Below, piece by piece: positions 1 to 64,000 of a stretch of DNA of 64,000 nucleotides (positions are counted from its first letter, which is position 1; every line of letters starts with the position of its first letter). The translations under genes and the position numbers were made by a program. Location of the stretch: contig NC_013165.1 in assembly GCF_000023885.1 (NCBI RefSeq), forward strand, positions 744,001 to 808,000. The letters run 5' to 3'. The notes beneath the pieces are model-generated. The model ran no database searches, was not told where the DNA came from, and was given only the letters and a program-made list of their open reading frames with translations. The stretch comes from Slackia heliotrinireducens DSM 20476. Lineage in GTDB: Bacteria; Actinomycetota; Coriobacteriia; Coriobacteriales; Eggerthellaceae.

Positions 1-351
1 TGGACGCCTTTGGTGCGGTATCTGGCGGTGCCGGGTGTCGGGTTCGTTCTCTGCACGGCGCTGCGTGCCGCCATCAACGCGCCGCGCCCCGTGGAGAAGT
101 ACGGAATCGACCCCATCATCAAGAAGGATACCTCCGGAAAATCGTTCCCGAGCAGGCATGTGTTCAGCGCGACCATCATCGCGTTCGCCCTTTTCTGGCT
201 GCAGCCCTGGTGGGGCGGCCTGGGGTTCGTCGCGGTGCTGGTGGTGTGCTTCACCCGCATCGTCGGCGGCGTGCATTTCCCGCGGGATGTGGTTGCGGCG
301 GTGCTGCTGGCCGCGGCGTGCGCACTGGTTGGGTTCGTTCTCATTCCCTAG
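1..351 (+). CDS. PAP2-family phosphatase, 3' end only
   Basis: The reading frame is open from base 1, so the gene begins outside the window; only about 116 C-terminal residues are seen. The three phosphatidic-acid-phosphatase-2 motifs are present in order: a basic stretch ending in APRP, then FPSRHVF (signature PSGH is PSRH here), then TRIVGGVHFPRDV, which supplies the catalytic His and following Asp. Hydrophobic helices separate them, as in membrane lipid phosphatases (undecaprenyl-pyrophosphate or phosphatidate phosphatases). The substrate cannot be decided from this fragment. It ends with TAG in GC-rich DNA with no obvious T-rich terminator behind it. Confidence 0.85.
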   Translation, partial: WTPLVRYLAVPGVGFVLCTALRAAINAPRPVEKYGIDPIIKKDTSGKSFPSRHVFSATIIAFALFWLQPWWGGLGFVAVLVVCFTRIVGGVHFPRDVVAAVLLAAACALVGFVLIP

Positions 352-680
352 GCGGGTCGGCGGCTCGCTGCAGGTTTGAGGCCCTGTCGACATAAACCGG
401 GCTGTTGCTTCTGGCGCATCGACGTCGGCATCTACCGGCCCGAAATGCGCAGGGGCGAACGTCCTCTTGGCGAACCGATCTCGCCGGCCATCGGTTCGAA
501 ACACGTGAGGCAAGCCATCCCTCCGGCACGCCGACTCAGGAGGTCGTCGGCCCGAACCGTGATTTCTTTTGTTATGTATAAGGACGGCTTCTGCAGGCCA
601 CGCCCGTGGAAAACACGTATACTGGTACGGCGCGTTTTCCCGCGGCAATCCTTATGGTTCTGAATGTTAGGCGGTGTCAC
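352..680. other. Spacer before the corA-like gene
   Basis: No protein with recognisable features fits here; the open frames on both strands have biased, low-information composition. A possible -10 box TATACT lies at 618-623, 58 bases before the chosen corA start, with only a poor -35 match 17 bases upstream. Confidence 0.4.
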
Positions 681-1640
681 ATGATCGAGTTTTACAAAAC
701 CACCGACGAAGGCACCGTGCAGATAGAGAACCTGGAACCGGGATGCTGGGTCAACGTCATGCGTCCATCGTCCGAAGAGCGCACGTGGTTGCTGGATGAT
801 CTCGAAATCGCACCTGAGTTCATCCGATCCGCTCTGGACGATGAGGAAAGTCCCCACACCGACTTCGACGACGACACCCGCCAGGTGCTGGTCATTTTGG
901 ATTGCGCGTCCATCGAGGACCGTGCCGAAACGGTCGACGACACCATCGTGCAGTACGACACGCAGCCGTTGGCGTTTTTGATAGTTCCCGAAAAGGAGTG
1001 CATCGTCACGTTGAGCCTGGTGCCCAACGAAACCGTGCGCCTGTTCACGACCAAGCGCCTGCGCAAGCTGGACACGGAGAACCGTACCGACATGATGCTC
1101 CAGATGATGCTGCATGTTTCCCAGCAGTACCTGGTGTGCCTGCGCAACATCCACCGACAGTTCATCAAGAATGAAAAAGAACTGCACCGCACCATGCGCA
1201 ACAAGGAGCTCATCAAAATGCTGGGCTTCGAGAAGTCGTTGGTCTACTTCTCCACGTCGCTCAAAGCCGACGATGCGGTGTTGCAGAAGCTCAATACAGG
1301 GCGCGTGGTGAAGCTGGACAGCGACGACCGTGACGTTCTGGAAGACGTCACCATCGAGATTCGCCAGGCCATGGAGATGAGCAGCATTTACGCCACCATT
1401 CTGAACGGGTCGATGGAAACGTTCGGCACGGTCATCAGCAACAATCTGAACCTTACGATGCGTACGCTGACCGCCATGGCTTTGGTGCTGGCCATTCCCA
1501 CCATCATCTTCAGCTTCTACGGCATGAACGTGGCCATCCTGCCGCTTGACCAGACGTGGATATGGCCGGTGCTCATGGCTGTCGGTGTCAGCGTCGTTTC
1601 CGCCGTCGTCCTGTGGGCAAGAAAGTTCTTTATCAAATAG
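681..1640 (+). CDS. corA: CorA-family divalent metal transporter
   Basis: A 319-residue protein of the CorA magnesium/cobalt channel family, which forms pentameric inner-membrane channels for Mg2+. The diagnostic GMN tripeptide (FYGMNV) is at about residues 281-283, at the end of the first of two C-terminal membrane helices; the rest is the long soluble domain. I chose the ATG at 681, which follows an AGGCGGTG-like ribosome site and gives the family-typical start; an upstream in-frame ATG at 606 would add 25 residues unlike the family. The final helix is followed by a basic tail (ARKFF). ZntB-like zinc transport cannot be excluded, since GMN is shared. Confidence 0.9.
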   Translation: MIEFYKTTDEGTVQIENLEPGCWVNVMRPSSEERTWLLDDLEIAPEFIRSALDDEESPHTDFDDDTRQVLVILDCASIEDRAETVDDTIVQYDTQPLAFLIVPEKECIVTLSLVPNETVRLFTTKRLRKLDTENRTDMMLQMMLHVSQQYLVCLRNIHRQFIKNEKELHRTMRNKELIKMLGFEKSLVYFSTSLKADDAVLQKLNTGRVVKLDSDDRDVLEDVTIEIRQAMEMSSIYATILNGSMETFGTVISNNLNLTMRTLTAMALVLAIPTIIFSFYGMNVAILPLDQTWIWPVLMAVGVSVVSAVVLWARKFFIK

Positions 1641-1672
1641 CCCGGCGGCTTTACCATAGCGATAGATGTTTC

Positions 1673-1700
1673 CAGCGACGCAGGTTCTCCGGCGTCGCTG
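1673..1700 (+). terminator. Hairpin between corA and recQ
   Basis: CAGCGACGC and GCGTCGCTG form a perfect 9-bp stem with a 10-base loop, followed by the short CTTTAT. It is a plausible but weak intrinsic terminator for corA. Confidence 0.45.
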
Positions 1701-1725
1701 CTTTATACGATAGAAGGCGGCGCGC

Positions 1726-3606
1726 ATGGCAGATGCGTTGATTTCCCAGCCCCGCGAGGTGCTGAAACGGTATTTCGGATACGACGGGTTCCGTCCCAAC
1801 CAGCAGCAGGTGGTGGATGCCATCCTGCAGGGTAGGGACGTGCTGGCCGTCATGCCGACGGGCGCGGGCAAATCCATCTGCTACCAGGTGCCGGCTATGT
1901 GCCTTATGGGTTACACGCTGGTGGTGTCGCCTTTGATATCCCTCATGAAAGACCAGGTCAACGCCTTGGATGCTGCAGGGGTGCCGGCGGGATGCATCAA
2001 CAGCTCCGTCAGTGCCGCAGGCCGTCGCGAAGCGGTGCAGGGCGTTATGGACGGCTCCGTCAAGCTTCTGTACGTGTCGCCGGAGCGTTTGGAGACTGAA
2101 GAGTTCCGCGATTTGTGCGCGAACTTCCCGCCGCAGATGATCGCTATCGACGAGGCCCACTGCATCTCGCAATGGGGCCATGATTTCAGGCCGAGCTACA
2201 TGCGGCTGCGCAGGTTCATCGAGTCGCTGCCCCAGCGCCCGCCGGTATGCGCCTTTACGGCGACGGCTACCGAGCGCGTGCGCCAGGACATCCTCGAACA
2301 GCTGGCGTTGCGCGACCCCTTTACGGTGGTGGCGAGCTTCGACCGTCCCAACCTGCGGTTTTCTGTCATCCGTCCCCGCGAGCGCGACAAGGACAAGCGG
2401 CTGCTGGAGCTTTTGGAAAAGCACTCCGGCGAAAGCGGAATCATCTACTGCAGCACCCGCAAAGCGGTGGAGGCGGTGTACGACCTGCTGTGCGAGAAGG
2501 GCATCAGCGCTGCGCGTTACCATGCAGCGCTGCCGCAGGCCGAACGGCGGGCCAGCCAGGAGGATTTCATCTACGACCGTGCGTCGGTCATTGTGGCCAC
2601 GAATGCGTTCGGCATGGGCATCGACAAATCGGACGTTCGCTTCGTCATTCACTACAATATGCCGCTTGACCTGGAGGAATACTATCAGGAGGCGGGGCGT
2701 GCCGGGCGCGACGGCGAACCTGCCGAGTGCGTGCTTCTGTACACGCCGAAGGATGTGAAGACCGCCGAGTTCATGGTCATCCGCAGCAAAGACGAAGCCG
2801 ATCTTGACGCTGACACCCGCTATGAGCAGGTGCAACGCGCACAGGATCGCCTGCGTCAGATGACGTTCTATTCCACCACGTCGGACTGCCTGCGCGGCTT
2901 CATCCTGAAATACTTCGGCGAAACGGCACCAGGGTATTGCGGAGCGTGCGGCAATTGCGAAACCGAGTTCGAGGATCGGGATGTGACCGAAGACGCGCAG
3001 AAGATCATCAGCTGCGTGTACCGGTTGCAACAACGCGGCCGGCAGCTTGGGCGGGCGGCCATCGTGGACATCCTGCGTGGGTCCAAAACCGAGCGTATCA
3101 CCCAGAACGGATTCGACACGCTGTCCACCTACGGGTTGTTGGCGGACGAGTCCAAAACCCACGTGCGCTTCGTAATGGAAGAGCTGATTAACCGCGAAAT
3201 TCTCGGCGTGACGCACGGGCAGTACCCGCAGGTCGTCTTCACGCAGAGCAGCGGCGAGTTCTTGCGCAACGGGGAGCCGTTCGTCATCAAGGTGCCCAAG
3301 GAGAAGCCGAAGCAAGGCCTGGTCAAGGACAAGCGAAAGAACGGCCGTTGGGTGTACGGTGACGAGCCTGTGGATAAGGACCTGTTCCAGAAACTGCGGG
3401 AGGCCCGAGCCCATCGAGCCGCGATGCTGGGGTATCCGGCGTACGTCGTGTTCAACGATGCGACCCTTGCGGATATGTGCAGGCGCATGCCGGTGACACG
3501 TGAGGAGCTGCTGGAGGTGTCGGGCGTGGGCGAGGCCAAGGCCGCGCGTTACGGCGAGGAGTTCATGGACATCATCCGCACACATAAGGAACAGCATGGC
3601 CTGTAA
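1726..3606 (+). CDS. recQ: ATP-dependent DNA helicase RecQ
   Basis: A 626-residue RecQ helicase, a 3'-5' DNA unwinding enzyme of recombination and repair. Visible in order: the Q-motif region, Walker A PTGAGKS at 44-50, DEAH at 143-146 followed by CISQWGHDFRPSY, the second RecA lobe with GMGIDKSDVRFVIHYN and the arginine-finger motif EYYQEAGRAGRD, the RQC zinc knuckle (a Cys upstream plus CGACGNC near 405), a winged helix, and a C-terminal HRDC domain with VSGVGEAKA. Length is normal for the long RecQ form. The start is the ATG after AGAAGGCGG. Its stop overlaps the next gene by 11 bases, so the two are probably co-transcribed. Confidence 0.97.
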   Translation: MADALISQPREVLKRYFGYDGFRPNQQQVVDAILQGRDVLAVMPTGAGKSICYQVPAMCLMGYTLVVSPLISLMKDQVNALDAAGVPAGCINSSVSAAGRREAVQGVMDGSVKLLYVSPERLETEEFRDLCANFPPQMIAIDEAHCISQWGHDFRPSYMRLRRFIESLPQRPPVCAFTATATERVRQDILEQLALRDPFTVVASFDRPNLRFSVIRPRERDKDKRLLELLEKHSGESGIIYCSTRKAVEAVYDLLCEKGISAARYHAALPQAERRASQEDFIYDRASVIVATNAFGMGIDKSDVRFVIHYNMPLDLEEYYQEAGRAGRDGEPAECVLLYTPKDVKTAEFMVIRSKDEADLDADTRYEQVQRAQDRLRQMTFYSTTSDCLRGFILKYFGETAPGYCGACGNCETEFEDRDVTEDAQKIISCVYRLQQRGRQLGRAAIVDILRGSKTERITQNGFDTLSTYGLLADESKTHVRFVMEELINREILGVTHGQYPQVVFTQSSGEFLRNGEPFVIKVPKEKPKQGLVKDKRKNGRWVYGDEPVDKDLFQKLREARAHRAAMLGYPAYVVFNDATLADMCRRMPVTREELLEVSGVGEAKAARYGEEFMDIIRTHKEQHGL

Positions 3607-4270
3607 TTGGGAATACGTCGTTCATCAGGCCGAATGTGCCGATTCCGGCGCCCTGCTGTATTACGTGGATGCGCCGGAGCACACGTTGGAGCTTCGGCGG
3701 GAATTGGAGGGCCGACCCTTCACGACGGTCCAACTGCTCGTGCCGGATTGGGACGAAACGTTGACGCCTTGGCCTGCGCCGAAGGTGTTCGCCCAGGCGG
3801 AACGTGATTTCGGCGGGGGAGCGCGGGCTACTCTCGGCAAGCTGCTTGATTCCATGCCGGAAATCGAGCGGGAGCTGGGGATTCAGCCCCGTACACGCCT
3901 GATCGGCGGCTACTCGCTTGCGGGGCTGTTCTCGCTGTGGACGTTCACGCAAGCGGATGAGTTTGCGGGTTGCGCATGCCTGTCCGGGTCGCTTTGGTAT
4001 CACGGGTGGCTGACGTATCTGGAAGAATCGGAGTTTCCTGCCGACGGGCGCTTCGCGTATCTGTCCATCGGCAAGCAGGAGCGGTTCACGTCCAACGAGG
4101 CCATGCGCTCCGGCGAGGACTGCATGGCGAAGTCGGCCGACCTGCTGAGCTTGCGGGGTGTGCGGACGACGTTCGAGGTGTTGCCCGGTTCGCATTTCAA
4201 AAAGGTCAATGCGCGTCTGAACACGGCTTTTGACGAACTTTCTTCATTTGTGAAAGCATCTTGTCAATAA
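3596..4270 (+). CDS. Alpha/beta-hydrolase, putative esterase
   Basis: A 224-residue soluble protein of the enterochelin-esterase-like alpha/beta-hydrolase group. The nucleophile elbow GGYSLAG (Ser about residue 105) follows a hydrophobic strand, and a late GSHFKK (about residue 199) can supply the catalytic His. The substrate is unknown; the family cleaves esters of many kinds. The start ATG follows TAAGGA and lies inside the last codons of recQ (11-base overlap), implying translational coupling. Longer upstream starts would only read through the recQ frame and were discarded. Confidence 0.75.
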   Translation: MACNWEYVVHQAECADSGALLYYVDAPEHTLELRRELEGRPFTTVQLLVPDWDETLTPWPAPKVFAQAERDFGGGARATLGKLLDSMPEIERELGIQPRTRLIGGYSLAGLFSLWTFTQADEFAGCACLSGSLWYHGWLTYLEESEFPADGRFAYLSIGKQERFTSNEAMRSGEDCMAKSADLLSLRGVRTTFEVLPGSHFKKVNARLNTAFDELSSFVKASCQ

Positions 4271-4278
4271 GACGTTGC

Positions 4279-4307
4279 TTGCAATGGTCGTTCGCGGGCA
4301 TTAATAT
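4279..4307 (+). promoter_or_regulatory. Sigma-70 type promoter of the marR-like gene
   Basis: TTGCAA (4279-4284) and TAATAT (4302-4307) are separated by exactly 17 bases, about 58 bases before the marR start codon. Confidence 0.7.
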
Positions 4308-4320
4308 CTAACAGTGTTAG
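4308..4320. promoter_or_regulatory. Palindromic operator CTAACAGTGTTAG
   Basis: A perfect 6-bp inverted repeat with one central base directly abuts the -10 box of the promoter in front of the MarR-type regulator. MarR proteins bind short palindromes and usually repress their own promoter, so this is the likely operator. Confidence 0.6.
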
Positions 4321-4364
4321 GGAACTCATCCCTGACGATTCCTTCAAGCAAGAGAAAAGAAACA

Positions 4365-4832
4365 ATGGACACGACGTACAGAGAGCTGGCGTATCGACTC
4401 ATCGATGTTCGGGCGACGCATGCGCCAACCAGAGCCCGACGGTTTATCGACAGCCACTTTTCCGGTGAGGACTTGGTGCTTTCGTATCTGAACAGGCACG
4501 GGCGCTGCGCCTTCCCCAAAGAATTGGGCGAAGCCATGGATGTGACGACTGCACGGATCGCCGCCATCCTTCGCAAGCTTGAAGGGCAGGGGCTCATCAC
4601 GCGTGAGCTCGATGACCGAGACGGTCGCAAAGTCGTGGTCCGCATAACTCAGGCAGGCGTCGACTTCGTGGCGAAACGGCGTAGTGAAGCGTTCGATTAC
4701 TTCGTCGACCTGCTGGAATGCATGGGGCCGGAAGATGCGGCGGAGTACGTCCGCCTGACCGAGAAGGCGATGGACATTATCGCCGACAAGGAGAGGGCTC
4801 AGGTTGAGAGGCTGGAGGTAAAAGCCAGCTAA
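4365..4832 (+). CDS. MarR-family transcriptional regulator
   Basis: A 155-residue winged helix-turn-helix protein of the MarR family. Residues about 40-95 hold the DNA-binding domain (LGEAMDVTTARIAAILRKLE, then the wing RELDDRDGRKVVVRI), followed by C-terminal helices for dimerisation. The ligand is unknown. The ATG at 4365 was preferred over one at 4314 because the latter starts inside the operator region and yields a low-complexity extension. The TIM-barrel gene follows after 55 bases and is the obvious regulated partner. A strong promoter overlapping a perfect palindrome lies just upstream, which suggests autoregulation. Confidence 0.88.
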   Translation: MDTTYRELAYRLIDVRATHAPTRARRFIDSHFSGEDLVLSYLNRHGRCAFPKELGEAMDVTTARIAAILRKLEGQGLITRELDDRDGRKVVVRITQAGVDFVAKRRSEAFDYFVDLLECMGPEDAAEYVRLTEKAMDIIADKERAQVERLEVKAS

Positions 4833-4887
4833 AGGATTAAAGACTAGAACGACGGTCGGAAACCAGATTCGCGCAGAGGAGGTTGCC

Positions 4888-5769
4888 ATGAGCGATAAAG
4901 ACATCCGTACGTTGCATGAACAGCTCGTCGAGCGTCATGAGCGCAGGAAAGAGCGCGTCCATGACGGATTAGAACATGTCCGAAACTCCTTGGAAGAGCG
5001 GCATAGGGACGCCTCGCATCCACTTGAGATCATCGCGTTGGACGGCGTCTTCCGCCACGAGAGCCATTCCGATATACCTGCGGTCATGAAGCCGAAGCAG
5101 ATCGACGGCACCTACCGTCACGGCGCCATGCTGGTGCCTGAAGAAATCGACGAATGCTCAGGTATCGCCGTATTCGGTCGGGTTCTGAAATCCTTCGTAT
5201 TCACCACCGACGTGGTCACGATTCGCAACACCAACGCCGACGCCGTGCTGGCTGTCTATCCCTTCACGTGCCAGCCCGCCATCACGCAAGCTCTGCTCTT
5301 GGCGGCGGAATGCCCGGTGTTCACGGGTGTTTCGGGGGCGACGACCAGTGGTGGACGGTCGGCGAACCTGGCCATCCAATCTGAGATGCAAGGCTGCGCG
5401 GGTGTGGTGTGCAACAACACTTCGACGCCCGAGACCATCGAATCCATCAGATGTCACGTGGATATACCTGTTGTGGTTACCATCAGCAAATACGACGAGT
5501 ATGCGGCGGCTCAGATTGCGGCAGGCGCCACCATCGTGAACGTGGCGGGTGGCAAAAATACCGCCGATGTGGTCGCGCAGGTTCGGGCAGCGTATCCCGA
5601 GATCCCCATTATGGCCAGCGGAGGCAAGAACGGGGATTCCATCAGAAGGACCATTGCCGCTGGGGCCGATGCCATCACATGGACTCCGCCCACCATCCAA
5701 CAGCTCGAGAAAGAGCTGATGGATTTCAACCGCAAACAGGAGAGCGAAACGGAACAGCAGCCAGCCTAA
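4888..5769 (+). CDS. TIM-barrel protein of unknown function
   Basis: A 293-residue protein with alternating strands and helices typical of a phosphate-binding TIM barrel of the HisF/TrpF/NanE style. The late motif ASGGKNGDSIRRTIAAGADAI (about 243-263) resembles the phosphate-cradle loop of these enzymes. The first 50 residues are charged and helical (many Arg, Glu, His). Repeated AAGAT and NVAGG strand ends support the barrel. No catalytic set was recognised, so no reaction is proposed. It has an excellent ribosome site (AGAGGAGG) and follows the MarR gene, probably under its control. Confidence 0.6.
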   Translation: MSDKDIRTLHEQLVERHERRKERVHDGLEHVRNSLEERHRDASHPLEIIALDGVFRHESHSDIPAVMKPKQIDGTYRHGAMLVPEEIDECSGIAVFGRVLKSFVFTTDVVTIRNTNADAVLAVYPFTCQPAITQALLLAAECPVFTGVSGATTSGGRSANLAIQSEMQGCAGVVCNNTSTPETIESIRCHVDIPVVVTISKYDEYAAAQIAAGATIVNVAGGKNTADVVAQVRAAYPEIPIMASGGKNGDSIRRTIAAGADAITWTPPTIQQLEKELMDFNRKQESETEQQPA

Positions 5770-5930
5770 GCGTGCCGAATGGGACCATGGCGATTGCCGG
5801 CCTAAAACATGGCGCACGGCGACCATCTCAGTCGTTCGCCTGAGCATGGCGTGCAGAGCCTATCGTATCGGCTGCCTAAACATGGTGCGCTGCGTTCGTC
5901 CTGGCTATCCATCTTGCCATAGGATAGAAC

Positions 5931-5958
5931 CGGCCCGCAGGATTTGCGGGCCCTTTTC
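5931..5958 (+). terminator. Intrinsic terminator after the TIM-barrel gene
   Basis: GGCCCGCA and TGCGGGCC form an 8-bp stem with a 5-base loop, followed by CTTTTC. Confidence 0.7.
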
Positions 5959-5971
5959 ACGTTTCTGGCCG

Positions 5972-5999
5972 TTGCCTGAACGGGTTAGAGCGTCATAAT
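5972..5999 (+). promoter_or_regulatory. Promoter of the thioesterase gene
   Basis: TTGCCT (5972-5977) and CATAAT (5994-5999) with a 16-base spacer, 34 bases before the start codon. Confidence 0.55.
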
Positions 6000-6033
6000 G
6001 GGATGGTTCGACAACTATTGAGGAGAGTTTTAC

Positions 6034-6531
6034 ATGCACGAGGATAAATGGAGCAGGTTCGCAGAGGAGACGTTCGGCGAAGGCGCAACTATGGATGACA
6101 TCATCCTGCATGGGCTGACCCATACGATGGGGTTGTCGGTGCAGGAGGTCAGGGACGGATACGTACGACTGGCGATGCCTGTGACAGAAGATCTTGTTCA
6201 GCCGCTGGGCTTCCTCCATGGAGGGGCGACGCTGGCCCTGCTTGAATCTTGCGCGAGCTGCGCATCCATGTTGCGCGTCGATCCCGACACCCACTATTCT
6301 TTCGGGTCCGGCATCGAGGCCAAGCATATCAACAGCGTCCAGGTGGGCGAGACCGTCATCGGCGAGGCTCAGCTGAATCGGACCGAAGATCTGGGCGAGC
6401 GTGGTTTGAAAGAGTATTGGGACATCAAAGCCACCACAACCGAAGGCAAGCTGGTCTGCACGGGCGTCTTCAAAGAACGGATTGTTTCCAAGGAGTATTT
6501 CGAGAAGCGCAATAAAGAACAGCATGCTTAA
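6034..6531 (+). CDS. Hot-dog fold (PaaI-type) thioesterase
   Basis: A 165-residue acyl-CoA thioesterase of the PaaI / 4-hydroxybenzoyl-CoA thioesterase superfamily. The signature GFLHGGATLALLES (about 59-72) contains the His-Gly-Gly of the active-site helix, followed by the expected Glu and the antiparallel strands ending near HINSVQVGETV. Members hydrolyse thioesters such as aryl- or naphthoyl-CoA; the exact substrate (for example DHNA-CoA in menaquinone synthesis) cannot be told from the sequence. It is monocistronic, with ribosome site GAGGAGAG. Confidence 0.85.
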   Translation: MHEDKWSRFAEETFGEGATMDDIILHGLTHTMGLSVQEVRDGYVRLAMPVTEDLVQPLGFLHGGATLALLESCASCASMLRVDPDTHYSFGSGIEAKHINSVQVGETVIGEAQLNRTEDLGERGLKEYWDIKATTTEGKLVCTGVFKERIVSKEYFEKRNKEQHA

Positions 6532-6569
6532 AGCCGACGCGTGCCGAGGCTTGTTTTGGAAGGAATTGA

Positions 6570-6602
6570 ACAGGCGGGGGAAAGGTGCTTTCTCCCGCCT
6601 GT
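6570..6602. terminator. Hairpin between convergent thioesterase and galT genes
   Basis: ACAGGCGGG..GAAAG pairs with CTTTC..CCCGCCTGT around a GTGC loop. No T-run follows on either strand, so it may end transcription only weakly or protect 3' ends. Confidence 0.4.
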
Positions 6603-6632
6603 GGTGTGCAATGCCGTGTTGGGTCGACGCCT

Positions 6633-8315
6633 TTACAGGCTTTCGACGAACACCTTGAGGGCTGCAGACCCTTCGTCGGTGTGCTTGAACGGGCTTGCGT
6701 CTTCAAGAATCTCGAAGAACACGCGGCCGATTTCACGCTTGAGCTGGTCTTCGATGGCTTCATCCAGCGTGAACCGGTTGGCTGTGAAGTCTGCCGCCCA
6801 TTTAGCATGTTTAGCGATGGCATCGTTCGTTTCAAGCTCCGCCCGAACGAGAATGCCTGCACGGCTGAGAGAAGATTCGCGGCTGTCGCCTGCGGCTCTC
6901 AAGGTCGAGGTGATCTGCGCGATGGCGCGCTCGACCTCGGAGAGTTCGCGTTCAAGACGACCAGGCAGGATAGCCAATCCGGCGACTTCGATAAGGCCGA
7001 TGTTCTCACGCTTGATGTGGTGGTGCTCCGGACGCGGATGGAAAATGCCCAAGGGGCGATCCTCGCTAGTCCGGTTATTGCGCAGGGCGAGGAGCAGCTC
7101 GAACGAACCGTCCTCACGCACCCTTGCAAACGGGGTGATGGCGTTGTGGGGGCCGTTGGCGTCTTCGGCAACGATGTCGATGGATTCCGCAGAATAGGTG
7201 TGCCAGCACTCCATGACGCGGGACCCCGCGGCGACAAGCATGTCGGAATCGGTGCCCACCAGGCGGATGGTTGCCAGCGGCCAATCCACCACGGATGCGG
7301 CCACCTGGGGGTATGTCGACATATCGAAGGACCAGGCATCGTTGGCGGAAAACAAGGGGAGCATTTCTGCGCCGGCCTGGAAGTGGTCATGGGTAAGGAT
7401 GGAACCACCCACGATGGGCAGCCCGGCGTTTGAGCCGATGAAGTAGTGCGGGGCGATCTCCAGAAACGCGAACAGCTTACGCAACGAAGCCTCATTAACA
7501 AGCATGGGCGTGTGACGACGGCTGAATGCGATGCAATGTTCCTGGTAGTAGGCGTAGGGGCTGTACATGAGGGCCCAATCTTCGCCATCGAGCCCGATGT
7601 TCACCGTGCGCAGATTCGAACGGGACGGATGGGCGCCGTGCGGGTTGCCGGAAGCGCGGCCGCGATAGCCCTCATTCTCTATGCAGAGCTGGCAGGCAGG
7701 ATAGGGGGTCTCTTGCGGAGAGACCGAAACGGCTGCCTCTTTGGCGATGGCACGGGGATCCTTTTCTGGCTTCGACTTGTTGACGGTGAGCTTCAGCGGA
7801 TTGCCGTACGGCACGTCATCGTAGCTCCAAGAGAGATCCTTGACGATGGCGTTGGTCTGTATGTGGTTGCAATCGCAGCTCAGCGTATGGAAATAGTCGA
7901 ATGCGGCTTTGGATCCCTGCGTTTTATGGATGTTCCAGAAGGTTCTTTCAACTTGGGACGGACGAGGCGAGACCAGATCCATAAGCTGGGCGGATATGCG
8001 CTCGTCGTTTTCGTCGCGGCTGATGGCGCCGTGGATTCTGGCTGCTTTGGCGAGCGTGTCCAGAATGATCGGCAGCTCACGGCGATTGCGAGGCCAGTTT
8101 GCCGGAAGGCCCTCGGCCGAGTTTTCGAATTCATTGAGATGCCGAGCCGCCGTGTATTCGCTGGGTAGCAGGGGTGCATCGGCCGGAGAGTCGGCACCGA
8201 TGGCTCCCAAAACGGCGTTGTATGCCCATTGGGAATCACGCTCATCGAGCAAAGCGTGACTGATTGCGTACTGGATTAGAGCTTCGGCGGCGTCTGACGG
8301 GGTTACTTCCACCAT
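6633..8315 (-). CDS. galT: UDP-glucose--hexose-1-phosphate uridylyltransferase (class II GalT)
   Basis: A 560-residue GalT of the firmicute-type class II family (longer than the E. coli class I enzyme), which moves UMP from UDP-glucose to galactose-1-phosphate in the Leloir pathway. Supporting stretches are ENEGYRGR, NPHGAHPSRSNLR with the conserved HPSR block, and SILTHDHFQAG with the His-rich metal/active-site motif. The ATG at 8315 has AAGGAAG upstream and overlaps the galK stop by 13 bases. It is the last gene of a four-gene galactoside operon. It is somewhat longer than the ~500 residues usual for the class. Confidence 0.92.
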   Translation of the reverse strand: MVEVTPSDAAEALIQYAISHALLDERDSQWAYNAVLGAIGADSPADAPLLPSEYTAARHLNEFENSAEGLPANWPRNRRELPIILDTLAKAARIHGAISRDENDERISAQLMDLVSPRPSQVERTFWNIHKTQGSKAAFDYFHTLSCDCNHIQTNAIVKDLSWSYDDVPYGNPLKLTVNKSKPEKDPRAIAKEAAVSVSPQETPYPACQLCIENEGYRGRASGNPHGAHPSRSNLRTVNIGLDGEDWALMYSPYAYYQEHCIAFSRRHTPMLVNEASLRKLFAFLEIAPHYFIGSNAGLPIVGGSILTHDHFQAGAEMLPLFSANDAWSFDMSTYPQVAASVVDWPLATIRLVGTDSDMLVAAGSRVMECWHTYSAESIDIVAEDANGPHNAITPFARVREDGSFELLLALRNNRTSEDRPLGIFHPRPEHHHIKRENIGLIEVAGLAILPGRLERELSEVERAIAQITSTLRAAGDSRESSLSRAGILVRAELETNDAIAKHAKWAADFTANRFTLDEAIEDQLKREIGRVFFEILEDASPFKHTDEGSAALKVFVESL

Positions 8316-9622
8316 GCGTGGCTTCCTTCGGTCGTTATACGGGCGACAAGACATGCGCCTGCGCCAAAGTGTCCATCCATAATAGCGGCAAACTGGGCGG
8401 TTTGCTCTCTGGGGACGAAAACTTGTATGGAACCCCCGAAACCTCCACCGTGGATGCGGCAGACGCCGCGGCGGATTTCGGGTTGGCTTGCAGATGAGTT
8501 CCTGCTTCCGAGCGCGCTGGCGAGGGATGAGAAGCTCCTGGGCTTATCGGCGTCGGCCCATGCCAGGTCGTCGAGGACTTGGTCTGCAAAGGCCAAGGCC
8601 ACCATGGCAGGTTGGTTGGCGCCTGGGACGGATACGTTCTGCAGATACTGGGCCGACGAGGCCGAAGACAGGGCTGTGCAGCGCAGGAATGCGTCGAAAT
8701 CACCCTGCTCGAGGGCTTGGATTCGTTTGCGGGTCAAATCACATTCGCGGTAGTAGTGCATGGCGCGAAGCAAGGCTCCGTCTCCCAGTGCGAAACGGAC
8801 GTCGTCCAGATGGTCATACAGCGTCGCTCGCGGCACGTCGCGAAGCGTGGTGCCTCCAAGGAACGAGGCGACGTTGTGCATGTCCGCAGGCACCTGGGCG
8901 TATTCTTCCACAAATGCGCTGTGGTCTGCACCCACGTTTACAAGGCAAAGGTCGTAGCCGAAGGATGCGAACTTAGCGGCAATGGATTTGACCTGCGGGT
9001 TCGTCGGGTTTGCAAAATCCATGGCAACCAATCCGCCACAGGCGATGGCCATTTGGTCCATGAGGCCGCAAGGCTTGCCCAGGTAATCGCGTTCTGCAGA
9101 TTGAGCTAAAAGCGCGAGCTTCTCCGGCGGAATCCGGTTGCCCGAGAAGAACAGATTGCAGACGCTTGCGATTGCAAGTTCGAAGGCTGCCGACGAGGAA
9201 AGCCCGCTGCCGGACGGAAGGTCTGCTTCAAGCTGCAGGTCGAAGCCTCGCATATCGAATCCCGCATGTATGAAACCGGCGAGCACGCCTATGGCAAGCG
9301 CCCGCGATTGGTTGGCGTCGATGGGCGTGCCTGGCGTCCAATCCAGCTCGATGCGGCCGGTGCGAACGTCATCCAACAAGATTTCGAAGGCTGGATACCC
9401 CGAGCTTTCTATGTGCACGGTATCGGTGCCGTTCTCGGCAGCCTGACCGCGAATGCCCAGCTCGAGTGTTCCTGTGAGCACTACGCCGTTCTGGTGGTCT
9501 ACATGGTTTCCTGCCAGCTCTGTTCTGCCAGGCGCGAACACCTGGGCAACGTGAAAACGGCCGTATCCCAATGAAGAATCCTGCGCGTGGGCAGCCCGGT
9601 ATGCATCGCCGAGGGAACTCAT
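8303..9622 (-). CDS. galK: Galactokinase
   Basis: A 439-residue GHMP-family sugar kinase that phosphorylates galactose at C1 with ATP. The N-terminal galactose-binding signature is present in the variant GRTELAGNHVDHQNG, and the ATP-binding GHMP loop is LPSGSGLSSSAAFELA; a C-terminal GGGFGGSIQVF motif closes the fold. The Asn-His-x-Asp-His form of the signature is the style I know from clostridial galactokinases. The start ATG shares bases with the preceding alpha-galactosidase stop (ATGA at 9619-9622), so translation is coupled; an in-frame ATG at 9661 is less likely for this reason. Confidence 0.93.
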   Translation of the reverse strand: MSSLGDAYRAAHAQDSSLGYGRFHVAQVFAPGRTELAGNHVDHQNGVVLTGTLELGIRGQAAENGTDTVHIESSGYPAFEILLDDVRTGRIELDWTPGTPIDANQSRALAIGVLAGFIHAGFDMRGFDLQLEADLPSGSGLSSSAAFELAIASVCNLFFSGNRIPPEKLALLAQSAERDYLGKPCGLMDQMAIACGGLVAMDFANPTNPQVKSIAAKFASFGYDLCLVNVGADHSAFVEEYAQVPADMHNVASFLGGTTLRDVPRATLYDHLDDVRFALGDGALLRAMHYYRECDLTRKRIQALEQGDFDAFLRCTALSSASSAQYLQNVSVPGANQPAMVALAFADQVLDDLAWADADKPRSFSSLASALGSRNSSASQPEIRRGVCRIHGGGFGGSIQVFVPREQTAQFAAIMDGHFGAGACLVARITTEGSHAWWK

Positions 9623-11388
9623 CGGTTGGCCAATCTCATGAGATCGATGGCGTTCTGCCAACGTTCAATCTGATTGTCGTCCCAGGCACCCATGTTGTCA
9701 GAGGTGAACAGTACGCCGCTGAACACCGCACTGCGATCGAGCAGCATGGTGCGCTGCTCCATGTTCAGTTGCACGTCGGTTCTCAGATAGACGACGTCAG
9801 AGTCGTTGCGGAAGGCTCGCCTGTTCAGATGTGCGCGCCATACGGTGTTGGAAACGCTGTGTTTGGTGCTGACGCGCTCGCGGTGCAGCATGCGGCGGCT
9901 GGGCAGGTCGTCCCAGTCGTTTCCGACGTCGCAGCTGATTCGGCAGTAGTCGACCAGCCCGAATGCGCTGGCCAAGGGCACGCCGCATCCGTCGATAAGC
10001 ACGTCTTCTCCAGCGGCATCCCTCAAAAGGCGCATGGCATCGGCCATGAGCTCGCCGCGATTCATGCCGTCATGGGGAATCATGCAGGCTGCATACAGGA
10101 AGTCGAGCTTCAGCAGTTTGAATCCCCAGTCCTGGGTGTAGGTGCGAATTACCTCGGTTACGTAGGCGCGAACTTCTGGGTTGCGGGTGTCGAGGGCATA
10201 TGCGCCGCTCCAGTTGCTGCCAATGGTAACGGCGTTGCCTTTCTCGTCGCAAAGCACCCAGTCGGGGTGCTCGTGGCCGATTCTGGCGTCTTTCTCAACG
10301 GCGAACGGGGCGAGCCAGATGCCGGGGGTGAATCCTTTTCTGGAGATGTGCTGCGCCATTGGTGCTGGACCGGCTGGGAAGCATTTCCGATCGACATCCA
10401 GCCAGTCTCCAATTTTGCAGAAACCGTCGTCGATTTGGAATACACGTTCGAATCCCGAAGCGTCGACGCGCTCGAACACGCTTCTGACGGCGTCGAAATC
10501 CCTGCACAGGACGGTCTCATTGATGCGTCCGTAATGACGGTACCAGGTGGTATATCCGCAGGCCGGTTTGCAAGTGCGGGCTTGGATGCCGTTTAGTTCG
10601 AACCAGCGATCGAAGGCGGCCTCGGTCGCCTTGTCCACGTCCTCCGCGTCGGTGCGTTCTATGACGGCGAATCTTCCGAATTCGACGGTGTCGCCATCCT
10701 TGAATTCACGGGCGGGTGCTTCCGGCAGGACGAAGAGGAGGTTCTCCTTGCAGTCGGTGCGGATGTGGGTGAACCCGCGGGATTCGTCAAGACCGGCAAT
10801 CAGCGTGCACGTTCGGTCGTCACGAATATACCCGTACGTCCATCCGTGAAGCTGTCCGGGCTTGTTTGTGTATTCGGTAAAGCGGTAGTCGCCCGAGCCA
10901 TCCAGCACGAAACGACGGATAAGCGGTGCAGGCACGCGTTTCAGGCCGCGCATGTACCCATCGATAGGCAATTCCTGCGTGTCGGTCCAAGATTGCCATC
11001 CGTTCAGAAGAATGCGTTCGTCGTTACTGAACTCATGGGACCATACGACCATACAGGATTCGATGCGCACGTCGCTCATGACGTCGACGGAAACGGAGAA
11101 CACCTCCTGGTCGAAGGTGCAGTTGATGCTGATGTTTCGCTTTGGCGAACCTTCGTCCTCGTCGTCCTGCACTTCGGCATCAGGCATTGCGTCCTGTTTT
11201 TCAGCGGCACGAATCGCGTCGGTGTACATCTTCACCGTTTCGGCGTTTATGGTCTTCGGTTCATCTTCCGGTTCTACATCCGATGGGGCTTCCGATTCTG
11301 AATCGAGAATCTTCACCAAGGTGCGCCGAGCTTTTTCGTTGGACTCGCCGACAAGGCGGTATGAAACAAAGCAGCGTATGGGTCTCAT
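9619..11388 (-). CDS. GH36 alpha-galactosidase
   Basis: A 589-residue glycoside hydrolase of family 36, clan D, which removes terminal alpha-galactosyl groups from melibiose/raffinose-type sugars. The catalytic TIM barrel shows the nucleophile region LLKLDFLYA and the acid/base region YCRISCDVGNDW, spaced as in the family, plus WLAPFAVE and an N-terminal beta-sandwich. No signal peptide is visible, so it acts in the cytoplasm on sugar imported by the adjacent GPH transporter. An acidic low-complexity insertion near residues 30-85 (many Glu/Asp) is unusual. The start has GAGGAGA and overlaps the transporter stop as ATGA. Confidence 0.9.
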   Translation of the reverse strand: MRPIRCFVSYRLVGESNEKARRTLVKILDSESEAPSDVEPEDEPKTINAETVKMYTDAIRAAEKQDAMPDAEVQDDEDEGSPKRNISINCTFDQEVFSVSVDVMSDVRIESCMVVWSHEFSNDERILLNGWQSWTDTQELPIDGYMRGLKRVPAPLIRRFVLDGSGDYRFTEYTNKPGQLHGWTYGYIRDDRTCTLIAGLDESRGFTHIRTDCKENLLFVLPEAPAREFKDGDTVEFGRFAVIERTDAEDVDKATEAAFDRWFELNGIQARTCKPACGYTTWYRHYGRINETVLCRDFDAVRSVFERVDASGFERVFQIDDGFCKIGDWLDVDRKCFPAGPAPMAQHISRKGFTPGIWLAPFAVEKDARIGHEHPDWVLCDEKGNAVTIGSNWSGAYALDTRNPEVRAYVTEVIRTYTQDWGFKLLKLDFLYAACMIPHDGMNRGELMADAMRLLRDAAGEDVLIDGCGVPLASAFGLVDYCRISCDVGNDWDDLPSRRMLHRERVSTKHSVSNTVWRAHLNRRAFRNDSDVVYLRTDVQLNMEQRTMLLDRSAVFSGVLFTSDNMGAWDDNQIERWQNAIDLMRLANR

Positions 11389-12767
11389 CGTGTCTCCTCG
11401 CCCGAGCCGATGCCGTTGTCCTCGAGGATGCCGTACACCTTCTTCTCGTTGTAGCGCATGATGACCAGGCCGCCTGCCAGGCAGAATACCGCTGCGACCA
11501 GGGCGGTCAGACGATAGCCGAATCCATGGGAACCGATGAGCGCGATGGATGTGAATGCCAGCATGCTAACAGACTGACCCAGCTTGAATGCAAAGGTTCG
11601 GGCGGCGTAGAACATGCCTTCACGTTTTTCGCCTGTGGTGATGGCATCGGCCGATGCGATGTCGGCGACGATGGCTTGCGGGAGGATGCCCAGGATTGCC
11701 ATGGGGATGGATGCCATGACGGCGACGATGATGCCCCATGCGATGCCGGGTATGCCGAGCTTGCCGACCACAGTGGTTACGGCAAAGGAACAGGAGAAGA
11801 ACAGGAACGCGAATACGACCAACTTCTTCTTGCCCATGCGCTTCGCCAGGATGTTGACGGGGGCGTAGAAGCACACTGAAAGGCCGGTCATGATAGCGAA
11901 TAGGATGAAGGTCATGCCGTCATCAAGGCCCATGAGCACGGTGATGTAGAACGGTAGGCCGGTTTGGAACATGGTGAGCGCAATCCAATAAAGGACGTCA
12001 GAGCACACGAAGGTGCGGAACTCCTTATTCGCAAAGGTTTTGGCTAAGCTTTTGAACGTAGGCGTAGTGGATGGCGTGGTAACCGCATACGTATGCTCGT
12101 CGATGGTGAACGTAGGAACAAGCATACAGACGATTGCAACGCAGGCAAGGATGCCGATGGTTACACGGAAGCTGGCAGTGAAGCCCAGGGAAGGCTCCAG
12201 GATTCCGGCGATATTCGGCACTAGGTACGCGAAGGCCGTGCCGAAGAAGTACGTGAATGAGATGAAGGTGGACACATTGATGCGCAGTTTCTGGGTCGAT
12301 CCAAGCTCAGGAATGAGTGCGTTGTACGGCGTACAGTAGCAGGTGAGGCACAGGTAGAAGCCGAGAACCGTGAACAACAGCCATAGGTTGTTCGCCATGG
12401 ACACGCCGTTGATCGGGGCGCAGAACACCAGGACGGTGAAGATGCCGAGAGGGATGGCCGCATAGCGCATGAACGAGATGCGGCGACCCAGGCGATGGGT
12501 GGAACGGTCCGATTTCGATGCGATCCAGGGGTCAGTGAAGGCGTCGAAGATACGTCCGGATGCGGTGATAAGGCCAATGACGGTGAGTCCTAGAAAGACC
12601 GCGCCTTGGGTTATGAACAGCTGATGGCCCTGAGAAAGCAGCTCTTCAGAAGGCTGGTAATAGTAGACGAGCCAGTTGGAGATAATGCCGGAAAGCATTG
12701 CCCAGCCGAGCTGGCCAATGGCGAAAAGCCAGAGGATTTTCGTGCTTGCAGGTTTCTTTTCGATCAT
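11385..12767 (-). CDS. GPH-family sugar/cation symporter (MelB-like)
   Basis: A 460-residue protein with about 12 membrane helices of the glycoside-pentoside-hexuronide:cation symporter family, the MelB group. The family loop ASGRIFDAFTDPWIASKSDR (helix 2 to loop 2-3) and the RRISFMRYAAIPLG region are clear. It heads the operon transporter, alpha-galactosidase, galK, galT, so its substrate is most likely melibiose or another alpha-galactoside taken up with Na+ or H+. The ribosome site (GAGGC) is weak. Confidence 0.88.
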   Translation of the reverse strand: MIEKKPASTKILWLFAIGQLGWAMLSGIISNWLVYYYQPSEELLSQGHQLFITQGAVFLGLTVIGLITASGRIFDAFTDPWIASKSDRSTHRLGRRISFMRYAAIPLGIFTVLVFCAPINGVSMANNLWLLFTVLGFYLCLTCYCTPYNALIPELGSTQKLRINVSTFISFTYFFGTAFAYLVPNIAGILEPSLGFTASFRVTIGILACVAIVCMLVPTFTIDEHTYAVTTPSTTPTFKSLAKTFANKEFRTFVCSDVLYWIALTMFQTGLPFYITVLMGLDDGMTFILFAIMTGLSVCFYAPVNILAKRMGKKKLVVFAFLFFSCSFAVTTVVGKLGIPGIAWGIIVAVMASIPMAILGILPQAIVADIASADAITTGEKREGMFYAARTFAFKLGQSVSMLAFTSIALIGSHGFGYRLTALVAAVFCLAGGLVIMRYNEKKVYGILEDNGIGSGEETR

Positions 12768-12840
12768 GGTGCCTCGGTTCTGCAGTCTTGCTTGTACAGG
12801 TAGCGTTTATGATACCTGAACTGCGCCGCAGTGTGACCAC

Positions 12841-12856
12841 GTTGGCTTCCGCCAAC
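12841..12856. promoter_or_regulatory. Inverted repeat upstream of the galactoside operon
   Basis: GTTGGC-TTCC-GCCAAC, a perfect 6-bp palindrome, lies 74 bases upstream of the transporter start. On the minus strand a -10-like TATCAT follows at about 12808-12813. It could be an operator for an unlinked sugar regulator, or a small hairpin. Confidence 0.35.
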
Positions 12857-12910
12857 TGCATTAATACGATAGTTTCCACCTATGAGAGCTTTTTCTTAAG
12901 GACCTCGACG

Positions 12911-13588
12911 TCATTGCTTCAGAACGCGCTCCGCAAGAGCTTGATGCTCGGCAGATGAGGAGTTTTGCAGGTAGTGCATTCCGAACAGCACGATCTCAAG
13001 CCAGGAAACGCCCTCGAAATCATCGGCGGGATAGGACTCGAACAACGAGGCGAATTTCCGCTGCTGGAGCCTGTCGGTTCCGGGAATCATGCTGTTGGCG
13101 ATGCTTGTTTGCTCGTTGAACGTATCGGAGTCGATGGTGATCGGGGTTTTCTCAAAGAGTTCATGAGCGGTCGAAGACATACGGGACATACGGAACAAAC
13201 GAAGCCAATAATCCTCCCTCCAATACTCGAACGCGTCAAGAAACTCTTCAGACGATGTCAGAAAGCTTCTCATACAGCGCACGAACTGATCGGGCTCCGT
13301 ATGGCAATTGTCGAATGCAACGTCGAACAGCCGGACCTTCTCATCATGTGACAAGTCTTCTGCGACGGGTGCAAAGGTGTCGGGATAGGGAAGTGTCTTC
13401 AGTGTGTCCCGATCTTGCAGGATCGCATGTGTTTCTCTGCGGTCGCTGCGAAACAACTCGGTCCATATGGCATCCAGGCACTCATCTACCGTTTCCCGAG
13501 GAGAGATTCGTAATGCAATTACAATGGCGGCTAGGTTGTAGTCATCAAGCGATGTGAAGCCATTGTTGGAGAATGCGAATGAGCTCAT
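12911..13588 (-). CDS. Protein of unknown function
   Basis: A 225-residue acidic, soluble, mostly helical protein that I do not recognise. It starts at the ATG at 13588, which follows GGAAGAG; an upstream ATG at 13645 would add 19 unconvincing residues. The sequence is rich in aromatic and acidic residues (for example FEYWREDYWLRLFRM near the middle) and has no signal peptide, membrane helix or metal motif. It is divergent from the glycosyltransferase-like gene with a 122-base gap, so the two may share control. Confidence 0.6.
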   Translation of the reverse strand: MSSFAFSNNGFTSLDDYNLAAIVIALRISPRETVDECLDAIWTELFRSDRRETHAILQDRDTLKTLPYPDTFAPVAEDLSHDEKVRLFDVAFDNCHTEPDQFVRCMRSFLTSSEEFLDAFEYWREDYWLRLFRMSRMSSTAHELFEKTPITIDSDTFNEQTSIANSMIPGTDRLQQRKFASLFESYPADDFEGVSWLEIVLFGMHYLQNSSSAEHQALAERVLKQ

Positions 13589-13710
13589 GTTCTCTTCCGT
13601 TCGCGCCGTAAACCTTCCGGTGTTAAGCATATCAGGTTGGTCCAAACCACGTCGGCTGTCGTTTACAATGGTTGCATTGGTTTGTGTTACTAAAGCCTGT
13701 AGGAGCTGCC

Positions 13711-15252
13711 ATGGTTGCCAATTCGGTTGATCGCGCTAAAGTCATTTTCGGCAATGAGATCGACACTGCAGATTACGAGAAAGCGTGTAAGGGCAAGGAG
13801 AAGTATGCCCGAAGATTCGGGGACGACTCCAATACGGTGTACCACTTGCGTGCCGAAGAGGCGCCTGTTATTGGGAAACATCTAGGGGTGCGGTGGCTTC
13901 GGCCGGCCGAACCTGGCTCAGATGAGGTTTTCGATATGGCTGCAGATGCAGCGGCGGCGCCTGTTGTTTCGACGACGCCAAAGACAATCAGCGAAGTCCA
14001 AGGAAAACCCCTGGTTGTCGGTAATATTCGCATGGGTTTCGGGCATTATCGTATCAGCATGGCCATAGCTTCAGCCGCCCATGCGCTGGGGTTTGTGCCA
14101 TATTGGTTCGACTTATGCGGCTTTCCCGAGTCCACTTGTAGCAAGCTGATAGAACATCAAAACAATCTGTATTCTATGGGATCGCGCGTCAGCCAGAAGG
14201 TCGGCGCGTTCAACGCATTGTATTGGGAGCCGCTCAATTCCGAAGGGTTCCGAAAGCTGACATACAATTCGGGCGACCAGAAGAACGCAGAGTTGATGGT
14301 GCCCATCTTCCGGGACCTGCCGAAGGACGTTCCGTATGTGGGTACCCACGCATGGCCGGCGCAGGCGGCCGTGCATGCAGGCATGACCCATGTGGTGAAC
14401 GCCATTCCAGACAACTGGCCAATGGCGTTGCATCTGGCGGAGGGGTCGCGTCACGCTGTACAGACGCCCAGCGCATATCAGGGATACAAAATGCTGCGCG
14501 GCATGGACAAGAAGCGTCAGCTGAAGCCCATGCCTGAAGGATCGCTTTTCTATACGGGCCACTATATCGACCACGAGCTCGTGAGCAACATCGAAGCCGA
14601 CTGCGCGGCGCGTCGTGCGCGATTGCATGGCGGGTGTCCCATCAGATACCTGGTTTGCGTCGGCGGTGCTGGAGCCCAGCAAGATCTAATCCGCGGCATT
14701 ATCGAACATGCAGTGCCGTTGGCCGAGCGAGGTGAAGCCACGTTGCTGGTGAATGTGGGCGACCATATCGATGTCTGGGACGCATTGGCCAAATCCGTTC
14801 CTGCGCTGTCTCGGGCAAAGACCCATTTCGATGACTTTACTGAACTGGAGAATCTTGTGTCCGAACCTGGCGCTCCGAAGCTGGACGGCATTCATGCGTT
14901 CGGGTATACAGACATTTTTGCGGCGGTTTATTCGACGAATCTCCTGATGCGCCATACCGATGTATTGGTTACGAAACCCTCTGAACTGGCGTTCTATCCT
15001 GTTCCAAAACTGATGATCCACCGTGTGGGCGGACACGAGGCTTGGGGTGCGATTCGTGCGGCCGAAATCGGCGACGGCACCTATGAGTTGCAGAAGCTCG
15101 ATGAGATTACCGCAATGATGGATGCGTTCCAGCAGGACAGAAGCTTGGTCTCAATGATGTGCGACCGTATCGAAGAGGCGAATGCCCACGGCGTGTACAA
15201 TGGAGCTTACAGAGCGGTATTGCTGGCAGCGGGGCTTTGGCCTGGCGAATAG
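13711..15252 (+). CDS. Glycosyltransferase-like protein (GT-B fold, MurG-style)
   Basis: A 513-residue protein. Near residue 115 a strand-loop NIRMGFGHYRISMAIASAA matches the GGxGH-type acceptor loop of the MurG / diacylglycerol glucosyltransferase superfamily. In the C-terminal half VTKPSELAFYPVPKLMIHRV resembles their nucleotide-sugar site. The first 110 residues are extra and include a basic segment and an Ala/Pro linker. Donor and acceptor are unknown. The start ATG has AGGAGCTGCC; the longer frame from 13672 was rejected. A strong terminator follows, so it is monocistronic. Confidence 0.55.
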   Translation: MVANSVDRAKVIFGNEIDTADYEKACKGKEKYARRFGDDSNTVYHLRAEEAPVIGKHLGVRWLRPAEPGSDEVFDMAADAAAAPVVSTTPKTISEVQGKPLVVGNIRMGFGHYRISMAIASAAHALGFVPYWFDLCGFPESTCSKLIEHQNNLYSMGSRVSQKVGAFNALYWEPLNSEGFRKLTYNSGDQKNAELMVPIFRDLPKDVPYVGTHAWPAQAAVHAGMTHVVNAIPDNWPMALHLAEGSRHAVQTPSAYQGYKMLRGMDKKRQLKPMPEGSLFYTGHYIDHELVSNIEADCAARRARLHGGCPIRYLVCVGGAGAQQDLIRGIIEHAVPLAERGEATLLVNVGDHIDVWDALAKSVPALSRAKTHFDDFTELENLVSEPGAPKLDGIHAFGYTDIFAAVYSTNLLMRHTDVLVTKPSELAFYPVPKLMIHRVGGHEAWGAIRAAEIGDGTYELQKLDEITAMMDAFQQDRSLVSMMCDRIEEANAHGVYNGAYRAVLLAAGLWPGE

Positions 15253-15300
15253 ATTCATGCGTGCAGATGGTCTGTCTGCCTGGCGATCCCCGATGGTGAA

Positions 15301-15343
15301 AAGCCGAGGCCCGCAAGCTTGTGGCTGCGGGCCTCGGCTTTGC
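15301..15343 (+). terminator. Strong intrinsic terminator
   Basis: AAGCCGAGGCCCGCA pairs perfectly with TGCGGGCCTCGGCTT, followed by TGCT. The 15-bp stem lies between the glycosyltransferase-like gene and convergent gpmA and can serve both strands. Confidence 0.8.
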
Positions 15344-15362
15344 TATGTGTGGTTGGGTGCCG

Positions 15363-16124
15363 CTACTGGGCTTTCTTGCCTTGGTTGGCGACCTTGTTGA
15401 TTTTGGCGTCGATGGTCGCGGGGTCGCCTACGTAATGCTTATCGAGCACGTTCATGTCCTGGTCAAAGGTGTATACCAGAGGAACTCCGGTGGGGATGTT
15501 CACACCAATAATCTCTTCGTCGGATAGCTTGTCGAATTCCTTTACCAGTGCGCGCAGCGAATTGCCGTGGGCGGCGATCAGGACGCGCTTGCCAGCGCGC
15601 ATTTGCGGAAGGATGGTTTCGTTGAAGTAAGGCATCGCACGGGCGATGGTGTCCTTCAGACATTCAGCGTAGGGGACGTCGGCAGGGTCGACATCGCGAT
15701 AGGCGGGCTGGATGTGGGCGTCGCGCTCGTCGCCGGCTTCCAGCGCGGGGGGACGGACATCGAAGCTCCGGCGCCAGATCTTAACCTGCTCCTCGCCGTA
15801 TTTCTCGGCGGTTTCGGATTTGTTCAGGCCCTGGAGGGCGCCGTAGTGGCGCTCATTGAGACGCCACGTCTTTTCGACGGGCAGCCAGTGGCGGTCCATG
15901 TTGTCAAGGACGATTTGCAGCGTATGGATGGCGCGCTTGAGATAGCTGGTGTAGCAGATGTCGAAGTCGTAGCCATCGGCCTTCAGGGCGCGGCCGCCTT
16001 CAGCAGCTTCCTTGCGGCCGGTGTCGGTGAGTTCGACATCGGTCCAGCCAGTAAACAGGTTCAGCTTGTTCCACTCGCTTTCGCCGTGACGGATGAGAAC
16101 GAGTGTCATTGTATTTTCGGCCAT
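15363..16124 (-). CDS. gpmA: 2,3-bisphosphoglycerate-dependent phosphoglycerate mutase
   Basis: A 253-residue glycolytic enzyme interconverting 3- and 2-phosphoglycerate. The phosphohistidine motif [10 protein letters not shown] (about 9-18) is followed by [27 protein letters not shown] and the second catalytic His in [15 protein letters not shown] are in place. Length matches the family. The start ATG follows AGGAGATCC; the stop lies just after a shared terminator. Confidence 0.97.
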
Positions 16125-16188
16125 TGGATCTCCTGACTCGTAGGGGCGGATCTGCTCAAGTATGTATCGTCCGATGTCGGGCGATACC

Positions 16189-16215
16189 AGGCGGCAAGGG
16201 ATTTCCTTGCCGCCT
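16189..16215. terminator. Hairpin after purL
   Basis: AGGCGGCAAGG and CCTTGCCGCCT form an 11-bp stem immediately downstream of the purL stop on the minus strand. No long T-run follows. Confidence 0.5.
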
Positions 16216-16221
16216 TCTTGA

Positions 16222-19200
16222 CTAAGCGAAGTAGGCTACGCCGTTCTCAAAGATAGGCTGCCATTTGTTTCCGGGGACGTTCTTGAATACATTGTCGGCG
16301 ATGCGCTCGGTGTGACCCATTTTGCCAAAGACCCGGCCGTCGGGGCTGGTGATGCCTTCGATGGCGAGGACGCTGCCGTTGGGGTTGTCGCCCAGCGCCA
16401 TGGTGGGCTGGCCTGCGAGGTCAACGTACTGCGTTGCGATTTGGCCGCTGGATTTCATCTGGGCCAGGACCTGTTCGTTCGCAACGAATCGGCCTTCGCC
16501 GTGGCTGATGGCTATCGTATGGATATCACCAGGGGTGCAGCTTGCCAGCCAGGGGCTCATCGTGGAAGCCACGCGGGTGTTGACCAGGCGGCTCTGGTGA
16601 CGGCCAATGTTGTTGAAGGTCAACGTGGGGCAGTCGGCGTTCATCGCGCGAATGTCTCCGAAAGGTACCAAACCGAGCTTGACGAGGGCTTGGAAGCCGT
16701 TGCAGATGCCGAGCATCAAGCCGTCACGGTTCTGCAGCAGATCACGGACCGCTTCGGTGACCTGGGGAGCTCGGAAGAACGCGGTGATGAACTTAGCGGA
16801 GCCATCGGGCTCGTCCCCGCCGGAGAAACCGCCGGGGAGCATGATGATTTGGCTCTTAGCGATTTCGTCGCAAAGAATCTGCGTACTCTCGGCAACCGCC
16901 TCGGGGGACAGGTTGTTGATGACGAAGGTCTTAACCTCGGCCCCAGCACGCTCGAAGGCACGTGCGGAATCATATTCACAGTTGTTGCCGGGGAATACTG
17001 GGATGATGACCCGCGGACGCGCCAGCTTGGAGGATGCAGTCACAGCAGGAGCATTCGGGGTGAACGTGACCGCTTCGACCTCGGGTCCTTCGCCACGATA
17101 GGGGAATACAGGCTCGAGCTTGGACTCCCATGCCTCCTGCAGCTTTGCCATGTCGATTTTCTCGCCAAGGATTTCGAACGCGTATTCATTGGTGGTCTCA
17201 CCGATGACGGCAATGGCGATTTTGTCGCTCGCCACGGGCAGTTCAGCGCCTTCTGCAAGCTCGATAAGGAATGTGCCGTAGGACTGGCTGAACAGGGATC
17301 CTGCTGGGATTTTGTCGACGCGAATGCCGATTCCGTTGCCGAGGCACATCTCGAACAGGGCTTGTGCTGCTCCGCCGAATCCGCACGTGGACACGGCCAG
17401 TGCGTCTTTGCGTCCGATGATGCCTTCGACGAGGTCCATGGCCTCGCACAGGGCTTCACCCTGGGGAGCGATGGGGTTGTCACCAGGCATGGGAACAATG
17501 ATGGCAACGCGGCTGCCAGCCTGTTTGAACTCGGGGCTGACCACGCGGTCCGTGGTGCCGACGGCGGTTGCGAAGCTTACCAGGGTGGGCGGAACATCGA
17601 GCTTTTCGAAGCTGCCGGACATGGAGTCCTTGCCGCCGATGGCACCGACACCGAGGTCGATTTGGGCATCCAAGGCGCCAAGCACGCTAGCCAATGGCTT
17701 GCCCCAACGTGCGGGGTCGGTGCCGAGCTTCTCGAAGTATTCCTGCAGTGTGAGATAAGCTTTCCTGCGTTCGAAACCGGCGGCGACAAGCTTGCTGACG
17801 CTTTCGGCTACGGCCAGGTAGGCTCCATGGTACTGGTCTGCGCTGGACAGGTAGGGGTTGAATCCCCACGCCATGCCGGAGCAAGTCGTGGTTTCGCCTG
17901 CCACCGGGAATTTGGCGGCCATGGCCATGCTTGGGGTAAGCTGGTGCTTTCCGCCGAACGGCATAAGCACGGTGGCTGCGCCGATGGTGGAGTCGAAGCG
18001 CTCGACGAGGCCCTTCTTGGAGCACACGTTCAGGTCGCTGACCATGGCGAGCATCTTCTCCTCAAGGGTTTCCCCCGGCCATTCAAGGGCATAAGGCTCA
18101 GCCTTGAGCACGGTCATCTTCTGGCTCTTGGGGGCGCCGTTGCTGGCCAAAAACTCACGGCTCACGTCGACAATGGTGGTGCCGCGCCAGACGATCTGGA
18201 CGCGGGGTTCCTCGGTAACGCGGGCTACGACGGTAGCTTCCAGGTTTTCCTCGTGGGCAAGGGCGATGAAAGCATCGACGTCCTCGGCTGCGACATCGAC
18301 AGCCATGCGCTCCTGGCTTTCTGAAATGGCGAGCTCTGTGCCGTCGAGGCCGTCGTATTTGGTGGGCACGCGGTCAAGGTCGATGTACAGGCCGTCTGCA
18401 AGCTCGCCTATGGCGACGGAAACACCGCCTGCGCCGAAATCGTTGCAGCGCTTGATCATGCGGCAGGCGTCGCCGCGGCGGAAGAGTCGCTGGATCTTGC
18501 GTTCGACGGGAGCGTTACCCTTCTGGACTTCCGCTCCGCAGGACTCCAGGCTTTCCATGTTATGGGCCTTTGAGCTGCCGGTTGCGCCTCCGATGCCGTC
18601 ACGGCCGGTGCGGCCGCCGAGCAAGATGACGCGATCGCCAGGTGCTGGGGTTTCGCGGCGAACGTGGTCAGCGGGGGTGGCGCCTACAACGGCGCCGATT
18701 TCCATACGCTTGGCCATATAGCCGGGATGGTACAGCTCTGCAACCTGCCCGGTTGCCAAGCCGATTTGATTACCGTAGCTGGAGTATCCGTGGGCAGCGT
18801 CTGTAACGATTTTGCGCTGCGGAAGCTTGCCGGGGATAGTCTCGCTTACAGGAACCAGCGGATCTGCCGCCCCTGTGACGCGCATGGCCTGGTAGACGTA
18901 AGAGCGGCCAGAAAGCGGATCGCGGATGGCACCGCCGACGCAGGTTGCCGCGCCGCCGAACGGCTCGATTTCGGTAGGATGGTTGTGGGTCTCGTTTTTG
19001 AACAAGTACAGCCAATCCTGCTCTTCTCCGTCGACGTCGACCTTCACCTTCACAGTGCAGGCGTTGATTTCTTCGGATTCGTCCATATTGGTGAGGATTC
19101 CGCGTGCTTTGAGGGTTTTAGCGCCGATGGTGCCGATGTCCATGAGGCACATGGGCTTGTTCTCGCGGCCGAGCTCACGTCGCAGGTCTTTGTAACGTTC

Positions 19201-19953
19201 GAAAGCCGCTTCGACAGCGGGCTCGTTGAACTCTACGTCTTCGAACACGGTACCGAAGGTGGTGTGACGGCAGTGGTCCGACCAATAGGTGTCGATCATC
19301 TTGATCTCGGTGATGGTGGGCACGCGGCCTTCTTCAGTGAAGTACTTCTGGCAGAATTGGATGTCTCCCAAGTCCATGGCGAGCCCGCGGTTGGAAATGA
19401 ATGCGGAAAGCTCCTCGTCGTTCAGGTCGTTGAAGCCTTCCAGAATCTCAACGTCTGCAGGGGGCACGAAGGCCATCTTCAAGGTGTCTTTTGTGTCGAG
19501 GGACGCCTCGCGGGCTTCGACGGGGTTGATGAGGTGGTGTTTGACGGCGGCGATGTCTGCCTCGGTCAGCTCGCCCTCCAAAAGGTAGACTTTACAGCTG
19601 GCAACGGCAGGGCGTTCGCCTTGACTGATGAGCTGGACGCATTCGCTCGCCGAGTCAGCACGTTGGTCGAATTGGCCGGGCAGGTATTCGACTGCAATGA
19701 TGGTGGCGTCGGTGGTGCCGGCTGCCTTCACCTGGTCCAGGGTTTCGAACGTGTTGTCGGATTGCGGCTCGCTGAAGACGGTCGGGACGCATGACTCGAA
19801 GAGCGTCTGATCGATGCCCTCCACGTCGTAGCGGTTGACCAAGCGAACGGCCGTAATCCCGTCGATTCCCAGGATGTCCTTCAGCTCGTTTTTCAGCTGT
19901 TGGGCTTCAACGTCGAATCCAGGCTTTTTCTCTACATACACACGATAGACCAT
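16222..19953 (-). CDS. purL: Phosphoribosylformylglycinamidine synthase, single-chain
   Basis: A 1243-residue large-type FGAM synthase, the fourth step of purine synthesis, joining FGAR and glutamine with ATP. The N-terminal PurS-like part, two AIRS-like halves (motifs [22 protein letters not shown] and [16 protein letters not shown]) and a C-terminal class I glutaminase are all in one chain. The glutaminase shows [12 protein letters not shown], the nucleophile in LGICNGFQ (Cys about 1084) and ISHGEGRF. Many Firmicutes and Actinobacteria have separate PurS, PurQ and PurL, so the fused form is notable but known in clostridia and Coriobacteriia. The start ATG follows AAAGGCGG; no purine riboswitch was recognised upstream. 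Confidence 0.96.
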
Positions 19954-20055
19954 ATGTCCAGTCCGCCTTTCGATTGTGCGTTTTCATGCGTTTACGCGCA
20001 CGATTCACTCGTAGTTATCCTACCGTATTTTGGGGCACTACATACGTCTCGCTCA

Positions 20056-20067
20056 CGTGTGAACACG
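20056..20067. promoter_or_regulatory. Small palindrome between purL and the phosphoesterase gene
   Basis: CGTGT-GA-ACACG, a perfect 5-bp inverted repeat in the divergent intergenic region. A regulator site is possible but unproven. Confidence 0.25.
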
Positions 20068-20165
20068 GATAAGCCGTAAAGGGTCGGGCTGATAGGCTTG
20101 TTGCGCAAAATATGAGGTTGTCAAGGTGCGAAAATGTCGTAGGACACCTTGAAGGGAGGATATCC

Positions 20166-20900
20166 GTGGCTGGCAGAATCTTCATTACAGGCGATACGCA
20201 CGCGACCGTGGATATGCGAAAACTGAATTCCAAGCTGTTTCCTTTAGGGAAGACGCTGGATGCGGATGACTACGTCATCATCTGTGGCGATTTCGGCGTC
20301 GTATGGGCGAACGACAACACGGACAAATACCTCCTTAACTGGTATCAAGCGAAGCCGTGGACAACCTTGTTCGTTGACGGCAATCATGAGAATTTCGATT
20401 TGTTGGATGCCATTGCACCAAGGAACTGGCATGGCGGTATGGTTCACGAGCTTCGTCCCAAGGTGCTCCATCTGATGCGTGGCCAGATGTTCGACATCCA
20501 CGGCAGGTCGTTTTTCTGCATGGGCGGAGCAACTTCGATAGACAAGGCCTTCCGTACGGAGGGCAAGAGCTGGTGGCCCCAGGAAGTGCCGTCTCTCGAT
20601 CAGCGCGATACAGCTTTGGCATCGCTTGAGCGGGCGGGATGGAGAGCCGATTATGTGCTGACGCATTGCGCTCCTTCAGGCGTGCAATACCGCCTCAATC
20701 CGTACTTCAGCTTCGATGTGGTTACAGACTTCCTGCAGGGCATTGAAGAACGGTTGGACTATCGCCATTGGTTCTTCGGGCATTACCATGAAGACCGAAC
20801 TGTTGGTGAACGCTGGACTTGCGTGTACTACGACATCTTGGAAATCGAGTTGGGGGATGACGCGTCCGCTGACCGCATAGCGCCCGCAGGGCGTCGATAG
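20166..20900 (+). CDS. Calcineurin-like metallophosphoesterase
   Basis: A 244-residue metallophosphoesterase with the dimetal motifs in order: FITGDTHATVD, IICGDFGVVW, FVDGNHENFD, LTHCAPSG and FGHYHED. The start is the GTG at 20166, placed perfectly after AAGGGAGGATATCC; a longer ATG frame from 20112 starts within poor sequence. Family members cleave phosphodiesters or phosphomonoesters; the substrate is unknown. It is monocistronic and divergent from purL. Confidence 0.85.
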   Translation: MAGRIFITGDTHATVDMRKLNSKLFPLGKTLDADDYVIICGDFGVVWANDNTDKYLLNWYQAKPWTTLFVDGNHENFDLLDAIAPRNWHGGMVHELRPKVLHLMRGQMFDIHGRSFFCMGGATSIDKAFRTEGKSWWPQEVPSLDQRDTALASLERAGWRADYVLTHCAPSGVQYRLNPYFSFDVVTDFLQGIEERLDYRHWFFGHYHEDRTVGERWTCVYYDILEIELGDDASADRIAPAGRR

Positions 20901-21286
20901 GGTTCTGGTGGCGGTCTTTCCAGAACTATTATCCGCCGCCGGCGCCATGATTGGTCGTCTCCATACGGGAGTTTCCTTCCGTAATTCGGAAGGCTGCCAA
21001 GGGGTGTTCGACATGAGATGCTGAACTGCTTGTGCTCTGATTTATACGGACTGTCGAAGATGGTCGTCGCAGGCGGTTTAGCACAACGGCCGATAAGGTA
21101 GACGTGTTTCGGAGCCCTCGAGCGGATTCCTGCTTCGTATCCGATGTCGGGATAGGTTTTCCGCTCCGAAGAAAAGGGCGCCAGTTTGTCGAGCTGCCTG
21201 TTTATGATGGCAGCCTTTTCGGGTCTGTTGCTTTTTGCGATGCCGGCGACGTGGTTCTTGCGGGTTCCATCTGCGGTTAGGGTCAT
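20828..21286 (-). CDS. Possible small protein or gene remnant
   Basis: The frame begins at an ATG preceded by AAGGTGACCGAC and reads protein-like for about 90 residues (mixed charged/hydrophobic, for example NRPEKAAIINRQLDKL, then YPDIGYEAGIRSRAPKHVYLIG). It then turns into Arg/Pro-rich sequence that is simply the antisense of the phosphoesterase 3' end. I do not recognise it. A decayed gene that lost its own stop is the easiest reading; a real ~150-residue protein overlapping its neighbour by 73 bases is the alternative. Confidence 0.28.
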   Translation of the reverse strand: MTLTADGTRKNHVAGIAKSNRPEKAAIINRQLDKLAPFSSERKTYPDIGYEAGIRSRAPKHVYLIGRCAKPPATTIFDSPYKSEHKQFSISCRTPLGSLPNYGRKLPYGDDQSWRRRRIIVLERPPPEPYRRPAGAMRSADASSPNSISKMS

Positions 21287-21746
21287 GTCGGTCACCTTGC
21301 CTTCCTGAACTCTGAGGTGCTGCTGATGTCGATGGGATATTGGCGATGGCGGAGCATTTCTGCGTCTGCATGTGCCGTGGATTGGCTCCAACCGCCTTGC
21401 AATAACGTGTAAAGCGGTGCTGGAAGAACCGGTTTTTTACTTGGAAACGGACCTGAACTGAAAATCCAAAGGTCGCGCGTATAGCCATGGCAGCGCAAAC
21501 AGCTTGGCCATCTTTCAATCAAGCGATGAAGGCTATGTTGTTATGGGTGGAGAAGCGTCATCGGAGGACTCTTTTCTGCATCTTGCTGTATGCGAAGGCT
21601 GTCCCAGCATCTACTGGTTAGGGTGTCCAACCGATGTGTGCATCATAGCAAACAGATGTTCGTAAATCAAGAGGATCATGCAGGTTTTTTCCAGTATCGA
21701 AATGTACCGAGCTCAGTCGCCACGGCTGTTTTGCTAAGCTGACGAT
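21287..21746. other. Gene-poor spacer
   Basis: No supported gene on either strand. The segment carries short open frames of low quality; its right end before 21747 is relatively AT-rich. No hairpin terminator or clear promoter stood out. Confidence 0.4.
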
Positions 21747-22535
21747 ATGGGGAAACGCACCGACATATGCAGAAGAGACCGCAGGGTAGTGCGGCCAAGG
21801 CGTTGCAAGAGGTATGTTTCCGAAGCAACGGCATGTCGCAGGCTGCTTGCCTCGCCCCAGACCATGTTCGGCATGGCGCTCGTTTTCGATACTGAAGATG
21901 AAACGGGCAGGGCAATCCGCGTGCTTGAGGTTGAGGGTACGTGGGAGTCAGTCGCCTACTTGGATGAACCGTTTGAACTGGCCTTAGATTACACCAAGGC
22001 TTTCGACGTCCTGTTCGAAACGGTGCCGAAACCGTGCCGTATTCTTGCGATCGGATGCGGAGGGTTCTCATATCCGATGCATCTTGCGGATGTGTCGAGC
22101 GCTCGAATCGACGCTGTTGAGATAGACCCGGCCGTTATCGATTTAGCTCGGGAGTTTTTCGGGCTTGACGAGGCTGAGCGACGCTGGGGAGCGGAAGGCG
22201 ACGGTCGGTTGCGCGTCGTGTGCGAAGACGGCCGAGCGTGGTTGGATTCCTGTGCTCCGGGGTCATACGACGCCATCGTCAACGACTCGTTTTCTGCAGG
22301 AATGCCTGCCGAGGGCCTTGTCACGTCCGATGCTGCGCTTGCAATTCGCCGGGTCCTTTCGTCTCATGGGGTGTATGTGGTTAATGTGGTCGCATCGCTT
22401 GAAGGGGAGGCGTCGCACATTCTTTATGAGCACATCACGGTTCTCGAGCGCGTGTTTTCGGAAATCGAGGTGCATCCTGTATATGCGCTGCCTCCTGGGG
22501 TTCCCGGAAACATCATCCTTGTCGCCCGTCCTTAG
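21747..22535 (+). CDS. Spermidine-synthase-like methyltransferase-fold protein
   Basis: The C-terminal 200 residues have the Rossmann fold of spermidine synthase relatives: RILAIGCGGFSYPMHLA (cofactor loop), DAVEIDPAVIDLAREFF (acidic residue after strand 2) and YDAIVNDSF. Upstream, RVLEVEGTWESVAYLDEP matches the small N-terminal beta domain. It belongs to the group of SpeE-like proteins that often lack polyamine-site residues, so aminopropyl transfer is uncertain. The start is unclear: neither ATG 21747 nor ATG 21864 has a good ribosome site, and the first ~38 residues (Arg/Cys-rich) do not look like the family, so 21864 may be the true start. Confidence 0.7.
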   Translation: MGKRTDICRRDRRVVRPRRCKRYVSEATACRRLLASPQTMFGMALVFDTEDETGRAIRVLEVEGTWESVAYLDEPFELALDYTKAFDVLFETVPKPCRILAIGCGGFSYPMHLADVSSARIDAVEIDPAVIDLAREFFGLDEAERRWGAEGDGRLRVVCEDGRAWLDSCAPGSYDAIVNDSFSAGMPAEGLVTSDAALAIRRVLSSHGVYVVNVVASLEGEASHILYEHITVLERVFSEIEVHPVYALPPGVPGNIILVARP

Positions 22536-22621
22536 CAGTCGGCCGTGCAACGCCGACCCTTCGCTTCGGGTTTTCAACATTGTTCGAATCTTGGTGAATG
22601 TTTCGCGTGGCGCCTTGGCGG

Positions 22622-22627
22622 TATAAT
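22622..22627 (+). promoter_or_regulatory. -10 box of the aroD promoter
   Basis: TATAAT preceded by GCGG, 69 bases before the aroD start; no convincing -35 was found. Confidence 0.4.
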
Positions 22628-22696
22628 TCCTGACACAACGCACGCAAGGTACGACGCGTATGTTGAAGCAATGTCGGATAGCGAGGAGCAACATTT

Positions 22697-23464
22697 ATGA
22701 AACCGCTGGTCATCAAAGATGTTTCAATAGGAGAAGGCGCGCCGAAGACCATCGTCTCCGTTATGGATGCGACTACCGAAGGAGCCTTGGCCACCATCGA
22801 CCAGGGCCTTGCGGCCGGCGTCGATTGCTTCGAGTGGCGCGTCGATTTCAGCGAGAACGTGCACGACCCCGCGGCCGCTGCGGAAGAATCTCGGGTGCTG
22901 GCTCAGGCATTGCCGAAAAACCCTCTGTTGTTCACCTTCCGCTCCACCAGCCAGGGCGGCCAGTTGACGATACCGGTCGAAGAATACGTGGCCCTCAATA
23001 AAGCGGTCATCGAGGCCGAGGCCATCGATATGGTGGACATCGAAACTTGGATAGGCGATGCCGCTGTGTCGGACCTGGTAGCCTGCGCCCATGCCCATGG
23101 GGTTGCCGCCGTTGTCTCGTATCACAATTTCGCAGGCACGCCTTCCAAGGATTGGATGGTTGCCCTGCTCACGCATATGCAAGACCTGGGCGCGGACATT
23201 CCTAAGATCGCCGTCATGGCGAAGACACCTGCCGACGCGCTTGAGCTGCTGGCCGCCACTGAAGAGATGGCGCGCTTGCATGCGCAGGGTCCGCTGCTGA
23301 CCATGGCGATGGGGCGTGACGGCTCCATTACACGGCTTGCGGGCGAGCTTTTCGGTTCGGCGCTTACGTTCTGTGCACTTGAGAATGCTTCCGCACCTGG
23401 TCAGGTTGATGTGTCGCAAGCCCGTCGCATCATGGCTGACCTACATGAGGTTCTGGGTAAATAA
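22697..23464 (+). CDS. aroD: 3-dehydroquinate dehydratase, type I
   Basis: A 255-residue class I dehydroquinase, the third step of the shikimate pathway, working through a Schiff-base lysine. The TIM-barrel pattern is clear: FEWRVDFSEN early, LFTFRSTSQGGQ, the conserved His in VVSYHNFAGTP, the lysine-bearing strand PKIAVMAKTPADALELL, and the late MAMGRDGSITRLAG loop. The start ATG has GCGAGGAGC. It is followed 107 bases later by aroE; aroK lies about 3.4 kb downstream, so several shikimate genes are clustered but not in one operon. Confidence 0.95.
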   Translation: MKPLVIKDVSIGEGAPKTIVSVMDATTEGALATIDQGLAAGVDCFEWRVDFSENVHDPAAAAEESRVLAQALPKNPLLFTFRSTSQGGQLTIPVEEYVALNKAVIEAEAIDMVDIETWIGDAAVSDLVACAHAHGVAAVVSYHNFAGTPSKDWMVALLTHMQDLGADIPKIAVMAKTPADALELLAATEEMARLHAQGPLLTMAMGRDGSITRLAGELFGSALTFCALENASAPGQVDVSQARRIMADLHEVLGK

Positions 23465-23571
23465 AAGCAAGCCTGTCTGGTCCGCTTCAGTTCGCAAACG
23501 CATTGCGGAATCAGGCCTAACCGTCTCGCCAGAGGTCGCAAGACTTTGGCGCATTCCGAGGAGGAACCAAT

Positions 23572-24447
23572 ATGGGAGAACCACAACGCATCACAGGCCA
23601 TACGCATCTGATTACATTGCTGGGCAGTCCGGTGGCCCATTCGTCATCCCCAGTGACGCACAACCTGTCGTTCGAAAAGCTGGGTATCGACACGGTCTAC
23701 CTGTGCCTGGAAATCGGAGCCGACGAGGTAGGCGAGGTCGTCAACGGGCTCAAGCGCACCGTAGGCTGGGACGGATCTAATGTAACCATGCCTTGCAAGA
23801 ACGCCGTTATCCCGTTTTTGGACGAACTTGATCCCGCTGCTGAACTCATGGACGCAGTGAACGTCATCAAGAACGACAACGGCAAGCTCAAAGGCTACAA
23901 CACCGACGGAGCGGGATTCGTCTGGGGTATGCGCCAGAAGGGCGTCGACCCCGCAGACAAGACCGTTACGCTGATCGGGCCCGGCGGGGCCGGCTCTGCC
24001 GTCGCCGTGCAGCTGGCGTTGGATGGCGCGAAGAAGCTCAACGTGGTCGGTCGACAGGGGAAGACCTTCGAGCGCGCCCGCGACCTGGTGCCGCGAATCG
24101 TGGAGAAGACGGGCTGCGACGCCCAGCTGTTCGACATCGCCGATCAGGACAACCTGCGTAAGCTGATTGCCGAGTCCGACGTTTTGGTGAACGCCAGCAA
24201 CGTCGGCATGGGCGCGGGCAGTACCGAGTCTCTGGTCCCCGTGGATTATCTGCGTCCTGAACTGGTAGTATGCGATACCGTATACTTCCCGCGCGAGACC
24301 CAGCTCATCCTGGACGCCAAGGCATTGGGATGCGTGACCGTTCCTGGCTTGGGCATGATGATCGGCCAGGCAGCCGAAGGCGAGAGGATCTGGTACGACG
24401 CCGAGATGCCCGTCGACTTCATCGTCGAGCAGTTGTTCAGCGAGTAG
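23572..24447 (+). CDS. aroE: Shikimate dehydrogenase
   Basis: A 291-residue NADP-dependent shikimate dehydrogenase. Seen: the substrate loop LLGSPVAHSSSPVTHN, the catalytic Lys region VTMPCKNAVIPFLDEL, NNGKLKGYNTDGAGFVWG, the nucleotide loop LIGPGGAGSAVAVQLAL (about 135-151), and the C-terminal GLGMMIGQAAEGERIW. The start ATG has GAGGAGGAACC. It ends at a strong terminator and is convergent with the deformylase-like gene. Confidence 0.95.
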   Translation: MGEPQRITGHTHLITLLGSPVAHSSSPVTHNLSFEKLGIDTVYLCLEIGADEVGEVVNGLKRTVGWDGSNVTMPCKNAVIPFLDELDPAAELMDAVNVIKNDNGKLKGYNTDGAGFVWGMRQKGVDPADKTVTLIGPGGAGSAVAVQLALDGAKKLNVVGRQGKTFERARDLVPRIVEKTGCDAQLFDIADQDNLRKLIAESDVLVNASNVGMGAGSTESLVPVDYLRPELVVCDTVYFPRETQLILDAKALGCVTVPGLGMMIGQAAEGERIWYDAEMPVDFIVEQLFSE

Positions 24448-24472
24448 CGACTCGGAGAGTCCGAGCAAAAGA

Positions 24473-24507
24473 AAACGCCGCATCTTGCGAGGTGCGGCGT
24501 TTTTTGT
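24473..24507 (+). terminator. Intrinsic terminator after aroE
   Basis: AACGCCGCA pairs with TGCGGCGTT and is followed by TTTTTG; stem of at least 9 bp. Confidence 0.85.
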
Positions 24508-24525
24508 TGCTTTAAGAGTTTCGGA

Positions 24526-24948
24526 TTAGACCAGCTTGCCGTTGCAGTGGTCGACAAGGTGCTGGATGACCTGGGCGGTCCAGCCTTCGAACTTGCGTTT
24601 GCGGTCGACCAACTGACCGTTGATGAGTTCCTGGTACGCTACGTTGATTTTTGCGAAACGCTTGACGGTGACGTACTGTCCCTCGTGGGAGAGGCACTCC
24701 TCGGCCACAGTGGAAGGGTTGAGCGCCATCTTGATAACAGGGTTGAACATGGCGTGCGGATTATCCTTCATGTCCAAATAGACCACGATGCGCTTGGTCT
24801 CACCAATTTGGTTGGCGGCCAGGCCAGCAGCGGTTTCGAGGGATTTCAGGGTGTCGATGAGATCTTCGACGATTGCTGCGTCTTCGGCGGTGCCTTCGTC
24901 GCAGGGCTTCGACAGAATCTCGTCGTCGGTGACGATTTCACGGATCAT
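24526..24948 (-). CDS. Peptide-deformylase homologue lacking the catalytic Glu
   Basis: A 140-residue member of the peptide deformylase family, which removes formyl groups from nascent proteins with an Fe/Zn centre. Motif 1 is AAGLAANQIG (normally GxGxAAxQ), motif 2 is EECLSHEG (normally EGCLS, the Cys metal ligand kept), and motif 3 reads QHLVDHCNG where active enzymes have QHExDHLxG. Both metal His remain, but the catalytic Glu is Leu (codon CTT at about 24557-24559 on the + strand). The metal site may form but classical catalysis should fail. The ribosome site AAAGGAGG is excellent, so the gene is expressed, not decayed. A true def must then lie elsewhere in the genome. Confidence 0.85.
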   Translation of the reverse strand: MIREIVTDDEILSKPCDEGTAEDAAIVEDLIDTLKSLETAAGLAANQIGETKRIVVYLDMKDNPHAMFNPVIKMALNPSTVAEECLSHEGQYVTVKRFAKINVAYQELINGQLVDRKRKFEGWTAQVIQHLVDHCNGKLV

Positions 24949-25030
24949 GGGTTTCCTCCTTTAAGTTGCGGGAAACAGTGTAGCGTAAAAGCGCGACGAA
25001 CGGGACGGTTCCCTTCCGTCGCGCCGGAAA

Positions 25031-26920
25031 TTATTGGGGTGTGGTGACCAGGTATACAAACCCGTCGAAGCTGTAGTCGCCCGAAACGCGGACTCGGGGC
25101 AGCGCCCGGCAGTCTTCGCCAATTTGTGCCCAGCGGTTCTCAGTGGTGAAAGCGCAGAGGATGCCGGCTTCGTCGATGCAGGTCATGGCGTCATCCGTGG
25201 TATCGCCGTAGGGATAGGCGAAAGCTTCGCTGGTCTGAAGCATCTCCTTTGCCTGGTTCAGATCGGCGACGATGTCTTCGTGGGACAGCGCACTGATGAT
25301 GCCGCCGTGCCCGACGCTGCCGCCGCCCTGATGCAGCGCGTAGGAGTGCGACTGGTATGAGATCACAGGGCTCGCATGGTCGATAGGGATGGACTCGGCG
25401 TTGTCGTTGCTGCAGATGACGAAGGACGTGGCCGGCACGCCGTATTCTTCAAGAAGCGGGATGCCGTACGCCAAAAACCCTGACTGGCCGTCGTCGAACG
25501 TGAGCACGACGCTCTTGGCGGGCAGCGAATGCGCGCCCTCCAGGAAAGCTCGGACTTCAGGGTACGACGGATAGTAGAAATCGTTTTCCTGCAGGTAATT
25601 CAGCTGGTTTGCCAGATCGGTGTCGAGGATGTAGTTGACGTTCACCTCGTCGGGCAGATCGTCTTCGGTATAGACGTAGTGGTACATGAGAACCGGGATG
25701 CCATACTCCTGGGTCTCCATGCTGTCGACCACGTGGACCGTGCGCGTTGCCGTTGCCGTGTGGCCCGTCGAGTCGCTGACGGTGTAGGTGACTTCGTAGT
25801 CGCCCGGCGTGGATGTGTCGACGTCCCCGTTGGTTTCGATGGCGTTGTTGAGAATGCCGTCGATGGGTTCCGCCGCATGGGCGCCGCCTTCAATGTATTC
25901 TTCGCCGACCAGGACGTAGGTATCCGGGTCGCCGTTCACCCCGATGACGATGTCGCCGGGATCGGCGGGCGCTGCGGCAGACGTTCCGGAGCCTTCGTCG
26001 GTCGTTTCGGGTTCGGTGGATTGGGTGTCGGAGGCGCTTGCGTTTTCAGACTGGTTTTGGCTGACTGCGGGCGTGGGTGTCGCATTCGTTTCTGCATCCG
26101 ATCCGCGATTCAGCATGAAGAAACCGCCTGCCCCCATGGCTATCAGGGCAATGGCCAGCACGGCAGCGACAAGGCCTTTGCGGGAACGGCGTTTGGGTGT
26201 GCGCTGGAAAGGAACCGGGGCCGCGGCGACCAGGTCGGAATCGCCGGCGTCGTCAGCGACAAGTCCGTGGTTGCGGGTCGAGGGCCTCTGAGGCCGGGCG
26301 TTTTGATTGCCAGCTTCGGAAGCAAGCGGCTCGTTTTCGACGACCGGGGAGGGTGATTCGGTGTTGGCGGTTGCGGCATCCAACGGTGTCATGACGGCTG
26401 TGGCATGCGTATCCACAATGGCGGGTGTCGGAACTCGGGTTTCTACGGGCTGTTCCGCAGGTGTGTTGGCGGCTGCGAACCGAGGTGCCGTGGGGCCGAT
26501 GGTGGCGGCTGATCGAGCAGAGACGGCCACAGGGCCGGTTGCTGCTGCATGCGCCGCGTGCCGTGCCCGTGCGACAGATGCATTCCCAGCGGTGTTCTCG
26601 GTATCGGAGGCGATGCGCGCATGGCGACCGATAGGCGTCGATTTCGGTGCAGTGGTGGCGGCTTGCTCAGGGGCATGCCGAGGAACGGCCCGACGGGAAG
26701 AGGCCTCAACGTCATCTGCGCGTTGTGCCGTCCATTCGTCCAGGTCGGCTGCGTAGTCGCTGGCTTGCGGCCAGGCACCGCCGCCTGCTTTCGGATCGGT
26801 GTCGTCGGCGAATGCGGGCCAAGCTCCCATATTGCCGACGTTCTCGGTTTTTGCCTTGGGCTTGCGCCTTGTGGGCTTTTGGCGGCGATACTCCCTGCCG
26901 CGGTATTCGTAGGATGCCAT
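25031..26920 (-). CDS. Membrane-anchored polysaccharide deacetylase with Ig-like domain
   Basis: A 629-residue type II membrane protein. Residues 1-245 are cytoplasmic and low in complexity (basic start GREYRRQKPTRRK, then Ala/Thr/Pro-rich). One membrane helix follows at about 247-270, then an acidic Ser/Thr linker, then an Ig-like domain of the DUF5011 type (IDTSTPGDYEVTYTVSD-like strand pattern near 385). A NodB deacetylase domain follows with VLTFDDGQSGFLAY near 475, HAS and later AYPYGDTTDD. NodB enzymes deacetylate peptidoglycan or surface polysaccharide. The start ATG follows GGGAGG. The very long disordered cytoplasmic arm is unusual. Confidence 0.85.
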   Translation of the reverse strand: MASYEYRGREYRRQKPTRRKPKAKTENVGNMGAWPAFADDTDPKAGGGAWPQASDYAADLDEWTAQRADDVEASSRRAVPRHAPEQAATTAPKSTPIGRHARIASDTENTAGNASVARARHAAHAAATGPVAVSARSAATIGPTAPRFAAANTPAEQPVETRVPTPAIVDTHATAVMTPLDAATANTESPSPVVENEPLASEAGNQNARPQRPSTRNHGLVADDAGDSDLVAAAPVPFQRTPKRRSRKGLVAAVLAIALIAMGAGGFFMLNRGSDAETNATPTPAVSQNQSENASASDTQSTEPETTDEGSGTSAAAPADPGDIVIGVNGDPDTYVLVGEEYIEGGAHAAEPIDGILNNAIETNGDVDTSTPGDYEVTYTVSDSTGHTATATRTVHVVDSMETQEYGIPVLMYHYVYTEDDLPDEVNVNYILDTDLANQLNYLQENDFYYPSYPEVRAFLEGAHSLPAKSVVLTFDDGQSGFLAYGIPLLEEYGVPATSFVICSNDNAESIPIDHASPVISYQSHSYALHQGGGSVGHGGIISALSHEDIVADLNQAKEMLQTSEAFAYPYGDTTDDAMTCIDEAGILCAFTTENRWAQIGEDCRALPRVRVSGDYSFDGFVYLVTTPQ

Positions 26921-27064
26921 GCAAAACCTCCCAAATAGTTGATGGGTTGATTTTACCGCACGAAGACTTTGGCCGACGAACCGTCACGAATACTGCGTCT
27001 GGGCAGCCCACGCGCGCTGCCTGCGGACGGTCGAATCCCGCACACCACTGACAGCAGAAGAGCG

Positions 27065-27095
27065 TTGATCGGAAATGACGGCGCAATGCTACAAT
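27065..27095 (+). promoter_or_regulatory. Promoter of the GNAT gene
   Basis: TTGATC (27065-27070) and TACAAT (27090-27095) with a 19-base spacer, about 40 bases before the start codon. Confidence 0.4.
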
Positions 27096-27135
27096 GGGGA
27101 TTGCCCATAGGTTTCGAACATTACAGGAGGCGTTT

Positions 27136-27690
27136 ATGCTGTTCAGACAGGCGAGCGTTGAGGATCTCGATGCTGTCATGTCCGCAATCGAGGACGGTCG
27201 TGTTGCTTTGGCTGCCATGGGGCTTGACCAATGGCAGGGCGGTTCTCCCAACGCCGAAATGGTGCGCGAGGACATGGCATGTGAATACACCTATGTGGCA
27301 GTTGACGACGAGACGGGTGACGTTCTTGGAACGGTGTCTTTCACGGACGCGGGCGATGGCGATTACGACAACGTCATCGACGGCGCTTGGACGCGCGATC
27401 TTCCGAACACGCCGAACCCTCCGCATGGCGGACGTTATGCGGCGCTGCATCGTATTGCAGTTTCCGCAAAGGCCGCCCGGCGTGGCGTGGGAACGTTTCT
27501 GGTCAAACAGTCGATCCGGCTTGCCCGCGAGCGGGGACTCGATGCAGTTCGCGCCGATACGCACATAGACAACATTCCCATGCAGCGCACATTCGAAAAA
27601 TGCGGTATGGTGCGGTGCTGTGAAATCCTGTTGTCGACGGACGACGAGCCCACCAAGGAACGCATCGGTTACGAACTTGCCTTATCGTAA
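27136..27690 (+). CDS. GNAT-family N-acetyltransferase
   Basis: A 184-residue acetyl-CoA-dependent acetyltransferase. Motif A is RIAVSAKAARRGVGTFLVKQ (about 112-131), with the R-x-x-G-x-G/A pyrophosphate loop, followed by DAVRADTHIDNIPMQRTFEKCGM. The substrate is unknown. The ATG at 27136 follows AGGAGGCG; an earlier in-frame ATG at 27094 overlaps the -10 box and was rejected. Confidence 0.85.
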   Translation: MLFRQASVEDLDAVMSAIEDGRVALAAMGLDQWQGGSPNAEMVREDMACEYTYVAVDDETGDVLGTVSFTDAGDGDYDNVIDGAWTRDLPNTPNPPHGGRYAALHRIAVSAKAARRGVGTFLVKQSIRLARERGLDAVRADTHIDNIPMQRTFEKCGMVRCCEILLSTDDEPTKERIGYELALS

Positions 27691-27758
27691 GTCGGGGTTT
27701 TCGAGGCGTTCCTTCGTAACGTTTCAGCGACGGCTTGATTTTTTCTTGCAGGCGTCTT

Positions 27759-27784
27759 TTCAAATCTTGGATTAAGCGTACAAT
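27759..27784 (+). promoter_or_regulatory. aroK promoter
   Basis: TACAAT at 27779-27784, with a TTTTCA-like -35 about 16 bases upstream. The palindromic operator begins 8 bases after the -10 box. Confidence 0.5.
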
Positions 27785-27791
27785 GCCGAAA

Positions 27792-27811
27792 TACTTTACT
27801 CTGCTAAAGTA
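27792..27811. promoter_or_regulatory. Palindromic operator upstream of aroK
   Basis: TACTTTACTCTGCTAAAGTA: perfect 7-bp arms around 6 bases. The same ACTTTA-N6-TAAAGT pattern with identical spacing recurs at 60717-60734 ahead of the amino-acid ABC transporter, in both cases just downstream of the -10 box. Confidence 0.7.
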
Positions 27812-27844
27812 CGTATTGGAACGAGACGACTTGAGGTGATCTGC

Positions 27845-28402
27845 ATGGCTGATGAGTACCAAGGCAAGTACAAATTGCTCAAACCGGTATTTCTCATCGG
27901 CTTTATGGGTGCGGGGAAAACCAGCGTGGCACAGTATCTGGCGAACGTGCTCGGTTTGGCTTCCATCGATGCCGACGAGTATTTGGAACTAATGGAGGAC
28001 AGGGTCATAGCGGACATCTTCGCGGAAGACGGTGAGGATTATTTTCGGGATATAGAGACCAGGCACCTCGAGGAGCTGGCGAAGCGCAAGTTGGTGCGTC
28101 TGATCGCGACGGGCGGCGGCGTCATCAAGCGTCCGGCGAACATTGAAATCATGCATTCGTACGGCTATACGGTCTACCTTGGCGTTACCGCAGATGAAGC
28201 GGCCGAACGAATTCCGAACACCGAATCGCGACCGCTTTTCAAGAACATCGACGTGGCACGCAAGACCGTGCTGGAGCGCATGCCCCTCTATGAGGCCGCA
28301 GCGGATGCGTACGTGGAAACCACAGGCCGCAAGGTGCCCGACATTTGCCGGGAAGTTGCGTTGCGCCTGATAGATTCCGGCGTGTTGGTGAAGGTTTCCT
28401 AG
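27845..28402 (+). CDS. aroK: Shikimate kinase
   Basis: A 185-residue shikimate kinase, phosphorylating shikimate at C3 with ATP. Walker A is GFMGAGKT (19-26); shikimate-site residues appear as DADEY, YFRDIE and ATGGGV, and the lid/adenine side as SRPLF. The ATG at 27845 has GAGGTGATC upstream; an ATG 9 bases earlier lacks spacing. Its own promoter carries a palindromic operator, so unlike aroD/aroE it appears repressor-controlled. Confidence 0.93.
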   Translation: MADEYQGKYKLLKPVFLIGFMGAGKTSVAQYLANVLGLASIDADEYLELMEDRVIADIFAEDGEDYFRDIETRHLEELAKRKLVRLIATGGGVIKRPANIEIMHSYGYTVYLGVTADEAAERIPNTESRPLFKNIDVARKTVLERMPLYEAAADAYVETTGRKVPDICREVALRLIDSGVLVKVS

Positions 28403-28425
28403 CTGAAAAACCGCACTGTGGTACG

Positions 28426-28479
28426 AACGCCGCCGACAGAGGCTGAGCCTCATATCGGTGGCGTTTTTCATTTTTTTTC
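28426..28479 (+). terminator. Terminator after aroK
   Basis: AACGCCGCCGA pairs with TCGGTGGCGTT (one G-U), enclosing the inner hairpin GAGGCT-G-AGCCTC, followed by T-rich sequence. Confidence 0.75.
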
Positions 28480-28491
28480 GACCCATTACGT

Positions 28492-28546
28492 AAAAACGGC
28501 CCGCCGATTTGAACTGAACTGGGAGACGGTTCAATTTGGCGGGCCG
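28492..28546 (-). terminator. Minus-strand terminator of the zinc-ribbon gene
   Basis: CGGCCCGCC..ATTTGAAC pairs with GTTCAA..GGCGGGCCG across a 10-base loop. On the minus strand the stem is followed by TTTTTA. Confidence 0.7.
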
Positions 28547-28569
28547 CAGGCGGGTGCATTTGCGTGGCT

Positions 28570-29238
28570 CTAGGAGAGTTTGGCACCACAATTGGCGCAG
28601 AACGCATCGGCTCCAGGCGTGTAGGGCGTGCCGCATGATGGGCATACGGTGCCGCCGTCGGCAGACGCTTGCTGCTCGGCGGGCGCCGAAACCGGCGCAG
28701 CAGGAGCCGCGGGTGCAGAGGTTGCTTGGGCGGCTTGGAATTCCTTCACGTTGGTGCCGCAGCTCATGCAGAAGGTGTCCCCCGCATTCATGGGAGCCCC
28801 GCATTTGGGGCATGCAGCCTGGCCAGGTTGCATGACGGGTGCGCTTGCTGCGGCGCGGACCTGATCGATGGGAAGGCCGCAGGTCATGCAGAACATGTCG
28901 GTGGCACCGACTCGGCCGCCGCACTTGGGGCAGATGAAAACCTGCGCCTGCGCTTGCTGGAGGCGCTGCTGCTCTTCGATCTGGGCGATTTGAGCATTGA
29001 TGGCGTCGCGCTGGGCGTCCAAGGCGGCAATACTGTCGTAGAGTCCTTCGCGACCCGCGCGCAACTCGGGATTGTCCCTTGTCATTTCGTACAGGCTGGC
29101 CCCAAGCTGTGCAGAAAGCGCCTGACGTTGCTTGTTGATGTCGTTGAGCTGGTTCTTCAGCCTGAACGTTTCAGTAGTGCGGCCAGCGGAAGCGACACCG
29201 CGGTTCACGCTGGAAGAAAGATTATCGAGGAAACCCAT
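28570..29238 (-). CDS. Coiled-coil protein with three zinc ribbons
   Basis: A 222-residue soluble protein. Residues 1-100 are helical, with a coiled coil rich in Gln, Ala and Glu. Then three double-CxxC zinc ribbons follow: CPKCGGRVG..FCMTCG, CPKCGAPMN..FCMSCG and CPSCGTPYT..FCANCG, separated by Ala/Pro linkers. Such DZANK-type ribbons mediate protein contacts. It shares this architecture with the protein encoded at 32756-33964 in the nearby kinase operon, so a common role in that signalling group is likely. The start has GGAAGGCGC. Confidence 0.75.
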   Translation of the reverse strand: MGFLDNLSSSVNRGVASAGRTTETFRLKNQLNDINKQRQALSAQLGASLYEMTRDNPELRAGREGLYDSIAALDAQRDAINAQIAQIEEQQRLQQAQAQVFICPKCGGRVGATDMFCMTCGLPIDQVRAAASAPVMQPGQAACPKCGAPMNAGDTFCMSCGTNVKEFQAAQATSAPAAPAAPVSAPAEQQASADGGTVCPSCGTPYTPGADAFCANCGAKLS

Positions 29239-29353
29239 GCTTGCGCCTTCCGTCCGATGCGTCAGAATCTGTGGAACGCATCTATAATAGCGGTTTTAGG
29301 CGAGGCTGTCATTTCGGCTCTTACCCATGGATGCGCAAGAGGCGGCGTATGCG

Positions 29354-30322
29354 CTACGCATCGACCTGGACGATCATGAACACCGTGTCGCGGGCAAGTT
29401 CGAGGCGATCGCCAGCTTGCAGGCGAACGTCCTGCGCAACATATCCGTCGCCACGCTGGTCGCGAGGCGGCTCGATGACGGTCCGTGTGCGGTCTTCGCC
29501 GCTTACCAGGACCGATCCGTTTCGGGAATTCAATCCTCGGGCATACCAGACGCCTTCGCCGTTCCGATAGATCAGCAGATGATGCCGGGATACGGTCTGT
29601 TCAACATCGGCAATCGAGTTGGCGGCGGTGGCAAGATAGCCGATTTCAGTTCCTTCGTCATCGGTGTTCAGCACATAGGCGCTGCCGCGCATACGGTTGC
29701 CCACTACTCGGAAGAGCGCCAGGCGCACGTCTTCGAACCCTTCGTCCTCTTCGGTTTGCGGAAGGTCGGTCACGACGGATGTCTGGGTCACCGATTTCGA
29801 GCCGAATGCGCGCTCGGCCATCGACAGCACATGTTCGGCTGCGATGCGGGGGTCTTGGCGCAGGCCCGTTTCGACGAACAGCAGGACCAGAAGGTATGCG
29901 CGGTCCACGTCGTTGGCTCCCGAAGCGGACTTCAGATACTGTACGGCGTTGAGGTACAACACGTCGTTGAGCTGGTAATTCCGGCATGCATCCGCCATGG
30001 CAAGCGCTCCGTCGCCAGAGAAATGATCGGAAATCTGGTTGACGGACAGCCCCCGTCCTTGGCTGGAGCGCATGGCGGAGAAGAGCGCGTACGCCGCCTT
30101 GTCGAAGGGGACGAATGCTGAGGCTGGCAGGTCACCAGGCTTGCTGTGGACGATGGAACGCGACAAGAAGGACTTGTCGTCGGCCCGTTGCTGCAGGCTG
30201 CGCCCGCCCGCGATGGGCCGGTCGGACAGGACGTTGACGGCTACGTCGCGGTTGCTGATGCCCGCAAAGCCTTTGAACGTGTCGAACAGCACGCCGCAGG
30301 GCGTTTCGTTATCGACGGCCAT
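29354..30322 (-). CDS. FHA-domain protein
   Basis: A 322-residue protein whose C-terminal ~85 residues form a forkhead-associated domain: VSRHHLLIYRNGEGVWY with the conserved Ser-Arg-His, then GLNSRNGSVL with the Asn-Gly of the phosphothreonine pocket. The N-terminal 230 residues are unassigned and helical. FHA domains bind phosphothreonine, so the kinase encoded 4 bases upstream is its natural partner. The start ATG at 30322 was preferred over one 45 bases upstream inside the kinase gene; GGAGG lies upstream at long spacing. It is the last gene of a four-gene operon. Confidence 0.82.
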   Translation of the reverse strand: MAVDNETPCGVLFDTFKGFAGISNRDVAVNVLSDRPIAGGRSLQQRADDKSFLSRSIVHSKPGDLPASAFVPFDKAAYALFSAMRSSQGRGLSVNQISDHFSGDGALAMADACRNYQLNDVLYLNAVQYLKSASGANDVDRAYLLVLLFVETGLRQDPRIAAEHVLSMAERAFGSKSVTQTSVVTDLPQTEEDEGFEDVRLALFRVVGNRMRGSAYVLNTDDEGTEIGYLATAANSIADVEQTVSRHHLLIYRNGEGVWYARGLNSRNGSVLVSGEDRTRTVIEPPRDQRGDGYVAQDVRLQAGDRLELARDTVFMIVQVDA

Positions 30323-30326
30323 ACGA

Positions 30327-32141
30327 TCAGGACCTCCTTCGAATGACGATGGCCCACAGGGCGCCAATCGTCATGAACACGGCTATTGATGCCAGCGCCA
30401 CGCCGGCAACGGGTTGGGCGGTATACACCGTCCAATCGGTGATATGCACAAGCAGAAGCACGGCAGTTTCCAGAGCGATAAGCACGCAGGTGCCCACCAG
30501 GAGCTTCGAACCAAGGGATTCGCCCAGATAGTAGAAGGGCACCGAAAGCAAAGGCGGGATGATGCAGAACAACATGGCCATCGGAGCGCCTATCGTGCCG
30601 GAGACGGTTTTGTCGAACAGCGTCAGGGACGCATCGATGCCGCTGATGCAGCCTGCAACAATGATTGACACGGCCGCGATGAGGCTTGCAGTCATGATGA
30701 CGGGTGCGGTTATGGGGCGTTTGGCGCGGACCTCGTCACGCACCAGCGGTGTTGAACTGGGGGTGGCGGTCATGGTCCGGCCGACACCGCCAGAGCGGAG
30801 GTGCTGGGTTGCGGCTCCTGTGGGGAACTGCGCCTGGCCGGTTGCACGGAGCACGGTTGCCTGCCCGCGAACGGGTGCGCCCAGCGAAATCTGCTGGGTT
30901 TGAACGGGAGCCACGGCGTTCACATCGATGAACGGCAGCAGCATCTGGCCGCGGTATCGACGTACGATGTTGTCGGTGTAGTTGTCGACGAAGCGCTCGA
31001 GCATGCCGCGCATCTCCCAGACCTGCGCACGGCTGTCCTGCTCGTTGGCCAGGCCTTTCAACAGGATGCGGCCAAGCTGCTGGTCGACCACGTTTGCAGC
31101 GGCGATGAGTTTGGACGTGTTCACGGCGCCGGCCGATGACAGGGTGCGGTATGCCTCGATGAGTTCGGGCTGCCCCTCGATACCCTGCTCAGGCGTCAGA
31201 TCGATGTGCATGGAGCTCGGTAAGGGGATGGCGTGCTCCAGTTTGTAACGGTAGTACGACCCTGGATCCTCGGAGAGTTTTCCCAGGCGATAGGGGGTTT
31301 CTCCGCACAAGAGCTCGTACAGCACGCTGCTGATGGCGTACACGTCGATGAGCGGCGAACGGCGCAGCCGGTCCAGGTTGGGCAGGTCGTTGGTGAGCAT
31401 CTCCGGAGGGGCGTATTCGGGCGTCGCACGGCGGACGACGCTGGTCAGTCGCGTAAAAGAGGGGTCTTGGTGCAGATTGACCTGCGTGGATGACCCGAAG
31501 TCGATGAGACACAGGTCGAACTCTCCGGATTCCACCTGCTCGGACACGGATTTTTCATCGGTGCGCAGCATGATGTTGTTGGGGGAGATGTCACGGTGCG
31601 CGAAGCTGTCGTCCAGGTACTCGAATCGGGCGATCAGGTCGAATAGGGCCATGCCCAGTTTGGCGACGGTGACGGGCTCTACGCGGGTGCCTTTGGGGTC
31701 GACGGCCCGCAGGCCTGCGGCTTTCTTGCAGGTTTCGCCTTCGACCCACTCCATGACGATGAGTGGCTCACCCTCAGCAATGCCGTAGCCGTAGAGCTTA
31801 GGGAAACCTTTGAGGCCCGACAGACGCTGCTGGTTCTCGAATTCACGACGGAAGGCCGCGGTTTGGGCCGTAACGGTGCGCTTGTACGATGCTTCATCCA
31901 TGGATGGCGTGCGCATCGGGCGCAGTACGCGTTTCATGGCGAAGGTTTCGCCTTCGGGGTTCGCCACCTTGCATACATATCCCGAACCTCCGCGGTCGTC
32001 GGACCCTTCGGGCACGAGCAGCGTCAGGAACCGACGGCGGTATCGTTCCTGCTGAGATTCCGACATGGGGAAGGGCACTTCGAACGAGTCAAGCTCGAGA
32101 ATGCGCATGTCGCTCAAGGACGTGTTCTCGGGCTGTGTCAT
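30327..32141 (-). CDS. Hanks-type Ser/Thr protein kinase with C-terminal membrane bundle
   Basis: A 604-residue eukaryote-like kinase. Catalytic elements: ATP-site Lys in FAMKRVL (about 69), the catalytic loop HRDISPNNIML (about 184), the metal site DFGSS (about 214) and the ARE-like TPEYAPPE. The kinase domain occupies about 40-310. A linker follows, then about five membrane helices from residue 480 on. No PASTA repeats are present, unlike PknB/PrkC, so the sensing mode differs. The start ATG overlaps the preceding stop as ATGA. It sits between an EF-hand/LRR membrane protein and an FHA protein. Confidence 0.88.
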   Translation of the reverse strand: MTQPENTSLSDMRILELDSFEVPFPMSESQQERYRRRFLTLLVPEGSDDRGGSGYVCKVANPEGETFAMKRVLRPMRTPSMDEASYKRTVTAQTAAFRREFENQQRLSGLKGFPKLYGYGIAEGEPLIVMEWVEGETCKKAAGLRAVDPKGTRVEPVTVAKLGMALFDLIARFEYLDDSFAHRDISPNNIMLRTDEKSVSEQVESGEFDLCLIDFGSSTQVNLHQDPSFTRLTSVVRRATPEYAPPEMLTNDLPNLDRLRRSPLIDVYAISSVLYELLCGETPYRLGKLSEDPGSYYRYKLEHAIPLPSSMHIDLTPEQGIEGQPELIEAYRTLSSAGAVNTSKLIAAANVVDQQLGRILLKGLANEQDSRAQVWEMRGMLERFVDNYTDNIVRRYRGQMLLPFIDVNAVAPVQTQQISLGAPVRGQATVLRATGQAQFPTGAATQHLRSGGVGRTMTATPSSTPLVRDEVRAKRPITAPVIMTASLIAAVSIIVAGCISGIDASLTLFDKTVSGTIGAPMAMLFCIIPPLLSVPFYYLGESLGSKLLVGTCVLIALETAVLLLVHITDWTVYTAQPVAGVALASIAVFMTIGALWAIVIRRRS

Positions 32142-32743
32142 TCGTCAGCCTTCCTGGGTTCGACCGGGTTCAGCCGGCTGGTGTCGCCTGAGGGGTTGAA
32201 CCCCTGGTCGAACACGATCTGCAACCCGTCATTTGCAGGCAGCGAGTTGATGGCGAACTCCCGGTCGCCCTCAGAATCGATGTTCCCGCGGACGTCGAGG
32301 TAGTCAAGCGACGTTAGCTTGGAAACGTCCAGCACCTCGATGTCGTTGTCCTGGGCAACGACCATCTGCAAATTGGGGAACACCTCCAAACCGTCAAGGC
32401 TGGTGATGCCCAGACCGGAGATGCCTTCGTCATATACCTCGAAATAGTCGCGGTCGTTGAAGTCGTAGGCCCCGATTTCCGTGACGGCGTTGCGCTCGCT
32501 TCGGCCGAGGCGTCCGTCTTGGTCGGTGTCCAGGTTGTCTTCAACATATGCGCGCAAGGCGTCGTCGGGAAAGACATCCTGCGTGATGTCGATGGGTTTC
32601 TCCCTCAGGTCGATGAGACTGAACTCGTCGGCATACGGCATGGCAAGCCTTCCGATGGAGACGATGGCAAACGCAGCCACGACAGCTATGGCGGCTGCCG
32701 CCAACGCCACGCTTCTCACATTGTCATCTGCGGAGACGGCCAT
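32138..32743 (-). CDS. Membrane protein with EF-hand and leucine-rich repeat features
   Basis: A 201-residue protein with one N-terminal membrane helix (about 12-32), then an extracytoplasmic part. The calcium-loop sequence DTDQDGRLGRSE (about 72-83) fits an EF-hand or dockerin-like loop. Downstream, LGITSLDGLEVFPNLQMV and LDVSKLTSLDYLDV follow a leucine-rich-repeat pattern. It could sense calcium or bind a ligand for the kinase. I chose the ATG at 32743, which has GGAG at proper distance; the ATG two codons earlier abuts that site. Confidence 0.65.
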   Translation of the reverse strand: MAVSADDNVRSVALAAAAIAVVAAFAIVSIGRLAMPYADEFSLIDLREKPIDITQDVFPDDALRAYVEDNLDTDQDGRLGRSERNAVTEIGAYDFNDRDYFEVYDEGISGLGITSLDGLEVFPNLQMVVAQDNDIEVLDVSKLTSLDYLDVRGNIDSEGDREFAINSLPANDGLQIVFDQGFNPSGDTSRLNPVEPRKADE

Positions 32744-32755
32744 GGGCATCTCCGA

Positions 32756-33964
32756 CTAGAGCCTCGTGCCGCACATCATGCAGAAAACGTCGCCGGGCTC
32801 GTATTCGGCACCGCAGTTGGGGCAGACGCTCGCGGATACCACGGTTGAGCTGGCATTGCCAGGGGTTGCCGTTGCCAGCGGGCTTCCGCACATCATGCAG
32901 AAGAGGTCGCCTGCGGCGTGGGGCGCTCCGCATTTCGGACACGTGGGTGCGGCGTCGGCCGCCTGCGTAACGGGGTTTGCGCCACCTATGCCAGGCATGG
33001 CGGCGGTTGTGTCGGCCGTCGGCGCAGGTGAAAGGGAGGCTCCGCAAGTCAGGCAGAACTTATCGCCTTCGCGCACGGCGGATCCGCACTTGGGGCAGGT
33101 GGGTGCTGCGGGCATCGGCGCGGTTTGAGAAGCTGGCAGCTCGTCGTTGGCGGGCGTCACGTCTGGGGTCTCGTCAACTCCGACGGCTTGCGAGATGTCG
33201 GAGTCGGACGTCGGTTCTGCATCGGATTCTCCGGCGAATTCGGACTCGAGCGCCGTCAAGGCTTCGGCCGCATCGGCGTCATCGATGTCGAGCTCGGTTT
33301 CCGCCTCGATTTCTGCCTTAAGTGCGGCCATGGCGTCGGCCACAGCCGAGTCGTCGGATTCCGATGCGGCGTCGGGAAGGGGAGCCGGCTCAGGGGTCGA
33401 ATCGGCTGCGTCCTCTTCGATGGCATCCGCTTCGGCCGCAAGGCGCTCCAAGGCGGCCATTTCTTCGGCAGGAATCTCATCGGGCTCATTCTGGGTATCG
33501 AGCGTTGTGCCTGGCAGGATGTCGAGAACCATGGTCTTGTCCGCCGCGAAGGCCTGGGCTTCGGCTTGGGCGACTGCATTTGCCGCCGCTGCCTGGGCCT
33601 CTTCGGCCTCCTTTGCAAGTGCCGCGGCAACAGCGGCCGCTTCGGCGGCGGCTTGGGCTTTCTGCTCCGCTTCGGATTCGGCTTTCGCGCGGTTCTCCTC
33701 TGCAATGCGGGAGTTCTCTTCGTCGGCAATGGCAAGGGCTGCCTTGTCGGCAATGAGCTGCAGTTCGTGGGTGAGAGCGGCTTCCTCTTCGTCAAGAGCG
33801 GCGATGGCGCTCAGCTGTTTGGAGAACCGAACCTGTACGGCCTCGCTCACCTTGGCTTCGTCGATGACCTTTGCGGCCAGAGCCAGCAGTGCTTCGGTGC
33901 GCTTTTCCGGCAAAGCAGCCAGAGCCTCTTCTATACGTGCGGTTTCGTTTTCGCTGTTTTCCAT
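32756..33964 (-). CDS. Ala/Glu-rich coiled-coil protein with three zinc ribbons
   Basis: A 402-residue acidic protein. Residues 1-150 form a long Ala/Glu coiled coil; 150-270 are acidic and low in complexity. The end carries three CxxC-type ribbons (CPKCGSAVR..FCLTCG, CPKCGAPHA..FCMMCG, CPNCGAEYE..FCMMCG). It is the first gene of the kinase operon, 12 bases before the EF-hand/LRR gene. With the 28570 and 34155 genes it makes three zinc-ribbon proteins in 6.7 kb. The start follows AAAGGACGG. Confidence 0.75.
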   Translation of the reverse strand: MENSENETARIEEALAALPEKRTEALLALAAKVIDEAKVSEAVQVRFSKQLSAIAALDEEEAALTHELQLIADKAALAIADEENSRIAEENRAKAESEAEQKAQAAAEAAAVAAALAKEAEEAQAAAANAVAQAEAQAFAADKTMVLDILPGTTLDTQNEPDEIPAEEMAALERLAAEADAIEEDAADSTPEPAPLPDAASESDDSAVADAMAALKAEIEAETELDIDDADAAEALTALESEFAGESDAEPTSDSDISQAVGVDETPDVTPANDELPASQTAPMPAAPTCPKCGSAVREGDKFCLTCGASLSPAPTADTTAAMPGIGGANPVTQAADAAPTCPKCGAPHAAGDLFCMMCGSPLATATPGNASSTVVSASVCPNCGAEYEPGDVFCMMCGTRL

Positions 33965-34087
33965 GGTCCGTCCTTTTCGACACGAAAATGTAACGAAACG
34001 ATTCTATCGCAAAAACCGTCGCGTTGACCTGCGTCGTTGAAAAAAGGAACGTTTGGGATGCGATGCGAGCGTATGTAGCGAATGTGC

Positions 34088-34095
34088 TATATAAT
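34088..34095 (+). promoter_or_regulatory. -10 region of the zinc-ribbon membrane protein gene
   Basis: TATATAAT, with a TGC just before it that could act as an extended -10; no good -35. Confidence 0.4.
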
Positions 34096-34154
34096 ATCTG
34101 AAGATTAATGTGGCAGCGCACTCGACTGCCCTCGTTTCAAGTGGAAGGAAAGCC

Positions 34155-35315
34155 ATGAACTGCCCTAACTGCGGTGCCGAGCTCAAGGAAGGCGCGGCGT
34201 TTTGCATCCAATGCGGAACGCCTGTGAGCAGCGCGGCCCCCACCCAGCCTACTCAACCCGCTCAGCCCACCATGCCGGTCCAGCAACCGACCGTTCCGGT
34301 TTCTGCACCCGCGACTCCCGCTGCGGCTCCCACGCAGCCGGTCCAGCCTGCATATCAGCCGACGGCGCAGCAGCCCTTCGTGCCTCAGCAGGATCCCTAT
34401 GCGCAGCAGACCCAGGCGTATGCTCCTGCCCAGGATCCCAATGTCCAGCAACAGCCCTTTGCGCCTCAACAGGCGCCTTATCAGAATCAGGCGCCGTACC
34501 AAAACCAGAAATCCGGTGGAAAGCGCACCGGTCTGATCATCGGCGGCATCGCCGCTGTGCTTCTGCTCATCCTGGGTGGCGTGGGCATCGCCGGCGTGTT
34601 GTCTGGCGGCGATGACAAAGTCGCAGATGAAAAGCCCGCCGCCACGACTGAGAAAGCAACGGAAACGGAAGAGGAGGCCGGTGCTGCGACAGAGACTGAA
34701 GCCCCCGCGCAGGAAGAGGCCACTACCGAAGAGGCTACGGAGGACCCCGCAGAACCTGCAGCAACAGGGGCCGACTACTCTGCCGTGCTTGATTCCCATG
34801 GCGGCCTGACCGTCGATGCCGTTACCACGTTGAGCGGGTCGGACCTGTATGACCTGCTTATGTCGAAGGGATTCGAATACGACGCGTCGTACGGCGAGTA
34901 TGTGTGCTATTACGAACCGTTCCAGGCTTTTGCAGTCAGCGTTGATGGTTCGACTGTTCTGGACGAAAGCGGTATGAGGTCGTTGTCCATCGGTGGTGCG
35001 GGCGACCCTGTCGTGTACGTCATTGCTGCGTATGACTACGGAGACGACCTGAACGGTGCTTACGATGCAATCGTCGGCGACAGCGCCAGCGATAAGCTGG
35101 TTCTCGACGAAGAAACGATTGTTGCAAAGGTCGAGAACGAAGGCGGCAAATACTTCGTGATGGCCATGAACTCCGAAGGCGACCTTGGTCCGACTTTCGC
35201 CGTTGTGAGCGAGGAGGCCATCTCTTCCGGTGTGTTCTACACCTGGACCGGCCTCGATACCAGCTTCGGTTCGACGGTTGACGAGCTTTACGGCAGCTTC
35301 ACGAGCCAGGCATAA
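34155..35315 (+). CDS. Zinc-ribbon membrane protein with extracytoplasmic domain
   Basis: A 386-residue protein: an N-terminal zinc ribbon (MNCPNCGAELK..FCIQCG), then about 100 Pro/Gln-rich residues with repeated PQQ/YQNQ motifs. One membrane helix follows at about 134-156 (GLIIGGIAAVLLLILGG), then an acidic Thr/Glu linker and a folded C-terminal domain of about 180 residues outside the cell that I do not recognise. The ATG at 34155 has GGAAGGAAAGCC and puts the first CxxC at residues 3-6, as is normal for this domain. It is divergent from the kinase operon, and its ribbon resembles those of the operon's proteins. Confidence 0.78.
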   Translation: MNCPNCGAELKEGAAFCIQCGTPVSSAAPTQPTQPAQPTMPVQQPTVPVSAPATPAAAPTQPVQPAYQPTAQQPFVPQQDPYAQQTQAYAPAQDPNVQQQPFAPQQAPYQNQAPYQNQKSGGKRTGLIIGGIAAVLLLILGGVGIAGVLSGGDDKVADEKPAATTEKATETEEEAGAATETEAPAQEEATTEEATEDPAEPAATGADYSAVLDSHGGLTVDAVTTLSGSDLYDLLMSKGFEYDASYGEYVCYYEPFQAFAVSVDGSTVLDESGMRSLSIGGAGDPVVYVIAAYDYGDDLNGAYDAIVGDSASDKLVLDEETIVAKVENEGGKYFVMAMNSEGDLGPTFAVVSEEAISSGVFYTWTGLDTSFGSTVDELYGSFTSQA

Positions 35316-35337
35316 ACCTGCGTTTCGACATCGGCGC

Positions 35338-35367
35338 GAAAGGGGTTCCGCACGGAACCCCTTTTTT
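35338..35367 (+). terminator. Strong intrinsic terminator
   Basis: AAAGGGGTTCCG-CA-CGGAACCCCTTT, a 12-bp perfect stem followed by TTT. Confidence 0.9.
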
Positions 35368-35397
35368 ATGCGATTTTAGGCTCGTCTGTGTTCTGAA

Positions 35398-35607
35398 CTA
35401 TGCTCGGGCGTTGGATTCCGATTTCAGGCGGTCGGCAATCCACATGTTGATGACTGCCTGTCGCGGCACGGCCAGATGACGTGCGGCTGCATCGAGCTCG
35501 TCAATCATCCATTCGGGCATGCTGATATTGATTTTGCGGGGCGTGTCGTCTCTCGATAAAAGATTTTCGTGGTCGGCGACGTACGAGCCGTGCTCGGGTT
35601 CGATCAA
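35398..35607 (-). CDS. Orphan ribbon-helix-helix (CopG/BrnA-like) protein
   Basis: A 69-residue protein with a ribbon-helix-helix DNA-binding pattern: the strand KINISMPEWMIDELDAAA, then helix AVPRQAVINMWIADRLKSE. This is the style of antitoxins paired with BrnT-like RNase toxins. I place the start at TTG 35607 after AAAGGGGGCACGCC; an ATG at 35646 has no ribosome site. No toxin gene is found on either side, so it is an orphan antitoxin or a plain regulator. Its strong promoter, about 220 bases upstream, is embedded in five copies of an ATACCTAAT-like motif. Confidence 0.65.
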   Translation of the reverse strand: MIEPEHGSYVADHENLLSRDDTPRKINISMPEWMIDELDAAARHLAVPRQAVINMWIADRLKSESNARA

Positions 35608-35824
35608 GGCGTGCCCCCTTTCGTGCGACAGGGCGGCAGCGGGCAAACGACCAGACTCGCTGGATAAAGGAGAGCTCCCGGCGTTCGGACTGCGCGTGTC
35701 CAGGTGGTGCGTGCGTTCCGTAGCCGGGAGCTCCTGCGTCTTTTGAACCCGATACCGTGTTTGGTAGGTTTATGGTGGTTGTACACCGATCGAATTCGCG
35801 TTACTTACAGCTTCTTTTGTAAGT
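35608..35824 (-). promoter_or_regulatory. Long structured leader of the RHH gene
   Basis: About 217 bases separate the predicted transcription start from the TTG start. It contains a hairpin ACTTACA..TGTAAGT at 35803-35824 and an 11-bp perfect inverted repeat GAGCTCCCGGC / GCCGGGAGCTC at 35672-35733. The latter can form a long stem 65 bases before the start codon. No known riboswitch was recognised. Confidence 0.4.
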
Positions 35825-35830
35825 GTCCCA

Positions 35831-35858
35831 ATTATACACGATAGATACCTAATAGCAA
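35831..35858 (-). promoter_or_regulatory. Minus-strand promoter of the RHH gene
   Basis: On the minus strand TTGCTA (35853-35858) and TATAAT (35831-35836) are 16 bases apart. The -35 overlaps the first two ATACCTAAT-like repeats. Confidence 0.6.
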
Positions 35859-35902
35859 TACCTAAAATATCTAATAGGTATAAATTAGGTATATGAGGTA
35901 AT
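35845..35902. repeat. Cluster of five ATACCTAAT-like half-sites
   Basis: Two forward copies (35845 ATACCTAATA, 35858 ATACCTAAA) and three inverted ones (35872 TAATAGGTAT, 35883 AATTAGGTAT, 35893 ATGAGGTAAT) sit 10-14 bases apart, about one helical turn. This array is typical for cooperative binding of a small dimeric DNA-binding protein such as an RHH regulator. Confidence 0.65.
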
Positions 35903-35986
35903 AATGGCGCATCGTCGCAAATGTATGCGACGTTCGGATCTATATGGGTGTGGATGGGGAAGACGCTCGGGCGCCTGAGGGCATTG

Positions 35987-37000
35987 CTAAGGATTGCAAC
36001 GGTTGCAGGGCTCGTAGCCTTGCTCTAGCAGCTCGTCTCGCGTGCCGTTGAAGCCTTCGCGGTTCTTTTCGGCCATCTCGGCAACCGACTCGCAGGATGG
36101 CAGGTGAAACCTCTTCGATCCCGTGTTCACCACGTAATCGAACTCCGACATGTCGATGGGTTTTACGGTCGTTTCAGGCGTCGTATCGGGTTCGGTTTCC
36201 GAAGAGTAGGGTGCCTGTTCCGCAGACAGTCGGGCCGCAAGTTCGGCGGCAACCTCGTCCGCGTCGTCGCCTCGCCAGCTGCCGCCGGTGGCATAATCGA
36301 TCTCTACGCCTGGCTGGATATTGTGGACGAACACATTGAAGCTAATGCCTTTGCCGTTGTCTTCGACGGATTCGGCTTCCATGTGAACTCCTCGTGCGAC
36401 CAGCTCGTTGCCGACGAATACGGGCGTTACCCGGTACAAGACGTGGTTGCGTGTGGTGCGGACGTAGCTTGCGACTTCATTTTCGAACGGCAGCATGCCC
36501 GACACGTTCAAATAGCGCGTGCCCGTGAACAGATTCAGCGGATTCGCATTCTCTCCTGTGAGCTGGAAGCCGATGATGTGGCAGCGGTTATATAGATAGC
36601 GATCCTCGATCAGGTCGTCATAGCGGCAAATCCGCCATCCGCTTGGCGTGACTGACCCTATGTCCTCCCGCTCGCTTGTCGGCATAGTCTCGACACCCAC
36701 CAGGGCGAAGGCGGTTCCGCATCGTCCAAGCGAGTCGAGCTCCGAATACTCCTCGAATGTATTGCGTTTCAGCTCGTCAGATGTGAACACGGGCTCGTTG
36801 TTGTTAATGGTGGAATAGGGCTGCCCGTCGTATTCGGGAATCTGGTCGAGTTGAGCAGTGCTGGCCTCTGGTTTTGACGGCAGGAGGCCTTCGAAAGAAT
36901 CCGACCAGAACAAGGCCATGCTTCCTACCAGCGCAAGCAACACCAGGCATGCGACCAGGGCATGCTTCCAATTAATCCTGCGAGTCGGCTGTTCCTCCAT
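35987..37000 (-). CDS. Secreted/anchored non-specific nuclease (EndA/NucA type)
   Basis: A 337-residue protein with an N-terminal membrane helix (about 14-33) after a basic start (TRRINWKH), then a DNA/RNA non-specific endonuclease domain. The domain shows PYSTINNNEPVF, then RYLYNRCHIIGFQLTGE with the catalytic His (usual DRGH reads NRCH), GTRYLNVSGMLPFE, and the Asn of the metal site. The tail has VNTGSKRFHLPSC and YEPCNRCNP, a Cys/His zinc motif common behind such nucleases. The ATG at 37000 follows GAAGGAG; the longer frame from 37219 runs through non-coding sequence. It is likely extracellular DNA degradation or DNA uptake. Confidence 0.82.
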   Translation of the reverse strand: MEEQPTRRINWKHALVACLVLLALVGSMALFWSDSFEGLLPSKPEASTAQLDQIPEYDGQPYSTINNNEPVFTSDELKRNTFEEYSELDSLGRCGTAFALVGVETMPTSEREDIGSVTPSGWRICRYDDLIEDRYLYNRCHIIGFQLTGENANPLNLFTGTRYLNVSGMLPFENEVASYVRTTRNHVLYRVTPVFVGNELVARGVHMEAESVEDNGKGISFNVFVHNIQPGVEIDYATGGSWRGDDADEVAAELAARLSAEQAPYSSETEPDTTPETTVKPIDMSEFDYVVNTGSKRFHLPSCESVAEMAEKNREGFNGTRDELLEQGYEPCNRCNP

Positions 37001-37324
37001 GGGCTCCTTCGGCGTCTTGTCCGATTGTTTATACCAAGGATACCCGAAGCCGTCCACCACATGTCCGACACGTGTCGCCGAACGAAGGAAGGCTTCGCAT
37101 TTGCGTTGTACAGTCCGAAGCGGCGCGAAGTTGCACTCGGTTCTGCATGGTGTATTTCGACCGCCAGATGAACGTCCGTTGACCGAAGGCGGATTATGGA
37201 GAACAAAAAAGTTGTTCACAGTTGCATATCGTGTTATATGATATGCATGAACAATATGTATAATCTTGTATACGGATTAGTTTATGACAATGCTAAGGTA
37301 CATAGCTGATAATTGGGAGGCGAA
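37001..37324. other. Divergent control region of nuclease and padR genes
   Basis: No gene. The right half (37200-37324) is AT-rich and carries inverted repeats, including the palindrome listed at 37223-37247 and AACAA..TTGTT at 37202-37216. Confidence 0.5.
37223..37247. promoter_or_regulatory. Candidate PadR operator
   Basis: TGCATATC and GATATGCA, perfect 8-bp arms 9 bases apart, about 80 bases before the padR start. PadR proteins bind such AT-rich dyads, so autoregulation is plausible. Confidence 0.5.
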
Positions 37325-37900
37325 ATGAAGATTGATTACGTGTTGCTTGGCTTAATCAGAATCAACCCGAATTCCTCGGGATATCAGCTCCGTGGCATGA
37401 TTAACAATTCAACGGGGTATTTCTTCACGGCGCATCTGAGCCAGATTTATCCCGCGCTTCGCAAAATGCTCGACAACGGCTGGCTCAAGGTCGAGCTGCT
37501 GCCCCAAGACGGCAAGCCGGACGCCAAGCTGTACAGCATCCTGCCAAAGGGTGAGGAAGCCTTGGACGCTTGGTTGAACGAGCCATTCAAGTTCGGCATG
37601 GGGCGTTCCACATCGGACGAGTACATCACCAAGCTCATGTTCATGGGCCATATGCCGAATGACAAGCTGTTGGCATACATCGATGCCGGCATCAAGCATT
37701 TTGAGAAGGAGCGCCGCGAAATCCTCGAGAGCAACCTAGGACCCGAGAAGGAGTCCGTCGAATGGCTTGCCCCCGATATCCGCAATCGCTACCTGACTAT
37801 CTGGGGCAACGAGTTCGATTACATCGTCAAAGAGACTCAATCCCGCATCGACCGTCTGACAGCTCTGAAAGAGGCCATCTTGGCCAATCAGGAGAAATAG
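37325..37900 (+). CDS. PadR-family transcriptional regulator
   Basis: A 191-residue regulator. Residues 1-85 form the PadR winged helix (VLLGLIRINPNSSGYQLRG, then LSQIYPALRKMLDNGWLKVE and the wing DAKLYSILPKGEEAL); 95-191 form the C-terminal dimerisation helices (Vir_act_alpha_C type). The ATG at 37325 follows GGGAGGCGAA. It is convergent with the P1B-type ATPase gene. Its gene position suggests it controls the adjacent metal locus, but its target is not proven. Confidence 0.88.
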   Translation: MKIDYVLLGLIRINPNSSGYQLRGMINNSTGYFFTAHLSQIYPALRKMLDNGWLKVELLPQDGKPDAKLYSILPKGEEALDAWLNEPFKFGMGRSTSDEYITKLMFMGHMPNDKLLAYIDAGIKHFEKERREILESNLGPEKESVEWLAPDIRNRYLTIWGNEFDYIVKETQSRIDRLTALKEAILANQEK

Positions 37901-37953
37901 GCTGTCGAAAAGACCGTCGTCGCAAAGCGGCTGGTGTACCCTGTAGACGTAAA

Positions 37954-37990
37954 ACAAGAGGCCCGGGCATTGCCTGGGCCTCTTGTTCGT
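37954..37990. terminator. Bidirectional terminator between padR and the ATPase
   Basis: ACAAGAGGCCCGGGCA pairs with TGCCTGGGCCTCTTGT (one mismatch or G-U), a stem of about 16 bp shared by the two convergent genes. Confidence 0.75.
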
Positions 37991-38008
37991 TCATTGGCGG
38001 CTGCGGGT

Positions 38009-40117
38009 TTACAGCTCCAACTCCTTCTCGTGCTGGGGCAGGTACGCGGCGGTGTTTCGTAGGCTCATAGCCACGGTCGATGCATTGTGCAGCAACGACG
38101 ACAACTGAGGCGAAATGACGCCCAGGATGCCAAGGGCCAGCAGTGCCGAATTGATGGTCATGGTGCTGGCATAGGATACGTTCAGGCGGTTCATCAGTTC
38201 TTGGCTCAGCTGGCGAAGCATCACCAGAGAGTCGAGGTTAGAGCCGGAAAGAACGATGTCAGCGACTTCTTTCGCGATGTCGGAGCCTTGTCCCATGGCC
38301 ACGCCGACGTCGGCGCGGGACAGGGCGGGGGAGTCGTTCACGCCATCGCCCACCATGGCGACCACACGTCCTTCTTCCTTTAGGCGCTCCAGGTAAGCGA
38401 ACTTGTCCTCGGGAAGCATGTTCGCCTGGAATTCGTCGATGCCGGCTTCGGCGGCAATGCGTTCTGCGGTTTTCTGGGCGTCGCCCGTCAGCATGACCAC
38501 ATGCTTAAACCCAAGGTCACGCAGCTGCTGAATGGCCTTTCTCGTATCGGCTTTCAGGGGGTCCTGGACCCCTAGTACGCCGACCAGCTTGTGGTTGACC
38601 GCAAGGTACAAGGGGCTCAGACCATGGAAGGTGTCTTCCAGATAGGCGATTGTCTCGTCGGAAATGGGGACGTGCTCGTCTTCGATGACGAAATGACGCG
38701 ATCCGATGACGACGCGGTGCCCGTCAAGCGAGGAGGCGATGCCGTGGGCGACGATGTACTCGACGGCCGCATGGCGCTCGCGGTGCTCCAGATTGCGCTC
38801 CATGGCACCGTGCACCACGGCTCGGGCTACGGGATGCGGGAAGTGCTCTTCGAGACAGGCTGCCAGACGCAGGACCTCTTCCTCCGGCCATGCAGGATCA
38901 AGAGATTCAACCTTTGCCAGTTTGGGTGCTGCTTCAGTCAGTGTGCCGGTCTTGTCGAACACGATGGTGTCGGCGTTTGCAAAGGTTTCGAAGTGCTTGG
39001 CTCCCTTGGTGGTGACGCCTGCCTTGGCGGCGTTGCTCATGGCGGTCATGACGGCGATGGAGCCAGTAAGTTTCAAGGCGCAGGAATAATCGACCATCAG
39101 TGCGGCAGACGTCTTGATGATGCTGCGCGTGGTAATGGCGACCAGGCCTGCCAACAGGAAATTCCAGGGGACGATCTTGTCGGCAAGGGCTTCCATGCGG
39201 GACTGGCTCTCTGCCTTGAGGTCGTCGGCCGCATTGACCATGGTGACGATGCTGCGCAGCCTTGTTTGGTTGGTGTCGGAACGCACGCGGATGTACAGCT
39301 CGCCCTCTTCAACGGCGGTTCCTGCGTACACGTCGTCGCCGACGGACCGACGGATTGCCAAAGGTTCGCCCGTAAGGCTGGCTTGGTTCACGGCGCCTTC
39401 GCCCGCTTCGATGACGCCATCGACGCAGATGGACTGTCCCGTGCGCACGACAACCAGGTCGCCTGCGGCAAGCTCGTTGGACGGAACGATCATTTCGTCC
39501 CCATCGATGACCTTCCGTGCGCTTTCAGGCACGTCGAGCAGCGAATTGATTAGCGCATTCTCGGACGAAGCTCGAGTGTAGTCTTCTAGAATCTCGCCGA
39601 CGTTCAGCAGAAGCATGGTGGAGCCAGCTGTGTTGAAGTCGCGCTTCAAGAACGAAATGGCAATGGCCGACATGTCCAGTACAGGGACGGTCAGGCGGCT
39701 GTTCGCCAGTTCCGCCACGCCTGCCTTCAGGAAGGGCAAGAACGAGACGACGGTGCATATCGCACGCAGCGGGGCAGGAAGGACCCACCGGCGGAAGACG
39801 TATCCGCCGATGACGTTCGCCAGCTGGAAGAACAGTTTTGAGGCGCGGGGCGCCAAGGTCATGGTGTATTGCCCGCGGGCAGCAGCGATCTTCTCGGCAT
39901 CGATGGAGCGAAGGTGATCGATGACGGTTTTGCGGGCGTCGGGGGCGTTCACGTAATTGACAGCGAGCTGTCCAATACGCGCATACACCGTCACCTTCGT
40001 GACATACATGCACGATTTGGTGACGGTGATGAGCGAATCGATGTCGTTGTCGGGAACCGGACCAGCCAGGTTCAGACGCATGCGCCCCGGAATCTCAGTA
40101 CGAATCGAGAAATCCAT
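38009..40117 (-). CDS. P1B-type metal ATPase with SCA motif (P1B-6, FezB-like)
   Basis: A 702-residue heavy-metal P-type ATPase. The N-terminus (about 1-70) is a degenerate HMA-like domain beginning RTEIPGRMRLNL. The phosphorylation motif is FDKTGTLTE (Asp about 384), with the TGE actuator loop ASLTGEP and MVGDGVNDSPAL. The metal-site helix reads VDYSCALKLTGS (about 339-350): Ser-Cys-Ala replaces the CPC/SPC of copper, zinc and cobalt pumps. SCA is, as I know the scheme, the signature of subgroup P1B-6, which includes FezB of iron ferrosomes. A small membrane protein gene precedes it by 20 bases, and a PadR gene is convergent. Iron is therefore the best guess for the cargo. Confidence 0.88.
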   Translation of the reverse strand: MDFSIRTEIPGRMRLNLAGPVPDNDIDSLITVTKSCMYVTKVTVYARIGQLAVNYVNAPDARKTVIDHLRSIDAEKIAAARGQYTMTLAPRASKLFFQLANVIGGYVFRRWVLPAPLRAICTVVSFLPFLKAGVAELANSRLTVPVLDMSAIAISFLKRDFNTAGSTMLLLNVGEILEDYTRASSENALINSLLDVPESARKVIDGDEMIVPSNELAAGDLVVVRTGQSICVDGVIEAGEGAVNQASLTGEPLAIRRSVGDDVYAGTAVEEGELYIRVRSDTNQTRLRSIVTMVNAADDLKAESQSRMEALADKIVPWNFLLAGLVAITTRSIIKTSAALMVDYSCALKLTGSIAVMTAMSNAAKAGVTTKGAKHFETFANADTIVFDKTGTLTEAAPKLAKVESLDPAWPEEEVLRLAACLEEHFPHPVARAVVHGAMERNLEHRERHAAVEYIVAHGIASSLDGHRVVIGSRHFVIEDEHVPISDETIAYLEDTFHGLSPLYLAVNHKLVGVLGVQDPLKADTRKAIQQLRDLGFKHVVMLTGDAQKTAERIAAEAGIDEFQANMLPEDKFAYLERLKEEGRVVAMVGDGVNDSPALSRADVGVAMGQGSDIAKEVADIVLSGSNLDSLVMLRQLSQELMNRLNVSYASTMTINSALLALGILGVISPQLSSLLHNASTVAMSLRNTAAYLPQHEKELEL

Positions 40118-40137
40118 GGGGTACGCTCGTTTCCTAA

Positions 40138-40395
40138 CTAGGCTTCGGCCTCGACTTCTTCGGCGGCTTCGGCATCCTGCTTGGTGAGGTAGGTGGCCTC
40201 AGCGACGATGTCGTCGACTTCAGCCTTGGCCTGCTCGATAACGTCATCGTACGTGTTCTTGATGCGCATGCCGGTGGCTGCTGCCTGGACATAGCACTTC
40301 TTGGCGGTCTCGCTCTTCAGGGCGGTCAGGCCGACCGTGCCCAGAAGGAATCCGCCGGCGACAAGGAGGGTGTGGGTTTTGCTGAACAGTGACAT
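40138..40395 (-). CDS. Small membrane protein of the metal-ATPase operon (DUF6110-like)
   Basis: An 85-residue protein with one N-terminal membrane helix (LLVAGGFLLGTVGLTAL, about 10-26), then a helical acidic tail (DDIVAEATYL, EEVEAEA). Similar small proteins annotated DUF6110 accompany P-type ATPases in Firmicutes and Coriobacteriia. It is the first gene of the ATPase operon, in the place where fez clusters carry a small hydrophobic partner (FezA-like). The membrane helix has the Gly-spaced GGxxxGxxG pattern that supports helix packing. The start has AAAGG at a 10-base distance. Confidence 0.72.
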   Translation of the reverse strand: MSLFSKTHTLLVAGGFLLGTVGLTALKSETAKKCYVQAAATGMRIKNTYDDVIEQAKAEVDDIVAEATYLTKQDAEAAEEVEAEA

Positions 40396-40510
40396 AGTTG
40401 ATGCCTTTCTCTTCGAGGTGGGTAATTGCAGTTGTCAACTTACGTATGTTTTTACAGGTTTTTGCGCTTTGTTGCAAGTCAAAAACAGGCGTTAACCTGG
40501 GGAAACGATA

Positions 40511-40545
40511 AACCATAGGTAACTATGTACACATAGGTTAACCAT
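40511..40545. promoter_or_regulatory. Candidate metalloregulator site
   Basis: It contains direct repeats CATAGGTAAC (40514) and CATAGGTTAAC (40532), the dyad CTATGT-AC-ACATAG (40523-40536) and the perfect palindrome GGTTAACC (40536-40543). AGGTTAACC-type sequences resemble half-sites of DtxR/IdeR-family iron regulators. Confidence 0.45.
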
Positions 40546-40567
40546 TAGATTCCCGAAACTTCAATCT

Positions 40568-40629
40568 CCAATCAGGGAATACTTGGCTTATACCAATATC
40601 AAAAAACGGAATATATCGTTTCTGATTGG
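40568..40629. repeat. Inverted repeat CCAATCAG / CTGATTGG
   Basis: Perfect 8-bp arms 46 bases apart, enclosing AT-rich DNA with AAACG..CGTTT near its right end. It lies between the two divergent metal genes. Confidence 0.4.
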
Positions 40630-40826
40630 CGCTGGCCTACATCGGTCTGTTTTGAATTATGGAGGAAATGTGAACGCAGGGGTGTTCGCTGCGGTCTGCA
40701 AAAGCGGCTGAAGCGTGTCGAACACACGAATCCAATGTTGTATGCCTCAGTTAACAACTGCATGGAAAGTGCTACACTGCGTTATGAGTTATACACCGAG
40801 AAGAGGCGTGGGAAGGAAAACGAACT

Positions 40827-41222
40827 ATGAATCTGTCGACTGCCATTGTCATTCTCATCATCGCGGTAATCGGGTTTTTCGCGTTCCGTCGCACCCGCGA
40901 TGTGTTTTTCGGCAAGAAGGATTGCTGCAACACCAGCCCCGCCGGCCCGAAGGCGAAGAAGTTCAAGGACGTCACCGTTTCGGATACGAACGTGGATAAC
41001 TATCCCTACGTTGTCGAGGTCACCGTCGGCGGCATGAGCTGCGAGCACTGCGTGCATGCGGTTGAGAATGCCATCAACAGCATCGAAGGCATGTGGGCGA
41101 CGGTCGATCTTGAGAAACGCACAGCCACGGTCCGTGGCAAGGGCGAAATCGACCAAGACGCTATCGACAAGGTCATCGATCAGGCCGGGTACTACGTTAT
41201 CCGCCAGCCGAAGCAAGCCTAG
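40827..41222 (+). CDS. Membrane-anchored HMA metal-binding protein
   Basis: A 131-residue protein. An N-terminal membrane helix (about 5-22) is followed by a short Cys segment, RDVFFGKKDCCNTS, which resembles the small Cys-rich membrane proteins that accompany FeoB. A heavy-metal-associated domain follows (about 55-127) with the metal motif GMSCEHC. It is divergent from the ATPase operon with 431 bases between. It may deliver or sense metal at the membrane. The start has AAGGAAAACGAACT. Confidence 0.8.
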   Translation: MNLSTAIVILIIAVIGFFAFRRTRDVFFGKKDCCNTSPAGPKAKKFKDVTVSDTNVDNYPYVVEVTVGGMSCEHCVHAVENAINSIEGMWATVDLEKRTATVRGKGEIDQDAIDKVIDQAGYYVIRQPKQA

Positions 41223-41257
41223 GGTCCACGCCGGCTTCGATTCCGTACATATATATA

Positions 41258-41290
41258 AGAAGGAGGGCGTCCGTCGGGGCGCCCTCCTTC
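41258..41290. terminator. Hairpin between convergent genes
   Basis: GAAGGAGGGCG pairs with CGCCCTCCTTC; the tails are only mildly T-rich. Confidence 0.55.
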
Positions 41291-41313
41291 GCGTGTTTGC
41301 GTGTTACTTTCGG

Positions 41314-42726
41314 CTATGCCAGCTTGAGGAATGCGCGGTAGGCCTTAAGCGCTTCGTACAGGTCGGCTTTGCTGACGACCTCCCACGGCGCATGCATGCT
41401 CAAGACCGGCACGCCGGCGTCGATAACGTTCATGCCGTATTTTGCCAGGATGTATGCGATGGTGCCGCCGCCGCCCAAGTCGACGCGACCTAGCTCTGCA
41501 GTCTGATAGGAGGCCCCGCCCTTGTCCATGATGTCGCGGATCTTAGCCATGTACTCGGCGTTGGCGTCGTTGGATCCGCTCTTGCCGCGGCTGCCCGTGA
41601 ACTTGTTGAAGACGATGCCGCGTCCAAGGTAGGCAGAGTTCTTAGTTTCGAAAGCGGAAGCGTACAGCGGATCGAGGCCGGCGCTTACATCCGAGGAGAG
41701 CATACTGGAGTTGGCCAGGCAGCGGCGCAGGGACAGGTCGGTCAGCTGCCCGCATAAATCCAGGATCTCGGCCATGGTGTTCTCGAAGAACATCGACGTG
41801 ATGCCCGTGGCGCCTACGGAGCCGATTTCTTCTTTGTCGACTAGCAGGCACACGCCGGTTTTCTCCAAGTTTTCGGCCTCCAGCTGCGCGATGAGCGAGG
41901 GGTAGGAGCAGGAACGGTCGTCATGGCCATAGCCCAGAATCATCGAGCGGTCGAAGCCCAGGTCGCGAGCGGGACCTGCGGGAACCACCTCCAGCTCGGA
42001 GGACAGGAAGTCCTCTTCGCACATCTGGTATTTGTCCGCCAGCAGCTTGAGCAGCATGGCCTTGACGGGTTCTTTCTCGACGAGCTTGGCCAGATCCTCG
42101 TCCTCGATTTCATCCTTGACTGCGGGACGTCCTCCAACCAGCAGGTCCAGGTCCTCACCGGTGACGACCTCGGTGGCCTTCTTCTGCATCTGCTCTTGCG
42201 CCAGATGGATGAGCAGGTCGGTAACGCAGAAAACGGGGTCTGCGGGGTCTTCGCCCACGTTGACCTCGACTGCGGAACCGTCCTTCTTCACGACGACGCC
42301 GTGCAGCGCCAGCGGCAGTGTGACCCACTGGTATTTCTTGACGCCGCCGTAATAGTGCGTGTCCAAAAGCGCGTAGTCGGTGGATTCGTACACCGGGTTC
42401 TGCTTGATGTCCAGACGCGGCGAGTCGATGTGGGCGCCCAGGATGTTCAGGCCGTCCTCCAGCGGACGAGATCCGATGTGGGCGAGCAACAGCGTTTTGC
42501 CGTAGGCGTCGGCGTATACACGGTCGCCGGCTTTCAGGGTCATGCCAGCGGCGCGGGCTTCCTCCAGAGAAATGTAACCGGCTTCGCGGGCCATGGCGAT
42601 CGCGCTTTTCGCGCATTCGCGTTCGGTCTTGTTGGCGCTGATCCATCCGCGGTAGTCTTCGGCGAAGGCCTCCACCGCTGCGCGGTCTTCGGCAGTGTAG
42701 TCTTTCCAAGCGTTCTTACGTTCCAT
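41314..42726 (-). CDS. M18-family aminopeptidase
   Basis: A 470-residue zinc aminopeptidase of family M18 (aspartyl aminopeptidase/ApeA type). Metal and catalytic regions: ILGAHIDSPRLDI, LDTHYYGGVKKYQWV, LLVDKEEIGSVGATG with the catalytic Glu pair, and the C-terminal VPVLSMHAPWEVVSK with a zinc His. It cleaves N-terminal residues, often acidic ones, in the cytoplasm. The ATG at 42726 follows AAGGAGGACCG; 12 extra residues from an upstream ATG were rejected. Confidence 0.93.
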   Translation of the reverse strand: MERKNAWKDYTAEDRAAVEAFAEDYRGWISANKTERECAKSAIAMAREAGYISLEEARAAGMTLKAGDRVYADAYGKTLLLAHIGSRPLEDGLNILGAHIDSPRLDIKQNPVYESTDYALLDTHYYGGVKKYQWVTLPLALHGVVVKKDGSAVEVNVGEDPADPVFCVTDLLIHLAQEQMQKKATEVVTGEDLDLLVGGRPAVKDEIEDEDLAKLVEKEPVKAMLLKLLADKYQMCEEDFLSSELEVVPAGPARDLGFDRSMILGYGHDDRSCSYPSLIAQLEAENLEKTGVCLLVDKEEIGSVGATGITSMFFENTMAEILDLCGQLTDLSLRRCLANSSMLSSDVSAGLDPLYASAFETKNSAYLGRGIVFNKFTGSRGKSGSNDANAEYMAKIRDIMDKGGASYQTAELGRVDLGGGGTIAYILAKYGMNVIDAGVPVLSMHAPWEVVSKADLYEALKAYRAFLKLA

Positions 42727-43053
42727 CGGTCCTCCTTGGGGGTCGTATTCTGTCCGCGCCATTGTAACGCCGCTTCGTCAAAGGTGCTGTGGAGTGATGC
42801 CGAATCGTGGATAAACCTCTGATTGCTGCACGAAGCGTCGTTGGCTTTGCAGGAGTTGGGATTCGGTGCTGCGCGAACGGGTCCAGCAGGTGCGGGCGTT
42901 CGGTTTGCCCTCTCCTCTCGGTTCAAGATGTGGCAACATCGTGTGGGAGTGGCATGAATCGAATCGTTTTCCTGTGGTTTGTAGCATATGGGTCGAATAC
43001 GGCTTTATAATAATCCGCTAACTACGTTTCACCTGCAGAGAAGGAGCTACAGT
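42727..43053. other. Divergent spacer between the aminopeptidase and guaB
   Basis: No gene supported. A clear -10 box TATAAT for guaB is at 43006-43011, 43 bases before the start; no convincing -35. Confidence 0.45.
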
Positions 43054-44574
43054 ATGGCCTATTACTACGACGAGCCGTCACGTACATTCAACGAGTATTT
43101 GCTGGTTCCCGGTCATACCCCGGCGGATTGCATTCCTGCCAAAGTCAGCCTGAAGACCCCTCTCGTCCGCTACCGCAAGGGAGAAGAGGAGTGCCCCATC
43201 TCTCTGAACGTTCCTATGGTTTCGGCAATCATGGCTGCGGTTTCGGACGACAACATGGCGGTCGCGCTGGCCACCGAAGGCGGCATGTCGTTCATCTACG
43301 GCAACCAGACCATCGAGCAGGAAGCCGCAATGGTCGCTCGCGTGAAGGCCTACAAGGCAGGCTTCGTCGAGTCCGATTCCAATCTGTCTCCTGAAATGAC
43401 CCTGGGCCAGGTCGTCGAGCTGAAGGAGAAGACCGGCCACTCCACCATGCCCGTCACCTCCGACGGCACCGGCACGGGTAAGCTGCTCGGCATCGTTACC
43501 GAGCGTGACTACCGCCTGTCTCGCATGAGCCTCGATCTGCCGGTTTCTGAATTCATGACCCCGCTCGAGAAGCTGGTCACCGCTACCGAAGGCACGTCTC
43601 TCAAGGTCGCCAATGACATCATTTGGGACCATAAGCTGAACTCTCTGCCCATCGTCGACGACGAAGGCAATCTGAAATACCTGGTCTTCCGCCAGGACTA
43701 CGACACCCACAAAGAGAACCCCCTTGAGCTGCTCGACGATGAGAAGCGTTATATGGTAGGCGCGGGCATCAATTCCCGCGACTATGCCGAGCGCGTTCCC
43801 GCTTTGGTGGAGGCCGGTGCCGACGTGCTGTGCATCGACTCCTCCGAAGGCTTCTCCGATTGGCAGAAGATGACCATCGAATGGATCCGCGAGCATTACG
43901 GCACCGATGTCAAGGTTGGTGCCGGCAATGTCGTCGACCGCGACGGTTTCCGTTTCTTGGCCGACGCCGGTGCTGACTTCGTGAAGATCGGCATCGGAGG
44001 CGGCTCCATCTGCATCACCCGTGAGACCAAGGGCATCGGCCGCGGCCAGGCCACGGCTACCATCGAAGTCGCAAAGGCTCGTGACGAATACTTCGAGGAG
44101 ACCGGAATCTACATCCCCATCTGTTCCGACGGCGGCATCGTTTACGACCATCATATCTCCCTGGCTTTGGCCATGGGCGCCGACTTCGTCATGCTGGGCC
44201 GTTACTTCGCCCGCTTCGACGAGAGCCCGTCCCACAAGGTCATGGTCAACGGCACGTATATGAAGGAATATTGGGGCGAGGGTTCCGCCCGTGCCCGCAA
44301 CTGGGGTCGTTACGATCTGGGCGGCAAGAAGTCCCTGTCCTTCGAGGAAGGTGTCGATTCCTACGTCCCCTACGCCGGTCCGCTGAAGGACAACATGGCG
44401 GTCACGCTGTTGAAGATCAGGTCGACGATGTGCAACTGCGGTGCACTGACCATTCCCGAATTCCAAGATAAGGCGAAGCTCACCGTTATCAGCTCGACGT
44501 CCATCGTCGAAGGCGGTGCGCACGACGTCCTGTTGAAGGACAAGACGCCTTACGTCAGCAACGTCACGAACTAG
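43054..44574 (+). CDS. guaB: IMP dehydrogenase
   Basis: A 506-residue NAD-dependent IMP dehydrogenase, the committed step of GMP synthesis. The barrel is interrupted by a CBS pair (about 110-230: [19 protein letters not shown], then [18 protein letters not shown]). The catalytic loop is [12 protein letters not shown], with the active Cys near 320, followed by [25 protein letters not shown]. The loop [10 protein letters not shown] and some insertions depart from the common GPGSICTTR form, a known variant of clostridial/coriobacterial enzymes. The ATG at 43054 follows AAGGAGC. Confidence 0.95.
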
Positions 44575-44610
44575 TCGACGGTTGACGTTACAAGAGAAAG
44601 CAGTTGCGTT

Positions 44611-45774
44611 ATTAGTACTACAAAGAACATATCAACGGTCGTCGTCGCCTTCGCGCTGGCATTCGTGCTAGGCGCGTTCGGCGCTGCCACCGCATATGCA
44701 GACACCGTGTCTGCGGCGCAGTCCGATTTGGATGCGGCTGAAGAGCGCCTTGCTGAAATCACCGAGGAATACGAAGCCATCCAGGCAGAAGTTGACGATT
44801 TGCAGGCGCAGATCGATGAGGCTACCGTAGGCGTCATGGAGGCCCAGGAGGCCGTCCGCCTGGGTAAGGAAAACCTTGCCCACGACGCAATCTACAGCTA
44901 CAAGGGCGGTGGCGTTTCCCTGCTGGGCATCGTGCTGGGATCCCAGAACCTCGATGACCTGGTGAAGAACATCTCCTATCTCGACGCCATCGAGGGCGCA
45001 CAGATGGACGCCATCGAAGAGCAGCAGCGACTGAACGACGAGTTCCAGGCGGCTCTTGACGATTTGGGTTCGAAGAAGGACCTTCAGATGGAGAAGCTTT
45101 CCGAGGCTGCCGACAAAGCGGCCGAGGCTCAGCAGGTTGTAACCACCGCTGAGCGGAATCTGCAGTCGGCGCAGGCCGAAGCTGCGGAGGCGGAGCGATT
45201 GGCTGAGCTGCAGGCCCAGGCCGAGGCTTTGGCAGCGCAGCAGGCCGAAAAAGCCGCCCAGAAGAATGCAGTTGTGGAAGAGGGCGTCGAAGAGGAACCC
45301 TCTAACGCCACGGAGGCGACAGAATCCAAGCAGGAGTCCTCCTCTGACGACGCATCCAGCGCCGACGAATCCGATGCCGACGAGTCGAGCCAGAACACCG
45401 AAAGTGACAGCACCGGCGGTGGATCGACAACCCCTGAAACCGTGTCAGACAACACCACGGGCTGGCATACTGGCACGGCATCGGCGTACGGTGCGGTAAG
45501 CGATGGCACATTGGGCGCAACGACGGCTCTGGGCAACGTGGTGACCGAATCGTCGATGGGCGTGGCCATTCCTATGTCCATGCCGAACTACACTTCCTAC
45601 ATGGGACGCAGCGTCGAAATCTCCTACAACGGGCGCACCGTCGTCGCGTATGTGGACGACTGCGGCGGCTTGTACGGACGGTCGCTTGACCTGCAGCCTG
45701 GTGTATGGGCGGCTCTTGGTGCCAGCTCCTGCTTCGATTGGGGCGTGCGCACTGTTAGCTACCGTTTCCTGTAA
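44611..45774 (+). CDS. Secreted coiled-coil protein with RlpA-like double-psi barrel
   Basis: About 387 residues. Frame and composition demand a signal peptide STTKNISTVVVAFALAF..ATAYA; its only plausible initiation codon is ATT at 44611, since no ATG, GTG or TTG lies in frame before GTG 44665, which would cut off the basic n-region. After cleavage comes a long coiled coil (about 40-215) like that of PcsB/CwlO-type peptidoglycan factors. A Ser/Asp/Glu-rich linker and a C-terminal double-psi beta-barrel follow, with TGTASAYG and VVAYVDDCG, as in RlpA/expansin-like proteins. It probably acts on the cell wall. If GTG 44665 is the start, the protein has 369 residues. Confidence 0.75.
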   Translation: MSTTKNISTVVVAFALAFVLGAFGAATAYADTVSAAQSDLDAAEERLAEITEEYEAIQAEVDDLQAQIDEATVGVMEAQEAVRLGKENLAHDAIYSYKGGGVSLLGIVLGSQNLDDLVKNISYLDAIEGAQMDAIEEQQRLNDEFQAALDDLGSKKDLQMEKLSEAADKAAEAQQVVTTAERNLQSAQAEAAEAERLAELQAQAEALAAQQAEKAAQKNAVVEEGVEEEPSNATEATESKQESSSDDASSADESDADESSQNTESDSTGGGSTTPETVSDNTTGWHTGTASAYGAVSDGTLGATTALGNVVTESSMGVAIPMSMPNYTSYMGRSVEISYNGRTVVAYVDDCGGLYGRSLDLQPGVWAALGASSCFDWGVRTVSYRFL

Positions 45775-45794
45775 CGCGGCTTCGCCGATACACG

Positions 45795-45837
45795 AACACG
45801 CGAGCCCGTCGGTTACCCGGCGGGCTCGTTGCGTGTA
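45795..45837 (+). terminator. Terminator after the cell-wall protein gene
   Basis: ACGCGAGCCCG..CGG pairs with CCG..CGGGCTCGTTGCGT around TTAC; the stem is strong and the tail only weakly T-rich. Confidence 0.55.
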
Positions 45838-45876
45838 AAGAGCTTGAGGGAATGCGGTTTCGCCGCGCCAATGGGT

Positions 45877-46152
45877 TTATTGGCCGTCGCTTTCGGAATC
45901 GGAGCCTTGAGTTTTGCTGCTGGCTTTAGAGATGCCTTTCAGCAGCTGGCCGACGTTAACGTCGAGCGCATCGGCAATATCAAGAAGCCTTGCCAGGTTC
46001 GGAATCTCCTCGCCGCTTTCGACTTTTGAAATGTAGCTATGGTCAGACATGCCGATCATGGCGCCGAGCTGTTCCTGAGACATGCCGCAGTCTCTTCTCG
46101 CCGCAATGATGGCTTGGCTTATGGAAAACAGTCTTTTATCGGTCTCTTTCAT
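45877..46152 (-). CDS. XRE-family regulator (copy 1)
   Basis: A 91-residue helix-turn-helix protein: GMSQEQLGAMIGMSDHSYIS (about 24-43) with helix 3, then KVESGEEIPNLARLLDIADAL. It is a paralogue of the protein encoded at 46281-46550, with the same MSDH(S)xISK motif. No Shine-Dalgarno precedes the ATG. An 18-bp palindrome 34 bases upstream is identical to that of its paralogue. Confidence 0.85.
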   Translation of the reverse strand: MKETDKRLFSISQAIIAARRDCGMSQEQLGAMIGMSDHSYISKVESGEEIPNLARLLDIADALDVNVGQLLKGISKASSKTQGSDSESDGQ

Positions 46153-46185
46153 GGTTCATAGGTTAAAGCAACAAAAGAGCAAGTA

Positions 46186-46203
46186 TGTGAGCTATAGGGC
46201 ACA
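46186..46203. promoter_or_regulatory. Shared XRE operator, copy 1
   Basis: TGTGAGCTATAGGGCACA: TGTG-N2-CTATAG-N2-CACA, an imperfect palindrome 34 bases before the start codon of copy 1. The same 18 bases recur at 46583. Confidence 0.65.
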
Positions 46204-46280
46204 ATCGCTCCATTCGCGTAAAATTGCAAAAAGAGCAGTGCATTCATTTCCTATCGATTTGGGGCGGGATGGCGACGCGT

Positions 46281-46550
46281 TTAGTCGTTCGACGGGTCCT
46301 GGGGTTCGAACGGGGAATCGAGCTTCCGAACGTCCATGACGAAGTAGCTGATCTCGACATCCAGGGCGTCAGCCAGCGTCAAAAGCCTTTGCATGCTGGG
46401 GATACGTTTGCCGTTCTCGATTTTTGAGATGAAGCTGTGATCGGACATGTCGATCATGTGGGCCAACTGCTCCTGTGTCAGCCCATTGGTCTCGCGGGCC
46501 TTTGCGACGGCCCGTCCTACCGATAGCAGTCTTTCGTCAATCTTTCTCAT
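46281..46550 (-). CDS. XRE-family regulator (copy 2)
   Basis: An 89-residue helix-turn-helix protein (GLTQEQLAHMIDMSDHSFIS, then KIENGKRIPSMQRLLTLADAL) paralogous to its neighbour. The start is ATG 46550; an upstream ATG at 46601 would begin inside the operator. No Shine-Dalgarno is visible, as in copy 1, so both may be translated from short-leader messages. Confidence 0.85.
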   Translation of the reverse strand: MRKIDERLLSVGRAVAKARETNGLTQEQLAHMIDMSDHSFISKIENGKRIPSMQRLLTLADALDVEISYFVMDVRKLDSPFEPQDPSND

Positions 46551-46582
46551 GGTGAAAGCGTAAGGGCGATTGGAAGAAACCA

Positions 46583-46600
46583 TGTGAGCTATAGGGCACA
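46583..46600. promoter_or_regulatory. Shared XRE operator, copy 2
   Basis: Identical to the 18-bp element at 46186-46203 and at the same distance (33 bases) from the start codon. Confidence 0.65.
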
Positions 46601-46601
46601 T

Positions 46602-46957
46602 TGGGCGATTTTTCCGAAAGAATCTCTAATTAACCGTCAAAGGTGCTTACCGTGGGATGGGCTCGATCCACCGATAACGGCGCGTTTCGCCCAGACGTCC
46701 GATCGTCTATTGGCATCCGGCACCGCTCTTGTGACCGCAGCATAGCAAAAGATTAGTCGGGTGGGGCTGACGAAGTCGTCTTCACGACGATTCGAACGTT
46801 CCGTAGGCCCGGCTGCGGGATCGACTCCAGTTTCGACCCCGTCACGCCGGGGGCATGTTGCGCGTTGCTTTCGTGGTTTAGGCGTTCCAGCTGGCCTTTG
46901 GCGCGTCAAGGCGTATAATAACGAAATTCATGTTTTCGCGAGAAGCTGGGAGCCCAT
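46602..46957. other. Leader region of leuS
   Basis: No gene supported; a minus-strand open frame here has a random-looking product. A -10 box TATAAT lies at 46914-46919, 39 bases before the leuS start. Small hairpins occur (for example around 46652-46675), but the T-box consensus was not found. Confidence 0.4.
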
Positions 46958-49516
46958 ATGAAAGAGTACAACCCTCATGACATAGAGCCTCGCTGGCAGA
47001 AGGCCTGGGAGGAAGCCGACCTGTACAAGGTCGCGGACGATTCCGATCGCCCGAAGAAATACGTTCTTGAGATGTTCCCCTATCCGTCGGGCGACATCCA
47101 CATGGGCCATGCGCGCAACTACACCATTGGCGACGTGACTGCCCGTTACGCCACCATGCGCGGATTCGACGTCCTGCATCCCATGGGGTGGGATGCCTTC
47201 GGTCTGCCTGCCGAAAACGCAGCAATCAAGCGCAACAGCCACCCAGCCGTGTGGACGTACCAGAACATCGACACGCAGAAGGCCAGCTTCAAGCGCATGG
47301 GCTTCTCCTACGACTGGGACCGCATGGTCGTCGCCTGCGACCCCGAGTACTACCGCTGGGGCCAGTGGATTTTCGAACAGTTCTGGAAACGCGGTCTGGT
47401 CGAGCGCCGCAACTCGCCGGTCAACTGGTGCCCGAGCTGTGCCACTGTTCTCGCGAACGAGCAGGTCATCGAGGGTAAATGCTGGCGTTGCGATTCCGAG
47501 GTCGAGAAGCGCGACCTGACGCAGTGGTACCTCAAGATTACCGACTACGCCCAGGAACTGTTGGACGACCTGGACCAGCTGGATGGTTGGCCCGAGCGTG
47601 TCAAGCAGCAGCAGGCCAACTGGATCGGCCGCTCCGAAGGCGCCGAGGTCAAGTTCCTGCTGTGCGACGCTGACGGCAACATCCCGGCGCAGCCTGCCGA
47701 CGAAGACTATATCACCGTGTTCACCACCCGCGCAGACACCTTGTTCGGATGCAGCTTCTTCGTGCTGGCGCCGGAATACAAGGGTCTGCATGAGATGGTC
47801 TGCGGCTCCGAATACGAGAAACCGGTCATGGACCTGGTCGAGGCCTCCAAGAAAATTACGGCCGTTGAGCGTGCCCAGGGCAACCGTGAGAAGCACGGTT
47901 GCTTCACCGGCCGCTATGTGGTCAACCCCATCAACGGCGAGAAGGTGCCGGTTTGGGTGGCCGACTATGTCGTGGCCGATTACGGCACCGGCGCGGTTAT
48001 GGCCGTGCCCTGCGGCGACCAGCGCGACTTCGAGTTCGCCCGCAAGTACGACCTGCCCATCATCCCCATCATCCTGACTCAGGACGATCCGCTGTATCCG
48101 CAGCTCAAGGATGAGAAGAACCGCGTCGTGACCAAGGTCGACTGGGATGAGGCCATGGCGGCCGAAGGCATCCTGGTCCAGTCCGGCGAATACACCGGCA
48201 TGGTCGGCGGCAAGCACTCCGAAGGCGAGTCGGCCGTCGTCGCCAAGCTGGAGGAAATGGGCATGGGCGGCCGCAAGGTCGAGTTCCGCCTGCGCGATTG
48301 GCTCATCAGCCGCCAGCGCTACTGGGGTAACCCCATTCCCGCCATCCATTGTCCCGAGTGCGGCGTGGTGCCTGTTCCCGAAGAGGATCTGCCCGTGCTG
48401 CTGCCCGAGGACATCGATCTGGCCGCCGGCGAAACGCTGGCAACCCATGAGGAATTCGCGAAGTGCACCTGCCCCAAGTGCGGCGGCCCTGCGCGTCGCG
48501 AAACCGACACCATGGACACCTTCACCTGCTCCAGCTGGTATTACATGCGCTATACCGACGCCCACAACAGCGAGGCGCCCTTCGATCCGGCCAAGGCCAA
48601 CGCCTGGCTGCCCGTCGACCAGTACATCGGCGGCATCGAGCACGCCATCCTGCACCTGCTGTACAGCCGTTTCTTCACCAAGGTTCTGCGCGACTGCGGC
48701 ATGCTGAATTTCGACGAGCCTTTCAAGAACCTGCTGTGCCAGGGCATGGTGCTGGACAGCAACGGCGATGTCATGAGCAAGTCCAAGGGCAACGTGGTGA
48801 GCCCCGAGGTTATGATCGACTCCTACGGTGCCGACGCCGTGCGCGCCTACATCCTGTTCATGGCGCCGCCCGACAAGGAACTGCTCTGGAACGAGGACGG
48901 CCTGGCCGGTCTGTACAAGTTCCTGAACCGCGCCTGGCGCATCGTGAACGACCTGGTCGGTTGCGCGGACGAGAACACCTATTTCCAGGAGGCCGGCACG
49001 CAGCAGCAGATCGAGGCGGCTGCCGCCAAGCTGAAGCGTGAGCGCCACCGTGTGGTGGGCAAGGTTGCCGCCGACTTCGAACGCAACAACTTCAATACGG
49101 CCATTTCTGCCATCATGGAGCTGTGCAATGCCGCCACCGACTATCTGCGCATCACGCCGGCAGACGCCCGCGACGCTGCGCTGACCGCCGAAGTGGCCGA
49201 GGTCCTGGTTCTGCTCATGGCCCCCATCACCCCGCACTGGGCCCAGGAACTGTGGGTCACCGTGCTGGGCAAGGACGGTTTCCTGCACAAGCAGCCCTGG
49301 CCGGAATTCGATCCTGAGCAGGCTAAAGCTGGCGAGGTCGAGCTGGCTGTCCAGGTCAACGGCAAGGTGAAGGCCCGCATTACCGTGGCCGCCGACGCCG
49401 CCCAGGACGATATCGCCGCCGAAGCCCTCGAGGCTGCAAGCAAGGCAACCGAAGGCAAGAGCGTCGTGAAGACCATCGTCATTCCCGGTCGACTGGTCAA
49501 CATCGTCGTCAAATAG
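46958..49516 (+). CDS. leuS: Leucyl-tRNA synthetase
   Basis: An 852-residue class I synthetase that charges tRNA-Leu. The HIGH-type motif is [11 protein letters not shown] (41-51), the KMSKS loop is VMSKSKGN (about 604-611). The connective editing domain carries the T-rich [10 protein letters not shown] and [15 protein letters not shown]. Zinc-knuckle pairs CPECG and CPKCG flank the second half, and the anticodon-binding helices and a C-terminal domain ([11 protein letters not shown]) complete the normal bacterial length. The start follows GGGAGCCCAT. Confidence 0.98.
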
Positions 49517-49527
49517 TCCATTGATCG

Positions 49528-49564
49528 AACGCCGGCCGGGACAGGTGCCTGGCCGGCGTTTTCG
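49528..49564 (+). terminator. Intrinsic terminator after leuS
   Basis: AACGCCGGCC pairs with GGCCGGCGTT, followed by TTCG; the 10-bp GC-rich stem sits between leuS and the ydcF-like gene. Confidence 0.75.
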
Positions 49565-49583
49565 TATATGAGAAAGGTCGCAT

Positions 49584-50222
49584 GTGGTCAAGGGCTTCCT
49601 CAAATTCCTCCTTGCGCTGCTGATCGCCGCCGTTGTCGTGGTGGGCGGTCTCAACGCTTGGGTCGTGATGTCCGCAACCACCGACGACTATACGTTGGAG
49701 CAGGCACAGGAGCTGGACGTGCAGGCGGAATGCATCGTCGTGCTGGGCGCCAGCGTGCTGCCGGACGGCACGCCCTCCGACATCCTGAAGGGGCGCCTTG
49801 ACGCCGCCATCGCGCTATACGAAAGCGGTGCGGCTCCCGTGATCGTCATGTCCGGCAACGGGACCGAATCCAACTACGATGAGCCTTTCCACATGAAACA
49901 ATACGCCATCGAGCAGGGCGTTCCCGCCGATGCCATCGTGCTGGACCGGGCCGGCTACCACACGTACGACACCATGTGGCGTCTGGCCAACATATACGGC
50001 GCCGACAGCTGCATCGTCATCACCCAGGAATACCACCTGTACAGGTCCGTGTTCGACGCCAAAAGCTGCGGCATGGATGCCGTCGGCGTCGTCAGCGACA
50101 ACGGCACCTACAACGACCAGTTGTGGTACGACGTGCGCGAGGTGGCCAGCCGCTGCCATGACGGGTTTTTGGCCCTGGCTGGCGCAGCCCCGGAAAACCA
50201 GATCACGCCGTTCGAATACTAG
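49584..50222 (+). CDS. YdcF/SanA-family membrane protein (DUF218)
   Basis: A 212-residue protein with one N-terminal membrane helix (about 5-25), then a DUF218 domain outside the membrane: CIVVLGASVLPDGTPSDILK, GRLDAAIALYESG, VIVMSGNGTES and ITQEYHLYRSVFDAK. SanA/YdcF relatives affect envelope integrity and vancomycin sensitivity in enterobacteria; the biochemical role is not known. The start is GTG 49584 after AGAAAGG. Confidence 0.85.
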   Translation: MVKGFLKFLLALLIAAVVVVGGLNAWVVMSATTDDYTLEQAQELDVQAECIVVLGASVLPDGTPSDILKGRLDAAIALYESGAAPVIVMSGNGTESNYDEPFHMKQYAIEQGVPADAIVLDRAGYHTYDTMWRLANIYGADSCIVITQEYHLYRSVFDAKSCGMDAVGVVSDNGTYNDQLWYDVREVASRCHDGFLALAGAAPENQITPFEY

Positions 50223-50348
50223 CTGCGGACTCGCCGGTTTCCCTTTCGGCTTTACGTCTACATTCCACATTGCCCCCAAACGGAAACCTTTACTCTTGAC
50301 AAGTAGTAGTACACTATTTGCCAGAGTTTGTTGCTGTTAGGGGGAAAC

Positions 50349-51482
50349 ATGGCAATTGCTGACGACCTCGCATTGTATGCCGTCGGATATTTCGCTCACG
50401 AAAGCCATCCGTTCAGGATGGATTCGTACTGTCTGAACACCATCCAGCGTAAAACGCCTTGCACCACCTGCTCGGACGTCTGCCCCGAACAGCTCAACAT
50501 CTCCGCGCGCAAACCCAACTGGAAGGGATGCATCAACTGCAACCTGTGCGTGACCATGTGTCCGACGGAAGCGATCCATGAGTCGACCACCTCGCTGACC
50601 AGCACGCTTTCCGCATTGGATACCGACGGCGACTATATCGTCGTGGCGTGCGACGACTACGAGGGCCATGCGGACGTGCGCTGCGCCTGCATCGGCTGCA
50701 TGCCTTGGGAACTGTTGGCCGCCATGTCCCTTTCGAAAGGCATCGTGCTCAAAACCAAAATCTGCCGCGAGTGCCCCAACGAGTTCCTTGTGGAAGAGGT
50801 CAAGGGCAAGGTGAAGAAGCTCCGTCGCTTCTTCGGGAAAGAGGAGTTCTTGCGCCGGTTCTTCACGGCCGAACCGGAGGAGGGGAAGGCCTCAGCGGGT
50901 GCCGCGAAGCGCCATGCCTTCAGCTCTGCGTTCGGCGCTGTGAAATCGGGCGCCGAGCAGATCGTCGCGGAGAATCCGCCGAAGGTGTCGCATTATCGCG
51001 CCTTGCTGTTGGAGTCCCTCGAGAGCATCCCCGAAGAGAATCGTCCCGCCGTCACATGGGAAACGCTTGTGCAGGACGGCGATTGCCGCGGTTGCATCAT
51101 CTGCGGCCGTATGTGTCCGCACGACTCCATCAAGCTCAACATTCCCGACGTGACCGCGTCGGAATACAGCAGCGTGCTTCGGGTCGGCCCCGGTGCCAAC
51201 GACACTGAGGAAACCCAGATCGAAGAGTTCCAGTATCCGCAGAGTTACATTCACGAGGCCAGCCGCTGCACCCAGTGCGGCCTGTGCTACATCAGCTGTC
51301 CCATCAGCAACATCGGCGGTTGGGATAAGATCACGACCAAGAAGGTGCCGGCATACAACGAGACGCCCATCAGCGTCAAGCTGTGCGAGAAATGCAAGCG
51401 TCCCTTCAAACCCGACAACGAAGAGGATACCGTGTGCCAAACCTGCAACCGCAGGAAATTCGGCATCGGAGGCCGCCGTTAG
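50349..51482 (+). CDS. Multi-cluster 4Fe-4S ferredoxin-type protein
   Basis: A 377-residue cytoplasmic protein with several iron-sulfur motifs: CTTCSDVCP near 40, CINCNLCVTMCP near 63, CRGCIICGRMCP near 248 and CTQCGLCYISCP near 306. In between are other Cys groups (RCACIGCMPW, KICRECP). The tail has CEKCKRPF..CQTCNRR, a rubredoxin-like zinc motif. The arrangement resembles electron-transfer proteins that serve molybdenum enzymes and the TorD-type systems of Coriobacteriia. The ATG at 50349 follows AGGGGGAAAC. It is convergent with the 12-TM regulator; the stops overlap by 4 bases. Confidence 0.82.
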   Translation: MAIADDLALYAVGYFAHESHPFRMDSYCLNTIQRKTPCTTCSDVCPEQLNISARKPNWKGCINCNLCVTMCPTEAIHESTTSLTSTLSALDTDGDYIVVACDDYEGHADVRCACIGCMPWELLAAMSLSKGIVLKTKICRECPNEFLVEEVKGKVKKLRRFFGKEEFLRRFFTAEPEEGKASAGAAKRHAFSSAFGAVKSGAEQIVAENPPKVSHYRALLLESLESIPEENRPAVTWETLVQDGDCRGCIICGRMCPHDSIKLNIPDVTASEYSSVLRVGPGANDTEETQIEEFQYPQSYIHEASRCTQCGLCYISCPISNIGGWDKITTKKVPAYNETPISVKLCEKCKRPFKPDNEEDTVCQTCNRRKFGIGGRR

Positions 51483-53041
51483 CCGATCGCGGTGTTCTGG
51501 ACCATAAGCGTGAGCTCCTGTTTGGAGTGGATGTCCAGTTTGGTGTAGATGTGCTTGCTGTGGGTACGCACCGTGTTCTCGGAGATGAACAGGTCCTCGG
51601 CGATTCGCGCAACGGTCATGCCGCGGGCGATGGCTTCCATCACCTCGGTCTCGCGGGTCGAAAGCCCGTATTGCTCCTGCAACACCAGGCACTGCTTCGA
51701 CATACGGTCGGTGATTTCTCGACCGTTCGCTTCCGCCTTTGTAACAGGGCTTTCCGGCTTGCCCTCCGGCGACGGGGTTGTTTCCGCGGCGGCATCCGGC
51801 GCGGGCGCAGGCTTCTTCTTCGTCAGCTTGATGAGCTCGACCTGCTCGGCGCGTTTTTCAGCCCGGGCGTCGCTGCGCAGATGGGCCGTCCAGACAAGGA
51901 ACAATGCCATGCCCGCCATGTACATGGCAAACAGCGATAGCATGGCGATGCTACTCAGGTTTCCAAGCTTGGATCCGTAGGCGATCCATCCCAGCACGAA
52001 ACCGATGCCTTGGGCGCCGTAAGCATAGCTTCCGAAGAATCCGTAGGCGAATACGGGGTTGATGCCGCGGTCGCGGGAAATCTGTGCGCTCTGCATCATG
52101 ATGGCCAGCACGATGATGGAGAAAAGCATGTAGGCCATGCCCGCGAACATGCTCAGGCCAACCATGCCCTGCATGAAAGGGAACACCAGCAAGCCCAAAG
52201 CCAGAATGGGGAACGACACCGTGAAGATGCGGCTGATGTCGAATCGGATGGAGAAGGTGCGCCACGCGAACAGCAGGCCGACGGCCGCCAGAAACAAACC
52301 CACCATGGACACGGAGTTGACCAGGCTGTTGACGCCGGCGTCCAGAACGGCCACGCCGCGCGCAAGGCCGCTGGCGAACCCGAGGGCGGCCACAGCAACC
52401 GCACTTGGCCAGAAGTCCTTGATTACCGTCACATACACTTGGGGATGCTGGCGGGGCACGTCTTCAAACATGGGCTGCTGGAAATCCATCTCACGTACGC
52501 ACAGGGTAAACGCCAGCGCGCAGATGGGCAGCATGACCACGGGAATGAGGAACGCCGTCAACGCGTTGGGGACCAGGTACAGCGCCATGTACAGAACGGC
52601 CGCGACCGCGCTGCCGCACAGCAGCCGGAAGTTGCCTTCGACGGGGTCGGCGGATGCGAAGTAACGTTGCCAAAGCATGAAGCCTCCGGCGCATCCCACG
52701 CCTAGCAGCACGCCGCCCGCGACGACGAATGCCATGGTGAAAGCCGGCACATACATGGCTGCGATGACGCTTGAAGACCCGAGGAAGATCATGCTGGTCA
52801 CGAGAAACACCAGCATGCGCCGTGCTCCGCCTGGAAGGAAGTAGACGCCGATGGTGCTGGATGCGAAAGCGACGAAGAAGGCGATCGACTGGGCAAGGTA
52901 GAAGATGATGGTGACTTGCTCGGTTTGGAAGCTTGCGGGCAGAAACGGGAAGACGCCGCCCCATGCCTGGGTGGCGTTGATGACCATGAACATGGCGTAT
53001 CCAAGCATGGAAATATGCGGGCGTAGCGCTTCCGTCTGCAA
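51479..53041 (-). CDS. LuxR-type regulator with 12-helix membrane domain
   Basis: A 520-residue protein. About 12 membrane helices (residues 10-400), MFS-like in spacing, are followed by a charged Lys/Pro/Ala linker and a C-terminal LuxR/GerE helix-turn-helix: LSTRETEVMEAIARGMTVARIAEDLFISENTVRTHSKHI (39 residues, about 455-493). The membrane part has no output enzyme domain, so it probably senses a ligand and releases or positions the HTH. Many such genes stand beside molybdopterin reductases in Eggerthellaceae; here the reductase operon is divergent. The start is TTG 53041 after AGAGGAGGACGGGG. Confidence 0.9.
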   Translation of the reverse strand: MQTEALRPHISMLGYAMFMVINATQAWGGVFPFLPASFQTEQVTIIFYLAQSIAFFVAFASSTIGVYFLPGGARRMLVFLVTSMIFLGSSSVIAAMYVPAFTMAFVVAGGVLLGVGCAGGFMLWQRYFASADPVEGNFRLLCGSAVAAVLYMALYLVPNALTAFLIPVVMLPICALAFTLCVREMDFQQPMFEDVPRQHPQVYVTVIKDFWPSAVAVAALGFASGLARGVAVLDAGVNSLVNSVSMVGLFLAAVGLLFAWRTFSIRFDISRIFTVSFPILALGLLVFPFMQGMVGLSMFAGMAYMLFSIIVLAIMMQSAQISRDRGINPVFAYGFFGSYAYGAQGIGFVLGWIAYGSKLGNLSSIAMLSLFAMYMAGMALFLVWTAHLRSDARAEKRAEQVELIKLTKKKPAPAPDAAAETTPSPEGKPESPVTKAEANGREITDRMSKQCLVLQEQYGLSTRETEVMEAIARGMTVARIAEDLFISENTVRTHSKHIYTKLDIHSKQELTLMVQNTAIG

Positions 53042-53142
53042 CCCCGTCCTCCTCTAATCGCTCGGAAGAAGTGTCGCAAGACTTCGCCGCGAATGCAAGC
53101 GTTAATCCAATAACACATATCACATACTCTGTCTTGAACTGG

Positions 53143-53148
53143 TAAAAT
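53143..53148 (+). promoter_or_regulatory. -10 box of the reductase operon
   Basis: TAAAAT, 7 bases ahead of the inverted repeat at 53155. Confidence 0.35.
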
Positions 53149-53154
53149 GCAAAA

Positions 53155-53173
53155 ATCACATGCGGTATGTGAT
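53155..53173. promoter_or_regulatory. Operator-like repeat before the reductase operon
   Basis: ATCACAT-GCGGT-ATGTGAT, perfect 7-bp arms; a further half-site ATCACATA is at 53119. It lies between the divergent LuxR-type regulator and the reductase, a likely binding site for that regulator. Confidence 0.55.
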
Positions 53174-53265
53174 GCCTCCGGCACCGATTTGCCGTATTTT
53201 CTGCACCAGAACGGGCAACGCAGGCCCGAAGTATTCTTGATTCTTGATACAAAAGGGGGGAACTT

Positions 53266-55803
53266 ATGGTCAAGAACGACGAGCTTACCGTCTCGCGCCG
53301 TAAATTCGTGAAGGGCTCGTTCGCGGGCGCCGTTGCGACCGCCGGCGTTCTGGGCGGTGCATCCATGTTCGGCTGCTCGCCGAGCGAAGAGGGTGGAGAA
53401 ACGACCGCACCCGAAAGCGCCGAGGAAGCCGCAAGCATGCCGGCTCCTAACGCACTTCCCGAGGACACCATCACCTGGTGCCAGTGCAATGTCAACTGCG
53501 GCGGTAACTGCGTGTTCCAGTGGCATTCCCAGGACGGCAAGGTCACCTATATGGAGACCGACAACACGGGAGACGACGAGAACTTCCAGGCCCGCGCCTG
53601 CCTGCGCGGCCGCAGCATGCGTCGCTGGCTGAACAGCTCCGAGCGTCTGCTCTATCCCATGAAGCGCGTGGGCAAGCGCGGTTCCGGCGAGTTCGAGCAG
53701 ATCACGTGGGACGAGGCTCTGGACCTGCTGCATGACAAGCTGCAGTACACCATCGACACGTGGGGCAACGAGGCCATCTACCGCATCTACGCCACCGGCA
53801 TGTATTCGACCACCGGCAATCCGTCCAAGCGTTTCCTGAACTGCATCGGCGGCTGCGTTGACCAGCTGTACGACTACTCCACGCACATGCTGCAGGCTAT
53901 TATGCCCTTCATGTACGGCACCCAGTTCTCGCCCTACGACAACGTGCACGCCTCTTCCTTCAGCGAGGCCGAAGCCAACTCCGACCTGGTGGTCATGTTC
54001 GGCAACTCTCCGGCAGAAACCCGCATGGGCGGCATCAACGCCGTGTGGGACTTCGCCAAGGTGCGCGAAGCCGTCCAGTCCCGCGGCGGCAAGATCGTCA
54101 ACATCGACTATCGTCTGAACGAAACCTCTTCGGGCCATCCCGAAGAGTGGCTGCCCATCCGCACCGGCACCGACGCCGCGCTGTGCGCAGCCCTCATCCA
54201 TGAGTTCATCGCCGACGGCAAGACCGACGAGGACTTCCTGTCCACCTACTGCGTAGGATGGAACGAGGACACCATGCCCGAAGGCTCCAAGGGCAAGAAC
54301 CTTTCCTACTACGACTACATCATGGGTACCGGCTACGACAAGGTGGAGAAGACCCCCGAATGGGCCGCTCCCATCACCCAGATTCCGGCCGACACCATCC
54401 GCGCTCTGGCCGCCGACCTCGAAAACGCCGAAGCTCCCTTCGTGGTGCAGGGCTGGGGTCCGCAGCGCCACACCAACGGCGAAGAGGCTTGTCGCGCCAT
54501 CTGCATGGTTCCCATCGCGCTGGGCAAGATCGGCCTTCCCGGCACCAACACCGGCCAGCGTGAGGCCGAGCCGCCCATCTACCTGGTCGGCAGCATCCCC
54601 GGCGCCGACGAGAACGGCCCCGTTACCCAGGGCTGCTCCATCCTGATCCCCGTGTACCAGTGGCTCAACGTCGTCGACCACGGCACCGAGATGGGCGTGA
54701 AGAAGGGCGGCATCGTCGATCCCGCAGGCGAGCTCGACGACAACGACGGCATGCTCCACACGAACATCCACTTCATCTGGAACTACGCCGGCAACTGCAT
54801 CACCAACCAGCACGGCGACGCCAACAAGGTCTATGATGTCCTCAATTCCATCTCCGATGACGACCTGTTCATCATGACCTGGGATACCGTCATGACCGAC
54901 TCCGCGAAGTACTCCGACCTGATCCTGCCGGACGCCATGCGCTCCGAGCAGATGAACATGCAGACCCAGGGCTACGCCGAGTACTACGCCGGCGTCACCG
55001 TCGGCAACCCCGCCCAGGAAGCTCCCGGCGAGTGCCGCAGCTCCTATGATGTGTTGGCCGATTTGGCCGAACGCTTCGACATGCGCGATGCCTTCACCAA
55101 CGGCGGCATGACCCATGACGACTGGGTGAAGTACCTCTACGAGAACAACTTCTCCGAGGCCTATGGCATCGAGATGCCTACCTGGGATGAAATCCTGGAG
55201 CAGGGCGTGTTCAAGCTGCCCGTCGACCCCTCCGTCGGCCTGAAGGCGTTCCGCGACGACCCTGAGGCCAATGCCCTGGGCACCCCGTCCGGCAAGATCG
55301 AAATCTACTCCGAGCAGCTCGCCGCCCTCAACGATGAGTGGGAGCTCGAGTACGAGGACGAACCCATCCAGCCGCTGCCCATCTTCAACCCCGGCTTCCA
55401 CGGCTACGGCTCGGTGACCGATGAGTATCCGCTGTACTGCACCGGCTTCCATCACAAGAGCCGCACGCACAGCTCCTACGGCTTCATCCGCGAGCTCGAG
55501 CAGGTCGCCCGTCAGCAGCTGTGGATCAACCCCATGGACGCCGAGGCCCGCGGCATCGCCAACGGCGACCAGGTCATCGTGACGTCGCCCGCAGGCCAGA
55601 TCAAGATCGAGGCCAAGGTGACCTCCCGCATCGTACCCGGCACGATCGCCGTGCCCCAGGGTTCGTGGCGCAAGGCAGATATGGAAGGCGACCGCATCGA
55701 CGAGGGCGGCTGCGTGAACACGCTGTCCGTCTACCATCCGACGCCGTACGCCAAGGGCAACGGCCCTGCCCATTCCATGATCGCCGAAGTCGCCAAGGCT
55801 TAA
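53266..55803 (+). CDS. Molybdopterin oxidoreductase, DmsA-type catalytic subunit
   Basis: An 845-residue DMSO-reductase-family enzyme. It has a Tat signal (SRRKFVKG at 10-17; the pocket ends in MFGC, so C37 may be lipidated). Next come the N-terminal 4Fe-4S motif (C72, C74 or C78, C82 in WCQCNVNCGGNC, and ACLRG near 115) and the bis-MGD domains with LPDAMRSEQMNMQ and a C-terminal RQQLWINPMDAEARGI cofactor domain. Its partners (two DmsB-like, TorD-like, DmsC-like) define an anaerobic respiratory reductase at the outer face of the membrane. The electron acceptor is unknown. The ribosome site is AAAGGGGGG. Confidence 0.93.
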   Translation: MVKNDELTVSRRKFVKGSFAGAVATAGVLGGASMFGCSPSEEGGETTAPESAEEAASMPAPNALPEDTITWCQCNVNCGGNCVFQWHSQDGKVTYMETDNTGDDENFQARACLRGRSMRRWLNSSERLLYPMKRVGKRGSGEFEQITWDEALDLLHDKLQYTIDTWGNEAIYRIYATGMYSTTGNPSKRFLNCIGGCVDQLYDYSTHMLQAIMPFMYGTQFSPYDNVHASSFSEAEANSDLVVMFGNSPAETRMGGINAVWDFAKVREAVQSRGGKIVNIDYRLNETSSGHPEEWLPIRTGTDAALCAALIHEFIADGKTDEDFLSTYCVGWNEDTMPEGSKGKNLSYYDYIMGTGYDKVEKTPEWAAPITQIPADTIRALAADLENAEAPFVVQGWGPQRHTNGEEACRAICMVPIALGKIGLPGTNTGQREAEPPIYLVGSIPGADENGPVTQGCSILIPVYQWLNVVDHGTEMGVKKGGIVDPAGELDDNDGMLHTNIHFIWNYAGNCITNQHGDANKVYDVLNSISDDDLFIMTWDTVMTDSAKYSDLILPDAMRSEQMNMQTQGYAEYYAGVTVGNPAQEAPGECRSSYDVLADLAERFDMRDAFTNGGMTHDDWVKYLYENNFSEAYGIEMPTWDEILEQGVFKLPVDPSVGLKAFRDDPEANALGTPSGKIEIYSEQLAALNDEWELEYEDEPIQPLPIFNPGFHGYGSVTDEYPLYCTGFHHKSRTHSSYGFIRELEQVARQQLWINPMDAEARGIANGDQVIVTSPAGQIKIEAKVTSRIVPGTIAVPQGSWRKADMEGDRIDEGGCVNTLSVYHPTPYAKGNGPAHSMIAEVAKA

Positions 55804-55826
55804 GTTAGGTACCAGGGGGAATACTC

Positions 55827-56471
55827 ATGACTCAATACGGATTCTACTTCAACAGCGCACGCTGCACCGGTTGCCGTACCTGCGAAATGGCGTGCAAGGA
55901 CAACAAGGACCTGGCCGAGACCGTGGCCTTCCGCAAGATCTTCGACTACGAGGGCGGCGATTGGACCGACAACGGCGACGGCACCTTCACCCAGACCGCC
56001 TTCGCATACCACGTAAGCGCCGCCTGCAACCATTGCGCGAACCCCGCCTGCGTGGCCAACTGCCCGACCGGCGCCATGCAGAAGGACCCCGAGACCGGCA
56101 TCGTCCAGTCCGATCCTGAAGTCTGCATCGGCTGCGGCACCTGCGCGAACACCTGCCCCTACAGCGTGCCCGTCATCGTGGAGCAGAAGTCCCGCAAGTG
56201 CGACATGTGCCGCGACCGCGTGGCCGCCGGCCTGCGTCCCATCTGCGTCGACGCCTGCCCGCTGCGCGCCCTGGATTGGGGCGACATCGAGGAGCTCAAG
56301 ACCAAGTATCCCGACGCCGTCGACGGCATCGCGCCTCTGGCCGATCCTTCGCAGACCACCCCGTCCATCCTCATCGGCACCTGCCCTGCCTGCAAGGAGG
56401 TCGGCGACACCACCGGCATGGTGAGCAACCAGAAGGAAATCGACCTGGAGCCCGCCCGCGAAATCATCTAA
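55827..56471 (+). CDS. DmsB-type ferredoxin subunit (first copy)
   Basis: A 214-residue electron-transfer subunit with four 4Fe-4S motifs: CTGCRTCEMACKD, CNHCANPACVANCP, CIGCGTCANTCP and the C-terminal CDMCRDRV..CVDACP. It relays electrons from the membrane anchor to the catalytic subunit. It follows the catalytic gene by 23 bases with ribosome site GGGGGAAT. Confidence 0.94.
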   Translation: MTQYGFYFNSARCTGCRTCEMACKDNKDLAETVAFRKIFDYEGGDWTDNGDGTFTQTAFAYHVSAACNHCANPACVANCPTGAMQKDPETGIVQSDPEVCIGCGTCANTCPYSVPVIVEQKSRKCDMCRDRVAAGLRPICVDACPLRALDWGDIEELKTKYPDAVDGIAPLADPSQTTPSILIGTCPACKEVGDTTGMVSNQKEIDLEPAREII

Positions 56472-56651
56472 CGCGCGGCAGCCGCCTGCCCCATCAGGCG
56501 TTGCCAGGACAAGCCCTGCATCCCGTCCACCATCCCCAGGATGCAGGGCGCTTCTGCATTTTCGCGGCGCCGACCGGCCGCGAGCGGCGGGAAGGTATAA
56601 TGCCGGGTATGCGAACAACCGGCGGCATCGCTATTCGGGGAAGGTGAAACG

Positions 56652-57284
56652 GTGCTGGGGTTCTTTTTCGACAACAGCCGCTGCACCGGTTGCCGAACCT
56701 GCGAAATGGCCTGCGTGGACTACAACGACTTACCTGCGGGCCGCAAATACCGGCGGATCATCGACTACGAAGGCGGAACCTGGATCGACAACGGCGACGG
56801 CACCTTCTCGACCAGTGCGTTCTGCTACCACATCTCGCTGGCATGCAACCACTGCGCAAACCCCGAATGCGTCCATGTATGCCCGACCGGCGCCATGCAT
56901 AAAAACGACCTGGGTCTTGTGGTGGTCAACAACGAACGCTGCGTGGGCTGCGGATACTGCACCATCGCCTGCCCGTACCACGCGCCGTCCATCGACCCGA
57001 TCCTGCGCCAGAGCTCGAAGTGCCACGGCTGCTCGGACCGCGTGGCAGCCGGCAAGCGCCCCATCTGCGTGGAGGCCTGTCCGCTGCGGGCGCTGGACTT
57101 CGGCGAGGTCGACGATCTGATCGCGCGGCACGGCACGTTCGACGCGAACATCCTGCCGTTGCCTGATTCGAAGCTGACCAGCCCGAACCTGATGGTGAAA
57201 AAGTCGCCGGCCGCCGATTCCGAAATGGCCGAAGAGGGCAGCGTCGTCAACTGGCTCGAGATTGAGAACAACCACGAGGAATAA
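56652..57284 (+). CDS. DmsB-type ferredoxin subunit (second copy)
   Basis: A 210-residue protein with the same four-cluster pattern (CTGCRTCEMACVD, CNHCANPECVHVCP, CVGCGYCTIACP, CHGCSDRV..CVEACP), clearly paralogous to the preceding gene but distinct throughout. The start is GTG 56652 after GGGGAAGG. Two B-subunits with one catalytic subunit and one anchor is unusual for this family. Confidence 0.92.
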   Translation: MLGFFFDNSRCTGCRTCEMACVDYNDLPAGRKYRRIIDYEGGTWIDNGDGTFSTSAFCYHISLACNHCANPECVHVCPTGAMHKNDLGLVVVNNERCVGCGYCTIACPYHAPSIDPILRQSSKCHGCSDRVAAGKRPICVEACPLRALDFGEVDDLIARHGTFDANILPLPDSKLTSPNLMVKKSPAADSEMAEEGSVVNWLEIENNHEE

Positions 57285-57308
57285 CCTCGCGTGATGGAAG
57301 GAACTGGT

Positions 57309-58016
57309 ATGGAGACCGAATTCGTACGACGCGAACGCGCCATGAACGAGAAGGAGCCGTGGTGCGTGACCGATGAGGCCGCCATGCGGGAAATGCTTGA
57401 CGACGAGGACTTTCGCGCGGCGTTCGCAGGCGCCATGCGACTTCTGGGAACCATCTTCCTTTTGCGTCCCATCCACGGCGAGGCCCTGGAGGCCGTCCAG
57501 GCTCTGGAGGTCATGGACCTGCGCGCGGATTGGCCTTTTGGGACAGAAGACCAGCTTGATCAGGCCCAAGGACTGTTGCGGGCCGGTGCCAACGAAGACC
57601 TGTACAAGCGCGACCTGGAGTTCATGCGCCTCTTCCGCGGTACGGGAAACCGCAAGGCGGCTCCGTACGGTTCGGTCTACATGGACCATGACCGCGTGCT
57701 GTTCGGCTGGACGTGGAACGCGCTTCGCGACTGGATGCGCAGCAACGGCGTGACCACGCTCTACCAGGAACGCGAGCCCGAGGACCAGATCGGTCGCATG
57801 ATGCTGCTGGCTGCGGAGCTTTCCGACAGCCGCCCCGACCTGCTGCCGGAATTCCTGGGCGACCACTTCCTGCCCTGGGCCGACCATTTCCTGGAGCTGT
57901 TCCAGGCGGACACCCAGTCCTTCACCTACACGGGTGCTGCGGTGCTTGCGCGCCTGACCTTGGACGACGTGGCGCATCTTCTGGCTGTCCAACCTGCCCG
58001 GCGCCGGTTCTTCTAA
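57309..58016 (+). CDS. TorD/DmsD-family maturation chaperone
   Basis: A 235-residue all-helical protein of the Tat proofreading chaperone family, which holds the molybdoenzyme precursor during cofactor insertion. The late motif LLPEFLGDHFLPWADHFLELF matches the family's E-x-x-x-D-H-L-x-x-E-L-E/F pattern. It starts at ATG 57309 after GGAAGGAACTGGT; 6 residues upstream were rejected. Confidence 0.88.
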   Translation: METEFVRRERAMNEKEPWCVTDEAAMREMLDDEDFRAAFAGAMRLLGTIFLLRPIHGEALEAVQALEVMDLRADWPFGTEDQLDQAQGLLRAGANEDLYKRDLEFMRLFRGTGNRKAAPYGSVYMDHDRVLFGWTWNALRDWMRSNGVTTLYQEREPEDQIGRMMLLAAELSDSRPDLLPEFLGDHFLPWADHFLELFQADTQSFTYTGAAVLARLTLDDVAHLLAVQPARRRFF

Positions 58017-58022
58017 CGCGGC

Positions 58023-58889
58023 ATGGAAACCGGCTTCAACGGACAAACTCTTGCCGTGTTCACCGCGTTGGCTCCCGCCGGTGCGGTGGCATTCCTGTGT
58101 CTTGCCCTGTTCCTGGGGATTCGCGGTCGTTCGCTTGAAGAATCCCAGGTCGTACGGCTGTATCGGTTCATCGCGCTGCCTCTTGCGGCAGGCTGGTTCG
58201 GGTTCATCGCGTCGGCTACCCATCTGGGGACCCCGGCCAACGCCCTGTACGTGGCCTTAGGGGTAGGACGCTCGCCTCTGTCCAACGAGGTTGCGACGAC
58301 CATCCTCTTTCTCCTGTTCGCAGGCGTGCTTTGGTTGGTTTCTTTCCGCGAGCGGCCGTTGCGGGGCCTCATGCGCGTGCTTTGCGTGCTGTGCGTTGCG
58401 GCGGCGTTCGCAATGCTGGCGTTCATGTCCGTCGCTTACAACGTAGAAAGCGTGCCGTCTTGGGACACCTGGCATACTCCGGTGAACCTCCTGCTTACGG
58501 CGCTGTTCAGTGGTTGCGCTCTGGGTTCGTACACGCTGCTTCTGGCACGGATTGAAAGCCGCATGTTCCCCAAGGTTTTGCTATGGGCGTCTGCTGCGGC
58601 ACTGGTTGTCGGCAGTGTGTTTCTATACATACATATGAATTTCCTGACGGGTGTCGTGAACAACGAGACGACGGCCATCGCCGAGGTTCCCTGGTACCCT
58701 GCGGCCATCATCGGACATATTCTGATCGGCGCGGTCGGCCTGGCCATCCAATACCGGGGGCTGGACATGCGCATCACTTCCACCTGGCGGGCGCGCGTCA
58801 TCGGCGCCTTCGGTTTGGCGCTGGTCCTGGTTTCGGCCGTCATCGTGCGGCTGCCGTTCTACGAGGCGTATCTTTCCATCGGTTTCTAA
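58023..58889 (+). CDS. DmsC-type membrane anchor
   Basis: A 288-residue protein with eight membrane helices and conserved basic loops (for example ARIESRMFPK), the quinol-oxidising anchor of DMSO-reductase-like complexes. It follows the chaperone gene by 6 bases. The ribosome site is weak, so translational coupling is likely. It ends the operon. Confidence 0.88.
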   Translation: METGFNGQTLAVFTALAPAGAVAFLCLALFLGIRGRSLEESQVVRLYRFIALPLAAGWFGFIASATHLGTPANALYVALGVGRSPLSNEVATTILFLLFAGVLWLVSFRERPLRGLMRVLCVLCVAAAFAMLAFMSVAYNVESVPSWDTWHTPVNLLLTALFSGCALGSYTLLLARIESRMFPKVLLWASAAALVVGSVFLYIHMNFLTGVVNNETTAIAEVPWYPAAIIGHILIGAVGLAIQYRGLDMRITSTWRARVIGAFGLALVLVSAVIVRLPFYEAYLSIGF

Positions 58890-59386
58890 CTGGCGTCCAT
58901 CGGCCGTGTGCATGAAACCGAGAAGTGTATGGCCGTGATGCTTCCGCACGCTGATCTGCATACTAGATAAGTAACAGAAACATATGATATGTAGAATAAC
59001 GTAACTCTTTACCGATGTGCTTATAGGTATTTCGGACGTTTTGTTTCCGATTGCTCGTACACTTCTCGGTTTCGTGCACAAGCGTCGTTACGCACTATGC
59101 GATCAGGCGGCGGTTGCCGCGCTGGCTCTATACCCCGCCAGCGCAAGGCGCATTCCGCAATCGCAGTTGTGCGGCCCTCGGCTGCGGTGGCGGGTTCAGA
59201 CTTGCTTTTCCTGACTGAATTGTGCGGATCCCGAAGGCGAGAACTCGAAAACGCCTGATGAAAAAGACGCGGGCTTCTTTCGGGTCAGGTGTACATCAGA
59301 AAAAGCCAAATCCGCATCAGATTGAATTCGGATTCCGACAAGGATTCGTTAAGGTTTTACATACGATTTGGCAAGGGTGGGCCGCT
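58890..59386. other. Accessory spacer before the DUF559-like gene
   Basis: It holds the inverted-repeat element A (58907-59079) and about 300 bases with no recognised gene. A 15-base stretch CCCCGCCAGCGCAAG near 59148-59162 recurs inside the next gene near 60322, suggesting a duplicated gene fragment. Confidence 0.45.
58907..59079. repeat. Inverted-repeat element A (about 173 bp)
   Basis: Its ends are 22-bp inverted repeats (left arm GTGCATGAAACCG..AAGTGTA at 58907-58928; right arm, reversed, GTGCACGAAACCG..AAGTGTA at 59058-59079). One mismatch separates the arms. The same ends and length recur as element B. Confidence 0.75.
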
Positions 59387-60463
59387 ATGCTTGCTGGCAT
59401 GATCATCGTTTCTGGCCATACCGCTTTGGATTACTACCGCAGCCACCGTTTTTCGGCGCGTCATACGATGCTGTCCACAAAGGACGTTCCTGAGCTGTTG
59501 GCTCAGGCGAACCGCGATTCCTCGCCGTCGAAGGTTTTGGGCGTCGATCTTGAGAGCTACGGTTTGCTGTCGGCGTACGATACCGTATGCGTGCTCGTGG
59601 CGAACAGATCCGTCCGGCGCGCGAACGCAGGCGTCACCTACCGATTGTGGTCTGGCGAACTGGCATCCGGCATGCTCAGGGTCGTAAGCGACGAGCTCTG
59701 CGTGCCATCTCCTGAGTTTCTGTTCCTACTGTCGGCCGGCCAGCTCTCTATTCCGAAACTGGTTGAGCTCGGCACGGAGCTTTGTGGGAAGTATCTGGTG
59801 GGGTCTTATTACAATTTCGGCGGGCCGCGGCCTCCCGCTTTGACGACGCTGGCGGACCTCGCGTCTTTCGTCGAACGGTTCCCTGGTACGCGCGGATACG
59901 ACAAGGCCATGATGGCCCTTAGGTATGTTCGGGAGAACTCGTGGTCTGCCATGGAGACGAAGGTGGTCGTAATCCTATGCCTACCCAGCAGAATGGGTGG
60001 GTACGGCGCTCCTCTTCCGATTCTCAATCCGGCAATACCGCTTCTGGAGCGACAGAGGCCGATAGACGGCAGGTGTGAGTTTGATGGCGACATGCTCTGG
60101 AAGCGTGTGCTGCCTAACGGCACGGTGATATACGCGATTCTTGAGTACGACGGAAGGCAGCACCAGTCTCATCAAGCCATATTGCGGGATAAGCATCGCG
60201 ACAACATCTTGTCGGGCAAAGGTTTTCGTTTGTTGCGGGCGCAGTACGAAGATATTGCCACAGACGCGGGCATGGACTATCTGGCCAGAGACCTGTTTGC
60301 GGCTCTGGAGATCCGCAGGCGCCCCGCCAGCGCAAGCGTGACGCAGAAGCGACACGAAACGAGGCGCCTTATACTGGCGGACGACTATCCCATGTGCACG
60401 AAACCGAGAAGTGTACAGGAGGAAGTGCCTGACGGTCATGTTTTCGGCATAAGCAGCCAATGA
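59387..60463 (+). CDS. Protein with DUF559/Vsr-like nuclease-fold C-terminus
   Basis: A 358-residue protein, if started at the ATG at 59387, which has AAGGGTGG upstream (a GTG-start frame runs back to 59222). The N-terminal part is unassigned. The C-terminal part, VIYAILEYDGRQHQSHQAIL (Asp and Gln-His as in the endonuclease-like DUF559/Vsr fold), then RDKHRDNILSGKGFRLLRAQYEDI, looks like a nuclease-related domain. The last 25 codons (from CTKPRSV on) are the left arm and interior of element B, so the tail was supplied by the repeat. The gene lies between two copies of the element. Confidence 0.6.
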   Translation: MLAGMIIVSGHTALDYYRSHRFSARHTMLSTKDVPELLAQANRDSSPSKVLGVDLESYGLLSAYDTVCVLVANRSVRRANAGVTYRLWSGELASGMLRVVSDELCVPSPEFLFLLSAGQLSIPKLVELGTELCGKYLVGSYYNFGGPRPPALTTLADLASFVERFPGTRGYDKAMMALRYVRENSWSAMETKVVVILCLPSRMGGYGAPLPILNPAIPLLERQRPIDGRCEFDGDMLWKRVLPNGTVIYAILEYDGRQHQSHQAILRDKHRDNILSGKGFRLLRAQYEDIATDAGMDYLARDLFAALEIRRRPASASVTQKRHETRRLILADDYPMCTKPRSVQEEVPDGHVFGISSQ

Positions 60464-60564
60464 TAATCAACATATCTTTCAAATGTGTTGCATAAATATT
60501 CTGTCAGGAGGATGGGACAGGGGATTTCTGATCTTCTTGGCGTACACTTCTCGGCTTCGTGCAC
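60394..60564. repeat. Inverted-repeat element B (about 171 bp)
   Basis: Arms GTGCACGAAACCG..AAGTGTA (60394-60415) and its inverted partner (60543-60564), with one mismatch. It matches element A in ends and length (171 versus 173 bp), while the interior has diverged. Confidence 0.75.
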
Positions 60565-60675
60565 ATGGGGTGCCGCACATAAGACCGTTCGGCCGTTTCG
60601 GGCTGCATCGTACGGTGAGACTTTCGGCGTGGTGCCGCTGATTTCTGCTGTATTGTGGCTCATTGTTGGTTGGGC

Positions 60676-60705
60676 GTGACGAGCATTCGGCCACTATGGT
60701 ATACT
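60676..60705 (+). promoter_or_regulatory. Promoter of the ABC transporter operon
   Basis: -10 TATACT (60700-60705), with a GTGACG-like -35 18 bases upstream. Confidence 0.5.
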
Positions 60706-60716
60706 ATCGCACTGTC

Positions 60717-60734
60717 ACTTTAGTTTACTAAAGT
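60717..60734. promoter_or_regulatory. Palindromic operator of the ABC transporter operon
   Basis: ACTTTAGTTTACTAAAGT: 8-bp arms around TT, sharing ACTTTA-N6-TAAAGT with the aroK operator (27792-27811). It sits about 12 bases after the -10 box. Confidence 0.7.
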
Positions 60735-60765
60735 ATCGAGATATCTAATAAGAAAGGGCTATGCC

Positions 60766-61626
60766 ATGGCTAAAAACCTGTACACCCGCCGCAACGTCAT
60801 CGCAATGGGCATGACCGCTGCTGCTTCTGTTTCTTTGTTTGGTCTCGTCGGCTGCGGCGGTGGCGGTGCCGAAGAAGAAGGCGCTTTCATCGTCGGCTTC
60901 GACGCGGAGTATCCTCCTTATGGCTATCTGGCCGACCCTGACGAAGAAGGTTACGTCGCCGATGACGGTCAGACCTACACAGGCTTCGACCTCGACCTGG
61001 CCAATGAGGTCTGTGCCCGCAACGGTTGGACTCTGAAGGTCCAGCCCATCGATTGGGACTCCAAGGACGCCCTGCTCGGCTCCGGCGACATCACCTGCAT
61101 CTGGAACGGCTTCACTTACGAAGGCCGCGAAGACCAGTACGCATGGTCCGAGCCCTACATGATTAACGCCCAGGTCGTCGTCGTGAAGGCCGACTCCGAC
61201 ATCGACTCCCTGGAAGATCTGGCCGGCAAGAATGTCATCACCCAGGCAGGTTCCGCAGCCCTCACGCTGCTGTCTCCCGATGGCGACTACGCCGATCTGG
61301 CAGCCACCTTCAACGGCGGAGCGGTTTCCACCATCGCCGCTTACACCACCGCGTTCATGCAGCTCGAACAGGGCACCGTCGACGCGGTCGCCTGCGACCT
61401 GTCCATCGCCATCAGCCAGATGAACGCCAATCCGGATGCCTACAAGCAGCTGGACGAGCAGCTGAGCTCCGAGCACTACGCCGTCGGCTTCGCCTTGGGT
61501 CAGGAGGACATGGCCCAGACCGTTACCGACACGCTGAAGGAAATGGACGCCGAAGGCTTCGTCGAGGAGCTGTGCGCCAAGTACGAAGGCGATATCGATT
61601 ACGCCAACTGGTGCCTCGGCGCATAG
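60766..61626 (+). CDS. Amino-acid ABC transporter substrate-binding lipoprotein
   Basis: A 286-residue extracytoplasmic binding protein. It has a twin-Arg-like start TRRNVIAMGM and a lipobox ending in LVGC (Cys 30). The two-lobed SBP family 3 fold (polar amino acids) shows FIVGFDAEYPPYGYL, the ligand-site YTGFDLDLANEV, the hinge YMINAQVVVVKAD and a C-terminal GFALGQED. The ligand is unknown; the operator shared with aroK suggests an aromatic amino acid. It heads the operon. Confidence 0.9.
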   Translation: MAKNLYTRRNVIAMGMTAAASVSLFGLVGCGGGGAEEEGAFIVGFDAEYPPYGYLADPDEEGYVADDGQTYTGFDLDLANEVCARNGWTLKVQPIDWDSKDALLGSGDITCIWNGFTYEGREDQYAWSEPYMINAQVVVVKADSDIDSLEDLAGKNVITQAGSAALTLLSPDGDYADLAATFNGGAVSTIAAYTTAFMQLEQGTVDAVACDLSIAISQMNANPDAYKQLDEQLSSEHYAVGFALGQEDMAQTVTDTLKEMDAEGFVEELCAKYEGDIDYANWCLGA

Positions 61627-61651
61627 TGCCGACGGTAAACCGCCAAGAATG

Positions 61652-61687
61652 AATCGGGCAGGGGCCTTTGAGCCCCCGCTCGTTTTT
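61652..61687 (+). terminator. Hairpin after the binding-protein gene
   Basis: GGGGC and GCCCC around CTTTGA within a longer CGGGC..GCTCG stem, followed by GTTTTT. It probably tapers transcription so the binding protein is made in excess over the permease. Confidence 0.6.
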
Positions 61688-61729
61688 GCGTTACGGCGTC
61701 GTTGACGTCGCATAAGAAAGGGGGAGCCT

Positions 61730-62392
61730 ATGGATCCGGCCGTAGTGTCCGCAATGTGCACGACGCTCGTCTCCGGCTTCGGGATGACCGTGAGAATCTT
61801 CATCATCACCCTTATCGGCGCGTTGCCGTTAGGTGTCGTCGTGGCGTTGTGCCGTATGAGCAGTTTCAAACCCTTGGCGTTGCTTGCCCGCATCTACGTC
61901 TCGATCCTGCGCGGTACGCCGCTCATGCTGCAGCTGTTCGTGTGGATGTTCGCACCGTACTACATGTTCGGGCTGTCTTTCGGCCCCGGCTGGACCATGA
62001 CCGCTTGCTCCATCGGCTTCATCCTGAACTACAGCGCGTACTTCGGCGAAATCTACCGCTCGGGCATCCAATCCATCCCGCGCGGCCAGTACGAGGCCGC
62101 CGAGGTGCTGGGATACACGAAGGTACAGACCTTCATGTATATCATCTTGCCGCAGGTCATCAAGCGCATCCTGCCTGCCATGGGCAACGAGATCATCGCG
62201 CTGGTCAAGGACACGTCGCTGGCATTCGTGCTCGGCGTCGCCGAAATGTTCACCTTCGCCAAGGCCCTGGCGGCCAAACATGTGAGCATGCTTCCCTACG
62301 CCATTGCGGCGGTCATCTACTGGATCTTCACGCTCTTCGTCGAGTTCGTCCTGAACAAGATCGAGAAGAGCATGAGCTACTACCACGACTAA
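61730..62392 (+). CDS. Amino-acid ABC transporter permease
   Basis: A 220-residue His/Glu/Gln-type permease with about five membrane helices. The EAA loop is AAEVLGYTKVQTFMYIILPQ, contacting the ATPase. The start has AAAGGGGGAGCC. Confidence 0.92.
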   Translation: MDPAVVSAMCTTLVSGFGMTVRIFIITLIGALPLGVVVALCRMSSFKPLALLARIYVSILRGTPLMLQLFVWMFAPYYMFGLSFGPGWTMTACSIGFILNYSAYFGEIYRSGIQSIPRGQYEAAEVLGYTKVQTFMYIILPQVIKRILPAMGNEIIALVKDTSLAFVLGVAEMFTFAKALAAKHVSMLPYAIAAVIYWIFTLFVEFVLNKIEKSMSYYHD

Positions 62393-62401
62393 GGAGGCAT
62401 C

Positions 62402-63175
62402 ATGAGCGATAGAGAGTGCATCTTCAGCCTCCAGAACATCGAGAAGAGCTTCGGCAGCAACACCGTGCTCAAGGACATCAGCCTTTCGGTGTATCAAGGC
62501 GACGTGGTGAGCATTATCGGTTCGTCCGGCGGCGGCAAGTCCACGCTTCTGCGTTGCGCCACGCTGCTGGAACGGTTCGAAAAGGGCAGCCTGACCTACG
62601 GCGATTTGCCGGTGGCCACGGCCGACGCCCAGGGCAACGCCGTTTACGGCGACAAGAAGACCCTGCAGCAGGCGCGCCAGCGCTTCGGTCTGGTGTTCCA
62701 GAACTTCAACCTGTTCCCACATCGCACGGTTCTGCAGAACGTCATGGACGCCCCTGTGCGAGTGGCCAAAATGGACAAGGACCAAGCCCGCGACAAGGCG
62801 ATGGGCCTCATCGAACGCATGGGCCTTTCCGGTAAGGAAGACATGGTGCCTTGCGAACTGTCCGGCGGCCAGCAGCAGCGTGTGTCCATTGCACGCGCCC
62901 TGTGCCTCGACCCTGACGTGGTGTTTTTCGACGAGCCCACTTCGGCGCTTGACCCCGAGCTGACCCGCGAGGTGCTCAAGGTCATCAAGAGCCTGGCGGC
63001 CGAGCATCGCACCATGGTCATCGTTACCCACGAGATCGGTTTCGCCCGCGACGTGGCCGACCGCGTCGTGTTCATGGACGGCGGCCTGATTGTGGAAGAC
63101 GGCACGCCCGACCAGGTCATCAACAACCCGCAGCACGAGCGCACCCGTCGCTTCCTCATGCAGGCAACCGACTAG
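62402..63175 (+). CDS. Amino-acid ABC transporter ATP-binding protein
   Basis: A 257-residue ATPase of the polar-amino-acid class (GlnQ type). Walker A SSGGGKST, signature LSGGQQQR, Walker B VVFFDEPTSALDPE and the switch His in IVTHEIGFAR are all present. It starts after TAAGGAGGCATC, 9 bases after the permease stop. Confidence 0.95.
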   Translation: MSDRECIFSLQNIEKSFGSNTVLKDISLSVYQGDVVSIIGSSGGGKSTLLRCATLLERFEKGSLTYGDLPVATADAQGNAVYGDKKTLQQARQRFGLVFQNFNLFPHRTVLQNVMDAPVRVAKMDKDQARDKAMGLIERMGLSGKEDMVPCELSGGQQQRVSIARALCLDPDVVFFDEPTSALDPELTREVLKVIKSLAAEHRTMVIVTHEIGFARDVADRVVFMDGGLIVEDGTPDQVINNPQHERTRRFLMQATD

Positions 63176-63199
63176 TCCTATTCCATATCCGCATCCGAG

Positions 63200-63236
63200 C
63201 GGGGCGGGGGAGCATTTTTCCTCTGCCCCGTTTTTT
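63200..63236 (+). terminator. Terminator of the ABC transporter operon
   Basis: CGGGGC pairs with GCCCCG (inner GGAG/CTCC may extend it), followed by TTTTTT. Confidence 0.8.
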
Positions 63237-63243
63237 GGATAAA

Positions 63244-63307
63244 GTGGACATCGGGGACGAGTGGACATAGGGGACGGAGTGGACATCGGGGACGTAGCCC
63301 TTTGTCC
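63244..63307. repeat. Three tandem 17-18 bp repeats with a REP-like hairpin
   Basis: GTGGACATCGGGGACGA, GTGGACATAGGGGACGGA and GTGGACATCGGGGACGTA stand in tandem (63244-63296). The last GGGGAC can pair with the following GTCCC (63303-63307), a REP-like arrangement. Confidence 0.6.
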
Positions 63308-63385
63308 CTTTTTCGGCGAGGCATCGGCTAGGTCGGAGTGCAATCTTATCGCATCCCGCTCCTTGGCCCGAAACCCTCGTTTTCC

Positions 63386-63533
63386 GCCAGGAAAAACAAG
63401 TAGTGTACGACTTCGCGCCGGAATGGGTTGCGCGTGTCATATCGGTACGCGTCTGAACTGGGGCTATGTGCGGGCATGCATTTCGAGGAGCGAAGCGGGG
63501 CCGAACGGTCGTACACTAGTTGATTCTCTTGGC
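63386..63533. repeat. Inverted-repeat element C (148 bp)
   Basis: 26-bp ends that match in 22 positions: GCCAGGAAAAACAAG..GTGTACGAC (63386-63411) against the reversed 63508-63533. Both arms share AGTGTACG with the inner edge of elements A and B. Confidence 0.55.
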
Positions 63534-63737
63534 GCAGAAGTGGGCTTCGGGCCGGAGGAGCAGGCTGGAATGGTGGGGAGCGCCCCTGCTGACACATCGA
63601 GCGACAAGGGGGCGCGGTTCCCTCTGCCCCAATTGTATAAAGAACGATACTGATGTGTCAGTCGGAAGCGTCCCTACTGACACAGGAAGGGCCCCGGAAA
63701 CCCGGAGCCCTTCGGGGTGCCTAGCATTGTGCCGCGG

Positions 63738-64000
63738 CTATGCCCTCGGCTTCAGCAGGCCATAGCCGCCGTTCTCACGACGGTACAGAACGTTGACCTC
63801 GTTGGTGTCACGGTCGGTGTACACGAAGAAGTCGTGGCCCAGAAGGTCGATCTGCACGCAGGCCTGTTCTTCGGTCATGGGCGTGAACTCGACTTCCTTC
63901 ACGCGGACGACTTCGTCATCGGCGGAAAGCTCGGCCATGAGCGCGTCGAAATCGGGGTCGGCGGCGGTGCGGATGGTTTCGCCGTCACGCTTCTCGATGA
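63738..64000 (-). CDS. hpf: Ribosome hibernation-promoting factor, C-terminal part
   Basis: The frame is open through the right edge of the window, so the start of the gene lies outside. The visible end (KRDGETIRTAADPDFDAL, then VQIDLLGHDFFVYTDRDTNEV) is the C-terminal dimerisation domain of the long form of HPF/RaiA, which pairs idle ribosomes into 100S particles. The conserved FFVYTDRDTNEVNVLYRR and the final GYGLLKP fit well. Confidence 0.88.
   Translation of the reverse strand, partial: IEKRDGETIRTAADPDFDALMAELSADDEVVRVKEVEFTPMTEEQACVQIDLLGHDFFVYTDRDTNEVNVLYRRENGGYGLLKPRA

Follow-up and report, generated by a model that had tools for sequence, protein, structure and literature searches.

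A candidate FezAB-type ferrosome locus in Slackia heliotrinireducens and a 26-residue microprotein associated with related pump loci

Whether Slackia heliotrinireducens, an anaerobe from the sheep rumen flora, may build ferrosomes (small iron granules enclosed by a membrane) is the question raised by a short stretch of its genome (strain RHS 1T; 3,165,038 bases, here a single contig; PMC3035243). In the window, a stretch of 64,000 nucleotides (positions 744,001 to 808,000 of contig NC_013165.1), the initial annotation had proposed a Fez-like iron-storage locus, made up of a P-type ATPase gene co-transcribed with the gene of a tiny membrane protein and flanked by genes for a PadR regulator and a membrane HMA protein. 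All four genes are present at the locus, and both the ATPase frame and the small membrane protein beside it were confirmed (Table 1).

Table 1. Features of the candidate locus (window coordinates) and the unlinked microprotein gene (genome coordinates)
Feature	Position	Strand	Remarks
PadR-family regulator	37325..37900	+	neighbour; convergent with ATPase
Hairpin separating the stops of ATPase and PadR	37953..37987		possible bidirectional terminator
FezB-type P1B-6 ATPase	38009..40117	-	702 aa; TM4 SCA, TM6 HN, N-terminal PGRMRL
FezA-type small membrane protein, DUF6110	40138..40395	-	85 aa; first gene of the pair
Intergenic region of the divergent genes, with candidate metal-regulon boxes	40396..40826		boxes 40739-40756, 40507-40524, 40526-40543
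Membrane-anchored HMA (CxxC) protein	40827..41222	+	divergent from the DUF6110-ATPase pair
Microprotein MKNHKYWAIAACICMFMAMYTGYKHK	own genome 207283-207363 (L189:7284-7364)	+	ribosome site upstream; unlinked to the pump

A Pfam scan found the E1-E2 ATPase and hydrolase domains in the pump, which contains VDYSCALK in TM4, LLHNAS in TM6 and PGRMRLNL at its N-terminus. SCA in TM4, which we take to be the signature of class P1B-6, stands together with HN in TM6, and both motifs recur in the C. difficile pump, in agreement with the class proposed initially. HN in TM6 is described as a P1B6 feature (PMC9374683). Both SCA and HN were found in all 28 homologues scoring at least 499 bits, and among 88 P-type ATPases SC was present in TM4 of 69, every one of which also has HN in TM6. 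The metal site varies across side branches of the pump family, where related pumps carry the altered TM4 motifs SCG, SCV, ICG, ACP and ATG (L120-L123, L088, L150, L092, L153, L152, L138). The N-terminal domain had been described as HMA-like with a GRMRL motif; the motif is there, but the HMA-like label holds by homology only, since the N-terminal 133 residues of the window protein gave no match in the Pfam scan, while HMA_2 was matched in 13 of the 28 homologue N-termini scanned together with it and, barely above the cut-off (30.4 versus 30 bits), in that of C. difficile FezB.

The fezAB genes of C. difficile are CD630_05910-05920 (PMC11651100), and its ferrosomes are reported to require both FezA and FezB, which are repressed by Fur (PMC12574912). 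For comparison we used two C. difficile draft genomes (HC132 and CD160), located via a 16S pattern. Each holds one pump homologue that covers residues 2-690 at 541-545 bits (beyond it, matches are partial and reach 254 bits at most), and a DUF6110 protein (84 bits) is encoded upstream of it, adjacent in HC132 and about 580 bp away in CD160; by content and gene order this pair is taken for fezAB. Between the window ATPase and C. difficile FezB the identity is 41%, with 62% positives over 702 columns; between the window ATPase and three CPC pumps of its own genome it is 30-34%, over part of the length. The two DUF6110 proteins align at E 2e-11. We conclude that the window ATPase and its DUF6110 partner are homologous to the presumed C. 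difficile fezAB products, with the same gene order.

After setting aside 20 of the 88 ATPases, which were near duplicates or distant pumps, we placed the window pump among the remaining 68 rows by a quick maximum-likelihood tree. Its clade comprises 30 rows (100% SH-aLRT) and falls within a branch of 53 rows (99% SH-aLRT) that also takes in a second Coriobacteriia clade, Deinococcus and Clostridia, among them C. difficile FezB. Pumps of Proteobacteria and Campylobacterota lie just outside this branch and the DUF1490-type CPC pumps further out; because of long branches, the inner branching order is unsure. Forcing the window clade together with the DUF1490-type CPC pumps cost 126 log units in an AU test (p 0.0004), for which the groups were named after the tree had been seen. 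The tree and this test reject a zinc-type DUF1490/CPC pump of the PacL kind. The phylogenetic check suggested initially came out in favour of FezB, as the window ATPase groups with the C. difficile pump and not with the CPC pumps of the DUF1490/CtpC type. A grouping with copper, zinc or manganese pumps had been named as evidence against the proposal; the comparison, made with DUF1490/CtpC-type CPC pumps, did not refute it, known manganese pumps lying outside the set.

The small partner matches DUF6110 with 35.3 bits against a Pfam cut-off of 26. Its stop codon lies 20 bp from the ATPase start, both genes being on the minus strand, and from this spacing the co-transcription asserted in the initial annotation is likely. 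Using a DUF6110 model built here (E ≤0.01), we found a match directly upstream of 65 of the 69 SC-motif pumps, and two further upstream matches (L041, L105) when long frames were kept, bringing the count to 67; of the remaining two pumps, one is cut by a contig end (L058) and the other, from Azospirillum, has a YtxH-like protein upstream (L089). The model also matched upstream of 4 of 15 CPC pumps, one of which (Rhodococcus, L091) has an annotated DUF1490 protein at that place. Across the 28 loci, the DUF6110-ATPase pair is the sole widely kept arrangement. This pairing is not new: Boudehen et al. 2022 (PMC9374683) had described the relationship between DUF6110 proteins and DUF1490/PacL, and had noted that genes for the former usually accompany those for P1B6 pumps, Actinobacteria included. 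In the literature searched, DUF6110 appears in two PacL papers, whose main texts have no occurrence of the word 'ferrosome', and the equation of FezA with DUF6110 was not found in the literature searched; the founding ferrosome papers, outside that search, may state it. Two literatures are joined here, in that the presumed C. difficile fezA encodes a DUF6110 protein, of a family that the PacL authors call PacL-like.

The 28 homologous loci, mostly full length, come from 27 of 61 genomes (our own and 60 relatives) at the threshold of 499 bits. Of 138 Eggerthellaceae genomes sampled, 64 have the pump by a threshold of E 1e-85, with the motifs checked in part of them; it was found within the genus in 5 of 12 genomes and absent from 7, so that its distribution is patchy. 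One genome of the same genus (G002) carries two different DUF6110/P1B-6 pairs (L037, L051). FezB-like pumps also occur on plasmids of Azospirillum, Arcobacter, Vibrio and Cereibacter (L089, L090, L151, L152); three of these four adjoin annotated strings of small, mostly unnamed genes (the Vibrio record is unannotated), and those of Azospirillum and Cereibacter lie near iron-uptake genes.

Evidence on the transported metal was sought among neighbouring genes and in promoter regions. Within 4.5 kb of 53 related loci 453 genes were predicted, of which 235 were listed and 136 scanned, DUF6110 proteins, five plasmid loci and some farther genes having been excluded by hand. Among the 25 of 146 neighbour families listed, FeoB_N tied as the commonest (7 of 136) with ABC_tran and MMR_HSR1, a GTPase family that FeoB also matches; Fe_dep_repress came next (5 of 136) and FecCD lower (2 of 136), and no copper or zinc family was among them. 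A direct search placed FeoB near 6, a DtxR-type regulator near 6 and either of them near 8 of the 53 loci, in both Clostridia and Coriobacteriia, these being raw counts; Pfam confirmed the families of nine of these neighbours and of the own genome's proteins. Within 14 kb around the window locus we found no feo gene or DtxR-type regulator; the feo set of the genome is arranged as feoA-feoA-feoB-small protein-DtxR type.

A motif learned de novo from 21 upstream regions outside this genus yielded an 18-bp palindrome, AGTTAaCCATGGtTAACT, which scores 118.6 compared with 32.5-41.7 in ten shuffled sets, and 18 of the 27 upstream regions contain the word AAGTTA, against an expectation of 2.7. The three boxes of the divergent intergenic region, in the order of Table 1, rank first, fourth and tenth among the 63,983 window positions; the first lies 88 bp before the HMA gene, closer to it than to the pump, and the second about 110 bp before the DUF6110 gene. 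The palindrome was also found some 15 bp ahead of feoA in the genome itself (12.4 bits), before feoB of another genome (G119; 22.2) and at the 5' end of feoB in the locus L054 (20.9). Elsewhere in 136 kb of own sequence, two sites score higher. When one mismatch was allowed, the pattern had 14 sites in the genome versus 13 for the reversed control, that is, no genome-wide enrichment. These 14 sites (L216-L229) lie before feoA, before TetR/ABC-transporter sets (judged by eye) and near Fur-type genes, and possibly mark a metal regulon, though they do not exceed the reversed-pattern control. Taken together, the promoter box lends moderate support to a joint control of the pump locus with feo, and iron as the pump metal appears moderately supported. 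The genome further encodes three matches to ferritin-family proteins, hence another iron store exists. A role of the ferrosome as a ferritin substitute was rejected, as 130 of the 138 family genomes, our own included, have ferritin-family matches.

The upstream regions of the pump loci also revealed a divergent frame of 26 codons, whose product is listed for S. heliotrinireducens in Table 1. A model built from pump-adjacent copies was searched against whole genomes; its matches are short stop-ended frames with E ≤3e-8, followed by a gap to 0.16 and above, and another search showed a comparable gap. Across the family we obtained 45 strong matches in 45 of the 138 genomes, excluding three weak partial ones by a line drawn after seeing them. 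The microprotein occurs in 42 of the 64 genomes with the pump (22 have none) versus 3 of the 74 without it (Fisher p 1e-15, uncorrected for kinship), and 37 of the 45 copies lie within 3 kb of the pump. Two of the three pump-less genomes have pump fragments beside it. In one stretch (L193:1839-6617) the remains of a FezB-type ATPase gene, decayed, adjoin feoB, genes of the AraC and DtxR regulator types and a microprotein gene that is still intact, which seems to be a fez system that lost its pump and kept the 26-codon gene. In a clostridial genome the microprotein gene comes first, followed on the same strand by those for DUF6110 and the pump. In two phyla, DUF6110/P1B-6 loci show a strong association with this unannotated one-helix protein.

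We picked 39 distinct copies by pattern; a word resembling a ribosome site accompanies 32 of them, and the differences between copies concentrate at third codon positions (8.4, 7.6 and 13.6 for the three positions). The copy of S. heliotrinireducens is preceded by an 8.7-bit box, the seventh best of 136,073 own positions. Across 23 rows no variation is seen at Met1, His4, Cys14, Thr21 or Gly22; 2 of the 39 copies deviate, with Phe14 in L195 and Ala21 in L115. All four copies scanned match one half of Pfam DUF6219, one of them above the cut-off; no mention of DUF6219 was found in the literature searched. One copy weakly matched a b-type hydrogenase cytochrome (E 7e-4) and another cytochrome b561 (E 0.007), matches that prove little alone because an unrelated phage family was weakly matched too (E 0.017). 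FezC has been reported as a ferrosome cytochrome with a haem site modelled in dimeric form (PMC10979944), and read alongside this report the matches suggest a helix that may bind haem. The microprotein is probably a third part of the candidate system. As a tentative idea, less likely than not, we offer that in ferrosomes of Coriobacteriia and some Clostridia this overlooked protein may form haem-carrying pairs and serve as a minimal b-type cytochrome setting iron redox across the ferrosome membrane, as proposed for FezC.

The genes flanking the pair suggest other readings. Control by the adjacent PadR regulator would make the ATPase a stress pump unrelated to iron, and the PadR gene does adjoin it here, just as a PadR relative adjoins another ATPase of the same genome (L069). 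However, a PadR homologue stands beside none of the 27 other related ATPases, and the gene runs towards the pump with a strong hairpin between the two stops (one that a separate terminator scan did not list), for which reasons we treat PadR as a separate unit. We therefore rejected it as the system's regulator, contrary to the initial annotation; it is probably not part of the pump system, and a PadR-controlled stress pump seems highly improbable. On the other flank, the HMA protein, with its TM segment and CxxC site, could be a metallochaperone for an exporter of another metal (Zn, Cd, Cu or Mn). CopZ-type models match it below their cut-offs, and in NCBIfam the ATPase passes the general heavy-metal model as well as a cadmium subfamily (346.4 bits versus a cut-off of 313.5). 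Such an exporter is nevertheless an improbable explanation given the SCA, rather than CPC, of TM4, the rejected grouping with CtpC-kind CPC pumps, and the high rank of iron transport and repressor families, with none for copper or zinc, among the neighbour families listed. The HMA homologue is kept in 4 of the 28 loci, all of the own genus, and was rejected as a core component; it is likely a lineage-specific accessory, mainly a genus-level neighbour. Another HMA homologue lies near a pump of a different family (L206).

A plasma-membrane Fe(II) exporter deserves more weight, although we still hold it to be rather unlikely. Here the DUF6110 protein would assemble the pump into efflux platforms, in the way PacL1 does with the zinc pump CtpC, and iron would leave the cell with no organelle formed. 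The published relation of DUF6110 to DUF1490/PacL and its typical pairing with P1B6 pumps (PMC9374683) agree with such a role, as does a weak DUF1490 match of the window protein (21 bits), and export and storage look alike at the level of sequence. That match, however, lies below the cut-off of 28.4, leaving the protein outside DUF1490; it has a single histidine and the tail EATYLTKQDAEAAEEVEAEA, lacking a His-rich C-terminal metal-binding motif, and the ATPase branch shared with C. difficile FezB excludes the DUF1490-type pumps.

We lean, with somewhat better than even confidence, towards a ferrosome (FezAB) system of the C. difficile type that may form organelles. This reading draws on the identity to FezB, the DUF6110 alignment and gene order, the tree and AU test, the upstream DUF6110 genes, the feo neighbours and the shared box; weighing against it are the lack of feo or DtxR genes nearby, the presence of the ferritin family, the box without enrichment, the 7 pump-less genomes of the genus and the pass in the cadmium subfamily. 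Under a FezAB mechanism, iron shortage would cause an iron-responsive regulator, perhaps the DtxR-family protein of the feo set or Fur, to release the box in the promoter region. FezA, with one helix, a Gly-rich membrane segment and an acidic tail, would cluster and stabilise FezB, which would pump cytosolic Fe(II) into membrane vesicles at the expense of ATP, for storage there with phosphate; the unlinked microprotein would be a probable third component. A 2025 review asks whether other commensals possess ferrosomes (PMC12574912), and 'ferrosome' together with 'Eggerthell-' was not found in the literature searched, which did not cover the founding ferrosome papers. If real, such iron organelles may be common in a family of gut Actinomycetota, going by the pump's occurrence in close to half of its genomes, with relevance for iron competition in the gut.

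Compared with known systems, the locus resembles the fez clusters with FezC of Desulfovibrio and Rhodopseudomonas, by their published description, in its FezB-type pump. Reports describe FezC as a b-type cytochrome resembling DUF4405 (PMC10979944); the four window proteins scanned gave no DUF4405 match. With mycobacterial PacL1-CtpC it shares a small one-helix partner of a related family and a P1B6-like ATPase with HN in TM6 (PMC9374683), but CtpC has CPC in TM4 and PacL1 is a DUF1490 protein with a metal-binding tail, in contrast to the SCA and the DUF6110 protein of the window. The C. difficile fezAB locus likewise has its DUF6110 gene ahead of the gene for an SCA/HN P1B-6 ATPase, whose identity extends over the whole protein. 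It belongs to another phylum, has an A/T-rich palindrome upstream, unlike the window box, and no microprotein was found beside the pair in the two loci examined, whereas the window genome has its unlinked copy; the divergent HMA gene is a feature of the window locus. The pump pair joins a known kind of system, and its 26-residue companion is the novel part, providing a small, testable handle on iron redox handling in ferrosomes.
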